Origin: Oscillospiraceae bacterium
Lineage (GTDB): Bacteria; Bacillota; Clostridia; Oscillospirales; Acutalibacteraceae
NCBI GenBank assembly: GCA_029225165.1
Contig: JAQXVY010000014.1
Span: 1-64,000, forward strand
Reading direction: 5' to 3'
Length of the DNA: 64,000 bases
Below, one piece after another: positions 1-64,000 of the stretch; position 1 is the stretch's first letter; each line of letters opens with the position of its first letter. The notes below the pieces were generated by a model, which had not been told where the DNA came from, made no database searches, and saw only the letters and a program-made list of their open reading frames with translations. The position numbers were made by a program, and so were the translations under genes.

Positions 1-1325
1 ATTTCATCGGCAACAGCAAGACCGATACCGCTGCCGCCTACATTTTGATTAGCTTTGTAGAACTTTTCCTTAACCTTTGGCAAATCCTCCGGCGCAATAC
101 CGCATCCTGTGTCGGAAATAAGAACAGTAATGTTGCTCACTTCGTTAAGGATTTGCACGGTTACATCTCCGCCCTCCGGTGTGTACTTTAGGGCGTTGTC
201 GATAATATTCATAAAGACCTGTCTTAGCCTGTTCTTGTCACCCATAACAGGTGGGAATGGCTCGATAGGAGTGTCGAACATAAGGTGTTTTTTCTCTTGG
301 ATTGAGCGTTCCTTTAGGATATAAACAGCCTCGTCAAGCTCGGCAACCAAATCTGTTTTTTCTGTAATCAACTTAAGTCTTCCGCTTTGCAGACGGCTAA
401 AGTCCAAAAGTTCCTCAACAATGCTTGTCAGCCTGCCCGACTCCTTTAGGATTATGTTCATACCCTTTTTAAAGGTGCCTCTGTCAATATCGTCACCGGT
501 AAGGAGCATTGTTTCCGACCAACCCTTAATAGCGGTAAGGGGAGTTCTAAGCTCGTGACTTACACGGCTGATAAAATCGTTTTTAAGCTGTTCAGTCTGC
601 TTTAGCTCGTGTGCCATATAGTTGATAGAGTCGCACAAATCTCCGATTTCGTCATCATACTTTTTGCTAAGGTTTGGAGCGTCAAAGTCCCCTTGGGCAA
701 TCCTTTGTGCAGTCTTTGACATATCCTTAATCGGCCCTACAATGGAGCGAATGAAAAATCTTCCGGAAATTACAACTGCAACAATAATGGCAATACCCAC
801 AAGAGAGATTAACAGTATGTACAGAGCAATGGTGATGTTGATGTCACTCATTGAGGTAACAAACCTTATAGCGCCGATTACGGTTCCGTCCTGACTGGTG
901 AAAATCCTTGTTCCCGCCATAATATCCTCGCCGGTGGAAAGCTGACTTGTTGTGATAGCCTCACCTGTACCGCTTTTTAAAGCTTCGTCTAAGTCAGGCA
1001 TTTTTTCCTTTTTGTCGGGGAGAAAGCCTGTTGAAGTGAGGGTGATTCTGCCAATGGAGTTTACAGACTGAAGCTCCATCTGCTCTTTTTCGGGGAAATC
1101 CTCTATGTACTTTTGAGCTGTTGACAAAAAGTCTGTTGTGGTGTCGGAGCTTTCGTCTGTGAAAACATTGTTAAGCTCGGTAAACCTTACGGAAATTGAT
1201 TGCTGAACGCTGTTGTAGTAGTATGTTCCTATCATATAGGAAAGACAAAGGACAACACATATGATGATGAATACAATAACACTCAGAATGTTAAATATCC
1301 ATCTTTTTGTAATACCGCTTGCCAT
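1..1325 (-). CDS. Sensor histidine kinase (HAMP + HisKA + HATPase), truncated by the window edge
   Basis: Reverse-strand reading frame from CAT at 1323-1325: MASGITKRWIFNILSVIVFIII... with SHELRTPLTAIKGWSE (H-box) and DTGCGIAPEDL (G-box); lies directly upstream of a response regulator gene. Confidence 0.93.
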   Translation of the reverse strand, partial: MASGITKRWIFNILSVIVFIIICVVLCLSYMIGTYYYNSVQQSISVRFTELNNVFTDESSDTTTDFLSTAQKYIEDFPEKEQMELQSVNSIGRITLTSTGFLPDKKEKMPDLDEALKSGTGEAITTSQLSTGEDIMAGTRIFTSQDGTVIGAIRFVTSMSDINITIALYILLISLVGIAIIVAVVISGRFFIRSIVGPIKDMSKTAQRIAQGDFDAPNLSKKYDDEIGDLCDSINYMAHELKQTEQLKNDFISRVSHELRTPLTAIKGWSETMLLTGDDIDRGTFKKGMNIILKESGRLTSIVEELLDFSRLQSGRLKLITEKTDLVAELDEAVYILKERSIQEKKHLMFDTPIEPFPPVMGDKNRLRQVFMNIIDNALKYTPEGGDVTVQILNEVSNITVLISDTGCGIAPEDLPKVKEKFYKANQNVGGSGIGLAVADE

Positions 1326-1349
1326 AATTCCTCCGCTGATAAGAGAGCC

Positions 1350-2051
1350 TTAGGCATCCCACTTATAGCCCAAACCCCATACTGTTACAATATATTTTGG
1401 GTTAGATGGTTCATCCTCAACCTTCATTCTCAGTCTGCGGATGTTAACATCAACAATCTTTTCTTCGCCCACATACTGCTCGCCCCAAACATGGTTTAAA
1501 ATATCTGTTCTGTCAAGGGCTGTTCCGGGGTTGCTGAAAAAGTATTCCATAATCTGAAATTCAACCTGTGTTAATTCAATTATGGTGTCATTTTTTGTAA
1601 GGGAACGGTTGCGAAGATTAAGTGTGAAAATTCCGCTTTTCAGCTCTTCCTTAAAGTTGTTTTCGCTGTTTGCCTCAGACCTTGCAACACGCCTGTAAAG
1701 TGAGTCAACTCTTGCAGTAAGCTCTGACGGAGAGAAAGGCTTTGTGATGTAGTCGTCAGCACCAAGCATAAGACCTGTAACCTTGTCCATCTCCTGTGTT
1801 CTGGCAGAAAGCATAATTATGCCGATACCGCCGTTCATATTTCTAAGCTCCTTACAAACCTGAAGTCCGTCAATGCCCGGCATCATAATGTCCAAAATAG
1901 CAACATCAAAGTCGCCGTTATTTTCGTCATATTTTTGAAGTGCCTCTTCTCCGTTGGTTGCCTCTGTTACCTCATATCCTGCCCTTGTCAGGTTGATGAC
2001 CACAAAGTCACGGATTGCGTCTTCGTCTTCACATACTAAAATCTTTTTCAT
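1350..2051 (-). CDS. OmpR/PhoB-family response regulator
   Basis: MKKILVCEDEDAIRDFVVINL... receiver domain plus C-terminal winged helix (VDVNIRRLRMKVEDEPSNPKYIVTVWGLGYKW). Confidence 0.95.
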   Translation of the reverse strand: MKKILVCEDEDAIRDFVVINLTRAGYEVTEATNGEEALQKYDENNGDFDVAILDIMMPGIDGLQVCKELRNMNGGIGIIMLSARTQEMDKVTGLMLGADDYITKPFSPSELTARVDSLYRRVARSEANSENNFKEELKSGIFTLNLRNRSLTKNDTIIELTQVEFQIMEYFFSNPGTALDRTDILNHVWGEQYVGEEKIVDVNIRRLRMKVEDEPSNPKYIVTVWGLGYKWDA

Positions 2052-2120
2052 TGTGTTTACCTCCAAATTGAATGTGGTTATTGTATCCAATGTTTATTTA
2101 ATATAAATAGAAAAGTATAT

Positions 2121-3512
2121 TTATTTTGATGCCTCGGTAGGAGCAATAGCCATAGCTTCTGTCTCCTCCTTTGGAACAAAAATTTCCCATGCCTTATCTC
2201 TGGTGAGTGCAAAGGTACTGTTGCTGTCGATTTTACATCCGTAGGAATATCTTCCTGCGTCCTCAAGCTTTGTATATCCCTGTTTTGAGCCTATGTTAGT
2301 CCAGTCCTCAAAAAGGGTTGCAATATAGGTTACAATGTTACCGCCTATTGCACAAATTGAGCTGTTGTTAGTCCTTGTGGCATAGCAAAATGTGAGTACA
2401 GAGGAATCTCCGTTGTAGTAAGCTGTGTAATTGCCCAACCATTCCTTGGGTATATATATGGAATATCCGTAGTTGTCGTTGATAATTACAGTGCTTTTTA
2501 CCGTCATACCTCCGCTTTGCAGATTTGCATTGCACCAAGAGGTTTCATATGCTGAATTTTTCAGTTCCTCTTTGCTTGTAGCAGGAAGTCTTTTTGCAAC
2601 GGGAATTTCAAGATTTCCGTCATTGTCTATATCCTCGCACACTGTGCTTGTACTTCTTGATGTGGAGAGTACTCCGTTTACAGCGTGGGAATACACAGGG
2701 TTTTCAAGCTGATTTTTGCTGTCGTTAAAGTAAAGCACCTGTGTGTTGTATGCGTTTGAGGAGTTAATACCGTCAACAAATACACCCAGATTTTTGGAAT
2801 CAATATACCCTGTTTGAACAGAGGAATATTTGATTATGTCGGAGTCCATAGCTGTTTCGTAGTGTGTAACCACACCCTTATTGTCAACGGAGATAAGCCT
2901 GCCCACAGCAGGAACATCAGAAGAAGAAATAGTCATAGTAATAACTGTACTCTTCCCGTCATCCGTAAAGCTGCCCACAGCCATATTAGTGTAGGTTTCC
3001 TTGGTGTTAATCTCCTGAATGTTGTCCCCGAAGAGGTAGCAGTAAAGCTCGTTTTGGGTGACATTGTAGGTGCTCCAGCCAACGAGAATATCAATGGTTT
3101 TGTCGCCGTTTATGTCGCCAAACTCAACAATATCTATGTCGTTGTTTTTATTCTTAAAATCTCCTACAACTTTCCACTTTTTGTCCTTTTTGTCGATTAT
3201 ATAAATATGGGTTTCAGCCTCATTTGTGTCGGGTTGGAGTGTAAGTGTTGCCACAGCCTCCTCAACCTCATCACCGTCAAGGTCCTTCATTGTGATTGCA
3301 CTTCTGTTGGTACCGCTTTTGGGGTACTTCAGTACATAGTTTGTCTTTGCGTAATCCTCAAGTGCAGACTGAATTTCTCCTTTGTCGCCTGTTGCCTTTG
3401 GAGGGTGCATCAGACCTCCTGAAGAAGAAAACCCGGGAAATGTGCAACCGCCGGTAATGATAAGGGTAAAAAGTACAAAAAGTATAAGGAGAAATCTTCC
3501 TTTTCTTTTCAT
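2121..3512 (-). CDS. Secreted lipoprotein with FG-GAP/VCBS-like segments
   Basis: Signal peptide with lipobox LIITGGC; DLDGDEVEEAVATL, DINGDKTIDILVGW and DIDNDGNLEIPVAKR repeats. Confidence 0.7.
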   Translation of the reverse strand: MKRKGRFLLILFVLFTLIITGGCTFPGFSSSGGLMHPPKATGDKGEIQSALEDYAKTNYVLKYPKSGTNRSAITMKDLDGDEVEEAVATLTLQPDTNEAETHIYIIDKKDKKWKVVGDFKNKNNDIDIVEFGDINGDKTIDILVGWSTYNVTQNELYCYLFGDNIQEINTKETYTNMAVGSFTDDGKSTVITMTISSSDVPAVGRLISVDNKGVVTHYETAMDSDIIKYSSVQTGYIDSKNLGVFVDGINSSNAYNTQVLYFNDSKNQLENPVYSHAVNGVLSTSRSTSTVCEDIDNDGNLEIPVAKRLPATSKEELKNSAYETSWCNANLQSGGMTVKSTVIINDNYGYSIYIPKEWLGNYTAYYNGDSSVLTFCYATRTNNSSICAIGGNIVTYIATLFEDWTNIGSKQGYTKLEDAGRYSYGCKIDSNSTFALTRDKAWEIFVPKEETEAMAIAPTEASK

Positions 3513-3529
3513 AATATATTCCTCAGTTC

Positions 3530-4180
3530 TCACCTTTTTACAGCAGTAAGATATTTGATGGATATGCCCTCGTCTGAAAACATTTTTTCGTGCTCCGTAA
3601 CAGGACCTCCGTCAATATCATCGGAGTGAAGGTCATATGTTATCTCAGTTATTTCAAAATTACATTCTTTAAAATACCCTATGCTTTCTTCAAACAGGTT
3701 GTCGTCGTCGGTTTTAAACCTTATTTCGCAGTTGTCGGGGAGAAAGTCACGGTACATCATAAGCTTCCTTGGATAGGTCAGTCGGCGCTTTTTGTGCTTG
3801 TCCTTTGGCCAAGGGTTGCAGAAGTTTATGTACATTCTCTCAATGTTGTCCTCTTTTGAAAAAGCGTCAGAAATCATTTCGCAGTTTTTTTCAACAAGAA
3901 AGAGGTTATCAATATCCTGTCCGTCAAATATTTTAACAATATTTCTTCTTGCAACACCAAGCATATCCTCCTTGATGTCAAGGGCAATGTAGTTGATGTT
4001 TGGGTTGTCCTTTGCAAGTGTTCCGGCAAATGTACCCTTGCCACAGCCGATTTCCATATGTATAGGCTGATTTTTCGGGAAAACGCTTTCCCATTTTCCT
4101 TTATATTTATCAGGTTCTTTTGTATAGAAAGGACACTCGCTTAATTCGGGGGCTGCCCACTTCTTCTTTCTAATTCTCAT
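3530..4180 (-). CDS. trmB: tRNA (guanine-N7-)-methyltransferase
   Basis: HMEIGCGKGTFAGTLAKDNPNINYIALDIKEDML and NFCNPWPKDKHKKRRLTYPRKL signature. Confidence 0.95.
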   Translation of the reverse strand: MRIRKKKWAAPELSECPFYTKEPDKYKGKWESVFPKNQPIHMEIGCGKGTFAGTLAKDNPNINYIALDIKEDMLGVARRNIVKIFDGQDIDNLFLVEKNCEMISDAFSKEDNIERMYINFCNPWPKDKHKKRRLTYPRKLMMYRDFLPDNCEIRFKTDDDNLFEESIGYFKECNFEITEITYDLHSDDIDGGPVTEHEKMFSDEGISIKYLTAVKR

Positions 4181-4373
4181 AAAACAGATAAATCCTTTGT
4201 AATTACTGATACTAAACTGTAAAAAAATAATTACCTTTTCATAACCTTTAGCAGATTATTTGACAATTAAGTAACAATATATAGTTATCATTACATCATT
4301 ATAACAGGTTATATTGATATTTGCAATTATTTATTTATAAATATGAAAGTATTTTTCAGAAAATTTACAAATA

Positions 4374-4414
4374 TAAAAAAGGACAGTGGCAATAAATAAG
4401 GTTTGCCACTGTCC
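4374..4414 (-). terminator. Intrinsic terminator of the DUF1858-trmK-nif3 transcript
   Basis: Perfect stem GGACAGTGGCAA...TTGCCACTGTCC with a U-tract on the minus strand. Confidence 0.75.
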
Positions 4415-4436
4415 TAAATTCACTATTAATGATTAA

Positions 4437-4595
4437 GGAAACACTGAATAAATCACTTTACACATCTTGTTTGCATATTTTCCGCCGGTATGCCCAAAAA
4501 ATCCTCGCAATACGCCAGTATTCCTGCGGTTTTTTGAACATACCGACAAAAAATCTGACTGCACAATCTGTGCAAATGATTTAATCAGTGTTTCC
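4437..4595. mobile_element. MITE-like palindromic element, copy 1 (159 bp)
   Basis: Terminal inverted repeats GGAAACACTGA...TCAGTGTTTCC; high identity with 6204-6362 and, inverted, 19869-20027; flanked by TTAA. Confidence 0.8.
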
Positions 4596-4601
4596 TTAAC
4601 T

Positions 4602-5351
4602 TTAAAGATATTCAACATTGTCTATGATTGCCTGTGTTTTGGTGAACTCTATTTTGGGGAATTTTTGTGAGAGGAGCTTTGCAAGTGGTTCAATTACCAC
4701 ATCTTCACTTTTAAAATGCCCAAGCTCTACCACAGCAATATCCCTTTCCATTGCCTCAATGTACAGGTGGTGCTTCATCTCACCTGTAAGGAACAAATCA
4801 CATTGATTTTCTATTGCGGTTTCAATCTCCTCTGCACCGGCACCTGATGAAACACAGATTTTCTGTACCTTATCCTTATTGGTGTATTTTACACCCTTGC
4901 AGTTTAGTCTTTCCTTTGCCACTAAAGCAAATTCTCTTGAGCTGATTGGCGAGTCCAATTCACCAATATAGGCGTAAGTGTCGGGAACAAAATTGCAGTT
5001 TTTAAGCCCCAAAGCCTCACCTAAACAGGTGTTTACTCCGAAGATTGGGGAGAGGTCAAGATTTGTGTGCAGACACAAAGCTGTTATGTTGTTTTTTACC
5101 AGACTAAAAACCACCGAATCCTTTTCTACCCTTTTAAGGGGATTAAAGATTATTGGGTGGTGGCTGATAATCAGCTGTGCATTTTCCCTTTTTGCCTCCT
5201 CCACCACTTCGGAGGTGATGTCAAGGGCAAGGATTGCCTTTGTTACAACGGTATTTTTATCCCCAACCAGCACACCGCAGTTGTCAAAATCTGCCGAAGT
5301 GCTTATGGGTGCAAAGGTTTCCGTATAATTTAAAATGTCGTTTACTGTCAT
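4602..5351 (-). CDS. Nif3-like dinuclear metal center protein
   Basis: TVNDILNYTETFAPISTSADFDNCGVLVGD, LIISHHPIIFNPLKRV and LFLTGEMKHHLYIEAMERDIAVVELGHFKSE. Confidence 0.92.
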   Translation of the reverse strand: MTVNDILNYTETFAPISTSADFDNCGVLVGDKNTVVTKAILALDITSEVVEEAKRENAQLIISHHPIIFNPLKRVEKDSVVFSLVKNNITALCLHTNLDLSPIFGVNTCLGEALGLKNCNFVPDTYAYIGELDSPISSREFALVAKERLNCKGVKYTNKDKVQKICVSSGAGAEEIETAIENQCDLFLTGEMKHHLYIEAMERDIAVVELGHFKSEDVVIEPLAKLLSQKFPKIEFTKTQAIIDNVEYL

Positions 5352-5992
5352 TGTAATTTTTCCTTTAATTTTTCCACAACAGGCGTCAAGGACGGGTTGC
5401 CGATTGAGCGCTTTTCCGCCTTTTTTATCTCCTTGATAAGGAAGAGGCGGTTTTCTTCATTTGACAAATCCAATTTGCCCAAAAATTCATCCTCCGGGGT
5501 GTGGGGGATTTTTCCTCCCCTGAAAACCGCCTTTATTACGGTGTAGCAGTGTTTTCCTTCGTGGGTACATTCCTGACGGAGAATTTCAAAGCCATTGTCG
5601 TACAGCCAACCCATAAGTGTGTCATACTTTGTCATAGGCTGAAGAATCAGTGTGTATTTGCTGTCAAAAATGTAGAGACAACTTGAGAGTATATGTATAA
5701 TCATATCCCCTCCCATACCTGCAATAGTAAAGGTGTCCGCCTCATTTGACTTAATATTTGAAAGTCCGTCGGAAAGCCTTGTTTGTATCTTATCCTCAAG
5801 GTGACAAAGCTCAATGTTCTGCCGTCCTGTTTCAAGGGGAGATTCTTTTATGTCACAGGCAAGGGCAGAAGGACACACATTGTTATTTACCAAATAAATT
5901 GGGAGATGGGCGTGGTCTGTGCCAATGTCGGCAACCACAGCCCCCTTGTCCACCATTGAGGCTATGAGAGATAATCTTTTTGGAAGAATCAT
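5348..5992 (-). CDS. trmK: tRNA (adenine22-N1)-methyltransferase
   Basis: LIASMVDKGAVVADIGTDHAHLPIYLV and TFTIAGMGGDMIIHIL; ATGA overlap with the Nif3-like gene. Confidence 0.9.
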   Translation of the reverse strand: MILPKRLSLIASMVDKGAVVADIGTDHAHLPIYLVNNNVCPSALACDIKESPLETGRQNIELCHLEDKIQTRLSDGLSNIKSNEADTFTIAGMGGDMIIHILSSCLYIFDSKYTLILQPMTKYDTLMGWLYDNGFEILRQECTHEGKHCYTVIKAVFRGGKIPHTPEDEFLGKLDLSNEENRLFLIKEIKKAEKRSIGNPSLTPVVEKLKEKLQ

Positions 5993-6186
5993 TGTCCAAT
6001 GGACGCCTTGATTTTTGCAATCAATTCGTCAGCGTCTGTTCCGTGTACATAGCAAGCCTCTTCAATGCTTTCGCCCCTTGAATGAGGGCATCCAAGGCAG
6101 TGCATACCGATTTCAAAGAAAAATTCTGCTGTGTCGGGATATGCGTCAAGCACATCACCGATTATTGTGTTTTTATCAATAGTCAT
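5989..6186 (-). CDS. DUF1858 domain protein (hybrid-cluster-protein-associated redox disulfide type)
   Basis: MTIDKNTIIGDVLDAYPDTAEFFFEIGMHCLGCPHSRGESIEEACYVHGTD; CxxC motif. Confidence 0.85.
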   Translation of the reverse strand: MTIDKNTIIGDVLDAYPDTAEFFFEIGMHCLGCPHSRGESIEEACYVHGTDADELIAKIKASIGQ

Positions 6187-6203
6187 AATAATTTACCTCC
6201 TCA

Positions 6204-6362
6204 GGAAACACTGACTAAATCACTTTACAAATCTTGTTTGCATATTTTCCGCCGCTTAGCCCAAAAAATCCTCGCAATACGTCAGTATTCCTGCGGTTTT
6301 TTGAACTAATCGACAAAAAATCTGACTGCACAATCTGTGCAAATGATTTAGTCAGTGTTTCC
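6204..6362. mobile_element. MITE-like palindromic element, copy 2 (159 bp)
   Basis: Same TIRs, same length and high identity with copy 1; lies just 5' of the DUF1858 gene RBS. Confidence 0.8.
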
Positions 6363-6504
6363 TTTTTTCTACATAATGTCTTACTATATCACATTATATC
6401 ACAAAGATTATCACATTTAAAGTGTTTTATTATTTATTATTTTTATTTTTATATTATTTCATTTTTGAATTGAATTATCAGTATTTCCTTAAGAAAAAAG
6501 ACAA

Positions 6505-6531
6505 AAGGAAAAAGCACCCCTAAGGGTGCTT
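6505..6531 (-). terminator. Intrinsic terminator after the zinc-ribbon gene
   Basis: AGCACCCCTAAGGGTGCT stem with a minus-strand U-rich tail. Confidence 0.65.
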
Positions 6532-6577
6532 CATAGCTCAATAAAAAATAAACACGGGTATTTGCGGAAATTTTATG

Positions 6578-6862
6578 TTAAGCTAAGCCTTCTTCTTTTC
6601 TCTTGGCAAAGCATTCACTGCAGTAATAGTCCTTGCCCTCCATAGGAGCAAAAGGAATTTTTGCTTCTCCGCCACACTGAGCACAGGTGGTAGTATGCAT
6701 TTCTCTTGCAGCTTTTGCGGCTTCTTTTCTCGCAGTACGGCATGGCTTACAGCGCTGTGGCTCGTTTACAAAGCCCTTTTCAGCATAGAATTCTTGTTCG
6801 CCTGCAGTGAAAACAAATTCGTTTCCACATTCTTTGCACACGAGAGTCTTGTCTTCATACAT
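6578..6862 (-). CDS. Zinc-ribbon domain protein
   Basis: LVCKECGNEFVFTAGEQEFYAEKGFVNEPQRCKPCR and TTCAQCGGEAKIPF...YYCSECF zinc-binding CxxC pairs. Confidence 0.85.
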   Translation of the reverse strand: MYEDKTLVCKECGNEFVFTAGEQEFYAEKGFVNEPQRCKPCRTARKEAAKAAREMHTTTCAQCGGEAKIPFAPMEGKDYYCSECFAKRKEEGLA

Positions 6863-6923
6863 TGGTTTTACCTCGCTTAAATTAATTGTTCCGCTTAATA
6901 CTCCTGAAATTAAAACGGATAAA

Positions 6924-7481
6924 CTAAAGCAGTTTTAGCAGCTTCTTTTTTCCCCTTGCAAGGGCGTTTCCCACTGACTTTTCGCTTACGCCAAGCATTG
7001 ACGAAATTTCCTTGTAGGAGTGTCCTTTTACAAAAAGTACAAGGACTTGGTATTCCCTTTGGGACAGGTTATCCTTTGCCTTACGGGATAAGTATGCAAG
7101 CCTTTCCCTGTAAAGCGTTTGAGTTTCGGGGTTGAGGTTTTCGTCAGTAATTTCAATATCGTCAATTGGTACGGTACATTCCGGCGGAATTGCCTTACCG
7201 CTTTGGGACATTTTCACTATTGAGTAAAACCGTCTTTTGATACACATAAGGGCATAATTTTTAAAGCTGACCTTCTTGCTTGAATCGTAGCTTTTGATTG
7301 CGGATACAAGCACCATCAAACCCTCTTGTGTAAAATCCCCGGTGTCATAACCGGCTGCCTTATATTCACTGCTGAGTTTGCTTATCAAACCAAGATAGTG
7401 AAGTGCAAGTATTTCAAAGGATTGGTTGTCCCCTTCCTTTGCCTTGGAAATCAGCCTTTCCTCATTTTGTAAAGACTTCAT
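6924..7481 (-). CDS. SigH-like RNA polymerase sigma factor
   Basis: MKSLQNEERLISKAKEGDNQSFEILALHYLGLI... YDTGDFTQEGLMVLVSAIKSYD; C-terminal HTH LSQREYQVLVLFVKGHSYKEISSMLGVSEKSVGNALARGKKKL; start chosen after a GAGGTG RBS. Confidence 0.88.
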   Translation of the reverse strand: MKSLQNEERLISKAKEGDNQSFEILALHYLGLISKLSSEYKAAGYDTGDFTQEGLMVLVSAIKSYDSSKKVSFKNYALMCIKRRFYSIVKMSQSGKAIPPECTVPIDDIEITDENLNPETQTLYRERLAYLSRKAKDNLSQREYQVLVLFVKGHSYKEISSMLGVSEKSVGNALARGKKKLLKLL

Positions 7482-7739
7482 TCCAACACCTCGCCATAAT
7501 CTTAGTCTGAACATTATTTTACAATCATTTAGGCTAAAAGTCAACCGAATTTTAAATAATATATGTAAAAGTTTTTATAATATTAATTTTTTATTATGCA
7601 AAATATATATTTTTTTGTCGAAAAATTTGTACATTACTCCCTTTTTGTACCTTACACACTTTTATTTAGCGTATGGATATGATAAAATAAGCTTGAAATG
7701 AGTTTATAAAAATCTAAGATTGTTTAGGAGTCTTAAAAT

Positions 7740-9269
7740 ATGGTTGTTAGTTGCAAAAGTATGGGTATTGCAGGGCTTGAAAGCTTTGTTGTTACAATAG
7801 AGGCAGATATTACTATGGGATTTCCTGCATTTGAAATGGTTGGACTTCCCGATACTGCTGTTAAGGAAAGCCGTGACAGGGTTCGCAGTGCAATGGTGAA
7901 TTGCGGTTTTGATTTTCCTGACCAGAGGATAACGGTTAACCTGGCGCCGGCTGACATAAAAAAAGAGGGTCCTCTTTACGATTTGCCCATAATGGTATCA
8001 CTTCTCCTTGCCACACGACAGCTTGACGCTGATATTAGGGATTGTGCCTTTATCGGTGAGCTATCCTTAGGCGGAGAAGTTCGCAAGGTTAACGGTATTT
8101 TGCCTATGGCAATAAAGGCAAAGGAAATGGGCATCAAAAAGCTGTTTGTCCCATACGAAAATGCCTTTGAGGGTGCTGTTGTAAAGGATATTGATGTTTA
8201 TCCCGTAAGGAATGTTTATCAGCTAAATGCACACCTTAGAGGTATGGAACAAATTATCCCTGTAAGGTATGAAGAAAGTATGGAGGAAAAACAGGAGCAT
8301 TACCCCGACTTTTCCGATGTCTGCGGACAGCTTGAGGCAAAAAGAGCCTTGGAAATTGCCGCAGCAGGAGGGCATAATGTTTTACTTATCGGCCCTCCGG
8401 GAAGCGGAAAAAGTATGCTTGCAAAGCGTGTTCCGGGAATACTCCCCAAAATGACCTTTGAAGAACGGATTGAAACATCAAAGGTGCTTTCCATTGCAGG
8501 TCAGTTGCCACAGGGAGTATCACTTGTAAATTCAAGACCGTTCCGAAGTCCTCACCACACAGTTTCCTATGCGGCAATGACAGGTGGAGGGAATATCCCA
8601 AAGCCGGGAGAAATCACCTTGGCGAATAACGGAGTTCTCTTCCTTGATGAACTTCCCGAATTTTCACGGAAAACCTTGGAGGGACTTCGTCAGCCTATTG
8701 AGGACGGCAAGGTGACAATCTCTCGTGTCAACGGAAGTTATACTTACCCCTGTAATATGATGATACTTGCCGCAATGAATCCCTGTCCCTGCGGATACTA
8801 CAATCACCCTACAAAGAGGTGCAGATGCTCTCAGAGAAGTATCCAAAATTACCTCAACAGGGTGTCGGGACCGCTGCTTGACCGAATAGATATTCACATA
8901 GAAGTTCCACCGGTTGAGTACAGCGAATTAAGCAGTAAAGTAAAAGGGGAAACCACAGCGGAAATTCAAAAGAGGGTTAATAAGGCTCGTGAAATACAAA
9001 ACGAAAGGTACAAAGGAACAGGTATTACCTGTAACGCAAACCTTACCTCGGAGCTTTCTTCAAAGTTTTGCGTAACTGATGAGGAGGCAGACCTTCTTCT
9101 GAAAAATGCCTTTGAAAATATGGGACTTTCCGCAAGGGCATACGACAGAATACTAAAGGTGAGCCGAACTATTGCCGACCTTGAGGAAAGCAAAATAATC
9201 AGGGGTGACCATGTGGCTGAGGCACTCCAGTACAGAAGTCTTGACAGAAAATACTGGGGAGAGGAATAA
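7740..9269 (+). CDS. comM: YifB/ComM-family Mg-chelatase-like AAA ATPase
   Basis: FPAFEMVGLPDTAVKESRDRVRSA, Walker A LIGPPGSGKSMLAKR, FRSPHHTVSYAAMTGGG and AAMNPCPCGYY. Confidence 0.95.
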   Translation: MVVSCKSMGIAGLESFVVTIEADITMGFPAFEMVGLPDTAVKESRDRVRSAMVNCGFDFPDQRITVNLAPADIKKEGPLYDLPIMVSLLLATRQLDADIRDCAFIGELSLGGEVRKVNGILPMAIKAKEMGIKKLFVPYENAFEGAVVKDIDVYPVRNVYQLNAHLRGMEQIIPVRYEESMEEKQEHYPDFSDVCGQLEAKRALEIAAAGGHNVLLIGPPGSGKSMLAKRVPGILPKMTFEERIETSKVLSIAGQLPQGVSLVNSRPFRSPHHTVSYAAMTGGGNIPKPGEITLANNGVLFLDELPEFSRKTLEGLRQPIEDGKVTISRVNGSYTYPCNMMILAAMNPCPCGYYNHPTKRCRCSQRSIQNYLNRVSGPLLDRIDIHIEVPPVEYSELSSKVKGETTAEIQKRVNKAREIQNERYKGTGITCNANLTSELSSKFCVTDEEADLLLKNAFENMGLSARAYDRILKVSRTIADLEESKIIRGDHVAEALQYRSLDRKYWGEE

Positions 9270-9697
9270 TTAAGGGAATACTAAAAAATATTACAGTTTT
9301 GAAAGCAATATAAAAAAGTAGCTGTTCATTTTGGTTATTATTGTTAGATGCCGTTTAATTCCGTTGAATAATTATCTAAAAGAAAATAGAACAAATGTTT
9401 ATTCTTTTAAAGAATTATTTACAGAAAAATTACAAATACTGATGCAAACAGTCAAATTCTTTAAAAAAGATTACAAGCAAATTTCATTTTGCATACAAGT
9501 TTCACAAAAAGGGTTACAATCAAGAATAAAGATTGACTTAAATTGCATTTAGGGGTAATATATTAATTAGTCTTTAATTGAAATTGTGATTTTTAATTTT
9601 TTATTAGAAAAAAAGGTTAAAATATTGTTATTATTTTTTCTAATATTTTGGAATAAAAAGCATATACCATAAACATAACATATTGGAGTGTGCAAAC

Positions 9698-10990
9698 TTG
9701 AATAAATTTGTAGTTAACGGTGGAAAACAGCTTAACGGCGAGGTTACAATAAGCGGTGCGAAAAATGCCGCAGTTGCAATAATCCCCGGCGTTATTCTCT
9801 GTGACGAGCCTTGCAGAGTTGAAAATATACCAAACATCAGCGATGTAACACTTATCGGCACTATTCTCAAGGAAATGGGTGCTGATGTTAAAAGAGTAAA
9901 TAAATCAACACTTGATATAGACCCACGAAACATTAGAACACACGAAGCAACAACAGACCTTGTAAGAGGTATGAGAGCGTCATACTATTTACTTGGCGCT
10001 TTGCTTGGCAGATTTGGCAAGGCAAAGGTTTTGCTTCCCGGCGGATGTAACTTTGGTGTAAGACCTATTGACCAGCACCTTAAGGGCTTTGAGGCAATGG
10101 GCTGTACCCACGAAATTTCCGACGGCGCTATTGACATCAAAAGCAGCGGTGGTAAGCTAAAGGGCAACAACATCTACCTTGATGTTGTTTCTGTGGGTAC
10201 AACAATCAACCTGATGCTTGCCGCAGTTAAGGCAGAGGGTCTTACTGTAATTGAAAACTGTGCAAAGGAACCTCACGTAGTTGATTTGGCAAACTTCCTT
10301 AACTCAATGGGTGCAAATATCCGTGGCGCAGGTACGGATGTAATAAAAATCCGTGGTGTGGAGTACCTTAGAGGTATAACATATTCAATAATTCCCGACC
10401 AGATTGAGGCAGGTACCTATATGGCTGCCGCAGCGGCAACAAGGGGCGTTGTAACAGTTAAAAACATCACTCCAAAGCACCTTGACTCAATTACAGCAAA
10501 GCTTCGTGAGATTGGCTGTAAAATTGAAGAATATGACGAGGCTGTGCGTGTTGACGCAAGGGGCAGAAATCTTACCCGTTGCAACATCAAGACAATGCCG
10601 CATCCCGGCTTTCCTACCGACTGTCAGCCACAGTTTGTTGCAATGCTCACATCCTGTAACGGAACAAGCATTATAAACGAAAATGTGTGGGATAACCGTT
10701 ACCAGTACATCAGCGAGCTTCAGAGAATGGACGCAAAGATTTCCGTTGAGGGAAGACTTGCTATCATAGAGGGCGGAAGACCTCTTAAACCTGCATCTGT
10801 AAAGGCTACTGACCTGAGAGCAGGTGCCGCAATGATTATAGCCGCACTTACAGCCAACGGTACAACAGTAATCAGCAACATTCAGTATATCGAAAGAGGA
10901 TATGAAGAGGTTGTTGAAAAGTTCCGTGAGCTTGGGGCAGACATCAAAAAGGTGTACGACCCTGAGGGAGAGCTTGCAGAGTCTGTTTAA
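9698..10990 (+). CDS. murA: UDP-N-acetylglucosamine 1-carboxyvinyltransferase
   Basis: NKFVVNGGKQLNGEVTISGAKNAAVAIIPG and LLGRFGKAKVLLPGGCNFGVRPIDQHLKGFEAMG; TTG start with GGAG RBS. Confidence 0.95.
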   Translation: MNKFVVNGGKQLNGEVTISGAKNAAVAIIPGVILCDEPCRVENIPNISDVTLIGTILKEMGADVKRVNKSTLDIDPRNIRTHEATTDLVRGMRASYYLLGALLGRFGKAKVLLPGGCNFGVRPIDQHLKGFEAMGCTHEISDGAIDIKSSGGKLKGNNIYLDVVSVGTTINLMLAAVKAEGLTVIENCAKEPHVVDLANFLNSMGANIRGAGTDVIKIRGVEYLRGITYSIIPDQIEAGTYMAAAAATRGVVTVKNITPKHLDSITAKLREIGCKIEEYDEAVRVDARGRNLTRCNIKTMPHPGFPTDCQPQFVAMLTSCNGTSIINENVWDNRYQYISELQRMDAKISVEGRLAIIEGGRPLKPASVKATDLRAGAAMIIAALTANGTTVISNIQYIERGYEEVVEKFRELGADIKKVYDPEGELAESV

Positions 10991-11010
10991 GCCTAAATAA
11001 TGATTTATTT

Positions 11011-11039
11011 GTAGGGGTACGAAAGTATCCCTATTTTTA
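11011..11039 (+). terminator. Intrinsic terminator after murA
   Basis: TAGGGGTAC-GAAA-GTATCCCTA followed by T-tract. Confidence 0.7.
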
Positions 11040-11074
11040 TAGATATAGAAGTAATAAAGAACTGAGGAAGAAAA

Positions 11075-11863
11075 ATGGCAAAGCTAATACCCCTTTTCAG
11101 CGGAAGTAAGGGCAACAGCTACTACATAGGCTCATATGACGGCGGAATTTTGATAGACGCCGGAAGAAGCTGTAAGCAAATTGAAAATGCCCTTGGCAAC
11201 AATGACATAGATATTAAAAAAATCAGAGGTGTGTTCATCACCCACGAGCATATCGACCACTGTTCTGCCCTTAGGGTACTTATAAAGAAGAACAACATTC
11301 CTGTATTTGCCACAGAGGGTACAATGGAGGGGCTTATAAGAGATAACAGGATAGAGCCGGGTGCAGAAACCCGCATAATTTCAAAGGAGATTGCTTTGGG
11401 GGATATGCTGGTGGAGGCTTTTCCAACAAATCACGACACAATTGAGCCTTGCTGTTACCGTGTTACAACCTCTGACAACCGCAAGGCAATGGTTGCAACC
11501 GACCTTGGCATTGTAGGTGATGAGGTGAGGAATGCCTTTTACGGTGTAGATGCATTGGTGCTGGAGAGCAACCACGATATTGCTATGCTTAAAAACGGAT
11601 TTTATCCATATTATTTAAAGCAGAGGATTTTGTCCTCCAACGGTCACCTGTCAAACGAAAGCTGTGCATTGGAATTGCCTGAAATTATTGAGAACGGAAC
11701 AATGCGTATTATGCTTGGACACCTAAGTCAAGACAACAACCGTCCTGACATTGCTCTTAAAGAAAGCTTGGGAGTTTTGACTCAAAGGGGCTTTAAGCGT
11801 GACTACGACTACACCATTGATGTAGCGCCTGTGGAAAGTAACGGAAAGGTAATACTATTCTGA
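11075..11863 (+). CDS. MBL-fold metallohydrolase (YycJ/WalJ-like)
   Basis: LIPLFSGSKGNSYYIGSYDGGILIDAGRSCKQIENAL and FITHEHIDHCSAL. Confidence 0.9.
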   Translation: MAKLIPLFSGSKGNSYYIGSYDGGILIDAGRSCKQIENALGNNDIDIKKIRGVFITHEHIDHCSALRVLIKKNNIPVFATEGTMEGLIRDNRIEPGAETRIISKEIALGDMLVEAFPTNHDTIEPCCYRVTTSDNRKAMVATDLGIVGDEVRNAFYGVDALVLESNHDIAMLKNGFYPYYLKQRILSSNGHLSNESCALELPEIIENGTMRIMLGHLSQDNNRPDIALKESLGVLTQRGFKRDYDYTIDVAPVESNGKVILF

Positions 11864-12345
11864 TGTTGACGGTAAACATAATTTGTATAGGTAAACTAAA
11901 AGAAAAATATTGGGTAGACGCAATTAAGGAGTACAGCAAGCGACTTTCTTCATTCTGCAAATTTTCTGTCATTGAGCTTTCAGAGTGCAAGGTGAACTCC
12001 GACCCAAACGAAAAGCAGATTCAGCACATTTTGCAGGAGGAGGGAAGTGCAATCCTCCAAAAGATAAAGCCCACTGACTACACCGTTGCTATGTGCATTG
12101 AGGGTAAGGTTATATCCTCACCCCAATTATCCAGCCTTGTTGACAATGTTCAGCTTGACGGAAAAAGCACCCTGAACTTTATAATCGGCGGAAGTTGGGG
12201 ACTTTCCGAGGAGGTTAAGCAAAGGGCAGACTTTAAGCTGTCTATGGGGAAAATGACCTTCCCTCACCAAATGGCAAGGGTAATGCTTACGGAGCAGATT
12301 TACCGCAGTTTCCAAATCAGCAGTAACGGAAAATATCACAAGTAA
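11863..12345 (+). CDS. rlmH: 23S rRNA (pseudouridine1915-N3)-methyltransferase
   Basis: INIICIGKLKEKYW-type N-terminus, FIIGGSWGLSEEVKQRADFKLSMGKMTFPHQMARVMLTEQIYRSFQI; 1-nt overlap with the upstream stop. Confidence 0.95.
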   Translation: MLTVNIICIGKLKEKYWVDAIKEYSKRLSSFCKFSVIELSECKVNSDPNEKQIQHILQEEGSAILQKIKPTDYTVAMCIEGKVISSPQLSSLVDNVQLDGKSTLNFIIGGSWGLSEEVKQRADFKLSMGKMTFPHQMARVMLTEQIYRSFQISSNGKYHK

Positions 12346-12361
12346 TTTATTCAGTGTTTCC
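12346..12361. repeat. Solo terminal-repeat remnant of the 159-bp MITE family
   Basis: TTTATTCAGTGTTTCC is identical to the right end of copy 3 and directly follows the rlmH TAA. Confidence 0.65.
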
Positions 12362-12385
12362 ATAATTACAGAAAGGGGTGGAATT

Positions 12386-14119
12386 ATGGCTTTTGACGGA
12401 GTTATGCTTCACTATGTTAAGGAAGAAATAAAGGGAAATGCAATAGATGCAAGGGTGAGCCAAATTCATCAACCAAACAGGGATGAGCTTGTTATTGCTC
12501 TCCGTTCAAAAAACGGAAACAAAAAGCTCCTTATATCCACCCGTGCAAATTCTCCAAGGGTGTGCTTTACAGAACATTCTCCTGAAAACCCTGCAACACC
12601 GCCAATGCTTTGTATGTTACTTAGAAAAAGGCTTGGCGGAGCAAAGCTTGTGGATATTCGTCAGCCGGAGTTGGAGAGGATTTTGTTCCTTGATTTTATT
12701 GCCATCAACGAGCTTGGGGACAGGGTAAAGCTTTCCCTGTGTGTTGAAATAATGGGAAAGTACAGCAACATAATACTTGTTGACGAAAATGACAACATTG
12801 TTGACGCACTAAAGCGTGTTGACTTTACAATGAGTACACAAAGACTTGTTTTGCCAAACATCAGGTACGAGCTACCGCCAAAACAGGATAAGCTTTGTAT
12901 TTTCACAAGTGACAGCAGAGAAATTGTACAGAAGTCCCTTGACACACCGGGAGAGATGAAGCTTTCCAAGGCGCTTCTTTCTGCAATGCAGGGTATTTCT
13001 CCCATTATCGCAAGGGATCTTGAATACCAAATCGGTGTTGAAAGCAACAGGGAAGTCACAGTTGTTGACAAGGTAAAGCTGATTGAAAAAATAGATAAGC
13101 TCCGTGAATATATTGCAGAGGGCAAAAACTGTCCTACAATGATGATAAAGCCTGACGGCAAACCCTTTGACATTGCCTTTGCCGACATAATGCAGTACGG
13201 GGAAATGGCAAGTAAAAAGAGGTTTTTGTCCTTTTCTCAAATGCTTGACTCCTTCTATTACGAAAGGGATAAGGCGGAGCGAATTAAGGTTAAGGGACAG
13301 GATTTGTTCCGACTTTGCTCCAATATTAAGGATAAGCTTGCAAGAAAGATTGCGGTTCAGCAAAGGGAGCTTTCCGAAAGCCTTAACAGAGAAGAGCTTA
13401 GAAAAAAGGGCGATTTGCTCCAGGCAAATATGTACAAGATGGTTCGTGGACAAAGCTTTATTGAGGTGGAGGACTACTATAACAACAACGAGAAGATTAA
13501 GATTAAGCTAAATCCTACCTTGAATCCAAGCCAAAATGTGCAAAAGTACTACAAGGATTACCGCCGTGCAAAGACAAGGGAAGAGATGCTGACGGTACAG
13601 ATTAAAAAGGCACAGGAGGAGCTGGAATATATTGACTCTGTACAGGAAAGTCTATCTCGTTGTGAAAGCGAAAGGGAGCTTTCCGAGATACGCCTTGAGC
13701 TTGCAGAGGAGGGATATGTCCGCCAAAATACAGGCTCAAAGGGCAACAAAAAAGTTAAAACCCTGCCGCCAAAGGAGTACAAGTCCTCCGACGGCTTTAC
13801 AATATATGTTGGCAGAAACAACAAGCAAAACGATATATTAACCCTTAAAACTGCAAGGAATTACGATATGTGGCTACACACAAAGGATATTCACGGAAGT
13901 CACGTTATCATTGTAAACGACAACAGAGAAATCAGCGACATCGCAATAAAAGAGGCGGCATCCCTTGCGGCATACAACAGTAAGGCAAAGGAAAGCACCA
14001 ATGTTCCTGTTGACTACACCATAGTGAAAAATGTCAGCAAGCCCAGGGGAGCAAAGCCGGGTATGGTGATTTATGTAAAAAACAAAACTGTGTATGTAAA
14101 TCCAAAGGAAACTATTTGA
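12386..14119 (+). CDS. rqcH: NFACT family / RqcH-like ribosome quality control protein
   Basis: MAFDGVMLHYVKEEIKGNAIDARVSQIHQPNRDELVIALR, KTARNYDMWLHTKDIHGSHVII and KPRGAKPGMVIYVKNKTVYVNP. Confidence 0.93.
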   Translation: MAFDGVMLHYVKEEIKGNAIDARVSQIHQPNRDELVIALRSKNGNKKLLISTRANSPRVCFTEHSPENPATPPMLCMLLRKRLGGAKLVDIRQPELERILFLDFIAINELGDRVKLSLCVEIMGKYSNIILVDENDNIVDALKRVDFTMSTQRLVLPNIRYELPPKQDKLCIFTSDSREIVQKSLDTPGEMKLSKALLSAMQGISPIIARDLEYQIGVESNREVTVVDKVKLIEKIDKLREYIAEGKNCPTMMIKPDGKPFDIAFADIMQYGEMASKKRFLSFSQMLDSFYYERDKAERIKVKGQDLFRLCSNIKDKLARKIAVQQRELSESLNREELRKKGDLLQANMYKMVRGQSFIEVEDYYNNNEKIKIKLNPTLNPSQNVQKYYKDYRRAKTREEMLTVQIKKAQEELEYIDSVQESLSRCESERELSEIRLELAEEGYVRQNTGSKGNKKVKTLPPKEYKSSDGFTIYVGRNNKQNDILTLKTARNYDMWLHTKDIHGSHVIIVNDNREISDIAIKEAASLAAYNSKAKESTNVPVDYTIVKNVSKPRGAKPGMVIYVKNKTVYVNPKETI

Positions 14120-14137
14120 CAGTAACAATATTTAAAC

Positions 14138-14187
14138 CCCAATGCTCAAATTGTTATTTTATACAATTGAGTATTGGGATTTCTTTT
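14138..14187 (+). terminator. Intrinsic terminator after rqcH
   Basis: CCCAATGCTCAAATTGT / ACAATTGAGTATTGGG stem then T-rich tract. Confidence 0.7.
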
Positions 14188-14360
14188 GTCAAAATATATA
14201 ATTTGGGGCAGAAAAACTCTATTAGATTTAACCTATTTTTAATATTTTCTTAATATTCTTTAAAGGAATTTTATTGACAAGGTTATATATTACAATTACA
14301 TTAGGGTAATTTGTAAAAATAATCCTATACATATCGACTTCTTAACCGGAGGTAAGACAT

Positions 14361-16028
14361 ATGGATGCTTACAGTATGGTGCTTAATGTGATTATGGCAC
14401 TTGGTGGACTGGGACTTTTCCTTATTGGTATGAAAAATATGGGAGAAGGTCTTGAACTTGCGGCAGGAAGCAAGCTTCGTAATCTGCTTGAAAAAATCAC
14501 AAGCAATAAGTTTATTGCTATGCTTGTGGGTGTTTTGGTAACAGGTGTTATCCAAAGCTCATCTGCAACTGACGCTATGGTTGTGGGCTTTGCAAATGCA
14601 GGTCTTATGGAGTTTGGACAGGCAATCGGTGTTCTGTTTGGTGCAAAAATCGGTACAACGGTAACTTCACTGCTTTTGGCTATTGACATCAAGGCATTTG
14701 TGCCTATATTCATTTTCATTGGTGCTCTTATCATCACATTTGTTAAGAAGAACAACTACAAGTACTACGGACAAATTGCAGCAGGATTTGGTATGCTGTT
14801 TTTGGGACTTTCACTAATGAGTGAAAATCTGCGTTTTATGGGCGAAAGCCAGGCTTTCCTCAGCATTGCAGACAAGCTTTCTTTCCCTCTTTTGGGACTT
14901 TTGGTTGGTATAGTATTTACAGGTATAATTCAAAGCTCCTCGGCATCTGTGGGTATTTTGATGGCGCTTGCCACAGCCGGAGTTATCACAAGTCTTGACC
15001 AAGCTGTTTATGTTGTGTTCGGCTTTAATGTTGGTGCTTGTTCGGCTGCTATTCTGTCATCCTTAGGCGCTAACAGAACTGCAAAGCAGATTGCACTTTC
15101 TAACCTGTTAATCAGCTGTTTCGGTGCTGTTATTATGACTGTGGTTGCAGTATTCCTGCCATTCACAGATATTATCAATTATTTCTTGCCTGCGGACAAG
15201 GTTGGCGTAGCGGCTCAGATTTCCGCCGCCCACATAATCTTCAACATTTTAATCACAGTAATACTTCTCCCTTGCTCCAACTTGATTATCAAAATCACAA
15301 GGCTTATTCTGCCTGACCTTGAAGAGGATAAGGAGAAAATGGGCACAGTTTACCTTGACAACCGTATCCTTACAACACCTCCTATGGCTGTCAGACAGGT
15401 TGAAAAAGAGTGCGAAAGACTTAGCACCTTGGCAAGAAAAAGCTACGATTATGCTATAAAGTCATTCTTTGACCAAGATGTAAAGCTAATTGAAAAGGTT
15501 GAAAAGAACGAAAAGGTTGTGGACTTCCTAACCCACGAAATTACAAACTACATTGTTAAGATTAACGGCTTGGATATTTCGGACGAGGACAGAAAGATTA
15601 TGGGCGTTATGTACTCTGCAATTCAGGATTTGGAGCGTATAGGCGACCATGCAGAGAATATTACCGAATGTGTAAAAACTATGCTGGAGGGCAAAATTAC
15701 CTTCTCCGAGGATGCGCTTAGAGAGTTAAAGCATCTTGATTCCCTTGTGATTTCTCTCCTTGACACTGGATTTAAAATGTTCAACACCCAGAACCCTGAC
15801 CCTGTTCTTGCAGAAGAGGTTGTAGCCACAGAGGATGAGCTGGACGATTATGTTGACGCCTACAAGGCAAATCATATCAGGAGAATGAACAGCGGTCTTT
15901 GCTCGGCAGAGAACGGCACAATATTCCTTGAAATGCTCACAACACTTGAAAGAGTGGGCGACCACGCAAACAATGTAGCCTTTTCCATCCCAAGCAAAAA
16001 GCTTAGGTCTGTTGTAAACGATGACTGA
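14361..16028 (+). CDS. Na/Pi cotransporter family protein with C-terminal PhoU-like domain
   Basis: GVIQSSSATDAMVVGFANAGLM and GIIQSSSASVGILMALA paired QSSSA motifs; PhoU-like helices (DLERIGDHAENI, LERVGDHANNVAF). Confidence 0.93.
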   Translation: MDAYSMVLNVIMALGGLGLFLIGMKNMGEGLELAAGSKLRNLLEKITSNKFIAMLVGVLVTGVIQSSSATDAMVVGFANAGLMEFGQAIGVLFGAKIGTTVTSLLLAIDIKAFVPIFIFIGALIITFVKKNNYKYYGQIAAGFGMLFLGLSLMSENLRFMGESQAFLSIADKLSFPLLGLLVGIVFTGIIQSSSASVGILMALATAGVITSLDQAVYVVFGFNVGACSAAILSSLGANRTAKQIALSNLLISCFGAVIMTVVAVFLPFTDIINYFLPADKVGVAAQISAAHIIFNILITVILLPCSNLIIKITRLILPDLEEDKEKMGTVYLDNRILTTPPMAVRQVEKECERLSTLARKSYDYAIKSFFDQDVKLIEKVEKNEKVVDFLTHEITNYIVKINGLDISDEDRKIMGVMYSAIQDLERIGDHAENITECVKTMLEGKITFSEDALRELKHLDSLVISLLDTGFKMFNTQNPDPVLAEEVVATEDELDDYVDAYKANHIRRMNSGLCSAENGTIFLEMLTTLERVGDHANNVAFSIPSKKLRSVVNDD

Positions 16029-16064
16029 TAAGTATTTTATATAAAATATAATATGGTTTATTTT

Positions 16065-16096
16065 GGGTTGTCGCCTTGTTGCGATAACCCTTTTTG
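16065..16096 (+). terminator. Intrinsic terminator after the Na/Pi transporter
   Basis: GGGTTGTCGC-CTTGTT-GCGATAACCC-TTTTT. Confidence 0.75.
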
Positions 16097-16208
16097 TTAT
16101 GCGAGTGTGTTTACTCCTTTTGTCATCTCAAGCCACCAAAATGTCATCCCGAGCTTGTCGAGGAATCCCCTACCTGTACCACCCATTTTGTTAGAGTAAC
16201 CATACTTT

Positions 16209-16293
16209 CATATTACCTATTAGTGTCGATTTAGGCACTACTGCTATCCTTTCAGATTCTTCGGTCGTTTCACCTCCTCGGAATGACAGGGGT
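16209..16293. repeat. Dispersed intergenic repeat, copy A
   Basis: Strong match in inverted orientation to 59860-59946 (TTAGTGTC...AGGCACTACTGCTATCCTTTCAGATT...CTCGGAATGACAGGG). Confidence 0.75.
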
Positions 16294-16599
16294 AGAGTTT
16301 TTTGGAATACATCCAGCCTCCCTCAGACGAGTATTCCCTTGCTAAGGGAAATGTCACGAAGTGACAAAGGGTTTGCCGTTTTCGCCAGAAAAAGGGGGAC
16401 CGCTTGCGGTGGAAGGAGGAAAAAAGTGTTCTCTTTTGCTTGTTTTGTCTTTAGAGGATAGTATGGTTATGTGTTCTTATTCATACTGTGACATCTAAAG
16501 ACATACCAAGATATATTGACTACTTTTTCACTCCCTCCGTCACGGCAAAAGCCGTGCCACCTCCCTCATCCGATGGAGGCTTTGTTTAGTTCGTAATAT

Positions 16600-16660
16600 C
16601 ATATAACCTGATAGCGTAGATTTAGGTGCTACTGCTTTCCTTTCAGATTTCCCTGTCTTT
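16600..16660. repeat. Dispersed intergenic repeat, diverged copy B
   Basis: ATATAACCTGATAGCGTAGATTTAGGTGCTACTGCTTTCCTTTCAGATTT parallels copy A. Confidence 0.55.
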
Positions 16661-16690
16661 ACCACTAATTTTTTAGGAGAATAGGTGTGT

Positions 16691-16725
16691 AAAAAGGTCG
16701 GGCAATCTTTTGGATTACCCGACCT
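16691..16725 (-). terminator. Intrinsic terminator of the membrane glycosyltransferase-like gene
   Basis: AAGGTCGGGCAATC...GGATTACCCGACCTT with minus-strand U-tract. Confidence 0.7.
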
Positions 16726-16746
16726 TGAAATTATATTAATAAAGAT

Positions 16747-18438
16747 TTATCTTGTTTTGCTTTCAATCTTCATAATGATGTTTTTGATGTATTTGCCTAC
16801 AGTTTTCTTTTCGGAGCTTTTGTCACCGCTGAATGTCCTTGGCTTTATGATGAAGTAAAGTCCGTAGGAGGCGAACAGCAACATAATGATGAAGTATGTA
16901 AGCACATACTGGCTTTTTGCTTCAAACAGCAGATGATATAGGAAACCGCCGATTAGTCCGGAAATAAGCATTATTGCCTCTGCACCGATTTTCTTTTTGA
17001 TTAGTGCTGCCATACCCACAGCAAAGAGGATGAATGAAATCATTTGGAAGAAGTCAAAATAATCGTAGAAGAATTTGCTCCAACCGCCTGTGTATATGCT
17101 TTGGAGTAATGAACCGTCCTCAACCTCACCAAAGGTGTGTGCCTTAACCTGACTTACCCACAGGCTTTCGTATGATGGCTCGTTCCACTGTGAAAGCACC
17201 TTTTTGCTAAAGAAATCCCTTGTGTATGCAGGGTCGGACTTGAATTTTGCCTTTCTCAGTTCAATGTCCTCTTTGGCAATTTTGTTTGCCTCCTCTGTGT
17301 TGCAGTTGGCTGTTAGATAATTTGATTTGCTCAAATCGTTGTACCAACCCGGCGCCATACCCGATTCGTTAAGACCGGCGTCAAGGTAAAGTGTCTGGCT
17401 TACACCGTCACCAAGCTTAACACCGCTTCTTGATTCGTAACTATAAATAATCAGGTTAAATGAACCTACGGCAATCAGGCAGACAAATGCAACGGAAACA
17501 AGGTAAAGCCACTTTTTAGACCTTATTACATAAATAATCAAGCCTATGCTAACGGCGGCAAGCCAAATCATATTGTTGTACTTTGCAATAATGGACAAAG
17601 CAAGAAGCAATGAGGCAGGGATAAACAGTAAGTATCTGTTTTTCTTTTCACTTTGCATAAACTTAATAACGAAGCAACATCCCCACATTGCACTTGCAAT
17701 ACCGATTAGGTTGCCGTAAACAAATGTGGTAAAGAAGATTGCCTGTACGCATCCTGCAAGCATAAAGGTTGTAATAAATGTAACAGCCTTGCTGTTAAAA
17801 ATCATCTTGCCCATCTTGATGATAGCCATATAAAGGGCTGTAAGAGCCAGTACATTCACTACCTGCATTATCATTGAGGAGTCTGTACCGAAAATTCTGT
17901 AAAAAATCTCACAGATAAATACATATCCAAGCTGGAAAGGATATAGTTGATAGTAGCTTACATTGTTGTAAAAATCGTTGTTGCTTGTAATGAATGAATT
18001 ATAGTTGCCCTTTGCAACCTCCATAGCGGTTTGGGTAACTGTTCCCGAGTCGGCGGCAGGTATACTCTCTACCATAAATATCCAAATGAAACCCAGTGTT
18101 ACGGTGTAAACAGCCAGTCCCGCCATTAAAATGGTATCGCTGATTTTTAGGAATGCGTTTGCATACCGCCTCAGCGCAAACACCACAAGGAAGAAAGCGC
18201 CCAGCAAAAAGAAGTTCATTGCAAGGTCATCCTTTTCGTAAAGGATGTGTTCTCCTCCAAAGTTTGCAGGGTCGATGACAGAGGTTTGAAACACCGACAT
18301 AATCGCCACATAACCAAAGAAGATAAAGGACAGAATAGTTACGCCGTAGGAGCATATCAGTTCCACCAAATTTCTCTTTTTCAGGTTAGGAGCAACAATT
18401 TTTTCTTTTGCAGATTTTGCATTGCTTGTATTACCCAT
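16747..18438 (-). CDS. Multi-pass membrane protein, GT39/PMT-like glycosyltransferase
   Basis: Many hydrophobic TM segments; FITSNNDFYNNVSYYQLYPFQLGYVFICEIFYRIFG resembles the dolichyl-phosphate-mannosyltransferase-like layout. Confidence 0.6.
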   Translation of the reverse strand: MGNTSNAKSAKEKIVAPNLKKRNLVELICSYGVTILSFIFFGYVAIMSVFQTSVIDPANFGGEHILYEKDDLAMNFFLLGAFFLVVFALRRYANAFLKISDTILMAGLAVYTVTLGFIWIFMVESIPAADSGTVTQTAMEVAKGNYNSFITSNNDFYNNVSYYQLYPFQLGYVFICEIFYRIFGTDSSMIMQVVNVLALTALYMAIIKMGKMIFNSKAVTFITTFMLAGCVQAIFFTTFVYGNLIGIASAMWGCCFVIKFMQSEKKNRYLLFIPASLLLALSIIAKYNNMIWLAAVSIGLIIYVIRSKKWLYLVSVAFVCLIAVGSFNLIIYSYESRSGVKLGDGVSQTLYLDAGLNESGMAPGWYNDLSKSNYLTANCNTEEANKIAKEDIELRKAKFKSDPAYTRDFFSKKVLSQWNEPSYESLWVSQVKAHTFGEVEDGSLLQSIYTGGWSKFFYDYFDFFQMISFILFAVGMAALIKKKIGAEAIMLISGLIGGFLYHLLFEAKSQYVLTYFIIMLLFASYGLYFIIKPRTFSGDKSSEKKTVGKYIKNIIMKIESKTR

Positions 18439-18616
18439 AATTTTTTAAATCCTTTTCTTTTATTTGTGTGCCAAACAGCCGTATATCCTATTTATAGGTG
18501 TCCGGCACAGGTTACTTTTAATTATATCTAAAATAGACAATAAATTCAAGTGGATATTGAACATATTAGATTTTTATGATAAAATACACCGTAAATGACT
18601 TTTTTGGAGAATTGTT

Positions 18617-19129
18617 ATGATAAAAAAATATCTTGAAATAGGAAAAATTGTAGGAACTCACGGCATCAGAGGTGAATGTCGTGTTGAGCTTTGGTGCGAC
18701 AGCGGAGAGTTTTTCTCTTACTTTAAAGCTTTGTACCTTGATGATAAGGGTGAGAAGAAAATTTCCGTAAAAAGCCGACCGCACAAAAACATTGCCCTTA
18801 TGAAGATTAAGGGTATAGAAAATATTGACGACGCAATACCACTTGTGGGTACTGTGCTGTATATGGACAGAAATGACTGTCCTTTGCCTGATGATGTGTA
18901 CTTTGTACAGGATATTATCGGCTGTGAGGTGCGCAACATCAACGATGGAACAGTATACGGCAGGGTTAGTGATGTCCTGAACACAGGCGCAAATGATGTG
19001 TACGAGGTAAAGGGTGAAAGTAATAAACCCTTTTATATGCCTAAAATCGACGAAATTGTTAAGGAAGTTAATGTAAGTGATGAGTATATACTCATTGAAC
19101 CAATGAAAGGGCTTTTTGATGAGGATTGA
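18617..19129 (+). CDS. rimM: Ribosome maturation factor RimM
   Basis: YLEIGKIVGTHGIRGECRVELWCD and YMPKIDEIVKEVNVSDEYILIEPMKGL. Confidence 0.95.
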   Translation: MIKKYLEIGKIVGTHGIRGECRVELWCDSGEFFSYFKALYLDDKGEKKISVKSRPHKNIALMKIKGIENIDDAIPLVGTVLYMDRNDCPLPDDVYFVQDIIGCEVRNINDGTVYGRVSDVLNTGANDVYEVKGESNKPFYMPKIDEIVKEVNVSDEYILIEPMKGLFDED

Positions 19130-19859
19130 TATAATAACGCTGTTTCCCGAAATGTGTGATGCGGTGCTTAACGAGAGTATAATCGGCAGAGCACAGAAAA
19201 AGGGTGTGCTTGAAATTGTTACACATCAGCTAAGGGACTTTGCCTTTGACAAGCACAAAAGGGTGGACGACACCCCCTACGGCGGTGGAATGGGTATGCT
19301 GATGAAGGCAGAGCCTATTGCACTTTGCTTTGAGGATATTTGTAAACAGATAGGTACAAGACCGCATTTTGTGTATATGTCCCCACAGGGTAAAACGCTG
19401 ACACAAAGTCACCTTAAGGAACTGGCACAAAAGGAAAATATCTGCGTTTTGTGCGGTCACTACGAGGGTGTTGACCAGCGTGTTCTGGACAGCCTTATTG
19501 ATGAAGAAATTTCAATAGGTGACTATGTGCTGACAGGGGGAGAGTTACCGGCACTTGTGTTTGTTGACGCACTTTCAAGAATGTCAAAGGGTGTGCTTTC
19601 CGACGACTTGTGCTTTACCGAGGAAAGTCACTACAACGGACTTTTGGAGTATCCACAGTACACCAAGCCACAGGAGTGGCGTGGTATGGAGGTGCCACCG
19701 GTACTTACAAGCGGTCACCACGCAAATGTTGACAGGTGGAGATATGAGCAATCCCTGATTAACACCGCAAAGAAACGACCTGATATGCTGAAAAATAAAA
19801 AACTTTCACCTGAAGATGAAATTCTTGTGCATAATTTCCTAATCAGTAAGGAAAAGTAA
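19119..19859 (+). CDS. trmD: tRNA (guanine37-N1)-methyltransferase
   Basis: MRIDIITLFPEMCDAVLNESIIGRAQ, VDDTPYGGGMGMLMKAEP and ISIGDYVLTGGELPALV; overlaps the rimM 3' end. Confidence 0.96.
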   Translation: MRIDIITLFPEMCDAVLNESIIGRAQKKGVLEIVTHQLRDFAFDKHKRVDDTPYGGGMGMLMKAEPIALCFEDICKQIGTRPHFVYMSPQGKTLTQSHLKELAQKENICVLCGHYEGVDQRVLDSLIDEEISIGDYVLTGGELPALVFVDALSRMSKGVLSDDLCFTEESHYNGLLEYPQYTKPQEWRGMEVPPVLTSGHHANVDRWRYEQSLINTAKKRPDMLKNKKLSPEDEILVHNFLISKEK

Positions 19860-19868
19860 GAAGTTTAG

Positions 19869-20027
19869 GGAAACACTGATTAAATCATTTGCACAGATTG
19901 TGCTGTCAGATTTTTTGTCGGTATGTTCAAAAAACCGCAGGAATACTGACGTATTGTGAGGATTTTTTGGGCATACCGGCAGAAAATATGCGTACAAGAT
20001 GTGTAAAGTGATTTATTCAGTGTTTCC
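19869..20027. mobile_element. MITE-like palindromic element, copy 3 (159 bp, inverted relative to copies 1/2)
   Basis: GGAAACACTGATTAAATCA...TGATTTATTCAGTGTTTCC; begins about 9 bp after the trmD stop; TA on both flanks. Confidence 0.8.
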
Positions 20028-20155
20028 TTAAATAGGAAACCGCAAATACTTGTGCCGAAAGTACAAAAATCATTGTAAGTTTTCGTCGTATTGCACAAGA
20101 AAAAGATTTTAAATTTCTTTGTGAATGTGTAGTGAAACGAATTTGAAAAATAAGG

Positions 20156-20184
20156 TTGATTTAGTTTTTTTAAGGGGTTATAAT
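20156..20184 (+). promoter_or_regulatory. Housekeeping sigma promoter for the HPr-like gene
   Basis: TTGATT - 17 bp - TATAAT. Confidence 0.6.
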
Positions 20185-20242
20185 ACTACTAAATTGATAT
20201 TATATGTCAAGTCTTTAGATTGTACAGGAGAGGGATTTAGAA

Positions 20243-20509
20243 ATGTATGTTAAGGAAGTTTTAGTTCAAAACAAGGCAGGACTTAGAGGAAGACCGGCAA
20301 CATTTTTTATTCAGAAGGCTAACGAATACAAATCAACTATCTGGGTTGAAAAGGACGAAAGAAAAGTAAGTGGCAAGAGTCTTCTTGGTGTTTTGTCCCT
20401 CGGTGTTGTAGGCGGCACAACAATCAAGGTTATTGCTGACGGTGCAGACGAAAAGGATGCAGCAGAGGGTATTGTTGCACTTGTAGAGTCAGGCTTTACA
20501 GGACTTTAA
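20243..20509 (+). CDS. HPr-family phosphocarrier-like protein
   Basis: 88 aa; KAGLRGRPATFFIQKANEYKSTIWVEKDERKVSGKSLLGVLSLGVVGGTTIKVIADGADEKDA; the usual active-site His position reads R (GLRGRPA), so Crh-like or variant. Confidence 0.85.
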   Translation: MYVKEVLVQNKAGLRGRPATFFIQKANEYKSTIWVEKDERKVSGKSLLGVLSLGVVGGTTIKVIADGADEKDAAEGIVALVESGFTGL

Positions 20510-20525
20510 TTTGTACATTTTTTTC

Positions 20526-20554
20526 GGGTGGTTTTTAACCACCCTTATTTTTTT
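20526..20554 (+). terminator. Intrinsic terminator after the HPr-like gene
   Basis: GGGTGGTTTTTAACCACCC then T-tract. Confidence 0.8.
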
Positions 20555-20571
20555 GCAGAAAGGGTGATATT

Positions 20572-22404
20572 GTGGACAAAATTAAAGAGCTGAGAAAAAA
20601 GTCAATGGCACTTCCAAAGCTTCCCGGAGTGTATATTATGAGGGACAAGGATCGCAATATTATCTATATCGGAAAGGCAAAGGCACTGAAAAACAGGGTG
20701 AGTCAGTACTTTGGCTCACAGAATAACCATATGGAAAAGGTACGCCGTATGGTGAAGAGTGTTGACGACTTTGACTATATAATTACAGACAGCGAATTTG
20801 AGGCACTAATTTTGGAGTGTTCCCTTATAAAGCAAAACACCCCAAAGTACAACATTCTCCTAAAGGACGACAAGGGTTACAGTTATATCAAGGTGACAGG
20901 GGATAAATGGAAGAAAATTTCCTATTCATTACAGCAGGACGACTCAAATGCCACATATATCGGTCCCTACAAAAGCTCCTACTATGTAAAAAGTGCTGTT
21001 GAGGAAGCAAACAGGATTTTTATGCTTCCAACCTGCAACAGACAATTTCCTCGTGATATTCGCAAGGCAAGACCTTGCCTGAACTACCACATCAAGCAGT
21101 GCTGTGCTCCCTGTACAGGCAGGGTGAGTCTTGGTGACTATAACGAGCGTGTGGAGTCTGCGCTAAAATTTCTAAAAGGTGGCTCAACCACAGCAGTTGC
21201 CGAAATGACACAAGAGATGAACGAGGCGGCAGAAAGGCTGGACTTTGAAAAGGCGGCAAAAATCCGTGACAGGATTTCCGCAGTTAAGAAGATGAACGAC
21301 AAGCAAAAGGTTGTTGACATCAAGGTGGATGAACAGGATGTAATTGCATACATCACAGACGGCGACAAGGGTACATTTGAGGTGTTCCGCTTTAAGGACG
21401 GCAAACTGTTTGACAGAGAGCATTTTATGGTGGACAATGACAACGACAGTACAGAAATGATGGCGGAGTTTATCACAAGGTATTACACCATTCGTGACGA
21501 TGTGCCAAAGCAGATTACCCTTGACAGAGAGGTTTTGGACTTTGAACTTCTTGAAAGGTGGCTCAGCGAAAAGCGTGGTGCAAGGGTGTATATCGTAGTT
21601 CCCCAAAGGGGCGACCAAAAACAGCTTGTGGATATGTGCCGAAAAAATGCCACAGAAAGACTTGCACAAACAAAGGGCAGCACCACAGGGGAATATTCTG
21701 TTCTTGAGGAACTGCGTGACGCTTTGGGTCTTGAAAAAATCCCCGAATACATTGAGGCATACGACAACAGTAACCTTAGCGGAACGGAAAATGTTTGCGG
21801 TATGGTAGTGTGCGAAAACGGCAAGATGAACAAAAGTGCATACAAAAAGTTTAAGATAAAGGGCTTTGACGGTCAGGACGACTACGCATCTATGGCGGAG
21901 GTAATTGACAGAAGGCTTACCGAATATGAAAATGCAGAGGAAGGTGTTGGCTTTGGCAGAAAGCCGGATTTAATCCTCCTTGACGGTGGCAAAGGTCAGG
22001 TGAATGCAGTACTCCCTGTTATGGAAAAGCACAACTCTGACATTCCTGTCTTTGGTATGGTAAAGGATGACCGTCACCGCACAAGGGCAATAGTGTCCGG
22101 TGACGGTGAAATTGCCATAAGCCGAAAAAGAAAGCTGTTTACCTTTATAAGCAAGCTACAAGACGAGGTTCACCGCTTTGCTATCGGCTACCAAAGGCAA
22201 AGGCGAAATATGAACACATTTAAAAGCTCCTTAACCGATATTCCAACTGTGGGGACGGAAAGGGCAAAGGCACTTCTCAAGCATTTCAGAACAATAAAGA
22301 ATATCAGTCAGGCTGATTACGACGAGCTTTTAAACGCCCCAAAGATGAACAAAACCTCTGCAGACGAGGTGTACAGATATTTTCATAAAAATGAAGATGA
22401 GTAA
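20572..22404 (+). CDS. uvrC: Excinuclease ABC subunit C
   Basis: LPKLPGVYIMRDKDRNIIYIGKAKALKNRVSQYF, AYDNSNLSGTENVCGMVV and LILLDGGKGQVNAV; GTG start. Confidence 0.96.
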   Translation: MDKIKELRKKSMALPKLPGVYIMRDKDRNIIYIGKAKALKNRVSQYFGSQNNHMEKVRRMVKSVDDFDYIITDSEFEALILECSLIKQNTPKYNILLKDDKGYSYIKVTGDKWKKISYSLQQDDSNATYIGPYKSSYYVKSAVEEANRIFMLPTCNRQFPRDIRKARPCLNYHIKQCCAPCTGRVSLGDYNERVESALKFLKGGSTTAVAEMTQEMNEAAERLDFEKAAKIRDRISAVKKMNDKQKVVDIKVDEQDVIAYITDGDKGTFEVFRFKDGKLFDREHFMVDNDNDSTEMMAEFITRYYTIRDDVPKQITLDREVLDFELLERWLSEKRGARVYIVVPQRGDQKQLVDMCRKNATERLAQTKGSTTGEYSVLEELRDALGLEKIPEYIEAYDNSNLSGTENVCGMVVCENGKMNKSAYKKFKIKGFDGQDDYASMAEVIDRRLTEYENAEEGVGFGRKPDLILLDGGKGQVNAVLPVMEKHNSDIPVFGMVKDDRHRTRAIVSGDGEIAISRKRKLFTFISKLQDEVHRFAIGYQRQRRNMNTFKSSLTDIPTVGTERAKALLKHFRTIKNISQADYDELLNAPKMNKTSADEVYRYFHKNEDE

Positions 22405-22450
22405 TTGTGTTTTTATTTGGGGTATGATAGAATTAGTAAGGTGATAAAAA

Positions 22451-22999
22451 ATGAGAGTAATTACAGGTGTTGCAAGGGGAAAAAGGTTAATAACCCTTGA
22501 GGGCAACGATGTTCGCCCTACAACCGACAGAGTAAAAGAGGCAATATTTTCTGTTTTGCAGTTTAGGTTAGAGGGAAGAAGATTTCTTGATTTGTTTGCA
22601 GGCAGCGGACAGATGGGGATTGAGGCAATTTCCCGTGGTGCAAAGGAGGCTGTTTTTGTTGACAGCAGTAAAAAAGCACTAAAGGTAATCGGCGAAAATA
22701 TATCAAACTGCGGATTTGAAGAAAAAGCAAAGGTTGTTAACGGCTCGGCAAAGGGTTTCCTCAGTATGAACAAAGAAAAATTTGACATTGCTTTTTTGGA
22801 CCCTCCTTACGGACAGGGAATTATTGATGAAATTCTCCCCTTGGTATGCAAAAATATGAAAGAAACAGGCATTATTCTTTGCGAACATCCGGTTGATGAA
22901 AAAATTGTTGAAAAATGTTGCAATTTTAGCCTTGACAGAGAATATCGCTATGGTAAAATAAAGGTAAGCAGTTTTTGTTACGAGGAAAAGATTGAGTAA
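22451..22999 (+). CDS. rsmD: 16S rRNA (guanine966-N2)-methyltransferase
   Basis: [37 protein letters not shown] and [13 protein letters not shown]. Confidence 0.94.
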
Positions 23000-23018
23000 T
23001 AAATCGAGGAGAACCAAA

Positions 23019-23507
23019 ATGGAGAAAATTGCGATTTGCCCCGGAAGCTTTGACCCGGTTACGCTTGGGCACATTGACATTATCCGCAGGGCATCCAAAA
23101 TGTTTGATAAGGTGATTGTTGCGGTGCTTGTTAACCCCAGCAAACAACCCAGCTTCTCCATTCAGGAGCGAATTGACTTTTTAAAGGAAGCCACAAAGGG
23201 TATTGATAACCTTGAGATTGTTTCCTTTGACGGTCTTTTGGCAAGTTACGCTAAAGAAAAGTCAGCCGTTGCAGTTGTTAAGGGGTTAAGAGCTGTGTCT
23301 GACTTTGAATATGAATTTCAGATGGCGCTGACAAACAAAAAACTCAATCCCGAACTTGAAACCATCTTTCTTACAACCAGCTCACAGCATATGTATTTAA
23401 GTTCCAGTATGGTTAAACAGGTGGCGTCTTTCGGAGGGGATATAAGCGATTTTGTTCCTGCTTGCTTGTACGAAAAAATATATAACAGATTAAAAGGAGA
23501 AAATTAA
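23019..23507 (+). CDS. coaD: Phosphopantetheine adenylyltransferase
   Basis: [28 protein letters not shown] and [23 protein letters not shown]. Confidence 0.96.
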
Positions 23508-23508
23508 A

Positions 23509-23964
23509 ATGAGAGTGGAAGATTTAATCAACGAATTGGAAGATATGATGGATTCAGCAAAGGTTTTGCCACTTACAGGCGGTAAGGCTGTTGTAGATAT
23601 TGAAACTGCTCTTGACATCCTTGACGAAATTCAGGATTGTCTGCCATCAGACATTAGTCAGGCAAATGGCATTGTTGCTGAGAGAAATCAAATCATTGCC
23701 GAGGCTAAGAAAAAGGCAGAGGAGATTGTTCGTGCCGGAGAAGACAAGAAGAAAAGACTTGTTGACCAAAGCGAAATTGTGAAACAGGCAGAGGCACAGG
23801 CAGAAAAAATCCTAAGCGACGCAAAGAAAAAGGCTGAGGATATGAAACAGGTTGCAAGCGACTATGTTTCTGACCTTATGAAGAAGGCTGACGAAACCCT
23901 TACAGAGCTTACAGGCGAAATCCGCAAGACTCGTCAGGATTTAAAGGCATCCAAGAGGGGTTAA
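23509..23964 (+). CDS. DivIVA-like coiled-coil protein
   Basis: Long heptad-rich AEAKKKAEEIVRAGEDKKKRLVDQSEIVKQAEAQAEKILSDAKKKAE. Confidence 0.55.
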   Translation: MRVEDLINELEDMMDSAKVLPLTGGKAVVDIETALDILDEIQDCLPSDISQANGIVAERNQIIAEAKKKAEEIVRAGEDKKKRLVDQSEIVKQAEAQAEKILSDAKKKAEDMKQVASDYVSDLMKKADETLTELTGEIRKTRQDLKASKRG

Positions 23965-23998
23965 TCTGTTCTCAAAAATTTATCGTATAAATAACTTA

Positions 23999-24026
23999 AC
24001 GCACTTCAAAATGAAGTGCGTTTTTT
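23999..24026 (+). terminator. Intrinsic terminator after the coiled-coil gene
   Basis: ACGCACTTCAAAATGAAGTGCGT-TTTTT. Confidence 0.8.
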
Positions 24027-24060
24027 GTCGGTTTTTTTATTTCTCTGAAAAAATTTCATA

Positions 24061-24090
24061 AAAAAAGGGATGCTCACAAGAACATCCCTT
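24061..24090 (-). terminator. Intrinsic terminator of leuA
   Basis: AAGGGATG...CATCCCTT with A-tract on the plus strand. Confidence 0.7.
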
Positions 24091-24117
24091 AAACATATTT
24101 AGCTAAAGACAAAATTA

Positions 24118-25794
24118 TTATGCCTCGTTTCTGTTGATTGCGTTTATAACTCCCAAAATAGAGCTGTAGTTAACATTGTGGTCAATGCCGATTCCAAAGA
24201 TACTCTTGCCCTCCGGAGTCTTTAGCTCAATGTAGGAAACCGCCTGAGAGTCACTGCCTTCGCTGATAGCGTGTTGACTGTATGAGCGAAATTCATAGTT
24301 GCCAATGCCAATCTTTTTCATTGCGTTAAAGAATGCGTCAATAGGGCCGTTGCCCACACCTGTTGTACTTCTCACGTCATTTCCGTCAATGGTTATTTTG
24401 CCCTTGAAGTGAACATAATTCTTGCCGTTTTCGCTTTCTTCAAAAATTCTGCTGTTTGTAATTTCGTACTTCTTAGGATGCTCAATGTAGTTTTGTGTAA
24501 ATACATCAAACAGTTCCTTTGGAATAAGCTCTCTGCCCAGTTCGTCACACTTTTTCTGTACCAATGCACCAAATTCAGGGTGCATTTTTTTAGGCATTTC
24601 ATATCCGAAGTTATGCTCCATAACATATGCGGCACCGCCCTTTCCGCTTTGGGAATTAATGCGGATAATAGGCTCATACTGTCTGCCCACATCGGCAGGG
24701 TCAATAGGAATGTACGGAACCTCCCAGTATTCATCATCAGTTTCCTTGATATATTTCATACCCTTGTTGATTGCGTCCTGGTGACTGCCTGAAAATGCGG
24801 TGAAAACAAGCTCGCCGATATATGGCTGTCTTTCGCTTATCTTCATATTGGTGCATCTCTCGTAAATTTCCTTGTACTTTGGGAGATTGCTGAAATCAAG
24901 ACAAGGGTCAATGCCCTGCGTAAACATATTAAGTCCCACAGTTACAATGTCAAGGTTACCTGTTCTTTCGCCGTTGCCGAAGAGTGTACCCTCAACTCTG
25001 TCTGCCCCTGCAAGTAAAGCAAGCTCTGTGGCGGCAACGCCTGTACCTCTGTCGTTGTGAGGGTGAATACTGATAATTGCACTTTCTCTGTTTTTCAGAT
25101 GCTTAATAAAGTATTCAATCTGGTCGGCATATGTGTTTGCTGTGCACATCTCAACAGTGTTTGGCAGGTTAAGGATAACAGGATTTTCAGGTGTTGAACC
25201 AAGTGCCTCCATAACCTTTTCGCAAATTTCCACTGCGTTGTCCATCTCTGTACCGCTAAAGCTTTCGGGACTGTATTCATACCTGATGTTGGTGTCGCCG
25301 TCATAGTTTTCGGTAAGGCTGCGAATCAGCTTTGCGCCCTCAACAGCAATGTCAATAATGCCCTCCATATCCTTTTTAAATACAACCTTTCTCTGCAAGG
25401 TTGATGTGGAATTGTAGAAGTGAACTATAACATTTTTTGCACCCTTAATAGCCTCAAAGGTCTTTTTAATAAGGTGTTCCCTTGCCTGTACCAAAACCTG
25501 AATTGTTACATCGTCGGGAATGTGGTTACCCTCAATAAGCTCACGGCAGATTTCGTATTCTGTTTCCGATGCCGAGGGGAAACCAATTTCGATTTCCTTA
25601 AAGCCCATATCGCAAAGGGCGTGGAAAAATTCCAACTTTTCTTCAAGATTCATAGGGTCAATAAGAGCCTGATTTCCATCCCTTAAATCAACACTGCACC
25701 AAATCGGTGCTTTTTCAATAACATTTTTTGGCCATTCCCTGTCGGGCAAATCTATCTGCTTAAAGGGAATATACTTTTTGTAGCCCGGCTTCAT
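24118..25794 (-). CDS. leuA: 2-isopropylmalate synthase
   Basis: MKPGYKKYIPFKQIDLPDREWPKNVIEKAPIWCSVDLRDGNQALIDPMNLEEKLEFF, SIHPHNDRGTGVAATELALLAGADRVEGTLFGNGERTGN. Confidence 0.96.
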   Translation of the reverse strand: MKPGYKKYIPFKQIDLPDREWPKNVIEKAPIWCSVDLRDGNQALIDPMNLEEKLEFFHALCDMGFKEIEIGFPSASETEYEICRELIEGNHIPDDVTIQVLVQAREHLIKKTFEAIKGAKNVIVHFYNSTSTLQRKVVFKKDMEGIIDIAVEGAKLIRSLTENYDGDTNIRYEYSPESFSGTEMDNAVEICEKVMEALGSTPENPVILNLPNTVEMCTANTYADQIEYFIKHLKNRESAIISIHPHNDRGTGVAATELALLAGADRVEGTLFGNGERTGNLDIVTVGLNMFTQGIDPCLDFSNLPKYKEIYERCTNMKISERQPYIGELVFTAFSGSHQDAINKGMKYIKETDDEYWEVPYIPIDPADVGRQYEPIIRINSQSGKGGAAYVMEHNFGYEMPKKMHPEFGALVQKKCDELGRELIPKELFDVFTQNYIEHPKKYEITNSRIFEESENGKNYVHFKGKITIDGNDVRSTTGVGNGPIDAFFNAMKKIGIGNYEFRSYSQHAISEGSDSQAVSYIELKTPEGKSIFGIGIDHNVNYSSILGVINAINRNEA

Positions 25795-25827
25795 AATAAA
25801 ACCTCCTTGTTTTATCCTGTACTTACG

Positions 25828-26095
25828 CAAAAAAATCGCCCCTAAATGTAGGGACGAATAAATATCCGTGGTACCACCCAAATTCAAGCATATGTCACCA
25901 TATACTCCTTACAGACTTCCAGCAAAGTCCTGACAAATAACGGTGTCAACCGTCACGGCCTTATAAGCCGCAAAACTCCGGGATGAGCTATACATATAAG
26001 TTCTGCGTCTGTTTTACACCAAACAACAGCTCTCTTGGCACAGGGGCTTATATCTTGTTCCCTTCACAGTTTTTAAGGGCTATCTTTTTGTCATT
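25828..26095 (-). promoter_or_regulatory. T-box leader of leuA (tRNA-Leu type)
   Basis: Minus strand: AGAGAGCTG and GGTG-type Stem I elements, GGGTGGTACCACGG antiterminator motif (25866-25879), terminator CGTCCCTACATTTAGGGGCGATTTTTT just before the leuA RBS. Confidence 0.9.
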
Positions 26096-26284
26096 ACCAT
26101 TATATTTACATTACAAATGATTGTCAAGGGTTTTATCCAATTTATATAAAAGTTATTTGCAAATATGTTGAATATACCACTTGTTTTTAATTCCTTTATA
26201 TTGTATTATAGAATAAGTTTATTATAACATTTAGAAACTTTGTGACTGCATTTGTCGCAAAATCAATGATATGGAGGAATTGAG

Positions 26285-27265
26285 ATGGCTCAAAAGGGAG
26301 ATTTACTTTCGGTAAGAAAGGATATTAGGGTTGTAGACGCTACAATCCGTGACGGAGGACTTTGCAACGATTTCAGGTTTGACGACAGCTTTGTTAAGGA
26401 TTTGTACAACGCAAATGTAAAAGCAGGCGTTGACTATATGGAATTTGGCTACAAAGCATCAAGGGAAATATTTGACGAAAAAGACTTTGGCAAATGGAAG
26501 TTCTGCAAGGATGAGGATATCAGAAAAATTGTTGGCGACAACAAAACAAATCTTAAGGTTGCAGTAATGGCTGATGTGGGAAGAACAGATTTTGAAAAGG
26601 ACATCATCCCCAAAAAGGACAGCCCTATTGACCTTGTAAGAATTGCAACATATATCAATACAATACCTGCCGCTGTGGAGATGATTGAGGACTGTGCCAA
26701 AAAGGGCTATGAAACAACAATTAATATTATGGCGGTTTCCAAGGCTAACACAGACGACATCAAAACAGCCCTTGATATTTTGGGAAACAGCAGTGTAAAT
26801 GCATTTTACATTGTTGACAGCTACGGTGCTATTTACCCAGAACAGGCAAGACGACTTGCCGAGCTTTACTGTGAATATGCCGACAAGTACAAGAAAAAGG
26901 TTGGTATTCACGCTCACAACAATCAACAGCTTGCCTTTGCAAATACCATTGAGGCTATGACTCAGGGTGTCAGCTACCTTGACGCAACTGTGGACGGAAT
27001 GGGCAGAGGTGCAGGAAACTGTGCTCTTGAGCTTCTCTTAGGCTTCCTTAAAAATCCAAAATACAAGGTTGACCCTATCCTTAAAATTATTGGAAATCAC
27101 ACAGAAAATCTAAAGGCAGAGGGAATTAAGTGGGGATATGATATTCCGTATATGCTCACAGGTCAGTACAACACCCACCCTCGTCCTGCGATTTCTTATG
27201 TGAAAGAGGAAAGAAAGGATTACTACAAATTTGCAAATGAGCTTTACGATATAATCAACAGCTAA
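26285..27265 (+). CDS. HMGL/DmpG-type aldolase catalytic domain protein
   Basis: DIRVVDATIRDGGLCNDFRFDDSFVKDLY and KVGIHAHNNQQLAFANTIEAMTQGVSYLDATVDGMGRGAGN. Confidence 0.85.
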   Translation: MAQKGDLLSVRKDIRVVDATIRDGGLCNDFRFDDSFVKDLYNANVKAGVDYMEFGYKASREIFDEKDFGKWKFCKDEDIRKIVGDNKTNLKVAVMADVGRTDFEKDIIPKKDSPIDLVRIATYINTIPAAVEMIEDCAKKGYETTINIMAVSKANTDDIKTALDILGNSSVNAFYIVDSYGAIYPEQARRLAELYCEYADKYKKKVGIHAHNNQQLAFANTIEAMTQGVSYLDATVDGMGRGAGNCALELLLGFLKNPKYKVDPILKIIGNHTENLKAEGIKWGYDIPYMLTGQYNTHPRPAISYVKEERKDYYKFANELYDIINS

Positions 27266-27283
27266 ACAGGAGAAATAAAAGAT

Positions 27284-28297
27284 ATGAATATTTTACTTAC
27301 AGGCGGAGCCGGTTATATTGGCTCCCACACCTGCATAGAATTAATCAGTGCCGGACATACTGTTGTAATTGCCGACAACCTGTGCAACAGCAGTAAGAAA
27401 GCTGTGAGCAGAGTGGAAGAAATCACAGGTGCAAAAATCCCATTTTACGAGATTGATGTTTGTGACTATGACAAACTCTCAACTGTTTTTGAGGAAAACA
27501 GGATTGAATCTGTAATTCACTTTGCAGGTCTTAAGGCTGTGGGCGAAAGCTGTGAAATACCCCTCAGGTACTATCGCAACAACATTGACAGCACATTAAC
27601 GCTTTTGGAGGTGATGAAAAAGTACGGTTGTCATAACTTTGTTTTTTCTTCATCTGCTACTGTTTACGGAATTCCTAAAACCGTTCCGTTGGTAGAAACT
27701 ATGCCAACCTCCTGCACAAATCCCTACGGTTGGACAAAGCTTATGATTGAACAGATACTTAATGACGCAACAAAGGCAGACCCTGAGCTTTCAGTTGTTC
27801 TGCTCAGATATTTTAATCCTATCGGAGCTCACGAAAGCGGTAGGATTGGAGAAAATCCAAACGGTGTTCCAAACAACCTTATGCCGTATATTACACAGGT
27901 GGCTGTGGGCAAGTTAAAACAGCTTGGTGTCTTTGGTGACGACTATCCAACCCACGACGGAACAGGTGTTCGTGACTACATCCATGTTGTGGATTTGGCA
28001 AAGGGCCATGTAAAGGCAATCGACTATGCCTCCTGTCACAAGGGTACAGAAATTGTAAACCTGGGCACAGGTGTAGGATACTCTGTTTTGGATATAGTTA
28101 AAGCCTTCATTAAGGTTAACGGTGTTGACATTCCTTATGCTATCAAACCAAGGAGAGCCGGGGATATTGCAGAGTGCTATGCAGACCCAACCAAGGCTTT
28201 AAAGGTTTTGGGCTGGAAGGCTGAAAAGAACCTTGAGGATATGTGCCGTGACTCTTGGAACTGGCAAAAGAAAAATCCAAAGGGTTACGAGGAATAA
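27284..28297 (+). CDS. galE: UDP-glucose 4-epimerase
   Basis: [51 protein letters not shown] and [17 protein letters not shown]. Confidence 0.96.
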
Positions 28298-28324
28298 AGA
28301 ATTTTAAGAAAGAAGGATGTTATT

Positions 28325-29287
28325 ATGAAAAAAAGTGTAAGTTTAATTATCTCTGCCGTTATGGTATTGATGATGATAGCAACCACTGTTGCTGGTTTTT
28401 CTGCCGCAGATAAATTGACCATTAATGAAAATGTTTCTGCCTCTGTGGGTGACAAGGTTACATATTCCCTGAATATATCTTCTGTTTCAAAGGAAGTTGA
28501 AGATTTGCAGATGGAAATATACTACGATTCACAGTATCTCAAGCCCATTGATGATTCTGTAAAGTACCTTGAGGGCGGCAGCTCTGTTTACAATACAAAG
28601 ATTGCCGACAAAATCCTGTTTAACAGTGCAAACGGTGTACAGGGCTGGGATTTCAGCAAAAAGACAATGCTTTTCAGCGTTACCTTTACAGTTGAAAAAG
28701 CAGGCGCAACAGACCTTACATATTATATTCAGTGTATGGACTACCTTGAAAACTCCCAGACAGTTGACGAGTATGTTATCACCTGTGACTACATTGTAAA
28801 TGACAAGGCTGTAAAAAAGGATATTGCCCCAATAGTGGAAGAAAACGGACAGGGTGGAAACTTTGTTAACCATGCAAACGGAAAAGGCTCCAAAAACGGC
28901 GGTGACAGTCCTGTTGGAGCTGCTTACGGAAATCAAAATAACGCAAATAACGGTGGTGACAACGGAAACGCTGTGAACAACGGTGCGGTAAATAACGGTA
29001 ACGATGTAAATAACGGCGGTGAAAATGCCGGTCAGGTAAACAATGTTGCAGGAGAAAATGCTGTAACAAACAATCAGGGACAGGTTGCAACAACAGCTAC
29101 AACAGTTGTAAAGACAAATTCTTCAGGTGTTGCTGTAACAACTCCTGACGGTGAACAGTCAACATGGTCTGATTCAAACGATATGTGGAGAAACATTGGA
29201 ATTGTGGCTTTGGCTGTGGCTATTGTGGTTTGTATCGTTGTTTTAGTTATGGTTAACAAAAAGAAGGATAAAACCTCTAAAAAATAA
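28325..29287 (+). CDS. Secreted single-cohesin protein with Asn/Gly-rich linker and C-terminal membrane anchor
   Basis: Signal peptide; LTINENVSASVGDKVTYSLNISSVSKEVEDLQMEIYYDSQYLKPID...KTMLFSVTFTVEKAGATDLTYYIQ cohesin-like beta domain; NNGGDNGNAVNNGAVNNGND linker; TM followed by NKKKDKTSKK. Confidence 0.75.
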   Translation: MKKSVSLIISAVMVLMMIATTVAGFSAADKLTINENVSASVGDKVTYSLNISSVSKEVEDLQMEIYYDSQYLKPIDDSVKYLEGGSSVYNTKIADKILFNSANGVQGWDFSKKTMLFSVTFTVEKAGATDLTYYIQCMDYLENSQTVDEYVITCDYIVNDKAVKKDIAPIVEENGQGGNFVNHANGKGSKNGGDSPVGAAYGNQNNANNGGDNGNAVNNGAVNNGNDVNNGGENAGQVNNVAGENAVTNNQGQVATTATTVVKTNSSGVAVTTPDGEQSTWSDSNDMWRNIGIVALAVAIVVCIVVLVMVNKKKDKTSKK

Positions 29288-29384
29288 TTCTAAAAAAGAA
29301 AATACATTTACCTGTTGTGCAATATAACCATTTTGACTTATTAATGTTTGTGCAATTTATAGAAAGAAATTAATTACAAAATTG

Positions 29385-29413
29385 TTGCTTATTTATATTT
29401 AAAGGTGTATAAT
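29385..29413 (+). promoter_or_regulatory. Housekeeping sigma promoter candidate
   Basis: TTGCTT - 17 bp - TATAAT upstream of the 29471 gene. Confidence 0.5.
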
Positions 29414-29470
29414 TATGCCAATGGGATGGACTCCCAAAAACTATGTTTATTTATTCAGGAGGAAATAACA

Positions 29471-30583
29471 ATGAAGAAGTTTTTAAGCTTTTTACTTGTG
29501 ATTGCAGTTGTTATGAGTTTTGCAACTATCGCAATGACAGTATCAGCAGACGAAAATGAATTGGTTGCAGCAGGTGCTACTGAGGAAGTAGCTGAGGTTG
29601 CAGCTGACGATGCTGTTTCAGTTGGTGCAGGTACAGACACAGAGGCATCAGGCGAGGCAGGTAAGATTTATTTTGAAAAGCCAAGCGCATGGGCAGGTAC
29701 AACTTTTAGCACACATATTTGGGTAGTTGAAACTGGTGAATCATTCTTTGGCTTTAGTACTAAGAAAGAAAGACTTAAAGAAGAAGGCGGTAAGCTTTCC
29801 TATGACCTTAGCATTTTGAGTGACCCTTCGGCTCAGATTTCCGGAGGATTTAAGTCAGGCGTTGACTATTCTATTATGTTCTATGATGAACTTGGTAACG
29901 AAACCTGCGGACTTATGTTCAACACAAACTGCGTAGGAGACACAGCTTACCTCACAGCAAACGAAAAGACTTTTGAAAACACAGAGGACTCAAGAAAGCA
30001 CTCTTATCCAATCGCTTGGAAAGACAATGGTAAGAAGTACGGTATTCCACTTCAGATTACATCTGTAGGTACAATTCAGGGTGAATTCGTTTCTCCTGAC
30101 AGAACACCTGACGAGATTATCAAGGCTTGGGACAAGGGCTTCCCATCATACCCAAGTAAGGAATCTTACAGCCCACAGTCTTCTGCAAGAGATCACAAGA
30201 CAAGACTTGCTGAAATCAAGGCAGAATTTGACAAGATGATTGCTGAGGGCAAGGTTCTCTTAATCGGTGGTGGTGTTTACACTAAGAGTGCATCATCAAA
30301 CCCTGGTTCTTCTAACGGTCCTTCCGGCGACTCTTCAGAGGACGATTCAAGTGATTCTTCAAAGGCTCCCTCTTCCTACAAGACACCTGACGGAAAGAAA
30401 GTTGTTAAGAATGATAAAGGTGAGTTCGTTGACGAAGACGGTAATGTAGTTGACGCAAGTGATGTTGTTGAGGTAGAGGGTTCTGTTTCAACAGGTGAGT
30501 CAACAACATATGTATATGTTGGTCTTGGCTTAATGCTTGCAGCAGCCGGTGTATACTTTGTAACACGCAAGAGAAAAGCTTAA
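29471..30583 (+). CDS. Secreted cell-surface protein with unnamed N-terminal domain and TG-type C-terminal sorting-like signal
   Basis: MKKFLSFLLVIAVVMSFATIAMTVSA signal peptide; domain IYFEKPSAWAGTTFSTHIW...; C-terminus VSTGESTTYVYVGLGLMLAAAGVYFVTRKRKA; strong RBS AGGAGGAAATAACA. Confidence 0.75.
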   Translation: MKKFLSFLLVIAVVMSFATIAMTVSADENELVAAGATEEVAEVAADDAVSVGAGTDTEASGEAGKIYFEKPSAWAGTTFSTHIWVVETGESFFGFSTKKERLKEEGGKLSYDLSILSDPSAQISGGFKSGVDYSIMFYDELGNETCGLMFNTNCVGDTAYLTANEKTFENTEDSRKHSYPIAWKDNGKKYGIPLQITSVGTIQGEFVSPDRTPDEIIKAWDKGFPSYPSKESYSPQSSARDHKTRLAEIKAEFDKMIAEGKVLLIGGGVYTKSASSNPGSSNGPSGDSSEDDSSDSSKAPSSYKTPDGKKVVKNDKGEFVDEDGNVVDASDVVEVEGSVSTGESTTYVYVGLGLMLAAAGVYFVTRKRKA

Positions 30584-30604
30584 TTAATTAAAACTCGTAA
30601 TTAT

Positions 30605-30634
30605 GACCCTGTCTTATGACAGGGTCTTTTTATT
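30605..30634 (+). terminator. Intrinsic terminator
   Basis: GACCCTGTCTTATGACAGGGTC-TTTTTATTT. Confidence 0.8.
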
Positions 30635-30657
30635 TACAATTTGTACACATATACATC

Positions 30658-30687
30658 TTGCTAAATGGTAGGTGTGTGTAGTATAAT
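30658..30687 (+). promoter_or_regulatory. Housekeeping sigma promoter candidate
   Basis: TTGCTA - 18 bp - TATAAT upstream of the 30735 gene. Confidence 0.45.
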
Positions 30688-30734
30688 GATAAAAAGAGTC
30701 TTCTATTAGTTTTAAGATTCCGGTTGGTGTTGTA

Positions 30735-31421
30735 ATGAGAATTTGTAAATCAAAAATTTTCCTTGTGTTGGTTACAGTATTTCTATTGTTATTTTCTGTT
30801 CCCACAGCTTATGGAGAAGAAAACAAAAATGAAGAAAATGTAATATACTTTAATGTTCCTGTAACCGGTAATTATGCCTGGGGAAATTACGATGTTGTTT
30901 ACTGCCATATTTGGGAGGACGGCGGAGAAGAATTTTTCTCTTGGCAAACCACCAAGGAAAAATGTACAAGGGTAAAGGGCGATTTGTGGAAGTACGATTT
31001 AGATGTCCTTGATGAGAGCCGTCGCATCAAGGGCGGTATTGAAAGCGGTGTAAAGTACGCTGTTATTTTTAGTGATAACTTAGGGGATCAGACCTACGAC
31101 CTTTACTTTACCTCTGAATGTATAGGTGACACCGTTGAATGTGGTGAAAATACAAGGGATAACCCTATTGACGCCCAAAAGAAGTGTCTTGTGGCAAACT
31201 GGGTGAACAATCACTTTGACCCTGTTGAATATAAGAAAATCCCATCAGAACCACAGGAGGCAACAATATTCACACACACTAATGAAGAAAACAGCGGAGA
31301 TACACTATCTCAGGATATGAGTATTACAATTATTATCATCCTGTCAGCCGTAATTCTCCTTTTGCTTATCCTTCTGATTATTAAGGTACTGAAGGACAAA
31401 AAGGCAAAACTTAAAAAGTAA
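30735..31421 (+). CDS. Secreted, C-terminally membrane-anchored paralog of the 29471 protein
   Basis: Signal peptide; VIYFNVPVTGNYAWGNYDVVYCHIWEDGGEEFFSWQTTKEK...GGIESGVKYAVIFSDNLGDQTYDLYFTSECIGDT aligns with the 29471 protein; TM then KVLKDKKAKLKK. Confidence 0.75.
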   Translation: MRICKSKIFLVLVTVFLLLFSVPTAYGEENKNEENVIYFNVPVTGNYAWGNYDVVYCHIWEDGGEEFFSWQTTKEKCTRVKGDLWKYDLDVLDESRRIKGGIESGVKYAVIFSDNLGDQTYDLYFTSECIGDTVECGENTRDNPIDAQKKCLVANWVNNHFDPVEYKKIPSEPQEATIFTHTNEENSGDTLSQDMSITIIIILSAVILLLLILLIIKVLKDKKAKLKK

Positions 31422-31436
31422 TATTTCATAATAAAA

Positions 31437-31470
31437 AGGACCGGGTCAAACGACTCGGTCCTTGTGTTTT
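31437..31470. terminator. Bidirectional intrinsic terminator between convergent genes
   Basis: AAGGACCGGGTC AAAC GACTCGGTCCTT. Confidence 0.75.
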
Positions 31471-31478
31471 TTACAGTA

Positions 31479-32054
31479 TTATTTGTATGTGTTTACGCAG
31501 ATTTCTTTGATTTTATCCCGCAGGATTTGAAAATCCCTAAATGCCTCCGGCCTTTTTCGTGGGTCACGGAGAATGGCGGCAGGGTGGAGCATTGGCATCA
31601 TAAGAACTCCGCCCTTTTCAAAGAACATTCCGTGTTCCTTGGTGATTTTAATATCCGGCTTGATAATTTTTGCAGATGCAATTCTGCCAAGGCAAACAAT
31701 AATTTTCGGTTTCATCAGCTTGAATTGATTGCGCAGCCATGGTGTACAGGCTGTTTGCTCCTCCGGCTTTGGGTCACGGTTTTTGGGCGGTCGGCATTTT
31801 ACAATGTTTGCTATGTAAATGTTTTCTTCCCTTGATAAATCCACAGAGTAAAGCATTTTGTCCAGCAGTTTTCCGCCTCTGCCCACAAAAGGCTCGCCTT
31901 GAAGGTCCTCGTTTTCTCCCGGACCTTCTCCTATGAACAGCACCTCGGCATTCTTGTTGCCAACACCAAATACAACATTGTTTCTCGTTTGGCAAAGCTC
32001 ACATTTTTTGCAGTTCAGACATTCTCGTTCTAATTCGTTCCAGTTATCAAACAT
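31479..32054 (-). CDS. Family 4-type uracil-DNA glycosylase
   Basis: CKKCELCQTRNNVVFGVGNKNAEVLFIGEGPGENEDLQGEPFVGRGGKLLDKML and LHPAAILRDPRKRP. Confidence 0.92.
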   Translation of the reverse strand: MFDNWNELERECLNCKKCELCQTRNNVVFGVGNKNAEVLFIGEGPGENEDLQGEPFVGRGGKLLDKMLYSVDLSREENIYIANIVKCRPPKNRDPKPEEQTACTPWLRNQFKLMKPKIIVCLGRIASAKIIKPDIKITKEHGMFFEKGGVLMMPMLHPAAILRDPRKRPEAFRDFQILRDKIKEICVNTYK

Positions 32055-32165
32055 TTTTCTCTCCTAAAATTACTCTTTTATATTGAAAAAACCGCTGAAT
32101 GGGTGTAATATGTAATACGGAAATTGATTCCCATATTTTAAATTTTTATGATTGGCGGTATTGAA

Positions 32166-32732
32166 ATGAAAGTATTAGTTGAAACATCAGCCCACCATGT
32201 TCATGTGACTGATGAAACTTTGGAAGCCCTTTTTGGAAAGGGTGCAACCCTGACAAATAAAAAGGATTTGTCACAACCCGGTCAGTTTGCCTGTGTTGAA
32301 AAGGTAACTGTTGTTGGACCTCGTGGAGAAATGAAGATGTCAATCTTGGGACCTACAAGGTCAAAGGATCAGGTTGAAATCTCCCTCACAGACGCCAGAA
32401 AGCTGGGTATCTCTGCCCCTGTAAAGGAATCCGGATGCGTTGAGGGAACACCGGGCTGTAAGCTTGTTGGTCCCTGCGGTGAATGTGAAATTTCACAGGG
32501 CGTAATCGTTGCCAAAAGGCATATCCACTTTACTCCCGAAAACGCAAAGGAATGTGGTGTTGAGGACAAGCAAATCGTTTCTGTTAAGATTGAAAGCGAC
32601 GGTCGTTCCCTTACATTTGATGATGTAGTAGTTCGTGTTTCCGAAAGCTACGCACCTGCAATGCACATTGACACAGACGAAAGCAACGCCGCTATGGCAT
32701 CAGGTGAAATTTACGGAGAAATTATTTTATAA
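32166..32732 (+). CDS. pduL: Phosphate propanoyltransferase (PduL-type phosphotransacylase)
   Basis: VLVETSAHHVHVTDETLEALFGKGATLTNKKDLSQPGQFA and GVIVAKRHIHFTPENAKECGVEDKQIVSV. Confidence 0.93.
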   Translation: MKVLVETSAHHVHVTDETLEALFGKGATLTNKKDLSQPGQFACVEKVTVVGPRGEMKMSILGPTRSKDQVEISLTDARKLGISAPVKESGCVEGTPGCKLVGPCGECEISQGVIVAKRHIHFTPENAKECGVEDKQIVSVKIESDGRSLTFDDVVVRVSESYAPAMHIDTDESNAAMASGEIYGEIIL

Positions 32733-32764
32733 TTTTACATAACAAGTAAATCAGCTATTACAAG

Positions 32765-32794
32765 AGGATGTCACATTTTGTGACATCCTTTTTT
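32765..32794 (+). terminator. Intrinsic terminator after pduL
   Basis: AGGATGTCACATTTTGTGACATCCT-TTTTT. Confidence 0.8.
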
Positions 32795-32801
32795 CGGTAA
32801 A

Positions 32802-32820
32802 ATATTCAGTGTTTCCTTAA
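32802..32820. repeat. Solo terminal-repeat remnant of the 159-bp MITE family
   Basis: ATATTCAGTGTTTCCTTAA matches the MITE right end; sits 2 bp from the stop of the minus-strand peptidase gene. Confidence 0.65.
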
Positions 32821-32822
32821 TT

Positions 32823-34556
32823 CTATATTTGGGCAAGGAATTTTTGAATCGCTGTGCAGTCCTTGATATTCACCTTTCCGTCCTTGTTAAAGTCGGCATT
32901 GATAAGTGCATTTTCTTCTAAATCAAATTCTTTATTGATGAATTTTTGAATGAATGTTACATCAGCAACATTCACTTCCCTGTCAAGATTTGCATCTCCC
33001 ATTAGGTTGCTCTGCTTTGTTGTGATAGCCTTAATTACAAGGTTTCCGCCCTCTGTATCATTTAGCATATCGGAGTAGAAATCCATAACATCATCCATAA
33101 TACCCTTGTAATATATGTAGCTGACGCCTGACTTTGCATCTGTGGTGAAAATTCGTTTATCACCGGCAACATTAAGCCATTCGCTTATTCCTACACCGCT
33201 TAATTCCTCTGTGCCTGTTGCATCTATTCTTACGCCAATACAGGCTTTGCCTTTATTAATGTCAAAGTTCTCAATATCGTCACAGATATAACCACTGTAC
33301 GGTACAGTTCCACTACCGATTTCTGTCCAGAGAGATGTATCCTCAGTAGGGGACTGGGCAGTTTCGTCATATGGTATATAGTAGAGGTCATATTTTGCGC
33401 CAATGCTTGTGGTTTCAAACACAACCTTGTCGATGCACTCCTCATCCCTGCTAAAGTCAAGAACATTTATAAAAACATTGTTCTGTGAGTTAATTTTGAA
33501 TGCAGGGTCACTGAGGTAAGTAAATTCGTATGTTGCACCGAACTTTTCAACCTGATAAATATTGTTATATTCAGCCCTTGATACAAAATCTGTTATGCAG
33601 TAGGACGGACCAAAGGCATCCGAGAATACATAGTAATCTTCGTATGAAATCCAAAAATAACCGCCAAGTGAATTGTTACTTCCCCAACTGTTTTTGCAAA
33701 GCCAAGCGCCGTCATTCTGTGGTGAATATTCCTTGTAATAAGGCTCTGTAATGCCGTTTGCCTTGTCCTCCTCGGTTGGCTGGGTCAACAATGACTGGGT
33801 GAGGAAATTATCCTTGCTGTAACTATCATCCCACCCAACAACGCTTATGCTGTGACCTGAAACAGAGGTTTGCTTTGTTGGACAGTAGTGACTTGTCTGG
33901 TCGTTTGAAAGGAATTTTGAAGTGCTGTTGTAGTTTGCTGAAACAGCGCCGTAGTCCATAATGCACTTCTTAATTGTTTCAGGGTCGTTGCCGTCTATGT
34001 ACATAACTCCCGAAACACCGTATTTTACATTTTCCGGGTCATCAATTTTTACATCTTCAAAAGGTGCGGTAAAGGGATACAAGCTATCCTTAACAGCTCC
34101 TGACCAGCTTGTAAGGTACCCAAGGGCTATGTAGGGGTATCCCGGGCTTACCTTGTATGTCCTCTGCCAGCCTGTTGTGTCACTTCTTGGTGTACCCCAT
34201 GCGTCCATATGGGCAACAGAAAGCCATTGGGATTCCTCGGGGGTGAGTTTTCCGTTTTTAATCAGCAGAGCTTCAAGGGTTGCAAGACCGCCGAAAGCCC
34301 AACAGCTTTCCGTGTTTTGCTGGTTTCTCACAGGGGTGAGGTAGTTTAAATCTCTGGAGCTGTATGACTGTGGCAGTGTGTCTTCGTCAACATCAAGTGT
34401 GGTAACAGGATTTTCAAATGGCAGAGCCGTGCTTGAAAGTCCAACATCAGCACCGGTGTAATGAGGGTGGATATTTGCCGCAGTTGCGGAATATGTGCCA
34501 AAAACTGTTGTAATGATTACAGCCGAAAGTATAACATTCCTAAAAATTCTTTTCAT
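32823..34556 (-). CDS. Secreted papain-family (C1) peptidase with C-terminal dockerin
   Basis: YLTPVRNQQNTESCWAFGGLATLEALL (active-site Cys), SGHSISVVGWDDSY (His), WLCKNSWGSNNSLGGYFWISYED (Asn); C-terminus LMGDANLDREVNVADVTFIQKFINKEFDLEENALINADFNKDGKVNIKDCTAIQKFLAQI is a paired dockerin type I repeat. Confidence 0.9.
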   Translation of the reverse strand: MKRIFRNVILSAVIITTVFGTYSATAANIHPHYTGADVGLSSTALPFENPVTTLDVDEDTLPQSYSSRDLNYLTPVRNQQNTESCWAFGGLATLEALLIKNGKLTPEESQWLSVAHMDAWGTPRSDTTGWQRTYKVSPGYPYIALGYLTSWSGAVKDSLYPFTAPFEDVKIDDPENVKYGVSGVMYIDGNDPETIKKCIMDYGAVSANYNSTSKFLSNDQTSHYCPTKQTSVSGHSISVVGWDDSYSKDNFLTQSLLTQPTEEDKANGITEPYYKEYSPQNDGAWLCKNSWGSNNSLGGYFWISYEDYYVFSDAFGPSYCITDFVSRAEYNNIYQVEKFGATYEFTYLSDPAFKINSQNNVFINVLDFSRDEECIDKVVFETTSIGAKYDLYYIPYDETAQSPTEDTSLWTEIGSGTVPYSGYICDDIENFDINKGKACIGVRIDATGTEELSGVGISEWLNVAGDKRIFTTDAKSGVSYIYYKGIMDDVMDFYSDMLNDTEGGNLVIKAITTKQSNLMGDANLDREVNVADVTFIQKFINKEFDLEENALINADFNKDGKVNIKDCTAIQKFLAQI

Positions 34557-34671
34557 ATTAATTCCCCTTTAAAGGATTACTTTTATATACACAGTAATTA
34601 TATCAAAGTTTTTTGTTTATGTAAAGAATATTGGTTTGTAAAAAATCAATAATAAGGGTAAAGGATTGTGA

Positions 34672-35565
34672 GTGAATATGGAGAGAAGAACAGACCTTGC
34701 ACTTGAGGCAAGGGAGCTTTTTGGAGAGGATATAAAGGGTGTTACCGTTGAAGAAGAGGACAGCAGTGACATACACATCACCAGGCTAAAAATCAAAAGC
34801 GACAGCGCCTGCCGAAAGCTTAATAAGGAAAAGGGAACATATGTAACGCTGGAACTGCCTCCCCTTACGGACTCTTTCCGTGACCCTGATGAAAGGCTGG
34901 AGGCTGTGGCACAGGAAATTCGCCATCTGTTACCTGTCAACGGTTTGGTGCTCATTGCAGGACTGGGAAATACAGAAATTACACCTGATGCCTTAGGTCC
35001 TAAAACTGCCTCAAAAATACTTGCCACCCGACATATCAAGGGTGAACTTGCCCGTTCAACAGGACTTGACAGCCTTCGGCCAGTGGCTGTGGTTGCAACA
35101 GGAGTAACAGGCAAAACAGGAATTGAAACAGGGGAATACCTACTCAGCATAATAAAGAAGATTAAGCCTAACGCAATTATTGCAGTTGACGCCCTTGCGT
35201 CCCGCCGTTTGTCACGACTTGGATGCACCTTGCAAATCAGCAACACAGGAATTTCCCCCGGTGCAGGTGTAGGGAACAACAGAACAAGGCTTACAAAAGA
35301 AACCTTGGGTATTCCCGTAATAGGAATAGGTGTGCCCACTGTGGTGGATGCATCAACCCTTGCCCTTGACCTCTTTGATACAAATGATGCAAAGCTTTCA
35401 CACAAATTAAGAAGTATGGTTAATCCCAGCGGACGACAAATGGTGGTTACTCCTAAGGAAATTGACCTTTTGGTTAACCGTGCGTCGGAGCTGATTGCCC
35501 TTTCAATAAACTACGCACTTCATCCAAATCTGTCTATCGGCGACCTTATGTCGCTGATGTATTGA
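34672..35565 (+). CDS. gpr: Germination protease (SASP-degrading)
   Basis: RRTDLALEARELFGEDIKGVTVEEED, LIAGLGNTEITPDALGPKTASKILATRHI and NTGISPGAGVGNNRTRLTKETLGIPVIGIGVPTVVDA. Confidence 0.95.
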   Translation: MNMERRTDLALEARELFGEDIKGVTVEEEDSSDIHITRLKIKSDSACRKLNKEKGTYVTLELPPLTDSFRDPDERLEAVAQEIRHLLPVNGLVLIAGLGNTEITPDALGPKTASKILATRHIKGELARSTGLDSLRPVAVVATGVTGKTGIETGEYLLSIIKKIKPNAIIAVDALASRRLSRLGCTLQISNTGISPGAGVGNNRTRLTKETLGIPVIGIGVPTVVDASTLALDLFDTNDAKLSHKLRSMVNPSGRQMVVTPKEIDLLVNRASELIALSINYALHPNLSIGDLMSLMY

Positions 35566-35597
35566 CAGCGGTGTTAGGAAATTACAGTATAGAAAAA

Positions 35598-35625
35598 GTA
35601 TAAAATGTACAAACCCTGCATAGTA
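35598..35625 (+). promoter_or_regulatory. Possible SigG/SigE-type sporulation promoter of spoIIP
   Basis: GTATA - 16 bp - CATAGTA, overlapping the ATG used by the ORF call. Confidence 0.3.
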
Positions 35626-36698
35626 TGAAAAGAGGTAATACTTTCAAAAGGGGTGGTACATTGGGCAGTAAAAAGGCATTAAGGAGCTTTAGTGTGTTCT
35701 TGGCAAGTGTTGCTATGGTGATAGGAGTTTTTTCAATAATTAACCGAGTTGGAGGGTATTCAGGAAAAACCTCCCATAGTGTTATGGCACAGACCACTGT
35801 TACTAATACCTCTGCCACAACGGAGAATATATCCTCTACACTTCCAACCTCTGTAACTAAGGCAACAGAAAAGCAGGACAACAAAACAACAGAGCCTACA
35901 ACACAATCGGGAAAAAACTATCCTGTCATAGAAAAACAGTTTTTGCAGGATGGTATTACATATGAAAACTTTTCTGTGAAAAACAGCACCGATTTTACCC
36001 TTGATGTTGAGAATGAGCTAAATTCTTCCTTAGGCTTTAAAATGGACAAAAATCACCGTGTTCAGGTGCTTATTTTCCACACCCATTGCTGTGAAAGTTA
36101 CCTTAAAGATGATACAGGCTATTATCCCTCCGACTATTATCCACGCTCTACGAAAAACAGTGAAAATGTTACAAGTGTGGGTGACGAAATAGAAAATCAG
36201 CTAATTTCTGCGGGAATAGGTGTAATTCACGACAAAACAAAGCACGATTATCCGTCCTACAACGGCAGCTATGACAGAAGTCTTGAAACAATACAAAAGT
36301 ATATGGATAAATACGAAAATATTAAGGTTGTACTTGACATCCACCGTGACGCATTAGGAGAGGGTGGAGAATCGGGCAAGGTAAAGCCTGTTTTTAAGTA
36401 TAAAGGCAAAAAAACAGCTCAAATAATGATTATGACCGGCTATAACTATGAGGGAGGAGGATATTTTCCCTTTTGGGAGGAAAATTTGCGATTTGCACTT
36501 AAACTTCAAAAGACAGCAGAGGATATGTACCCCGGACTTACCAGACCGCTGGAATTTGGAGAATATACATATAACCTGAATGTATGCAACGGTTCTTTGC
36601 TTATAGAGGTAGGAACAGATGCAAATACCCTTGACGAAGCAAAGAGAGCAGGAAAAATGGTGGGAAAGGCACTTGCAAAGGTGTTGCAAAATAATTGA
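35625..36698 (+). CDS. spoIIP: Stage II sporulation protein P
   Basis: VLIFHTHCCESYLKDDTGYYPSDYYPRSTKNSENVTSVGDEIENQL and VVLDIHRDALGE; immediately follows gpr; the real start may be TTG at 35661. Confidence 0.92.
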   Translation: MKRGNTFKRGGTLGSKKALRSFSVFLASVAMVIGVFSIINRVGGYSGKTSHSVMAQTTVTNTSATTENISSTLPTSVTKATEKQDNKTTEPTTQSGKNYPVIEKQFLQDGITYENFSVKNSTDFTLDVENELNSSLGFKMDKNHRVQVLIFHTHCCESYLKDDTGYYPSDYYPRSTKNSENVTSVGDEIENQLISAGIGVIHDKTKHDYPSYNGSYDRSLETIQKYMDKYENIKVVLDIHRDALGEGGESGKVKPVFKYKGKKTAQIMIMTGYNYEGGGYFPFWEENLRFALKLQKTAEDMYPGLTRPLEFGEYTYNLNVCNGSLLIEVGTDANTLDEAKRAGKMVGKALAKVLQNN

Positions 36699-36776
36699 TT
36701 TGTGATATAATTACCTTAATACTGTGACATATTGTTTTTGTGGTACAGTACAACTAAATGCTTGAAGGTAATACTT

Positions 36777-37385
36777 ATGAAGTTTTTATCACATTTGGGA
36801 AAAATAATATTAATAACAGCATCTGCTTTGATTTTGACTATGTGTTCACTTTCAACTGCTTTTGCAGAGGATATTCCGGTGACAGACCCTCCCGAAACCT
36901 TTGCCCCTGCAACAGAGGCACCTGTTACGGAGGCGCCTGTTACAGAACCTCCGGTAACTGAACCACCTGTTACCGAGCCACCGGAAACTTTGCCTTCCGA
37001 AACTGCTCCGCCTGAAACTGAACCACCCGTTACCGAGGCGCCTGAAACAGAGCCTGTTTATACAGAACCCGCTCCGCAAGAAACACAGGAGGCAACACAG
37101 GAGTGGACACAGCCACAGACATATGATGTAAATAAATTGCCCACATTGCCCGACAGCACAGAGGTTGCCGAGGACTTGCCCACAGCTATCGGTGCCGACA
37201 GCGAAAGTGGCGGGGTAAGCCTTGTAGGCGGTATTGTGTGCTGGATTGGCGTTGGTGTTTCACTTGCAGTTATCGTTGCTTTTCTCCTTTCCACCACAGG
37301 AAAGAATAAAGCGGGAATCGGCAGATACGAAAGCGGAAACAAAATCGGCGGTCACCACTACCAAAATAATACGAGATACAGGTAA
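36777..37385 (+). CDS. Secreted Thr/Pro/Glu-rich repeat protein with C-terminal TM
   Basis: Signal peptide; (A/P)PVTE(A/P)P repeats; TM VCWIGVGVSLAVIVAFLLS. Confidence 0.6.
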   Translation: MKFLSHLGKIILITASALILTMCSLSTAFAEDIPVTDPPETFAPATEAPVTEAPVTEPPVTEPPVTEPPETLPSETAPPETEPPVTEAPETEPVYTEPAPQETQEATQEWTQPQTYDVNKLPTLPDSTEVAEDLPTAIGADSESGGVSLVGGIVCWIGVGVSLAVIVAFLLSTTGKNKAGIGRYESGNKIGGHHYQNNTRYR

Positions 37386-37397
37386 TTGAGTTTAATT

Positions 37398-38360
37398 ATG
37401 AAAATAGGAAATATAGAAATAAAAAATTCTGCTGCCCTTGCCCCTATGGCAGGGGTGGCAGATTGTGCATTTAGGGAGCTTTGTGCATCGTTTGGGGCGT
37501 CCTACACCGTCACAGAGATGGTCAGCTCCAAGGGGATACATTTTAACAGCAAAAAGTCTGCGGAGCTTATGGAGCTTACCGACAGGGAAAGACCCTCGGG
37601 GATTCAGATTTTTGGGGACGAGCCTGACACTATGGCAGAGGCGGCTGTGTTTGCACAGCAGTTTAAACCCGACTTTATCGACATAAATATGGGCTGTCCT
37701 GCACCGAAAATCAGCGGTAACGGTTCAGGTGCAAGTTTGATGAAAAACCCAAAGCTATGCGGAGAAATTGTGTCAAAGGTTGTAAAGGCGGTAAATGTGC
37801 CTGTAACGGTAAAAATGCGTAAGGGCTGGGATGATGACACCGTAAACTGTGTTGAGGTTGCAAAAATTGTTGAATATAACGGAGCATCCGCAGTTGCTGT
37901 TCACGGAAGAACAAGACAGCAGTACTACAAGCCTCCTGTTGACTGGGATATTATTAGGGAAGTAAAGTCAAGCCTAAAAATTCCCGTAATAGGAAACGGT
38001 GATGTCACAAGCGGACAAGCCGCAAAAAAACTCTATGAGCATACAGGCTGTGATATGATTATGGTGGGCAGAGGTGCTTTGGGCAGACCTTGGATTTTCA
38101 GGGAGATAAACGAATATCTGAAAACAGGCTCTTTGCCCACACCCCCCTCAACGGAAGAAAAGCTGAACATTATGCTTGGTCAAATTGAGAGAATGTGCGA
38201 ATTAAAGGGAGAGTACCTTGGTATTCGTCAAAGCAGAAAGCATATTGCTTGGTATCTAAAGGGCTTTAAGGGTGCGGCATCTTTGAGAAATGAGGCAGGT
38301 CATGTCAGCAGTATGGAGGAAATTAAGTCTCTCATACAAAAAGTGCTGGATATGAATTAG
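37398..38360 (+). CDS. dus: tRNA-dihydrouridine synthase
   Basis: NSAALAPMAGVADCAFRELC, DINMGCPAPKISGNGSGASLM and DMIMVGRGALGRPWIFREI. Confidence 0.93.
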   Translation: MKIGNIEIKNSAALAPMAGVADCAFRELCASFGASYTVTEMVSSKGIHFNSKKSAELMELTDRERPSGIQIFGDEPDTMAEAAVFAQQFKPDFIDINMGCPAPKISGNGSGASLMKNPKLCGEIVSKVVKAVNVPVTVKMRKGWDDDTVNCVEVAKIVEYNGASAVAVHGRTRQQYYKPPVDWDIIREVKSSLKIPVIGNGDVTSGQAAKKLYEHTGCDMIMVGRGALGRPWIFREINEYLKTGSLPTPPSTEEKLNIMLGQIERMCELKGEYLGIRQSRKHIAWYLKGFKGAASLRNEAGHVSSMEEIKSLIQKVLDMN

Positions 38361-38370
38361 TGTTTCCTTA
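38359..38370. repeat. Possible MITE terminal-repeat remnant
   Basis: AGTGTTTCCTTA overlaps the dus stop codon; short match only. Confidence 0.35.
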
Positions 38371-38440
38371 TAGAAACAGTTGAAAAATCAGACAAAATAC
38401 TTTATAATAAGACAATAAACAGAGAAAAAGAACAAGGAGT

Positions 38441-39697
38441 ATGGATATGGAAATTTTACACTCAATAGATTTTGTTAATAAATATGACCCTGAGGTTGGC
38501 TCTGCAATGCTGGAGGAACAGGCTCGTCAAAGGAGAAACCTTGAGCTTATTGCCTCTGAAAACATTGTATCTCCTGCTGTTATGGCGGCTATGGGAAACC
38601 TGCTTACAAACAAGTATGCAGAGGGTTATCCCGGCAAGCGTTACTACGGTGGATGCTACTGTGTAGATAAGGTTGAGGAGATTGCAAGGAAGAGAGCTTG
38701 TGAGCTGTTCGGTGCAGACCATGCAAATGTTCAGCCACATTCAGGCGCACAGGCAAATATGGCTGTGTATTTTGCAATGCTCACACCCGGCGACACAGTT
38801 ATGGGTATGAATCTTAACGAGGGCGGTCATCTCACCCACGGCTCACCTGTAAATATGAGTGGTAAGTACTTTAACTTTGTACCTTACGGTGTTGACTCTG
38901 TTACACATCGCATTGACTACGATAAGGTTTTGGAAATTGCAAAGGAATGTAAGCCAAAGCTGATTGTTGCAGGCGCATCTGCATATCCAAGGATTATAGA
39001 TTTTGCAAAGTTTAGAGAAATTTCCGACCAGGTTGGAGCACTCCTTATGGTTGATATGGCTCACATTGCAGGACTTGTTGCAGCAGGTGTTCATCCAAAC
39101 CCTGTACCATACTGCGATTTTGTTACAACCACAACTCACAAAACACTACGAGGTCCTCGTGGCGGACTTATCCTTTGCAAGGAAGAATATGCAAAGGCAA
39201 TTGACAAGGCTATTTTCCCGGGAACACAGGGCGGTCCTCTTATGCACACCATTGCAGCAAAGGCTGTTTGCTTTGGCGAGGCTCTAAAGCCTGAGTTTAA
39301 GGAATACGGAAAGCAAATTGTAAAGAATTGTCAGGCTCTTGCAGAGGGTCTTGTTAAGAGAGGAAACAAGCTTGTTTCCGGCGGAACAGACAACCATGTT
39401 CTCCTTATGGATTTGAGAGATACAGGTGTAACAGGCAAGGAGCTTGAGGCAAGACTTGACGACTGCTACATCACAGTTAACAAGAACACAATTCCAAACG
39501 AGCCACTCAGCCCATTTGTTACAAGCGGAGTTCGTATAGGAACTGCGGCTGTTACAACTCGTGGACTTAAAGAGGAGGACTGTGACAAAATTGCCGAGTG
39601 TATCACTATGGTACTTCAGGATTATGAGGGCAACAGGGACAAGGTTCGTGCCTCTGTTGAGGAAATCTGCAAAAAGTATCCTCTGTACGAAAATTAA
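38441..39697 (+). CDS. glyA: Serine hydroxymethyltransferase
   Basis: [42 protein letters not shown] and [17 protein letters not shown]. Confidence 0.97.
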
Positions 39698-39712
39698 TCA
39701 AAATAGTATTTT

Positions 39713-39742
39713 TTGGGTGCCCTGTGGCACCCAAATTTTTTA
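39713..39742 (+). terminator. Intrinsic terminator after glyA
   Basis: TTGGGTGCC CTGT GGCACCCAA-TTTTT. Confidence 0.8.
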
Positions 39743-39783
39743 AACAATAAAGTGTGCAAAGCACATAATGATAGGAGAATATT

Positions 39784-41052
39784 ATGCAACCTTTGGCAGA
39801 TAGAATAAGACCAAATTCTTTGGAGGACATTGTAGGTCAACAACACCTTATCGGCAATGGAAAGCCACTTCGCAAAATTATTGACAGCGGAGTTATACCA
39901 AACCTAATATTTTACGGTCCCTCCGGTGTAGGCAAAACCACCCTTGCCACATACATAGCAAAAAGGACAAATATGACTCTTAAAAAGCTTAACGGCACAA
40001 CAGCCTCCACCGCTGACCTTAAGGATATTTTTAAAGAGCTTGACGGTTTTGCAGGTCTTGGAGGAATACTCCTATATTTAGACGAAATTCAGTATTTCAA
40101 CAAAAAGCAACAGCAAACACTTTTGGAGTATATCGAAAACGGAAGAATTACTCTGATTGCCTCAACTACGGAAAATCCGTATTTCTATGTATATAATGCA
40201 ATTTTAAGCAGAAGTACGGTATTTGAATTTAAGCCTGTGGAAAAGCAGGATGTGGAAAAAGCTGTTACAAGGGCATTTGATATTTTATCAAAGGAAAACA
40301 ATGTCGATGTCGTTTTAGGGGAGGATACAGCTCGTATTATTTCCCTTGGGTGCGGGGGAGATGTTAGAAAGGCTATCAACAGTGCAGAGCTTTCCTTCTT
40401 GGCATCAGATACACAGGAGGGCAAAAAAATAATCACAGCCGAAACTGCAAGGGAGCTTACTCAAAAAAGCTCTATGCGTTATGACAAAGACGGTGACGAG
40501 CATTACGATATTATGTCGGCATATCAAAAGAGTATGCGTGGCAGTGACACAGATGCAGCCCTTTACTATCTTGGCAGACTTCTTTCGGCAGGAGATTTGA
40601 TTTCCGCTTGCAGAAGGCTGATGGTTTGTGCCTGTGAGGATGTGGGACTTGCCTATCCCAACATAATTCCCATTGTAAAAAGCTGTGTCGATATTGCAAT
40701 GTCCGTTGGACTTCCCGAGGCGAGGATTCCTCTTGCAGACGCAGTAATACTGGTTTGCAATTCTCCAAAGTCAAATTCGGGAGAAAAGGCGATTGACGCA
40801 GTTATGGCTGATATTAAGTCGGGAAATGTGGGAAGTGTGCCAAGACAACTTCAAAATATGCACTATGACGGTGAGGACAACAACAATAAGGGTCAGTACT
40901 ACTTGTATCCCCACGATTTTGAAAATCACTATGTCCCTCAACAGTATTTGCCGGACAATCTTGCAGGAAAAAAGTACTACGAATACGGCGAAAACAAAAA
41001 TGAACAGGCGTTTAAAGCATACTGGGAAAAAATCAAAGATAAAATTTATTAA
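39784..41052 (+). CDS. rarA: Replication-associated recombination protein A (AAA ATPase)
   Basis: PLADRIRPNSLEDIVGQQHLIGNGKPLRKII, FYGPSGVGKTTLA, YLDEIQYFNKKQQQTLL and STTENPYFYV. Confidence 0.93.
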   Translation: MQPLADRIRPNSLEDIVGQQHLIGNGKPLRKIIDSGVIPNLIFYGPSGVGKTTLATYIAKRTNMTLKKLNGTTASTADLKDIFKELDGFAGLGGILLYLDEIQYFNKKQQQTLLEYIENGRITLIASTTENPYFYVYNAILSRSTVFEFKPVEKQDVEKAVTRAFDILSKENNVDVVLGEDTARIISLGCGGDVRKAINSAELSFLASDTQEGKKIITAETARELTQKSSMRYDKDGDEHYDIMSAYQKSMRGSDTDAALYYLGRLLSAGDLISACRRLMVCACEDVGLAYPNIIPIVKSCVDIAMSVGLPEARIPLADAVILVCNSPKSNSGEKAIDAVMADIKSGNVGSVPRQLQNMHYDGEDNNNKGQYYLYPHDFENHYVPQQYLPDNLAGKKYYEYGENKNEQAFKAYWEKIKDKIY

Positions 41053-41252
41053 CAATATGTCACATTGTATTTAAAATGAATTAACAGACTGTTCATAAGT
41101 TGGTAGAAATATACAACAAATCGAGTGTAAAATTGTGTATTATTAAATTTTATTATTCCTCAAAGGAAATATAATTGGTGCTGTTATTTGATATAATCTA
41201 ACTGTAAGAAATTATATAATATTATATAATATTTATTCTGGAGGAAAAAACA

Positions 41253-42452
41253 ATGAAAACATTATGTAAGAGATCATTAGGAGTTATCCTAACACTATTA
41301 CTAATGGTGGGAATGGTTTGTGCCGGCGGTTATTCTGTAATTGCTGCCGATACAGACAAGGAGAGCTCCGGCGGTTCGGTTCATTCCGCAGCGGGACACA
41401 CAATTTACTTTATGAACAACAATAATTGGTCAAGAGTAAACTGTTATATGTGGAATGAAGATCAAGGCAATGCAAACAATGCTTCATGGCCCGGTGAGGC
41501 TATGACAGACGAGGGTGACGGTGTGTGGTCATACGACATCAAGGGTGACTACAATATGGTTATCTTTAACGATGGTTCTAGTCAGACAGGTAATCTTGAT
41601 TACCCGGGCGACAGTATGATTTATGACAACGGATTTAAGGAATACGACACTAATCCACTGAAAGTAAAAGCATTTGAATCAAGTGTTGCTTCACCTCAGT
41701 ATATTGGTTCTTCAATCGTATTTACAGCCGCTGCAAAATCAGATGGTTCTGTAATTGAGTATCAGTACTCAGTTAACGGTACAGTTACACAGAACTACTC
41801 AACAAACAGCACATTCACTTGGAATCCTGTTTCAACAGGTGAGTACACAATCAAGCTTGATGTTAAGGACGACATCGGCAACGCAAACACAAAAGAGCTC
41901 ACATATGAAATCAAGGATCCAAGCAACGAGGTAAAGCCAATATTCCTTTCTTCTTCACCTGCTACAAAAACACAGATTAAGACCGGCGCAATGGCAAACA
42001 TCAGCGTTAACGCAGCAGGCGGTAACACAGGAACAAAGCTTTTGTTCTACAAGTTTGTAGTTAAAGATCCAAGCAACACACAGATTAACACAGCTTATTA
42101 CACACTTAACAAGAATTACAGCTTTACTCCCACAGTTGCAGGTAACTACACAGTTGAAGTTTCTGTACAGAGCAGTGATAATACAACAATCACACAAAAA
42201 TTAACATATGAATCAACAGGCACAGTTACAACAACATCAACCACAACATCTACAACATCTACTGTACCTACAGGTTTATTAGGTGATGTTGATAACAGCG
42301 GAGTAGTTGATGTTGCCGACGCTACACTTATTCAGAAGTATGTAAACCATAAACCTGTTAACAATTTCTTAGTTGAAAGGGCAGATTACAATAAGAATGG
42401 CAAAATTGATATCAGAGATGTAACAGCTATTCAAAAATCTTTGCTTGGCTAA
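41253..42452 (+). CDS. Secreted non-catalytic CBM26-like + Ig/Y-Y-Y-like + dockerin protein
   Basis: Signal peptide; TIYFMNNNNWSRVNCYMWNEDQGNANNASWPGEAMTDEGDGVWSYDI (starch-binding-like); two beta repeats; Thr linker; LLGDVDNSGVVDVADATLIQKYVNHK...ADYNKNGKIDIRDVTAIQKSLLG dockerin. Confidence 0.85.
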   Translation: MKTLCKRSLGVILTLLLMVGMVCAGGYSVIAADTDKESSGGSVHSAAGHTIYFMNNNNWSRVNCYMWNEDQGNANNASWPGEAMTDEGDGVWSYDIKGDYNMVIFNDGSSQTGNLDYPGDSMIYDNGFKEYDTNPLKVKAFESSVASPQYIGSSIVFTAAAKSDGSVIEYQYSVNGTVTQNYSTNSTFTWNPVSTGEYTIKLDVKDDIGNANTKELTYEIKDPSNEVKPIFLSSSPATKTQIKTGAMANISVNAAGGNTGTKLLFYKFVVKDPSNTQINTAYYTLNKNYSFTPTVAGNYTVEVSVQSSDNTTITQKLTYESTGTVTTTSTTTSTTSTVPTGLLGDVDNSGVVDVADATLIQKYVNHKPVNNFLVERADYNKNGKIDIRDVTAIQKSLLG

Positions 42453-42469
42453 TGTAAGGAGTAAACAAA

Positions 42470-44875
42470 ATGACCAAAATTAAAAAAATAGTAGCATTAA
42501 TGATGGTTATTGCTTTGGCTGTATCAATCTTTGCTGTTGGTACAGTGGCAGCCTCAGCAGCTGATAAGGAAGTAACTGCTGTTGCTGCTGGCGAGAGCGG
42601 AAGCGGTGTGACCATCCATTATAAGAGTGAAAACGGTGATGTTCCATACGTGTATTACTGGAACTCACTACCAAAGAATATTGAAGTTGACTACCCTGGT
42701 GTTGCAATGCAAAAGGACAGTTCACAGGGAGAAAACTGGTACACAACAAAATTTGCCGACCTTACAAAGATTAATGTAATGTTTACCGACAAAAACGGCA
42801 AACAAACCAGTAAGGAATTTAAAAGAACTACCGGCGAGTGGTGGTTCTACAAGAACAGATGGTATAGTGCAAATCCTGATTTCAACACCGACCCTGTGTC
42901 AGATGTTGATATGAGAGAGGATTCCATCTACTTTGTAATGACAACTCGTTTCTATAACGGCGACGAGAGTAACGATGTTCACTGTTGGGATGACGGACAG
43001 GCAGGTAACCCTGACTCCGACCCTGCATGGCGAGGTGACTTCAAGGGTCTTGCAGATAAGCTTGATTACATCAAGGCTCTTGGTTTTTCAGCAATTTGGA
43101 TTACACCTGTTGTAACAAATGCTTCCGGCTATGACTACCACGGCTACCACGCAATGGACTTCAGCACAGTTGACGCTCGTTATGAGAGTAGTGACTTCAC
43201 ATTTGATGACCTTATTCAGGCAGCTCACTCCAAGGGTATGAAGATTATTCAGGACGTAGTTTTCCAGCATACCGGCAACTTCGGTGAAAACTTCTTCTGT
43301 CCCCTTTTCACAAAGGACTTAAATGCTGACCTTTCAAATCTTAAGGAGTCAATGATTCCAACAGATTACCTTCTTGATTCATTTGGTCTTAATTCACCTG
43401 AAGAATATTGGGCACAGAAACCGGAAGTTCAGTATCAGCAGAGACTTAACCTTATGAAGAACCTTGAGTATTCCTCGAAAAACGGTAACTCAACAGGTAC
43501 TCTTCCCGGTGCAAAAGACTATGATATGAACAAAATCTCACAAAGTGATAAGTATAACGCTAACAACTATTACCACTCAGGTTACTTCCAGAGTATGAAC
43601 TGGGATGACTGGGCTTGTAAGTTCTGTCAGATTGCAGGCGACTGCGTTGACCTTAACACAGAAAACCCGGCTGTTGCTGAATATGTTGTAGATTGTTACA
43701 GCGATTTCATCAGCAGAGGTGTTGACGGATTCCGTGTTGATACAGTTCGTCATATCCCAAGACTTGCCCTGAACCTTATGTTCAATGACCAGCTTTATGA
43801 TTCAGCTAAGGCAGTAGGAAAGTCAAACTTCATGATGTTCGGCGAAATCTGTACTCGTTACACAGATGTATGGTACAGAAACCATGCTGAAGAGTCTTCA
43901 CCATACTACACTTGGAAAGAGTCTAATGACAAGTGGGCTCAGCAGTGGAGTTGGGGATCATCTGCTGATGACATCAACAACAATATGAATGTTGTATTTG
44001 ACCACTATATCGAAGAGGATAGTTGTAGTGACGAGCCAACATCCACCAATGCATTCCTTAACGGTATTTCCTATCATACACCTGACCGTTCAATGGCATC
44101 AGGTATGGAGGCTATCGACTTCCAGATGCACAGACTCTTTGGTAATGCAAGCAGTGCATTTGGTATTGCAAAGGGTGGCGACAAGTACTATAATGACGCT
44201 ACATACAATGTAATGTATGTTGATTCTCACGACTATTCACCTGAATCTCCTGACGAAAAGAATCGTTTTGCCGGCGGTACAGATACTTGGGCAGAGAATA
44301 TGGACCTTATGTTCACATTCCGTGGTATTCCTTGTATCTACTATGGTTCTGAGGTTGAATTTATGAAGGGCGCTGTTATTGATGTAGGTCCTAACGCACC
44401 TATCGCAACAACAGGTCGTGCATACTTTGGTGATTACCTCGAAGGTGATGTTACAGCAACTGACTTCAGCGAATATACTGCTTCCGGTACAGTAGCTGAT
44501 ACACTTGATTCACCACTTTCAAAGCACCTTTCAAAGCTTAACGCTGTTCGTCGTGCTATCCCTGCTCTTCAGAAGGGTCAGTACACAGCATCTTCTAACT
44601 ATGTAAGCGGTAATATGGCTTATGTAAGAAGATATACAAAAGACACAACTGATTCACTTGCTTGTGTATCAATCAGTGGTAGTGCTACATTTAAGGGTCT
44701 TCCAAACGGTGTTTACATTGACGCTATCACAGGCGATACAAAGACAGTTACAGACGGTACACTTTCTGTTTCTGCTACCGGCAAGGGTAATATGAGAGTT
44801 TATGTTTGCTGTGCAAGTGGCTTCACAGGTATTGACGGAGCTATCGGTGAAACAAACCTCACATACCTCAAGTAA
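42470..44875 (+). CDS. Secreted GH13 alpha-amylase with N-terminal CBM26-like module
   Basis: VTIHYKSENGDVPYVYYWNSLPKNIEVDYPGVAM (CBM26-like); GH13 motifs IIQDVVFQHTG, GVDGFRVDTVRH, FMMFGEICT, YVDSHDY. Confidence 0.93.
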   Translation: MTKIKKIVALMMVIALAVSIFAVGTVAASAADKEVTAVAAGESGSGVTIHYKSENGDVPYVYYWNSLPKNIEVDYPGVAMQKDSSQGENWYTTKFADLTKINVMFTDKNGKQTSKEFKRTTGEWWFYKNRWYSANPDFNTDPVSDVDMREDSIYFVMTTRFYNGDESNDVHCWDDGQAGNPDSDPAWRGDFKGLADKLDYIKALGFSAIWITPVVTNASGYDYHGYHAMDFSTVDARYESSDFTFDDLIQAAHSKGMKIIQDVVFQHTGNFGENFFCPLFTKDLNADLSNLKESMIPTDYLLDSFGLNSPEEYWAQKPEVQYQQRLNLMKNLEYSSKNGNSTGTLPGAKDYDMNKISQSDKYNANNYYHSGYFQSMNWDDWACKFCQIAGDCVDLNTENPAVAEYVVDCYSDFISRGVDGFRVDTVRHIPRLALNLMFNDQLYDSAKAVGKSNFMMFGEICTRYTDVWYRNHAEESSPYYTWKESNDKWAQQWSWGSSADDINNNMNVVFDHYIEEDSCSDEPTSTNAFLNGISYHTPDRSMASGMEAIDFQMHRLFGNASSAFGIAKGGDKYYNDATYNVMYVDSHDYSPESPDEKNRFAGGTDTWAENMDLMFTFRGIPCIYYGSEVEFMKGAVIDVGPNAPIATTGRAYFGDYLEGDVTATDFSEYTASGTVADTLDSPLSKHLSKLNAVRRAIPALQKGQYTASSNYVSGNMAYVRRYTKDTTDSLACVSISGSATFKGLPNGVYIDAITGDTKTVTDGTLSVSATGKGNMRVYVCCASGFTGIDGAIGETNLTYLK

Positions 44876-44894
44876 TTTGAAAATTATAAATTTT

Positions 44895-44926
44895 AAGGAC
44901 ATCCCATTTTGGGGTGTCCTTTTTTT
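44895..44926 (+). terminator. Intrinsic terminator after the amylase gene
   Basis: AAGGACATCCCATTTTGGGGTGTCCTT-TTTTTC. Confidence 0.8.
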
Positions 44927-45007
44927 CTTTATTGTTTGAAAAGTCGGTGAAAATATGATAGAATAAATGTTGATAAATATCTATATATTCTGTAAAGGGT
45001 AATTGCT

Positions 45008-45709
45008 ATGAGTCTTGTTGAGTTTAAAAATGTATATAAAAAATACACAATGGGTGAAATTACAATAAATGCAGTTGATGATGCATCATTTTCCATCGAA
45101 GAGGGAGAATTTGCAGTTGTTGTAGGTTCATCAGGTGCAGGAAAAACAACTGTGCTGAACATTTTAGGCGGAATGGACTGTTCAAGTCAAGGCGAGGTTG
45201 TTGTTGACGGAGAAAATATCAGCAAATTTAGTGACAAAAGGCTTGTTGAATACAGAAGGCACAGCATAGGCTTTGTTTTTCAGTTTTATAACCTTATCCC
45301 TAACCTTACTGCAAGGGAAAATGTGGAGATGGCAACACAGATTTGTAAAAATCCTATGAATGCTGACGAGGCTCTAAAAAGCGTTGGACTGACTGACAGA
45401 TTGGATAATTTTCCAAGTCAGCTTTCAGGTGGAGAACAGCAGAGAGTATCTATTGCCAGAGCCCTTGCAAAAAGACCAAAGCTACTTCTCTGTGACGAGC
45501 CAACAGGCGCTTTGGACTACAAAACAGGCAAGCAAATCCTAAAGCTTTTGCAGGAAACCTGTAAAAAAGAAAATATGACTGTTGTCCTCATTACTCATAA
45601 CTCTGCAATCTGCCCTATGGCTGACAGGGTTATCCGTATGAATAGCGGAAAAATAGTGGAAAATACCGTCAACAAAAATCCACAGGATGTATCCACTATT
45701 GAGTGGTAA
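45008..45709 (+). CDS. ABC transporter ATP-binding protein (MacB/LolD-type)
   Basis: [36 protein letters not shown] and [12 protein letters not shown]. Confidence 0.95.
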
Positions 45710-45733
45710 ATCTATTGCGAAAGTGTAATTATT

Positions 45734-48487
45734 ATGAACAGAACATTTTTTAAGAACATACGCAGGGAAATTTGGGAAACCAAGGCAAGGTTTTTCTCCA
45801 TAATGATGATTATTGCTTTGGGTGTCGGTTTTCTTGCCGGTGTTAAAAGTACAAGTCCGTCTATGATAAATATGGCTGAAAATTATTTCAGCGAAAACCG
45901 CCTTATGGATTTCAGCCTTATTTCACCTATTGGTTTTGAAGAGAAAGACATAAACAGCGTTGCAGAAAATGAGTATGTAACCGATGTTATGCCTGTCTAT
46001 TCTTGTGATGTATTTACACCACTTGACGATGGTGACGCAGTTCTTCGCATTTCTTCATTACCATTTTCCTATGATAATTATAATGCTTTAAACACCCTTG
46101 ATGTAGTTGAGGGTAGATTACCACAGAATGATAAGGAAATTGTACTTGATGCCGACACCCTAAAAGATATTTCTGTGGGTGACACCCTGAAAATCAAGAA
46201 AAAATCAGGGGATACAGAGGTGACAGACTGCCTGAAATCCCTGAGTTACAAGGTTGTGGGCAAGGTGCGTTCACCTCTCTTCATTTCCTTTGAAAGAGGA
46301 AACACAACCATTGGTGACGGCAAGCTGAACAGCTTCGCATTTGTAAAAAACTCCTGCTTTAAGTATGAAGAATACACAGGACTTTATGTTAAGACAAAGG
46401 CATCAGAGGATGGAATATCCCCGTTTGATGACAAATATGACAGCAAAATTAAAGAGGAAAAAAAGAGCCTTGCAAAGGTAGGAGAAGATAGAATTTCTCA
46501 ATTTGTAAAGAAGGAGCAAAAGTTCCTGGATAAAGAGATTGCAAAATTTGAGAAAGAGAAAAAATCAGCACTAAAAGAGCTTGAAGAACAGAGAAAAACC
46601 CTTGAAGCAAAGGAAAAACAGCTAAATGACGGAAAACAGGCTTACCTAATGGCAGGAATGGACGATTCAGCCTTAAAGCCACAAATTGAACAGCTGGAAA
46701 AAGCCAAGAAAAGCCTTGAAAATGCAGAGAGAAAAACTAATTCAAAGCTGAAAAAAGCGGAAGAAAAGCTTAATGACGCACAAAAAAACATTGATGAAAT
46801 TAAAGGGAAAGAATGGTACATCACCATAAGGGACGACAATCCGGGTTACAGTGGTTTTGAAGAAAATACACAGCGTGTTGACAATGTAGCCGCAGTTTTC
46901 CCTGTGTTTTTTCTCCTCGTTGCAATTCTTGTTTGCGTTACAACAATGACAAGACTTATTGACGAAAAACGAACAGAAATAGGGATTCTCAAGGCTTTGG
47001 GTTACAGCAACAAAAGTATAGTTGTTAAGTACCTTATCTATGCCTCAGGCTCAGGATTTTTGGGATGTATTTTGGGTATAGCAATTGGCGTACCGATTCT
47101 GCCAAGAGTAATATATTATGCCTATGAGATTATGTACCATATGCCCGACATAACCATTATTCCGGCATGGGGCGCTGTTTCGTTAAGCATTTGTGCGGCA
47201 ATCCTGTGCACAGTTTTAGTTGCTGTCTTTACCTGCAAAAGAACATTGAGGGAAAAAGCATCCCAGCTTATGAGGCCAAAATCTCCAAAGCCGGGCAACA
47301 GAATTTTGATTGAAAGAATACCTGTACTATGGAAAAGGCTTGGCTTTACAAGCAAGGTTACAGCAAGAAATCTCTTTAGATACAAGGCAAGGCTGATGAT
47401 GACTGTCCTTGGTGTTGCAGGATGCACAGCACTTGTTTTGGCGGCGTTTTATCTTCACGACAGTATAACAGGTGTTGTAGATGCACAGTACGGAAAAATC
47501 TATCACTATGACGCAATGTTGGCGCTTAAAGAGGACAAAACAAAATTCGAGCTTTCAGACCTTATGGCGAAAATAGAGAATGACGGTGACATAACGGACT
47601 CTATGCCCTACCTTAACAAATCCGTATCGGCAAAAACCGATGATAATTCTGTTTCAAGCTCCCTTTACTTAACTGTTCCCCACAACAACGAAAAGTTTTT
47701 GGAAATGGTTACCCTGTGTAACAGAAAGACGGGAGAGAACTATACCCTAAAGGATGACGGTGTAATCATAACGGAAAAGCTGTCAAACCTACTTAATGTA
47801 AAAAACGGTGACAAATTTACTATTAACTACAACAACAAAAGTGTTGAGGTTAAGGTCAGCGGTATTGCGGAGCATTATGTTTTCAGCAATATCTATATGT
47901 CCCGAAATCTTTATGAAAAGCTGTACGGTGAAAATGCAAGGTACAATATGATTATGCTGAAATCCCCTAACCTTACAGAGCAAATGGAAAAGGAAATTGG
48001 AAACAGATACCTTGAAAACAGCGAGGTTGCAGGAGTGACATTTTGCAGTGAGATTATGAGCAACTTTAACAAGACAATTCGCTCCCTTGATATTGTTGTC
48101 CTTGTTATGATAATCTGTGCAGGGCTCCTTGCCCTTGTGGTGCTTTACAATCTGACAAACATTAATATAGCCGAGAGGCGAAGGGAAATTGCTACCCTAA
48201 AGGTGCTTGGCTTTTACAACAGGGAAACTTCTGCCTATATTTATAGGGAAAATATAGTCCTTACGATTTTAGGTATTGTTTTTGGACTTATATTGGGAAT
48301 TTTCCTTGGTTACTTCATCATAATCACAGTAGAAATAGAAAATGTTATGTTTGGCAGAAGTATTAACTTTTTATCATTTATTTGGGCAATTTTACTTACG
48401 GGAGTATTCTCACTAATGGTAAATTTCCTGATGCACTTTAAGATGAAGAAGATTGATATGATAGAAAGCCTTAAATCCATAGAATAA
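45734..48487 (+). CDS. FtsX-like ABC transporter permease with extracellular coiled-coil
   Basis: Duplicated FtsX-like TM blocks (VTTMTRLIDEKRTEIGILKALGYSNKSI; YNLTNINIAERRREIATLKVLGFYNRE); Lys/Glu-rich coiled coil about 46440-46810. Confidence 0.92.
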   Translation: MNRTFFKNIRREIWETKARFFSIMMIIALGVGFLAGVKSTSPSMINMAENYFSENRLMDFSLISPIGFEEKDINSVAENEYVTDVMPVYSCDVFTPLDDGDAVLRISSLPFSYDNYNALNTLDVVEGRLPQNDKEIVLDADTLKDISVGDTLKIKKKSGDTEVTDCLKSLSYKVVGKVRSPLFISFERGNTTIGDGKLNSFAFVKNSCFKYEEYTGLYVKTKASEDGISPFDDKYDSKIKEEKKSLAKVGEDRISQFVKKEQKFLDKEIAKFEKEKKSALKELEEQRKTLEAKEKQLNDGKQAYLMAGMDDSALKPQIEQLEKAKKSLENAERKTNSKLKKAEEKLNDAQKNIDEIKGKEWYITIRDDNPGYSGFEENTQRVDNVAAVFPVFFLLVAILVCVTTMTRLIDEKRTEIGILKALGYSNKSIVVKYLIYASGSGFLGCILGIAIGVPILPRVIYYAYEIMYHMPDITIIPAWGAVSLSICAAILCTVLVAVFTCKRTLREKASQLMRPKSPKPGNRILIERIPVLWKRLGFTSKVTARNLFRYKARLMMTVLGVAGCTALVLAAFYLHDSITGVVDAQYGKIYHYDAMLALKEDKTKFELSDLMAKIENDGDITDSMPYLNKSVSAKTDDNSVSSSLYLTVPHNNEKFLEMVTLCNRKTGENYTLKDDGVIITEKLSNLLNVKNGDKFTINYNNKSVEVKVSGIAEHYVFSNIYMSRNLYEKLYGENARYNMIMLKSPNLTEQMEKEIGNRYLENSEVAGVTFCSEIMSNFNKTIRSLDIVVLVMIICAGLLALVVLYNLTNINIAERRREIATLKVLGFYNRETSAYIYRENIVLTILGIVFGLILGIFLGYFIIITVEIENVMFGRSINFLSFIWAILLTGVFSLMVNFLMHFKMKKIDMIESLKSIE

Positions 48488-48501
48488 ATTAACGCAAAAT
48501 G

Positions 48502-48530
48502 TTGAAAGATACTGATGTTTATGGTATAAT
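48502..48530 (+). promoter_or_regulatory. Housekeeping sigma promoter for aspS-gatCAB
   Basis: TTGAAA - 17 bp - TATAAT, with TGG just upstream of -10. Confidence 0.65.
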
Positions 48531-48595
48531 AAGCCATTATGGGCTTATGTTATTGATTTATATATTCCCAAAACATTCCGGAAAGGAAAGTAGAA

Positions 48596-50341
48596 ATGGT
48601 TAGAGAAAATATTTATCGCACAGTTACCTGTGGCGAATTACGAGAAAATAATATTGGAGAAACTGTCCGTGTAGCCGGTTGGGTAGAGAATATCCGTGAC
48701 CACGGTGGTGTTATGTTCCTTGACATCCGTGACCACTACGGTGTACTTCAGGTTGTTGTTCACAATGATGAATTACTAAAGGATGTTAACAGAGAGTGTA
48801 CTGTTACACTGTCCGGTAAGGTTGTAAAAAGAGATGACGAAACCATCAACAAAAAGATAGCAACAGGCTATGTTGAGGTTCACACAGAGGACATCAAGGT
48901 ACTTGGTAAAAGCAAGAACAACCTGCCCTTTGAGGTTATGACTTCCACCAATACATCAGAGGATGTAAGACTAAAATACAGATTTTTGGATTTGAGAAAT
49001 CCAAAGGTACACAATAATATTGTGCTTAGAAGTGAGATTATCAGCTTTTTACGCTCCAAGATGAACGAAATGGGCTTTATGGAAATTCAGACACCTATTC
49101 TTTCTACATCATCTCCTGAGGGTGCTCGTGACTACCTTATTCCGTCAAGAAAGCACAAGGGCAGATTTTATGCTCTGCCACAGGCACCGCAGATTTTCAA
49201 ACAGCTCCTTATGGTGTCAGGCTTTGACAAGTATTTCCAGATTGCTCCTTGTTTCCGTGACGAGGATGCAAGGGCAGACCGTTCACCGGGCGAATTTTAT
49301 CAGCTTGACTTTGAAATGGCTTTTGCAACACAGGAGGATGTTTTTGCTGTTGCAGAAGAGGTGCTTTACGAAACCTTTAAAAAGTTTAGTGATAAAGAGG
49401 TAAGCAAGCCACCATTCAAGAGGATTCCATACAAGGAATCAATGCTTAAGTACGGCTCAGACAAGCCTGACCTCAGAAATCCTTTGGAGATTGTTGAAAT
49501 TTCAGATATGTTTGAAGAAACCGACTTTGCGCCTTTCCGCAAAAAGACAGTTCGTTCAATCAATGTTCCCGACTGTGCAAAGCAGAGCAAAAAGTGGTTT
49601 AAGCGTATGGAGGAGTTTGCCCTTTCAATCGGTATGAAGGGACTTGGATATGTTAAGGTCAACGAGGATATGACCTTTGACGGACCTATTGACAAATTCC
49701 TAAAGCCCGGTGACAGAGAAGAACTTATTAAGAGAAATAGCTCTAATGCCGGAGATGTAATATACTTTATTGCCGATACAGCTGACCAAGCACCACTTCT
49801 TGCCGGTCAAATCAGAACAGAGGTTGCTGCTCGTCTTGACCTTATTGACAAGAGCAAGTTTGAGCTTTGCTTTATCGTTGACTTCCCAATGTTTGAACAC
49901 GATGAGGACGGTCACCTTGCATTTACACACAATCCGTTCTCAATGCCACAGGGCGGTATGGATGCCCTTGAAAATCAGGAGCCAACAGAAATTCTTGCAT
50001 ATCAGTACGACATTGTGTGCAACGGTGTTGAGCTTTCCTCAGGCGCTGTTCGTAACCACGACCTTGACATTATGGTTAAAGCATTCGGTATGGCGGGTTA
50101 CAGCGAAGAGGACTTAAAGAGTAAGTTTGGCGCACTTTACAACGCATTCCAGTACGGTGCACCGCCACACGCAGGTATGGCTCCCGGTGTGGACAGAATG
50201 ATTATGCTCCTTACAGAGGAAGAAAATATCCGTGAAGTAATTGCTTTCCCAATGAACAGCAACGCTCAGGATTTACTCTTGGGCAGTCCGGGAACAGTAA
50301 GCGAGCAACAGCTTCGTGAGGTTCACATTAAGTTAAGATAA
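48596..50341 (+). CDS. aspS: Aspartyl-tRNA synthetase (bacterial type)
   Basis: VAGWVENIRDHGGVMFLDIRDHYGVLQVV, FRDEDARADRSPGEFYQLDFEMAF and GMAPGVDRMIMLL. Confidence 0.96.
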   Translation: MVRENIYRTVTCGELRENNIGETVRVAGWVENIRDHGGVMFLDIRDHYGVLQVVVHNDELLKDVNRECTVTLSGKVVKRDDETINKKIATGYVEVHTEDIKVLGKSKNNLPFEVMTSTNTSEDVRLKYRFLDLRNPKVHNNIVLRSEIISFLRSKMNEMGFMEIQTPILSTSSPEGARDYLIPSRKHKGRFYALPQAPQIFKQLLMVSGFDKYFQIAPCFRDEDARADRSPGEFYQLDFEMAFATQEDVFAVAEEVLYETFKKFSDKEVSKPPFKRIPYKESMLKYGSDKPDLRNPLEIVEISDMFEETDFAPFRKKTVRSINVPDCAKQSKKWFKRMEEFALSIGMKGLGYVKVNEDMTFDGPIDKFLKPGDREELIKRNSSNAGDVIYFIADTADQAPLLAGQIRTEVAARLDLIDKSKFELCFIVDFPMFEHDEDGHLAFTHNPFSMPQGGMDALENQEPTEILAYQYDIVCNGVELSSGAVRNHDLDIMVKAFGMAGYSEEDLKSKFGALYNAFQYGAPPHAGMAPGVDRMIMLLTEEENIREVIAFPMNSNAQDLLLGSPGTVSEQQLREVHIKLR

Positions 50342-50394
50342 TTTTAGATAGTTAAGATACAGTTTAGATAATTTTTAGGTTAGAGGTTTAAGCT

Positions 50395-50673
50395 ATGATT
50401 ACCAGGGAAGATGTAGAGAACATTGCATTGCTTTCAAAGCTCTTTGTTCCTGAGGACGAAATGGATAACTTAACAAAGTCAATGCAGGAGATTGTGTCCT
50501 TTGCCGACACAATCAACAACGCAGATGTTGAGGGTGTGGAGTTTGACAACATCAACAACCTTTCAAACGCACTGCGTGAGGATGTGGTTAAGCCGTCAAT
50601 GCCAAAGGAAGAAATTCTTAAAAATGCTCCTGAACAGGCAGAGGATCATTTCCTTGTGAGAAAACATTCGTAA
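50395..50673 (+). CDS. gatC: Asp/Glu-tRNA amidotransferase subunit C
   Basis: ITREDVENIALLSKLFVPEDEMDNLTKSMQEIVSFADTINNADVEGVE. Confidence 0.93.
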   Translation: MITREDVENIALLSKLFVPEDEMDNLTKSMQEIVSFADTINNADVEGVEFDNINNLSNALREDVVKPSMPKEEILKNAPEQAEDHFLVRKHS

Positions 50674-50684
50674 GGAGTAGAGAT

Positions 50685-52142
50685 ATGGGACAGATTGCAA
50701 AAATACAGGCTATGCTCCAAAACGGAGAAATCTCCTGTGTTGAACTTACAAAAAAATATTTAAAGGCGATTGAGGAGGCTAACGGCGAACTCAATGCCTA
50801 TGTTACAGTTACACCCGACGAGGCGCTTGAAACTGCAAAAAAGGTTGACGAAAAGCTTGCAAGGGGCGAAAAGCTCCTGCCACTTGAGGGTGTTCCAATG
50901 ACCCTGAAGGACAACATTTCCACAAATGGAATTGAAACCACCTGTTGCAGTAAAATCCTTGAGGGCTACAAGCCAATATATGACGCCAAGGTGTGGGAAA
51001 TACTAAAAAATCAGAATGCAGTTTTGCTTGGCAAAACCAATATGGACGAGTTTGCAATGGGTTCTTCCTGTGAAAACTCCTGCTTTGGCGGAGCAACAAA
51101 CCCATTTAACACAGACCATGTTTCAGGCGGTTCATCAGGCGGTGTTGCATCTGCTGTTTCAGGTGACATTGCCGCTTTTGGACTTGGCTCCGACACAGGC
51201 GGAAGTATTCGTCAGCCGGCATCATTCTGTGGTATTGTAGGCTTAAAGCCAACATATGGCGCTGTGTCAAGATACGGACTTGTTGCCTATGCAAGCTCCC
51301 TTGACCAGATTGGACCTATTACAAAGACAGTTGAGGACGCATCCCTTGTCTATGACAGCATTTCCCTCTATGACGAGAATGACTCAACAAGTGTTGGAAA
51401 GAGCGAAACAACTTTTGATAAACTGGACAACGACATCAAGGGTATGAAAATCGGCATAGCCAGAGAGTACCTTGACGGTGTTCGTGATGATGTTAAGGAG
51501 GCTGTGCTTTCAGCCGCCGAAAAGTACAAGGAAATGGGTGCGGAGATTGTTTACTTCGATTTACCTGCACTTAAGTTTGCGTTGCCTGTTTACTACATCC
51601 TTGCCTGTGCAGAGGCATCTTCAAACCTTGGCAGATATGACGGTATCCGATACGGCTACAAGACAACACAAAGCTATGAGGGTACTCACGATATGATTTG
51701 CAAGACAAGGAGCGAGGGCTTCGGCGAGGAAGTAAAGAGGAGAATTCTCCTTGGCACATATGTGCTTTCCGCAGGCTACTATGACGCCTACTACAAAAAG
51801 GCTCAAAACCTTCGTGGAACAATTATCAAGGCTTTTGACGATGCATTTAAAAATGTTGATGTTATCCTTGCGCCGACTGTTCCAATGACAGCCTTTAAAA
51901 TGGGCGAGGCTGTTTCTGACCCTGTTGAAACCTACCTCACCGACATTTGCACAGTACCTATCAACATTGCAGGACTTCCCTCAGTTTCCGTTCCCTGCGG
52001 ATTTAACAGCAAGGGAATGCCTATCGGTATGCAGATAATCGGCGACAAGTTTAAGGAAGCAACTATCCTTAATGTTGCCTACAAATATCAACAGGCTTGT
52101 CCTGAAAACTTTAAAGATACCAAGTGGGGGGTTAAGCTATGA
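50685..52142 (+). CDS. gatA: Asp/Glu-tRNA amidotransferase subunit A
   Basis: GVPMTLKDNISTNGIETTCCSKIL, VSGGSSGGVASAVSGDIAAFGLGSDTGGSIRQPASFCGIVGLKPTYG. Confidence 0.96.
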   Translation: MGQIAKIQAMLQNGEISCVELTKKYLKAIEEANGELNAYVTVTPDEALETAKKVDEKLARGEKLLPLEGVPMTLKDNISTNGIETTCCSKILEGYKPIYDAKVWEILKNQNAVLLGKTNMDEFAMGSSCENSCFGGATNPFNTDHVSGGSSGGVASAVSGDIAAFGLGSDTGGSIRQPASFCGIVGLKPTYGAVSRYGLVAYASSLDQIGPITKTVEDASLVYDSISLYDENDSTSVGKSETTFDKLDNDIKGMKIGIAREYLDGVRDDVKEAVLSAAEKYKEMGAEIVYFDLPALKFALPVYYILACAEASSNLGRYDGIRYGYKTTQSYEGTHDMICKTRSEGFGEEVKRRILLGTYVLSAGYYDAYYKKAQNLRGTIIKAFDDAFKNVDVILAPTVPMTAFKMGEAVSDPVETYLTDICTVPINIAGLPSVSVPCGFNSKGMPIGMQIIGDKFKEATILNVAYKYQQACPENFKDTKWGVKL

Positions 52143-53551
52143 AATATGAATTAGTAGCAGGTTTTGAAACCCACATTGAATTGGGTACAGATACAAAGAT
52201 TTTTTGCTCCTGCTCAACGGAGTTCGGCGGTGAGCCTAACAGCCATTGCTGTCCGGTGTGCATAGGGCTTCCCGGCACACTTCCAAAGCTGAATAAAAAG
52301 GTTGTTGAGTACGGAATTATGGCGGGTCTTGCAACAAATTGCGAGATTGCCAATGTTTCCAAAATGGACAGAAAAAACTACTGCTATCCCGACCTTTCAA
52401 AGGCATATCAGATAAGCCAACTGTATGCACCACTTTGTAACCGTGGATATGTTGAGCTTTCAAACGGTAGAAAAATCCGTATTCACCACATCCATATTGA
52501 GGAGGACGCAGGAAAACTGATTCACAACCACGGCGACACATATGTTGACTACAACCGTGGCGGTGTTCCTCTCATTGAAATTGTTTCCGAGCCTGACATC
52601 CGTTCCATTGACGAGGCAAGGGAATATGTGGAAAAGCTCCAGCAGATTATGCGTTACATCGGAATTTCCGACTGCCGTATGCAGGAGGGTTCAATGAGAT
52701 GTGATGTCAACATTTCCGTTCGCCCACAGGGCAGCGACAAGTTGGGAACAAGAACAGAAATTAAAAATATGAACTCCATTACCTTTATAACAAAGGCTAT
52801 GGAGTACGAATTTGAACGACAGGTTGACCTTATTGAAAACGGCGAAAAGGTTGTTCAGGAAACACTTAGGTATGATGACGCAACCAACACCACTTCTTCA
52901 ATGAGAAGTAAGGAGGACGCCCACGACTACCGCTATTTCCGTGACCCTGACCTTGTTACAATCAAGGTTACTGACGAGGAAATTGAGGAAATCAGGGCAA
53001 AGCTCCCCGAACTTCCTCACATTAAAAAGCAGAGATATGTTGATGAATTGGGCGTTCCCGAAAGTGACGCAGGACTTCTTACTAAATACAGAAATATTTC
53101 CGAATATTTTGACAAGGCTATTGATGGACTTAAAAAGCCAAAGACCGTCAGCAATTTCATCATAGGTCAGATTTTCCGAGTTCTTCAGACAGAGGAGGAC
53201 AAAGAGGCCTTTGACATCAAGACAACTCCTCAGCAGTTAAATCAGCTTTGTAAGCTTTTGGAGGAGGGCAAAATCCAAAACAACCTTGCAAAATCCACCC
53301 TTGACAAAATGCTTGAAACAGGCAAGGACTGCACCGAATACATCAGCGAAGAGGATATGGCAGGCCTTGATGACAGCTTTGTTGACCAGCTGTGCAAGCA
53401 GGCTATTGAGGCTAATCCAAAGGCTGTTCAGCAGTACAAAGAGGGCAAGGAAAAGGCTATTATGGCTTGTATGGGCTTTGTAATGAAGAACAGTAAGGGC
53501 AAGGCTAACGCTCAGGAAGTTCTTGAAAAAATCAAGTCTATGATTAGTTAG
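52139..53551 (+). CDS. gatB: Asp/Glu-tRNA amidotransferase subunit B
   Basis: YELVAGFETHIELGTDTKIFCSCSTEFGGEPNSHCCPVCIGLPGTLP; ATGA overlap with gatA. Confidence 0.96.
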   Translation: MKYELVAGFETHIELGTDTKIFCSCSTEFGGEPNSHCCPVCIGLPGTLPKLNKKVVEYGIMAGLATNCEIANVSKMDRKNYCYPDLSKAYQISQLYAPLCNRGYVELSNGRKIRIHHIHIEEDAGKLIHNHGDTYVDYNRGGVPLIEIVSEPDIRSIDEAREYVEKLQQIMRYIGISDCRMQEGSMRCDVNISVRPQGSDKLGTRTEIKNMNSITFITKAMEYEFERQVDLIENGEKVVQETLRYDDATNTTSSMRSKEDAHDYRYFRDPDLVTIKVTDEEIEEIRAKLPELPHIKKQRYVDELGVPESDAGLLTKYRNISEYFDKAIDGLKKPKTVSNFIIGQIFRVLQTEEDKEAFDIKTTPQQLNQLCKLLEEGKIQNNLAKSTLDKMLETGKDCTEYISEEDMAGLDDSFVDQLCKQAIEANPKAVQQYKEGKEKAIMACMGFVMKNSKGKANAQEVLEKIKSMIS

Positions 53552-53560
53552 GGGAATACT

Positions 53561-54073
53561 ATGAAAAGATTATTCACAGTTTTATTCTGTGCTGTTCTTC
53601 TGTGCTGTTTCCTATCCGGCTGTGATTCCTCCGAAAACGGTGGAGAGGGAGGTAACAATAACTCCCAAATTGCCACTACCGACAGTGAGCCGTCAAAGGA
53701 TGAATTGTCGGCAAAGGATTTTGAAAAAAAGCTAAACGGTGTTTCAAACATCAACTTTGTAACGGAAACCAAGGAGGACAAAAATGATTTGTCAATGTTC
53801 CCGTATGAGGGACTTGTTTCCTGCGTTATGGTGAGCAAGGATGATGTGAACATTGCCACATTTTTTGAGTTTGACAGTGATGAAAACGCAGAGAGAATTA
53901 TTGAGGACTCCAAAAGGTCAAATTCCTCCGACTATACAGAAGAAACAGGAAAAAACTTTGACAAAATTCAGCAAGGCTCTGTTGTGATTGAACAGGTTGG
54001 CAAAACCGTTGTCACCATAACATCAGAGGACAAAACCGTTACAGACACAATTCTTGATGTAACAGGATATTAA
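53561..54073 (+). CDS. Small lipoprotein of unknown function
   Basis: MKRLFTVLFCAVLLCCFLSGCDSSENGGEGGNNN lipobox and Gly/Asn linker. Confidence 0.7.
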   Translation: MKRLFTVLFCAVLLCCFLSGCDSSENGGEGGNNNSQIATTDSEPSKDELSAKDFEKKLNGVSNINFVTETKEDKNDLSMFPYEGLVSCVMVSKDDVNIATFFEFDSDENAERIIEDSKRSNSSDYTEETGKNFDKIQQGSVVIEQVGKTVVTITSEDKTVTDTILDVTGY

Positions 54074-54091
54074 TTTTATAAGCAAAAGTAG

Positions 54092-54123
54092 GAGCTATCT
54101 GCAAAACGCAGATAGCTCTTTTT
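54092..54123 (+). terminator. Intrinsic terminator between convergent genes
   Basis: GAGCTATCTGCAAAACGCAGATAGCTC-TTTTT. Confidence 0.8.
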
Positions 54124-54145
54124 ACGGTTATTCTAAATTAATTAT

Positions 54146-55882
54146 TTACATTGAGTCAGGACAGGTGATGTTGAACATTGTGAGTACATTTTTAATGACA
54201 GTTTTAACAGCCACACAAAGGTTCAGCCTTGCCTGTGTCAGGGATTCGTCCTCGCCCTTTACTCTGCAAGCATTGTAGAATCTGTGGAACAGGTTTGCCA
54301 GGGTTGTAACATACCTTGTAATTTTTGTTGGGTCGTAGTCCTTGGCGGATGCGATAATCTCCTCCTCAAAGGATGCAAGGTGGTTGATGATGTCCCTTTC
54401 TTCAGGAGCACTAAGTAGGGTTAATTCCTCTTTTGTGCAGGAGCGAAGTGTGATACCGTCCTTTTCCAAAGCCTTGATAATTGAGCAGATTCTTGCGTGA
54501 GCATACTGAACATAGTAAACGGGATTTTGGTTGTCCTCTTTTACTGCAAGGTCAAGGTCAAAGTCCATCTGGCTGTTTGCTTCCCTTGTGTTAAACAGGA
54601 ATCTTGCGGAGTCCACAGGTACCTCGTCCAGTAGGTCGGAAAGCTGAATTGCCTTGCCTGTTCGCTTGCTCATCTTAACAAGCTCACCGTTTCGCACCAG
54701 CTTAACAAGCTGCATCAAAACTACATCCAGCTTGTCACCGTTGTAGCCTATGGCGTCCATTGCGCCCTTCATTCTCATAACGTGTCCGTGGTGGTCAGCA
54801 CCCCATACATCAATAAGTGTGTCAAAGCCTCGGTCAAATTTGTTCTTGTGATATGCAATGTCGGCGGTAAAATATGTTGGGTTTCCGTTTTGGCGAATGA
54901 GAACATCGTCCTTTAGCTCTAACTTGTCAATATATTCCTGGTTCTTGCCTTGACTAAGGAGAATTTTGGTGCATACCTCAGCGTTTTTGTACCACACAGC
55001 GCCCTCTTTTTCGTAGGTAAGTCCCTTTTCGGTCAATATGTCAACAACCTTTTTTACTGCTCCGCTGTTGTGAAGTTCACTTTCAAAGAACCACTTGTCA
55101 TATGTGATTTTGTACTTAGCCATATCGGACTGCATTTTACTGATGTTTTTAGGTAGGGCAAAGTCAACAAGAGCCTTTTTTCTCTCCTCGGAAGTACAGT
55201 TTATGAGTTTATCTCCGTTTTCTTCCTTGTACAGATTTGCAAGGTCGGTTATATCTCCACCCTGATAACCGTCCTCAGGGAAAGGAACAGTTGAGTCGAA
55301 AATCTGCAAATATCTTGCCTCAAGGGAACAGGCGAATTTTTCGATTTGATTTCCTGCGTCATTTACATAAAATTCACGCCATACATCATATCCAGCCTTA
55401 TCAAGAACGGAGGCAAGACAGTCGCCTAAAGCACCGCCTCTTGCGTTGCCCATATGCATAGGGCCTGTTGGGTTGGCAGAAACAAATTCAACCATAACCT
55501 TTTTGCCCTTGCCAAAGTCGCTTTGACCAAAGCTTTCCTTCTCTTCCTCAACCTCTTTCAGTACCATTGCGTAGTAATCGGGGGCTAAAAAGAAGTTAAT
55601 AAAGCCCGGGCCTGCTGTTTCAAACTTGTTGAAAAGGGTGTTTTCAAGTTCTATGTTGTTTGTGATTGCCTGTGCAATTTTAAAAGGTGGCATTCTGAAT
55701 GTTTTTGCAGAAACCATAGCAGCATTTGTGGCAAGGTCGCCGTGGGATTTGTCGGCAGGTGTTTCAATTATAAAGTCGGGAGCATCTCCCTGTGGAAGTT
55801 CTCCAAGTTCAATAGCCTTTTTGATGGCAGATGTGATTACATCCTTCATTTGCTGTTTTGCTGTTTTAGCTGTTTTTGACAT
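54146..55882 (-). CDS. argS: Arginyl-tRNA synthetase
   Basis: VMVEFVSANPTGPMHMGNARGGALGDCLA and GADHHGHVMRMKGAMDAIGY. Confidence 0.96.
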   Translation of the reverse strand: MSKTAKTAKQQMKDVITSAIKKAIELGELPQGDAPDFIIETPADKSHGDLATNAAMVSAKTFRMPPFKIAQAITNNIELENTLFNKFETAGPGFINFFLAPDYYAMVLKEVEEEKESFGQSDFGKGKKVMVEFVSANPTGPMHMGNARGGALGDCLASVLDKAGYDVWREFYVNDAGNQIEKFACSLEARYLQIFDSTVPFPEDGYQGGDITDLANLYKEENGDKLINCTSEERKKALVDFALPKNISKMQSDMAKYKITYDKWFFESELHNSGAVKKVVDILTEKGLTYEKEGAVWYKNAEVCTKILLSQGKNQEYIDKLELKDDVLIRQNGNPTYFTADIAYHKNKFDRGFDTLIDVWGADHHGHVMRMKGAMDAIGYNGDKLDVVLMQLVKLVRNGELVKMSKRTGKAIQLSDLLDEVPVDSARFLFNTREANSQMDFDLDLAVKEDNQNPVYYVQYAHARICSIIKALEKDGITLRSCTKEELTLLSAPEERDIINHLASFEEEIIASAKDYDPTKITRYVTTLANLFHRFYNACRVKGEDESLTQARLNLCVAVKTVIKNVLTMFNITCPDSM

Positions 55883-55883
55883 A

Positions 55884-56315
55884 TCAATTTTCCTTTACTG
55901 TTAGAATAAAGCGGTTGTTGCTCACTGCCTGTCCGTTCAGGTCAAGGCTGTATGCAACCTCAAGTGTACCGCCTGTTTTATCAAGATTGTTTTGTAGCTT
56001 GGTGCAAAGGACACCAAACATTAGTTCACCCATTGGGGTTATATAGTGACATTTATGTAGCTTGTCCTTTTCAAGATAAAGCCTTGTGGTATGCTCCGAT
56101 TCCCTTAAAATAGAAACCTTTGTGTCGCCAATGGATTTTATAGTGTTTAAGGAGAAGTCGTCCTTGGTTTTGCTTTCCTCGGAAAACTCCTTGTACTGTA
56201 CAATTTTTACTCCGTTTTCTTCATAATACTCACCGGGTGCGGTAAAGGTCATTTCGTCCTTTTCACCGTCAGCCTCTTGAGAAGCAAAAAGAGTGATTAG
56301 ATATTTTTTGTCCAT
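55884..56315 (-). CDS. DUF1934 domain protein
   Basis: 143 aa; EYYEENGVKIVQYKEFSEES...TTRLYLEKDKLHKCHYITPMGELMFGVLCTKLQNNLDKTGGTLEVAYSLDLNGQAVSNNRF; typical position beside argS. Confidence 0.8.
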   Translation of the reverse strand: MDKKYLITLFASQEADGEKDEMTFTAPGEYYEENGVKIVQYKEFSEESKTKDDFSLNTIKSIGDTKVSILRESEHTTRLYLEKDKLHKCHYITPMGELMFGVLCTKLQNNLDKTGGTLEVAYSLDLNGQAVSNNRFILTVKEN

Positions 56316-56316
56316 A

Positions 56317-57129
56317 TCAGTACCTCTCTATATCAATTTGAGTTACAGAGTGTTCTATGTTTTGCCCCAGGAAAATCTCCGCTACCTTTTCAAAGTTGTC
56401 GGGAGTGTCGCTTACATAGAACTGACAGTTGCCCTCGTCATTTTCTTTAGTCAGCAAGCCCTCTCGTTTAAGCACCTTTTTAGCGTAATAGGCGGTTTCC
56501 ATTCCGCTGTCAATGAGGGTTACATCACTTCCCATAACCTCTTGAATTGCGTCCCTGAGGATTGGGTAGTGGGTACAGCCTAAAATTAAGGTGTCAACAC
56601 CGTTTTCTCTTAGGGGTGCAAGGTACCTTTCTACGGTGAGATGTACTATTGGGTCGTCCTTGCTGATGAAACCGTTTTCAACAAGGGGAACAAACAGTGG
56701 ACAGTCCTGTTCGTAAACCTTGATTTCACTGTCCTCCTCCTGAAGTCTTGTTTTGTAGCTGTGACTTCCGATTGTTGCGCTTGTGCCGATAACACCCACT
56801 CTTTTATTTTTAGTGGTTCTCACAGCGGTGTAAACGGTGGGGTTTACAACACCTGTGTAAGGCACCCCAAGGGTATCCTTTAAGTCCCCTGCAACAGAGG
56901 AAACAGTACCGCAGGCGGCAATTACCATCTTAACATTGTGCTTTAGCAAAAACCTTGCGTCCTGTACTGCGTATTTTTTGATAGTGTCGTTGCTTCGGTT
57001 ACCGTAGGGAACACGACCTGTGTCGCCAAAATAGACAATATCCTCCTGAGGTAAAACAGTCAAAAGCTGTTTTACAGCGGTAAGTCCACCAAGCCCCGAA
57101 TCAAAAACACCAATAGCTTTTCTTTCCAT
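56317..57129 (-). CDS. murI: Glutamate racemase
   Basis: AIGVFDSGLGGLTAVKQLLTVLPQEDIVYFGDTGRVPYGNRS, MVIAACGTVSSV and DTLILGCTHYPIL. Confidence 0.95.
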   Translation of the reverse strand: MERKAIGVFDSGLGGLTAVKQLLTVLPQEDIVYFGDTGRVPYGNRSNDTIKKYAVQDARFLLKHNVKMVIAACGTVSSVAGDLKDTLGVPYTGVVNPTVYTAVRTTKNKRVGVIGTSATIGSHSYKTRLQEEDSEIKVYEQDCPLFVPLVENGFISKDDPIVHLTVERYLAPLRENGVDTLILGCTHYPILRDAIQEVMGSDVTLIDSGMETAYYAKKVLKREGLLTKENDEGNCQFYVSDTPDNFEKVAEIFLGQNIEHSVTQIDIERY

Positions 57130-57392
57130 TTAGATACACCCTAATCTAATATAAAACTATAAAATATTTTTATTATCTTTCTATATATATTACATACTTT
57201 TTCATTTTACCATATCCCACCTGAACTTTCAAGGGTATAAAGGGGGAGTTTGGAGTTTGATGTTCTCAAATATGGCTTTTGCTTTTATTTACAATATTTA
57301 TTAGTTTTAGTTATAATTTTTTATTAATATTGTTGACTAAAATGTAATATTATGTTATTATCTTCTAAAATACAAGCGGAGGTAGAATACTT

Positions 57393-59822
57393 ATGAAAAG
57401 ATTATTATCCTTGGCAATTGCGGTGTGTATGATCATCGGCATAACCACAGTTGCACAGATTTCTGTAGGTGCGGCGGAAACCCCAAAAATAACAACAGGT
57501 GCTACAAGCGGTGAATATTATATAAGCGGTGATTATGAATATGAACTGCTTGATGACGGCACAGCTGAAATTACAGAATACACCGGCAGTGGCACAAGTA
57601 TTACAATCCCATCACAGATAGATGGATATACCGTAACAACCATTGGCTATGAGGCATTTGAGGATTGCACAAGCCTTACAAGCATAACAATCCCGGACAG
57701 TGTAACAAGCATTGGTGGTTTGGCGTTTTATAATTGCGAAAGCCTTACAAACATAACAATCCCTGACAGTGTAACAGCCATTGGCTATCATGCATTTGAG
57801 AATTGCACAAGCCTTACAAGCATAACAATCCCAGACTGTGTAACAACCATTGATTTTGGTTCATTTGTGCATTGCACAAGCCTTAAAAGTATAACAATCC
57901 CGGACAGTGTAACAACCATTGGCGGTAGGGCATTTGAGGGTTGCACAAGCCTTACAAACATAACAATCCCGGACAGTGTAACCACTATTGGCGATGATGC
58001 ATTCATGGATTGCACAAGCCTTACAAACATAACAATCCCGGACAGTGTAACCACCATTGGCAGTGATGTATTTTGGGAATGCAGAAGTCTTAAAAGCGTA
58101 ACTATTTCAGACAGCGTAACAACCATTGGTGATTGGGCATTTTATAGTTGCACAGGCATTACAAACATAACAATCCCGGACAGCGTAACAACCATTGGCG
58201 AATATGCATTTTCTGGTTGCACAAGCCTTACAAACATAACAATCCCGGACAGTATAACAACCATTGGTAAGAGTGCATTTAATGATACAGCATGGTACAA
58301 CAATCAGTCTGACGGTTTAGTTTATGCAGGTAAGGTAGCATATAAGTACAAAGGTGATTGTCCTTCTGAAGTAATCATTATGGATGGTACAAAAGGTATT
58401 GCCGAAGAGGCATTTGAGTATTGCGAAAGCCTTACAAGCATAACCATCCCGGATAGTGTAGCAACCATTGGCGGTGGGGCATTTTCCGGTTGCAAAAGCC
58501 TTATAAACATAACAATCCCGGACAGTGTAACAACCATTGGCGATTATGCATTTTTCGGTTGCATAAGTCTTACAAGCATAACAATCCCGGACAGTGTAAC
58601 AACCATTGGCGAGAGTACATTTGATTATTGCACAAGCCTTACAAGCATAACAATCCCAGACAGTGTTACAAACATTGGTAGATGTGCATTTGAGAATTGC
58701 GAAAGCCTTACAAGCATAACAATCCCAGACAGTGTAACAACCATTGGCGATTATGCATTTTCTGGTACATCATGGTACAACAATCAGCCTGACGGTTTGG
58801 TTTATGCAGGTAAGGTAGCATATAAGTACAAAGGGGAGTGTCCTTCTGAAGTAATCATTAAGGATGGTACAAAAGGTATTGGCGTAAATGCATTTTCCTA
58901 TTGCACAAACCTTACAAGCATAACAATCCCTGACAGCGTAACAACCATTGGCGCTTTTGCAATTTATAGTTGCACAAGCCTTACAAGCATAACAATCCCT
59001 GATAGTGTAACAACCATTGGAGGTTATGCATTCGGATATTATTCTGCTTATCGTGGAGTTTATAAATTAGAAAATTTCGTAATATACGGCTACACAAATT
59101 CAACTGCTGAAGAATATGCAATCAATAATGGTTTTGCTTTTGTAAGTGTTGGCGAAATGCCAACAACTTCCACAACACAGCCAACTACAACAGAGCCAAC
59201 TACAGCAGAGCCAACTACAACAGAGCCGACTACAACAGTACCAAGTACTACAGTACCAACCACAACAGAGCCAAGTACAACAGTACCAAGTACTACACAG
59301 CCAAGCTCAACAGTACCAACTATAACAGTACCAAGTACAACAAAGCCTGTTCCTACTCAGCCAACAACTGTTAAGAAAACAACAGTAACTCTTGCAAAAT
59401 CATCTGCTACTGTTTACAGAACAGGGAAGACTGCAATCAAGGCAACTGTAAAGAACGGCAAGGGTAAAACAACCTACAAATCAAGTAACACAAAGATTGC
59501 AAAGGTAACATCAAAGGGTGTTGTAACCGGTGTAAGCAAGGGCACAGCCAGGATTACTGTTACCAATAACGGTGTTAAGAAAGTGTTTACCGTTAAGGTT
59601 AAGAACCCAACTCTTAACAAAAATTCTTTATCTATTAAAAAGGGTAAGACTTTTACTCTTAAGATTGCAGGAAAGATTGGCACAGCCAAGTTTACTTCCT
59701 CAAACAAGAAAATTGCCACAGTAAACGCAAAGGGCAAAATCACAGCCAAGAAGAAAGGTACAGTCACAATAAAAGTAAAAACCAACGGCATTACAATGGT
59801 ATGTAAGGTTAAGGTAAAGTAA
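57393..59822 (+). CDS. Secreted BspA-like leucine-rich-repeat protein with Thr/Pro linker and Ig-like (Big_2) domains
   Basis: Signal peptide; many SLTSITIPDSVTTIGDYAFSGC repeats; TTTEPTTAEPTTTEPTTTVPST linker; KSSNTKIAKVTSKGVVTGVSKGTARITV and FTSSNKKIATVNAKGKITAKKKGTVTIKV. Confidence 0.92.
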   Translation: MKRLLSLAIAVCMIIGITTVAQISVGAAETPKITTGATSGEYYISGDYEYELLDDGTAEITEYTGSGTSITIPSQIDGYTVTTIGYEAFEDCTSLTSITIPDSVTSIGGLAFYNCESLTNITIPDSVTAIGYHAFENCTSLTSITIPDCVTTIDFGSFVHCTSLKSITIPDSVTTIGGRAFEGCTSLTNITIPDSVTTIGDDAFMDCTSLTNITIPDSVTTIGSDVFWECRSLKSVTISDSVTTIGDWAFYSCTGITNITIPDSVTTIGEYAFSGCTSLTNITIPDSITTIGKSAFNDTAWYNNQSDGLVYAGKVAYKYKGDCPSEVIIMDGTKGIAEEAFEYCESLTSITIPDSVATIGGGAFSGCKSLINITIPDSVTTIGDYAFFGCISLTSITIPDSVTTIGESTFDYCTSLTSITIPDSVTNIGRCAFENCESLTSITIPDSVTTIGDYAFSGTSWYNNQPDGLVYAGKVAYKYKGECPSEVIIKDGTKGIGVNAFSYCTNLTSITIPDSVTTIGAFAIYSCTSLTSITIPDSVTTIGGYAFGYYSAYRGVYKLENFVIYGYTNSTAEEYAINNGFAFVSVGEMPTTSTTQPTTTEPTTAEPTTTEPTTTVPSTTVPTTTEPSTTVPSTTQPSSTVPTITVPSTTKPVPTQPTTVKKTTVTLAKSSATVYRTGKTAIKATVKNGKGKTTYKSSNTKIAKVTSKGVVTGVSKGTARITVTNNGVKKVFTVKVKNPTLNKNSLSIKKGKTFTLKIAGKIGTAKFTSSNKKIATVNAKGKITAKKKGTVTIKVKTNGITMVCKVKVK
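57640..59035 (+). repeat. Tandem 69-bp LRR-coding repeat array with an embedded larger duplication
   Basis: Near-identical AGCCTTACAAGCATAACAATCCCGGACAGTGTAACAACCATTGGC units; the YNNQ(S/P)DGLVYAGKVAYKYKG(D/E)CPSEVII segment appears twice. Confidence 0.9.
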
Positions 59823-59827
59823 AATAA

Positions 59828-59853
59828 ATGCTCCCTCTCCGAGGGGGCATTTT
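59828..59853 (+). terminator. Intrinsic terminator after the LRR gene
   Basis: TGCTCCCTCTCCGAGGGGGCATTTT. Confidence 0.6.
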
Positions 59854-59859
59854 GCTTGT

Positions 59860-59946
59860 CCCACCCTGTCATTCCGAGGAAACGAAGTGACCGAGAAATC
59901 TGAAAGGATAGCAGTAGTGCCTATATAGACACTAATATGTCATATC
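59860..59946. repeat. Dispersed intergenic repeat, copy C (inverted relative to 16209-16293)
   Basis: CCCTGTCATTCCGAGGAAACGAAGTGACCGAGAAATCTGAAAGGATAGCAGTAGTGCCTATATAGACACTAATATG. Confidence 0.75.
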
Positions 59947-60060
59947 AAAATACAACCCCGACAAAAAAGACGAGTGAAAATGGCAGCAACACACTGTAAT
60001 ACAAAAACCTTTGACAAAAAGGAGTACACAAGGTATAATTGGGGGAGTAGACTTGAAAGG

Positions 60061-60873
60061 ATGATTATCGTGGCAGATAATATTTTGAATAAAGCCTTTG
60101 CTTTAATCAGCGAAAAGGTAGAAAAGGCTCTTTCTCAACAGGGTTTTACAAAGCAGAATGTAGCCTCCGACAATAGTGACGAAAAGGTTGCTCTGTTTTC
60201 AAACGACAGTATGGCATATTCCGTTGTTTACACAGGGGACAACAACCACCTTGTTTTGCGTTCCTGCGGTATGACAGACGAAGGTCCTGACAACGATTGG
60301 AAAAACCTTGCAACATGGCTCTTTGACCCTGACTCCGATACTATTGCAGACGCAGAGTCTATCGGTAAGGATTTTTCAGAAATGCTCACAGCCACATCAC
60401 AGATTAAAAAGGTTCAGCAGGCAAAGAAAAAGAAGAAAAAGAATAAGGACGACGGCAACGCCGACCCTGAATTTTTGGCTAAGAGATTTGTTTCGCTGTT
60501 CCCTGAGCTAAAGGACGAAATAAAGTATGAGTCCGACAATTACTTTCCTTTCAGAGGTGTAACCTTTACAAAGACATCTATTGTACCAAGGGTGCAGGAG
60601 CTTGTTAAAAAGGGAAATAAAAAGGAACTGGAAAAGCTTGGTGTTCTCCTTTCCCGTCAATACGGCAACGGTGACATTGACACACGCTCAATCATTACAA
60701 TAGTAATTATCAATTCGCTTGATAAAGAGGATTACGAGAAGTTGTATGAGTTTTTTGACGAGGAGCTTCAAAAGTACTCTAAGGGTGCAAGAAGGTATAA
60801 AGGAAAGACAGTTAAGCCTGAAAAAATTAAGAAGAAAAAATCCTTTATGGCAGATACACTTAAAAATCAGTAA
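60061..60873 (+). CDS. Conserved-looking hypothetical protein
   Basis: Long ORF downstream of an AAAGG RBS; start may be ATG 60061 or GTG 60070; Lys-rich stretch AKKKKKKNKDDGN; no family recognised. Confidence 0.6.
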   Translation: MIIVADNILNKAFALISEKVEKALSQQGFTKQNVASDNSDEKVALFSNDSMAYSVVYTGDNNHLVLRSCGMTDEGPDNDWKNLATWLFDPDSDTIADAESIGKDFSEMLTATSQIKKVQQAKKKKKKNKDDGNADPEFLAKRFVSLFPELKDEIKYESDNYFPFRGVTFTKTSIVPRVQELVKKGNKKELEKLGVLLSRQYGNGDIDTRSIITIVIINSLDKEDYEKLYEFFDEELQKYSKGARRYKGKTVKPEKIKKKKSFMADTLKNQ

Positions 60874-60887
60874 AATCAGTAATTATT

Positions 60888-60909
60888 AAGGGGCAGAAAT
60901 GCCCCTTTT
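60888..60909 (+). terminator. Intrinsic terminator
   Basis: AAGGGGC AGAAAT GCCCCTTTT. Confidence 0.65.
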
Positions 60910-60972
60910 GAATTATTTATAGCCTTTTCAAGCACAATTACAAAAATCGTCAAAAAAGTTTTGCGAAAACTG

Positions 60973-61001
60973 TTGACTGTTTCACACACTTGTGTTATAA
61001 T
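60973..61001 (+). promoter_or_regulatory. Strong housekeeping promoter of the rpmG-secE-nusG-rpl operon
   Basis: TTGACT - 17 bp - TATAAT with extended -10 TGT. Confidence 0.8.
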
Positions 61002-61089
61002 CGAAAATACCTCGAATAGGGGTTTATTTTTTGTGCCCTAAAGAGGGAGGCTATATTATTCTAATAGGAATAATCGGGAGGTGCCGTTA

Positions 61090-61239
61090 ATGAGAGTAAA
61101 AGTAACAATGGCCTGCACAGAGTGCAAACAGCGTAATTACAACACAATGAAAAACAAGAAAAACAATCCTGACAGACTTGAAATGAACAAGTACTGCAGA
61201 TTCTGCAAAAAGCATACTCTGCACAAGGAAACAAAGTAA
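61090..61239 (+). CDS. rpmG: 50S ribosomal protein L33
   Basis: [49 protein letters not shown] (49 aa; not in the supplied ORF track because it is short). Confidence 0.96.
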
Positions 61240-61254
61240 TACGGAGGACAAGAT

Positions 61255-61506
61255 ATGGCTGAAAAGAGTAAGGCTTCTAAAGGCAAAGCCAAGAACAAAA
61301 AGAAAAATGTCTTTTCACGAATCATCTCTTACTTCCGTGCTTGCATTGGCGAGTGCAAGAAGATTAGCTGGCCCACATGGAAACAGACAACAAAGAACTT
61401 CGGTATCGTTGTTGCTGTTATCATCATCTGCGGTCTGATTATCTTCGGCATTGACAGAGGTCTTTATGCTTTGCTTGACCTCGTTTTGGAAACAGCCAAT
61501 ACTTAA
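61255..61506 (+). CDS. secE: Preprotein translocase subunit SecE
   Basis: RIISYFRACIGECKKISWPTWKQTTKNFGIVVAVIIICGLIIFGIDRGLYALL. Confidence 0.95.
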   Translation: MAEKSKASKGKAKNKKKNVFSRIISYFRACIGECKKISWPTWKQTTKNFGIVVAVIIICGLIIFGIDRGLYALLDLVLETANT

Positions 61507-61534
61507 GGCATAACTTTTAGAAAGAAGGTCAATT

Positions 61535-62059
61535 ATGCCAGAAGCAAAGTGGTATGTTGTTCATACCTATTCAGGATATGAAAACAAGGTGGCATCAACT
61601 CTTGTGACAACTGTGGAAAACCATAATCTTCAAGATATGATTCTTGATGTTAAGGTTCCTACCGAAATAGTTGTTGAAGAAAAGGACGGTGTCAAAAAGG
61701 AAACAGAACACAAGCTGTATCCCGGATATGTTTTCATCAAGATGATTTACACAGACGAAACCTGGTATGTAGTCCGCAACATCAGAGGTTGTACAGGTTT
61801 TGTCGGCCCGTCAAGTAAGCCGGTTCCTTTAACCGAGGACGAGGTTTACCGTATGGGTGTAGAAAAGAGAGTTGTTGAAGTTTCTTATAATGTTGGCGAT
61901 CAGGTCAAGATTATCGACGGTCCACTTGAGGACTTTGTGGGTACTGTTGAAGAAATGGATATTGAAAAGGACTATGTAAGGGTTACTGTTTCTATGTTTG
62001 GAAGAGAAACCCCGGTTGAGCTTGAAATCGGTCAGGCTGAACTACTTACAGAAGACTGA
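61535..62059 (+). CDS. nusG: Transcription termination/antitermination factor NusG
   Basis: AKWYVVHTYSGYENKVASTL, LYPGYVFIKM and VRNIRGCTGFVG. Confidence 0.97.
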   Translation: MPEAKWYVVHTYSGYENKVASTLVTTVENHNLQDMILDVKVPTEIVVEEKDGVKKETEHKLYPGYVFIKMIYTDETWYVVRNIRGCTGFVGPSSKPVPLTEDEVYRMGVEKRVVEVSYNVGDQVKIIDGPLEDFVGTVEEMDIEKDYVRVTVSMFGRETPVELEIGQAELLTED

Positions 62060-62103
62060 GTATATAATAAGTTTTAACTATTATATAAAGAGGGATTTTG
62101 TGT

Positions 62104-62147
62104 CCCCAGTGGGAGGGCTAATGCCCACTATTAACCACGAATTAGGA
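62104..62147 (+). promoter_or_regulatory. Possible L1-binding leader motif upstream of rplK
   Basis: CCAGTGGGAGGGCTAATGCCCACTATTAACCACGAATTAGG. Confidence 0.4.
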
Positions 62148-62158
62148 GGAAATTAATT

Positions 62159-62584
62159 ATGGCACAGAAGGTAATCGGCTACATTAAGCTTCAGATTCCT
62201 GCTGGTAAGGCTACACCAGCACCACCTGTTGGACCTGCACTTGGTCAGCACGGTGTAAACATCGTAGCATTCACAAAAGAATTTAACGAAAGAACACAAA
62301 AGGATGCCGGTCTTATCATACCTGTTGTTATCACAGTATATGCAGACCACAGCTTTACATTTGTAACTAAGACTCCACCAGCTGCTGTTCTTATCAAGAA
62401 GGCTATCAACCTTAACAGTGGTTCAGGCGAACCTAACAAGAAGAAGGTTGGTAAAATCACAAAGGAACAGATTAAGGCTATCGCAGAACAGAAGATGCCT
62501 GACCTCAACGCTGCTACTCTTGAAACTGCTATGAGTATGATCGAGGGTACTTGCAGAAGTATGGGTGTTACAGTAGAAGAATAA
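62159..62584 (+). CDS. rplK: 50S ribosomal protein L11
   Basis: [42 protein letters not shown]. Confidence 0.97.
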
Positions 62585-62589
62585 TTATT

Positions 62590-62632
62590 CCGGGTGGGAG
62601 GAAAATCCGTTTGACCACCTAATGATGGAGGA
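62590..62632 (+). promoter_or_regulatory. Possible second L1-binding-like motif between rplK and rplA
   Basis: CCGGGTGGGAGGAAAATCCGTTTGACCACCTAATGATGGAGG shares GTGGGAGG...ACCAC with the upstream motif. Confidence 0.35.
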
Positions 62633-62637
62633 TTAAT

Positions 62638-63333
62638 ATGAAACACGGTAAGAATTATGTTGATAGCAAAAAGCTAATCGACAAGAATAAATTATATGAA
62701 ACAAAGGAAGCTCTCGACCTTTGCCTTCAGACAGCTAAGGCAAAGTTTGACGAAACTATTGAGCTTCACATCAGACTGGGCGTTGACTCCCGTCATGCTG
62801 ATCAGCAGGTTCGTGGCGCTATCGTTCTCCCTAACGGAACAGGTAAGGATGTTAAGGTTCTTGCTATCTGTAAGGGCGAAAACGAAAAGCTTGCTAAGGA
62901 AGCCGGTGCAGACTTCGTTGGTGCGGAGGATATGACACAGAAAATCCAGCAGGAAAACTGGATGGACTTTGATGTTCTCGTTACAACACCTGATTGCATG
63001 GGTCTTGTTGGTCGTCTTGGTAGAATCCTCGGACCTCGTGGACTTATGCCAAACCCAAAGGCAGGTACAGTTACACCTGACATTGCCAAGGCTATCAAAG
63101 AAGCTAAGGCAGGTAAGATTGAGTACCGTCTTGACAAGACAAACATTATCCATTGCCCAATCGGCAAAAAGAGCTTCGGCACAGATAAGCTTGCCGAAAA
63201 CCTTGAAACTCTTATGGAAGCAGTTGTTAAGGCTAAGCCTGCCGCTGCAAAGGGTCAGTACATCAAGTCCATTGCTGTTACATCAACAATGGGCCCCGGT
63301 GTTAAGATGATTACTGCCAAGTATGGCAACTAA
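62638..63333 (+). CDS. rplA: 50S ribosomal protein L1
   Basis: [49 protein letters not shown] and [20 protein letters not shown]. Confidence 0.97.
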
Positions 63334-63370
63334 TTTAATTAGGTATTAGCTACTTTAGTTAATATAAAAA

Positions 63371-63500
63371 ATCGCTGTTCTAAAGACAGCAGGTGCGTTT
63401 TGCATAAGTATTTTACGCCTGCCGAGGAAGAAGCTAAAAATTACTTTGTAATTATTACTGCCTCTCCTCGGGAAACCAAGGAGAGGTTTTCTTTTGAACT
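63371..63500 (+). promoter_or_regulatory. Ribosomal protein L10 leader
   Basis: GACAGCAGGTGCG...GCCTGCCGAGGAAGAAGC...ACTGCCTCTCCTCGGGAAACCAAGGAGAGGTTTTCTTTT just upstream of rplJ. Confidence 0.85.
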
Positions 63501-63530
63501 GCGTATAAAAAACATACGGAGGTGACAAAT

Positions 63531-64000
63531 TTGCCAAGTGAGAAGGTTTTAGAAGCGAAAAAAGCTTTAGTAGCAGAGCTTGCCGAAAGACTTAAGGCTT
63601 CTGTTTCCGGTATTGTAGTTAACTACGAGGGTATCAATGTTGCTGATGATACAGCAATGAGAAAAGAACTTCGTGAGTGTGATGTTAAGTACACTGTTGT
63701 TAAGAATACAATGTTGGGCAGAGCTTGTGAGGCTGCAGGTCTTGCAGGTCTTGAGGATGTACTTTCCGGTACAACAGCTATCGCAACAAGCGAAACTGAC
63801 TATGCCGGTGCTGCAAGAATTTTGAGCAAGTATGCTAAGTCACACGAGGGATTTGCTATTAAGAGTGGTTTCATTGATGGCGAAGTTATTGATATGGACA
63901 AGATTGATGCCCTTTCAAAGCTTCCTACAAGAGAAGTGCTCCTCGCAAATGTTCTTGGTGCATTCCAGGCACCTATCGCATCTTTTGCAAGAGGTGTTCA
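63531..64000 (+). CDS. rplJ: 50S ribosomal protein L10, truncated by window end
   Basis: TTG start after GGAGGTGACAAAT: PSEKVLEAKKALVAELAERLKASVSGIVVNYEGINVADDTAMRKELRECDVKYTVVKNTMLGRA. Confidence 0.95.
   Translation, partial: MPSEKVLEAKKALVAELAERLKASVSGIVVNYEGINVADDTAMRKELRECDVKYTVVKNTMLGRACEAAGLAGLEDVLSGTTAIATSETDYAGAARILSKYAKSHEGFAIKSGFIDGEVIDMDKIDALSKLPTREVLLANVLGAFQAPIASFARGV

Follow-up and report, generated by a model that had tools for sequence, protein, structure and literature searches.

The locus lies in a 64,000-nucleotide stretch of genomic DNA of a gut Ruminococcus, the whole of which is referred to here as the window, and encodes a single-cohesin protein followed on the same strand by two surface proteins, A and B (Table 1). 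The reading frames of A (370 residues) and B (228 residues) are intact over the coordinates listed, and both proteins are predicted to be exported by virtue of an N-terminal signal peptide. The cohesin protein is composed of a signal peptide, the cohesin, an N/G-rich linker, and a C-terminal transmembrane anchor. The cohesin was missed in a Pfam scan of the whole protein; the isolated domain exceeded the cut-off of 24.1 bits with a score of 32.7, and the genome search gave 33.5 bits, so that the position of A and B behind a cohesin gene, as described in the initial annotation, is upheld. The C-termini are likewise as first described. The tail of A is of the sortase type, exceeding the cut-off of NCBIfam LPXTG_anchor (23.7 bits, cut-off 15.9) and falling slightly below that of Pfam Gram_pos_anchor (19 bits, cut-off 20), and five sortases are encoded in the genome; B ends in a hydrophobic anchor and a basic tail. 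Since a separate terminator-like hairpin follows each gene, the sequence suggests that A and B are transcribed apart.

Table 1. Features of the locus in window coordinates
Feature	Coordinates	Strand	Description and basis
galE-like epimerase gene	27284..28297	+	Conserved upstream flank; same spot in many loci of the genus
Single-cohesin protein, membrane-anchored, 320 aa	28325..29287	+	Opens the conserved surface locus
Protein A	29471..30583	+	Signal peptide, Sas20d1-like sandwich, helical region, G/S-rich linker, sortase-type tail
Sas20d1-like β-sandwich of A, residues 63-207	29657..30091	+	phmmer, Foldseek
Phe95 of A (codon TTT), at the Trp72 position of Sas20	29753..29755	+	Residue mapping
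Helical region C-terminal to the sandwich of A, corresponding to the helical bundle of Sas20d1	30107..30244	+	AlphaFold model
Sortase-type tail of A	30488..30577	+	STGESTT, hydrophobic stretch, RKRKA; NCBIfam LPXTG_anchor
Terminator-like hairpin 3' of A	30605..30626	+	9-pair stem and T run; consensus scan only
Protein B	30735..31421	+	Signal peptide, Sas20d1-like sandwich without helical bundle, short linker, transmembrane anchor
Sas20d1-like β-sandwich of B, residues 34-162	30834..31220	+	phmmer, Foldseek, residue table
Transmembrane anchor of B (approximate)	31317..31391	+	Hydrophobic stretch SITIIIILSAVILLLLILLIIKV, then lysine-rich basic tail
Terminator-like hairpin 3' of B	31436..31463	+	12-pair stem and T run; consensus scan only
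Uracil-DNA glycosylase-like gene	31479..32054	-	Conserved downstream flank
PduL-like gene	32148-32732		After the uracil-DNA glycosylase-like gene

The genome is of the amylosome type, with 19 dockerins and 13 CBM26 modules above cut-off, and the same window encodes a CBM26-dockerin protein (at 41253) and a CBM26-amylase. A Pfam scan detected neither a dockerin nor a cohesin within A or B themselves; the cohesin is encoded by the adjacent gene only, so that a link of the two proteins to the amylosome is suggested by gene order only.

Three further genes of the window were recorded. A papain-family protease carrying a dockerin (32823-34556, minus strand; Pfam Peptidase_C1 and Dockerin_1) is encoded near the locus, stands beside it in some relatives, and may join the amylosome. 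A small protein rich in T-E-P-P-V repeats and containing a transmembrane stretch (36780-37385) lies between SpoIIP-like and Dus-like genes and is 97% conserved in SUG987, the nearest genome compared. A BspA-type leucine-rich-repeat protein with Big_2 domains (57393-59822) is likely to be a further surface protein.

Domain identity and predicted fold

Searches of A and B against all PDB chains with phmmer returned Sas20d1 of Ruminococcus bromii as the sole significant match (A: PDB entry 7RAW, E 3.5e-15, and 7RFT, 3.8e-15; B: 7RAW, E 3.8e-12). The AlphaFold model of A has a mean pLDDT of 87.8, and that of B is of moderate confidence (pLDDT 73). Modeling and structural searching, the checks proposed with the initial annotation, led to the same domain: Foldseek placed the same two Sas20d1 structures first for both proteins, with 7RFT the best match to A (E 4.0e-15) and to the moderately confident model of B (E 2.1e-9). 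After Sas20d1, the only significant fold match, CBM26 or CBM20 starch modules come next for A and B alike. Sequence and modeled fold together identify the shared region of A and B as a Sas20d1-like domain with a predicted CBM26-like β-sandwich.

The structure of Sas20d1, solved in 2022, comprises a CBM26-like sandwich and a helical bundle with maltotriose bound between them (PMC9112005). The domain binds maltoheptaose with a Kd of 1.5 µM and amylopectin with a Kd of 10-18 µM, and leaves cyclodextrins unbound (PMC9112005). Substitution W72A abolishes binding, and a construct without the helices binds maltoheptaose approximately 100-fold more weakly (PMC9112005). The same paper describes a cell-wall-anchored homolog, RBR_02940, for which starch binding was predicted (PMC9112005). 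As both the domain and an anchored homolog are covered there, the module is already described, and the suggestion that it might be new does not hold. It had also been called unnamed, which is correct insofar as Sas20d1-like domains are not represented by any model in Pfam or NCBIfam and incorrect insofar as it is known as Sas20d1, a name that was found in PMC9112005 alone within the literature searched.

The CBM26 family proper (PF16738; Bacillus halodurans amylase, PDB entry 2C3H) shares the general sandwich fold, and was rejected as the family of A and B on Pfam cut-offs: A has no match to the CBM26 model, and B scores 22.1 and 23.5 bits, below the cut-off of 28.1. The resemblance to the CBM26 module of the protein at 41253, pointed out in the initial annotation, holds at the level of fold and is weak in sequence (BLASTP E of approximately 0.02-0.04, with 9 and 5 of 1000 shuffles scoring as high).

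Relative to Sas20d1, A and B have the same sandwich by sequence and predicted fold, with the contact positions largely kept. As in Sas20d1, helices stand behind the sandwich in the model of A (residues 213-223 and 242-258, with low confidence between them), whereas in B, which has no helical bundle, the sandwich is followed by a short linker and the membrane anchor. Sas20 has in addition a second starch domain (an X25 pair) and a dockerin, through which it enters the R. bromii amylosome; A and B have anchors instead. The closest counterpart of A in architecture is RBR_02940 (L2-63_00923) of R. bromii, which combines a signal peptide, sandwich, helices, G/S-rich linker, and sortase-type tail and likewise lacks a dockerin. 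B, having neither helices nor a sorting-type tail, does not fit this architecture. The gene for RBR_02940, which keeps Trp72, sits between those for alanyl-tRNA ligase and an endonuclease and not behind a cohesin; in a compared genome containing Sas20 at 100% identity, taken as R. bromii, the anchored homolog was found between alanyl-tRNA ligase and endonuclease IV, in agreement with PMC9112005.

Conservation of the contact residues

Eight positions contacting maltotriose in Sas20 (60, 72, 127, 130, 151, 152, 154, and 157) were mapped on the relatives. Trp72 is present in 115 of 121 domains, Asn151 in 116, and Asp154 in 117. Across 77 non-redundant sequences the mean entropy is 0.82 bits in the contact columns, compared with 2.06 bits for all columns, a difference in which conservation for binding and conservation of the buried core are not separable; entropy as low was reached by 4 of 100,000 random column sets. 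B agrees with the family consensus at all eight positions. The platform residues, Tyr60 and Trp72 in Sas20, are both Trp in B, and Trp and Phe in A, which is thus aromatic at both positions but without the essential Trp. At the six polar positions (Q, N, N, T, D, K in Sas20), the residues are Q, D, N, P, D, K in B and E, G, N, T, D, K in A. Glu127 is common to the whole subfamily of A and Gly130 to nearly all of it, where most relatives have Gln and Asp or Asn. Phe72, by contrast, is peculiar to A within this subfamily, and the closest ortholog (87% identical) has Trp.

Two subfamilies of paralogs

The proposal that A and B are paralogous after the signal peptide was borne out. They share 37% identity across 143 residues (BLASTP E 3e-21), and their local alignment score of 197 is far above those of 1000 shuffles (mean 29.5, standard deviation 5.3, maximum 56). 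In a tree of 121 domains, built on few columns and with bootstrap values that are not fully settled, B groups with other short anchored forms in a clade of 13 (support 98/88), and A falls in a clade of 10 (support 100/100) nested among long forms. Because these supported clades are separate, A and B are, on the sequence tree, old paralogs of two subfamilies that now stand side by side, and a recent local duplication giving rise to both was rejected. The short forms run from the sandwich through a linker to a C-terminal anchor, with no recognizable helical bundle, as judged from sequence and, for B alone, from a model.

Two further A-like copies are present elsewhere in the genome (440 residues, G000:C21:21182-22501; 438 residues, G000:C59:27339-28652). 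Their C-terminal halves are near-identical, and end, in place of an anchor, in a lysine-rich, Ig-like repeat domain. A dockerin-bearing ortholog of Sas20 was sought in this assembly, which is 88% complete, and was not seen; none of the four Sas20d1-like matches has a dockerin. Among the relatives, one protein of 770 residues (G120:C192, 6251-8563) contains three tandem Sas20d1-like domains and a dockerin, and one Sas20d1-like match (G369:C1:20439-21581) is interrupted by three in-frame stops (one TGA, two TAA), possibly representing a decayed copy.

Distribution and conservation of the locus

Of 161 genomes sampled from the genus, 157 contain Sas20d1-like domains, including all 81 with a completeness of 90% or more and a contamination of 5% or less. 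In the sampled family they occur in 31 of 398 genomes and 11 of 135 genera. Relatives of the cohesin protein are present in 133 of the 161 genus genomes. SUG987 retains the whole block in order (galE, cohesin, A, B, uracil-DNA glycosylase, PduL), and in many other species the same slot between galE and uracil-DNA glycosylase/PduL holds a cohesin gene and, behind it, one to three Sas20d1-like genes for anchored proteins. A Sas20d1-like gene of the same orientation lies no more than 1.5 kb downstream in 35 of 79 cohesin loci, part of which were chosen because the pair is present, and a Sas20d1-like neighbor was found at 19 of the 60 picked by cohesin score alone. Both counts are lower bounds because the contig breaks off close to the gene in several cases, and occurrences in related species do not count as independent.

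Proposed function

Homology, fold, residue conservation, anchors, and conserved gene order are what was observed or computed for A and B. The most probable interpretation (roughly 0.8), drawn from sequence and models, is that A and B bind starch at the cell surface by means of a domain of the Sas20d1 type, beside an anchored cohesin. The surface α-glucan capture role put forward in the initial annotation is, as a prediction, strongly supported, since the domain matched in both sequence and fold has measured starch binding. Most likely, the genes form a locus for capturing starch at the cell surface, in operation alongside the amylosome. Both proteins would be exported, a sortase attaching A to the wall and B being retained in the membrane. 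In each, the aromatic platform and loop residues of the CBM26-like sandwich would grip short stretches of α-1,4-glucan, while the anchored cohesin encoded by the adjacent gene would dock dockerin-bearing amylases, the A and B binders keeping starch near both the enzymes and the cell. With a canonical site and no helical lid, B probably binds more weakly or in a more open manner; A, with a lid, Phe for the key Trp, and a contact pattern of its own, probably has a reduced or altered preference. We infer on these grounds that A and B bind starch, differ in affinity, and cooperate with the cohesin.

It is conceivable, although rather unlikely, that B alone is a working starch binder, A having lost or changed its ligand (to another α-glucan geometry or another glycan) and serving as a wall-anchored spacer or adhesin. 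The replacement of Trp72, unique to A in its subfamily, and the subfamily-wide changes at positions 127 and 130 would be expected of such a protein. However, Phe can still stack on a sugar, A retains Asn151, Thr152, Asp154, and Lys157 as in Sas20 together with the helices, and the Trp persists in its nearest ortholog. A broader doubt concerns the family as a whole, which reaches beyond the amylosome Ruminococcus into 11 of the sampled genera with varied architectures, such that the starch activity of Sas20d1 could be one specialization and the domain of A and B could bind a different polymer, a host or cell-wall glycan. This appears improbable, given that the maltotriose-contact residues are kept across the 121 domains and that the genome is rich in starch modules.

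The neighborhood of the cohesin may be questioned separately. Housekeeping neighbors (galE, uracil-DNA glycosylase, and PduL) are conserved along with it, many cohesin loci have no Sas20d1-like neighbor, and the anchored R. bromii gene lies away from a cohesin (PMC9112005), all of which would be consistent with shared ancestry of a stable chromosome region in which binder and scaffoldin are functionally unlinked. That possibility deserves some weight, though it is not the interpretation favored here: the pair of cohesin and binder persists in species whose cohesins are just 28-38% identical (approximately), and both the number (one to three) and the class of the Sas20d1-like genes in the slot vary.

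Taking A and B as surface starch binders, three aspects extend the published account. B has the consensus contact residues and, by prediction, no helical bundle, and groups with short membrane-anchored forms in a supported clade. A has Phe for the essential Trp72 and, by prediction, the bundle, in a subfamily that differs at two more contact positions. Finally, an anchored cohesin gene with one to three anchored Sas20d1-like genes behind it is a repeated arrangement in the genus. Neither the short helix-less class nor the recurring scaffoldin-binder locus is mentioned in the literature searched, the coverage of which did not extend to PMC12663171, published in 2025 on the amylosome of R. bromii. 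It is tempting to speculate, as an unlikely and strictly tentative generalization, that most of the genus possesses a locus dedicated to starch capture at the cell surface, where an anchored scaffoldin works as a single device together with one to three anchored binders of the Sas20d1 type that carry no dockerins, and that the helix-less, membrane-held class of B represents a separate mode, its open site seizing inner chain segments where the lidded forms would take chain ends.

How degraders of resistant starch grip granules at their surface is so far partly known. A Sas20d1-like domain is nearly universal in this genus, and relatives of R. bromii also appear to fix it straight to the wall and the membrane, next to a scaffoldin. 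A and B are natural variants lacking, respectively, the two features that were decisive in the work on Sas20, Trp72 and the helical bundle.
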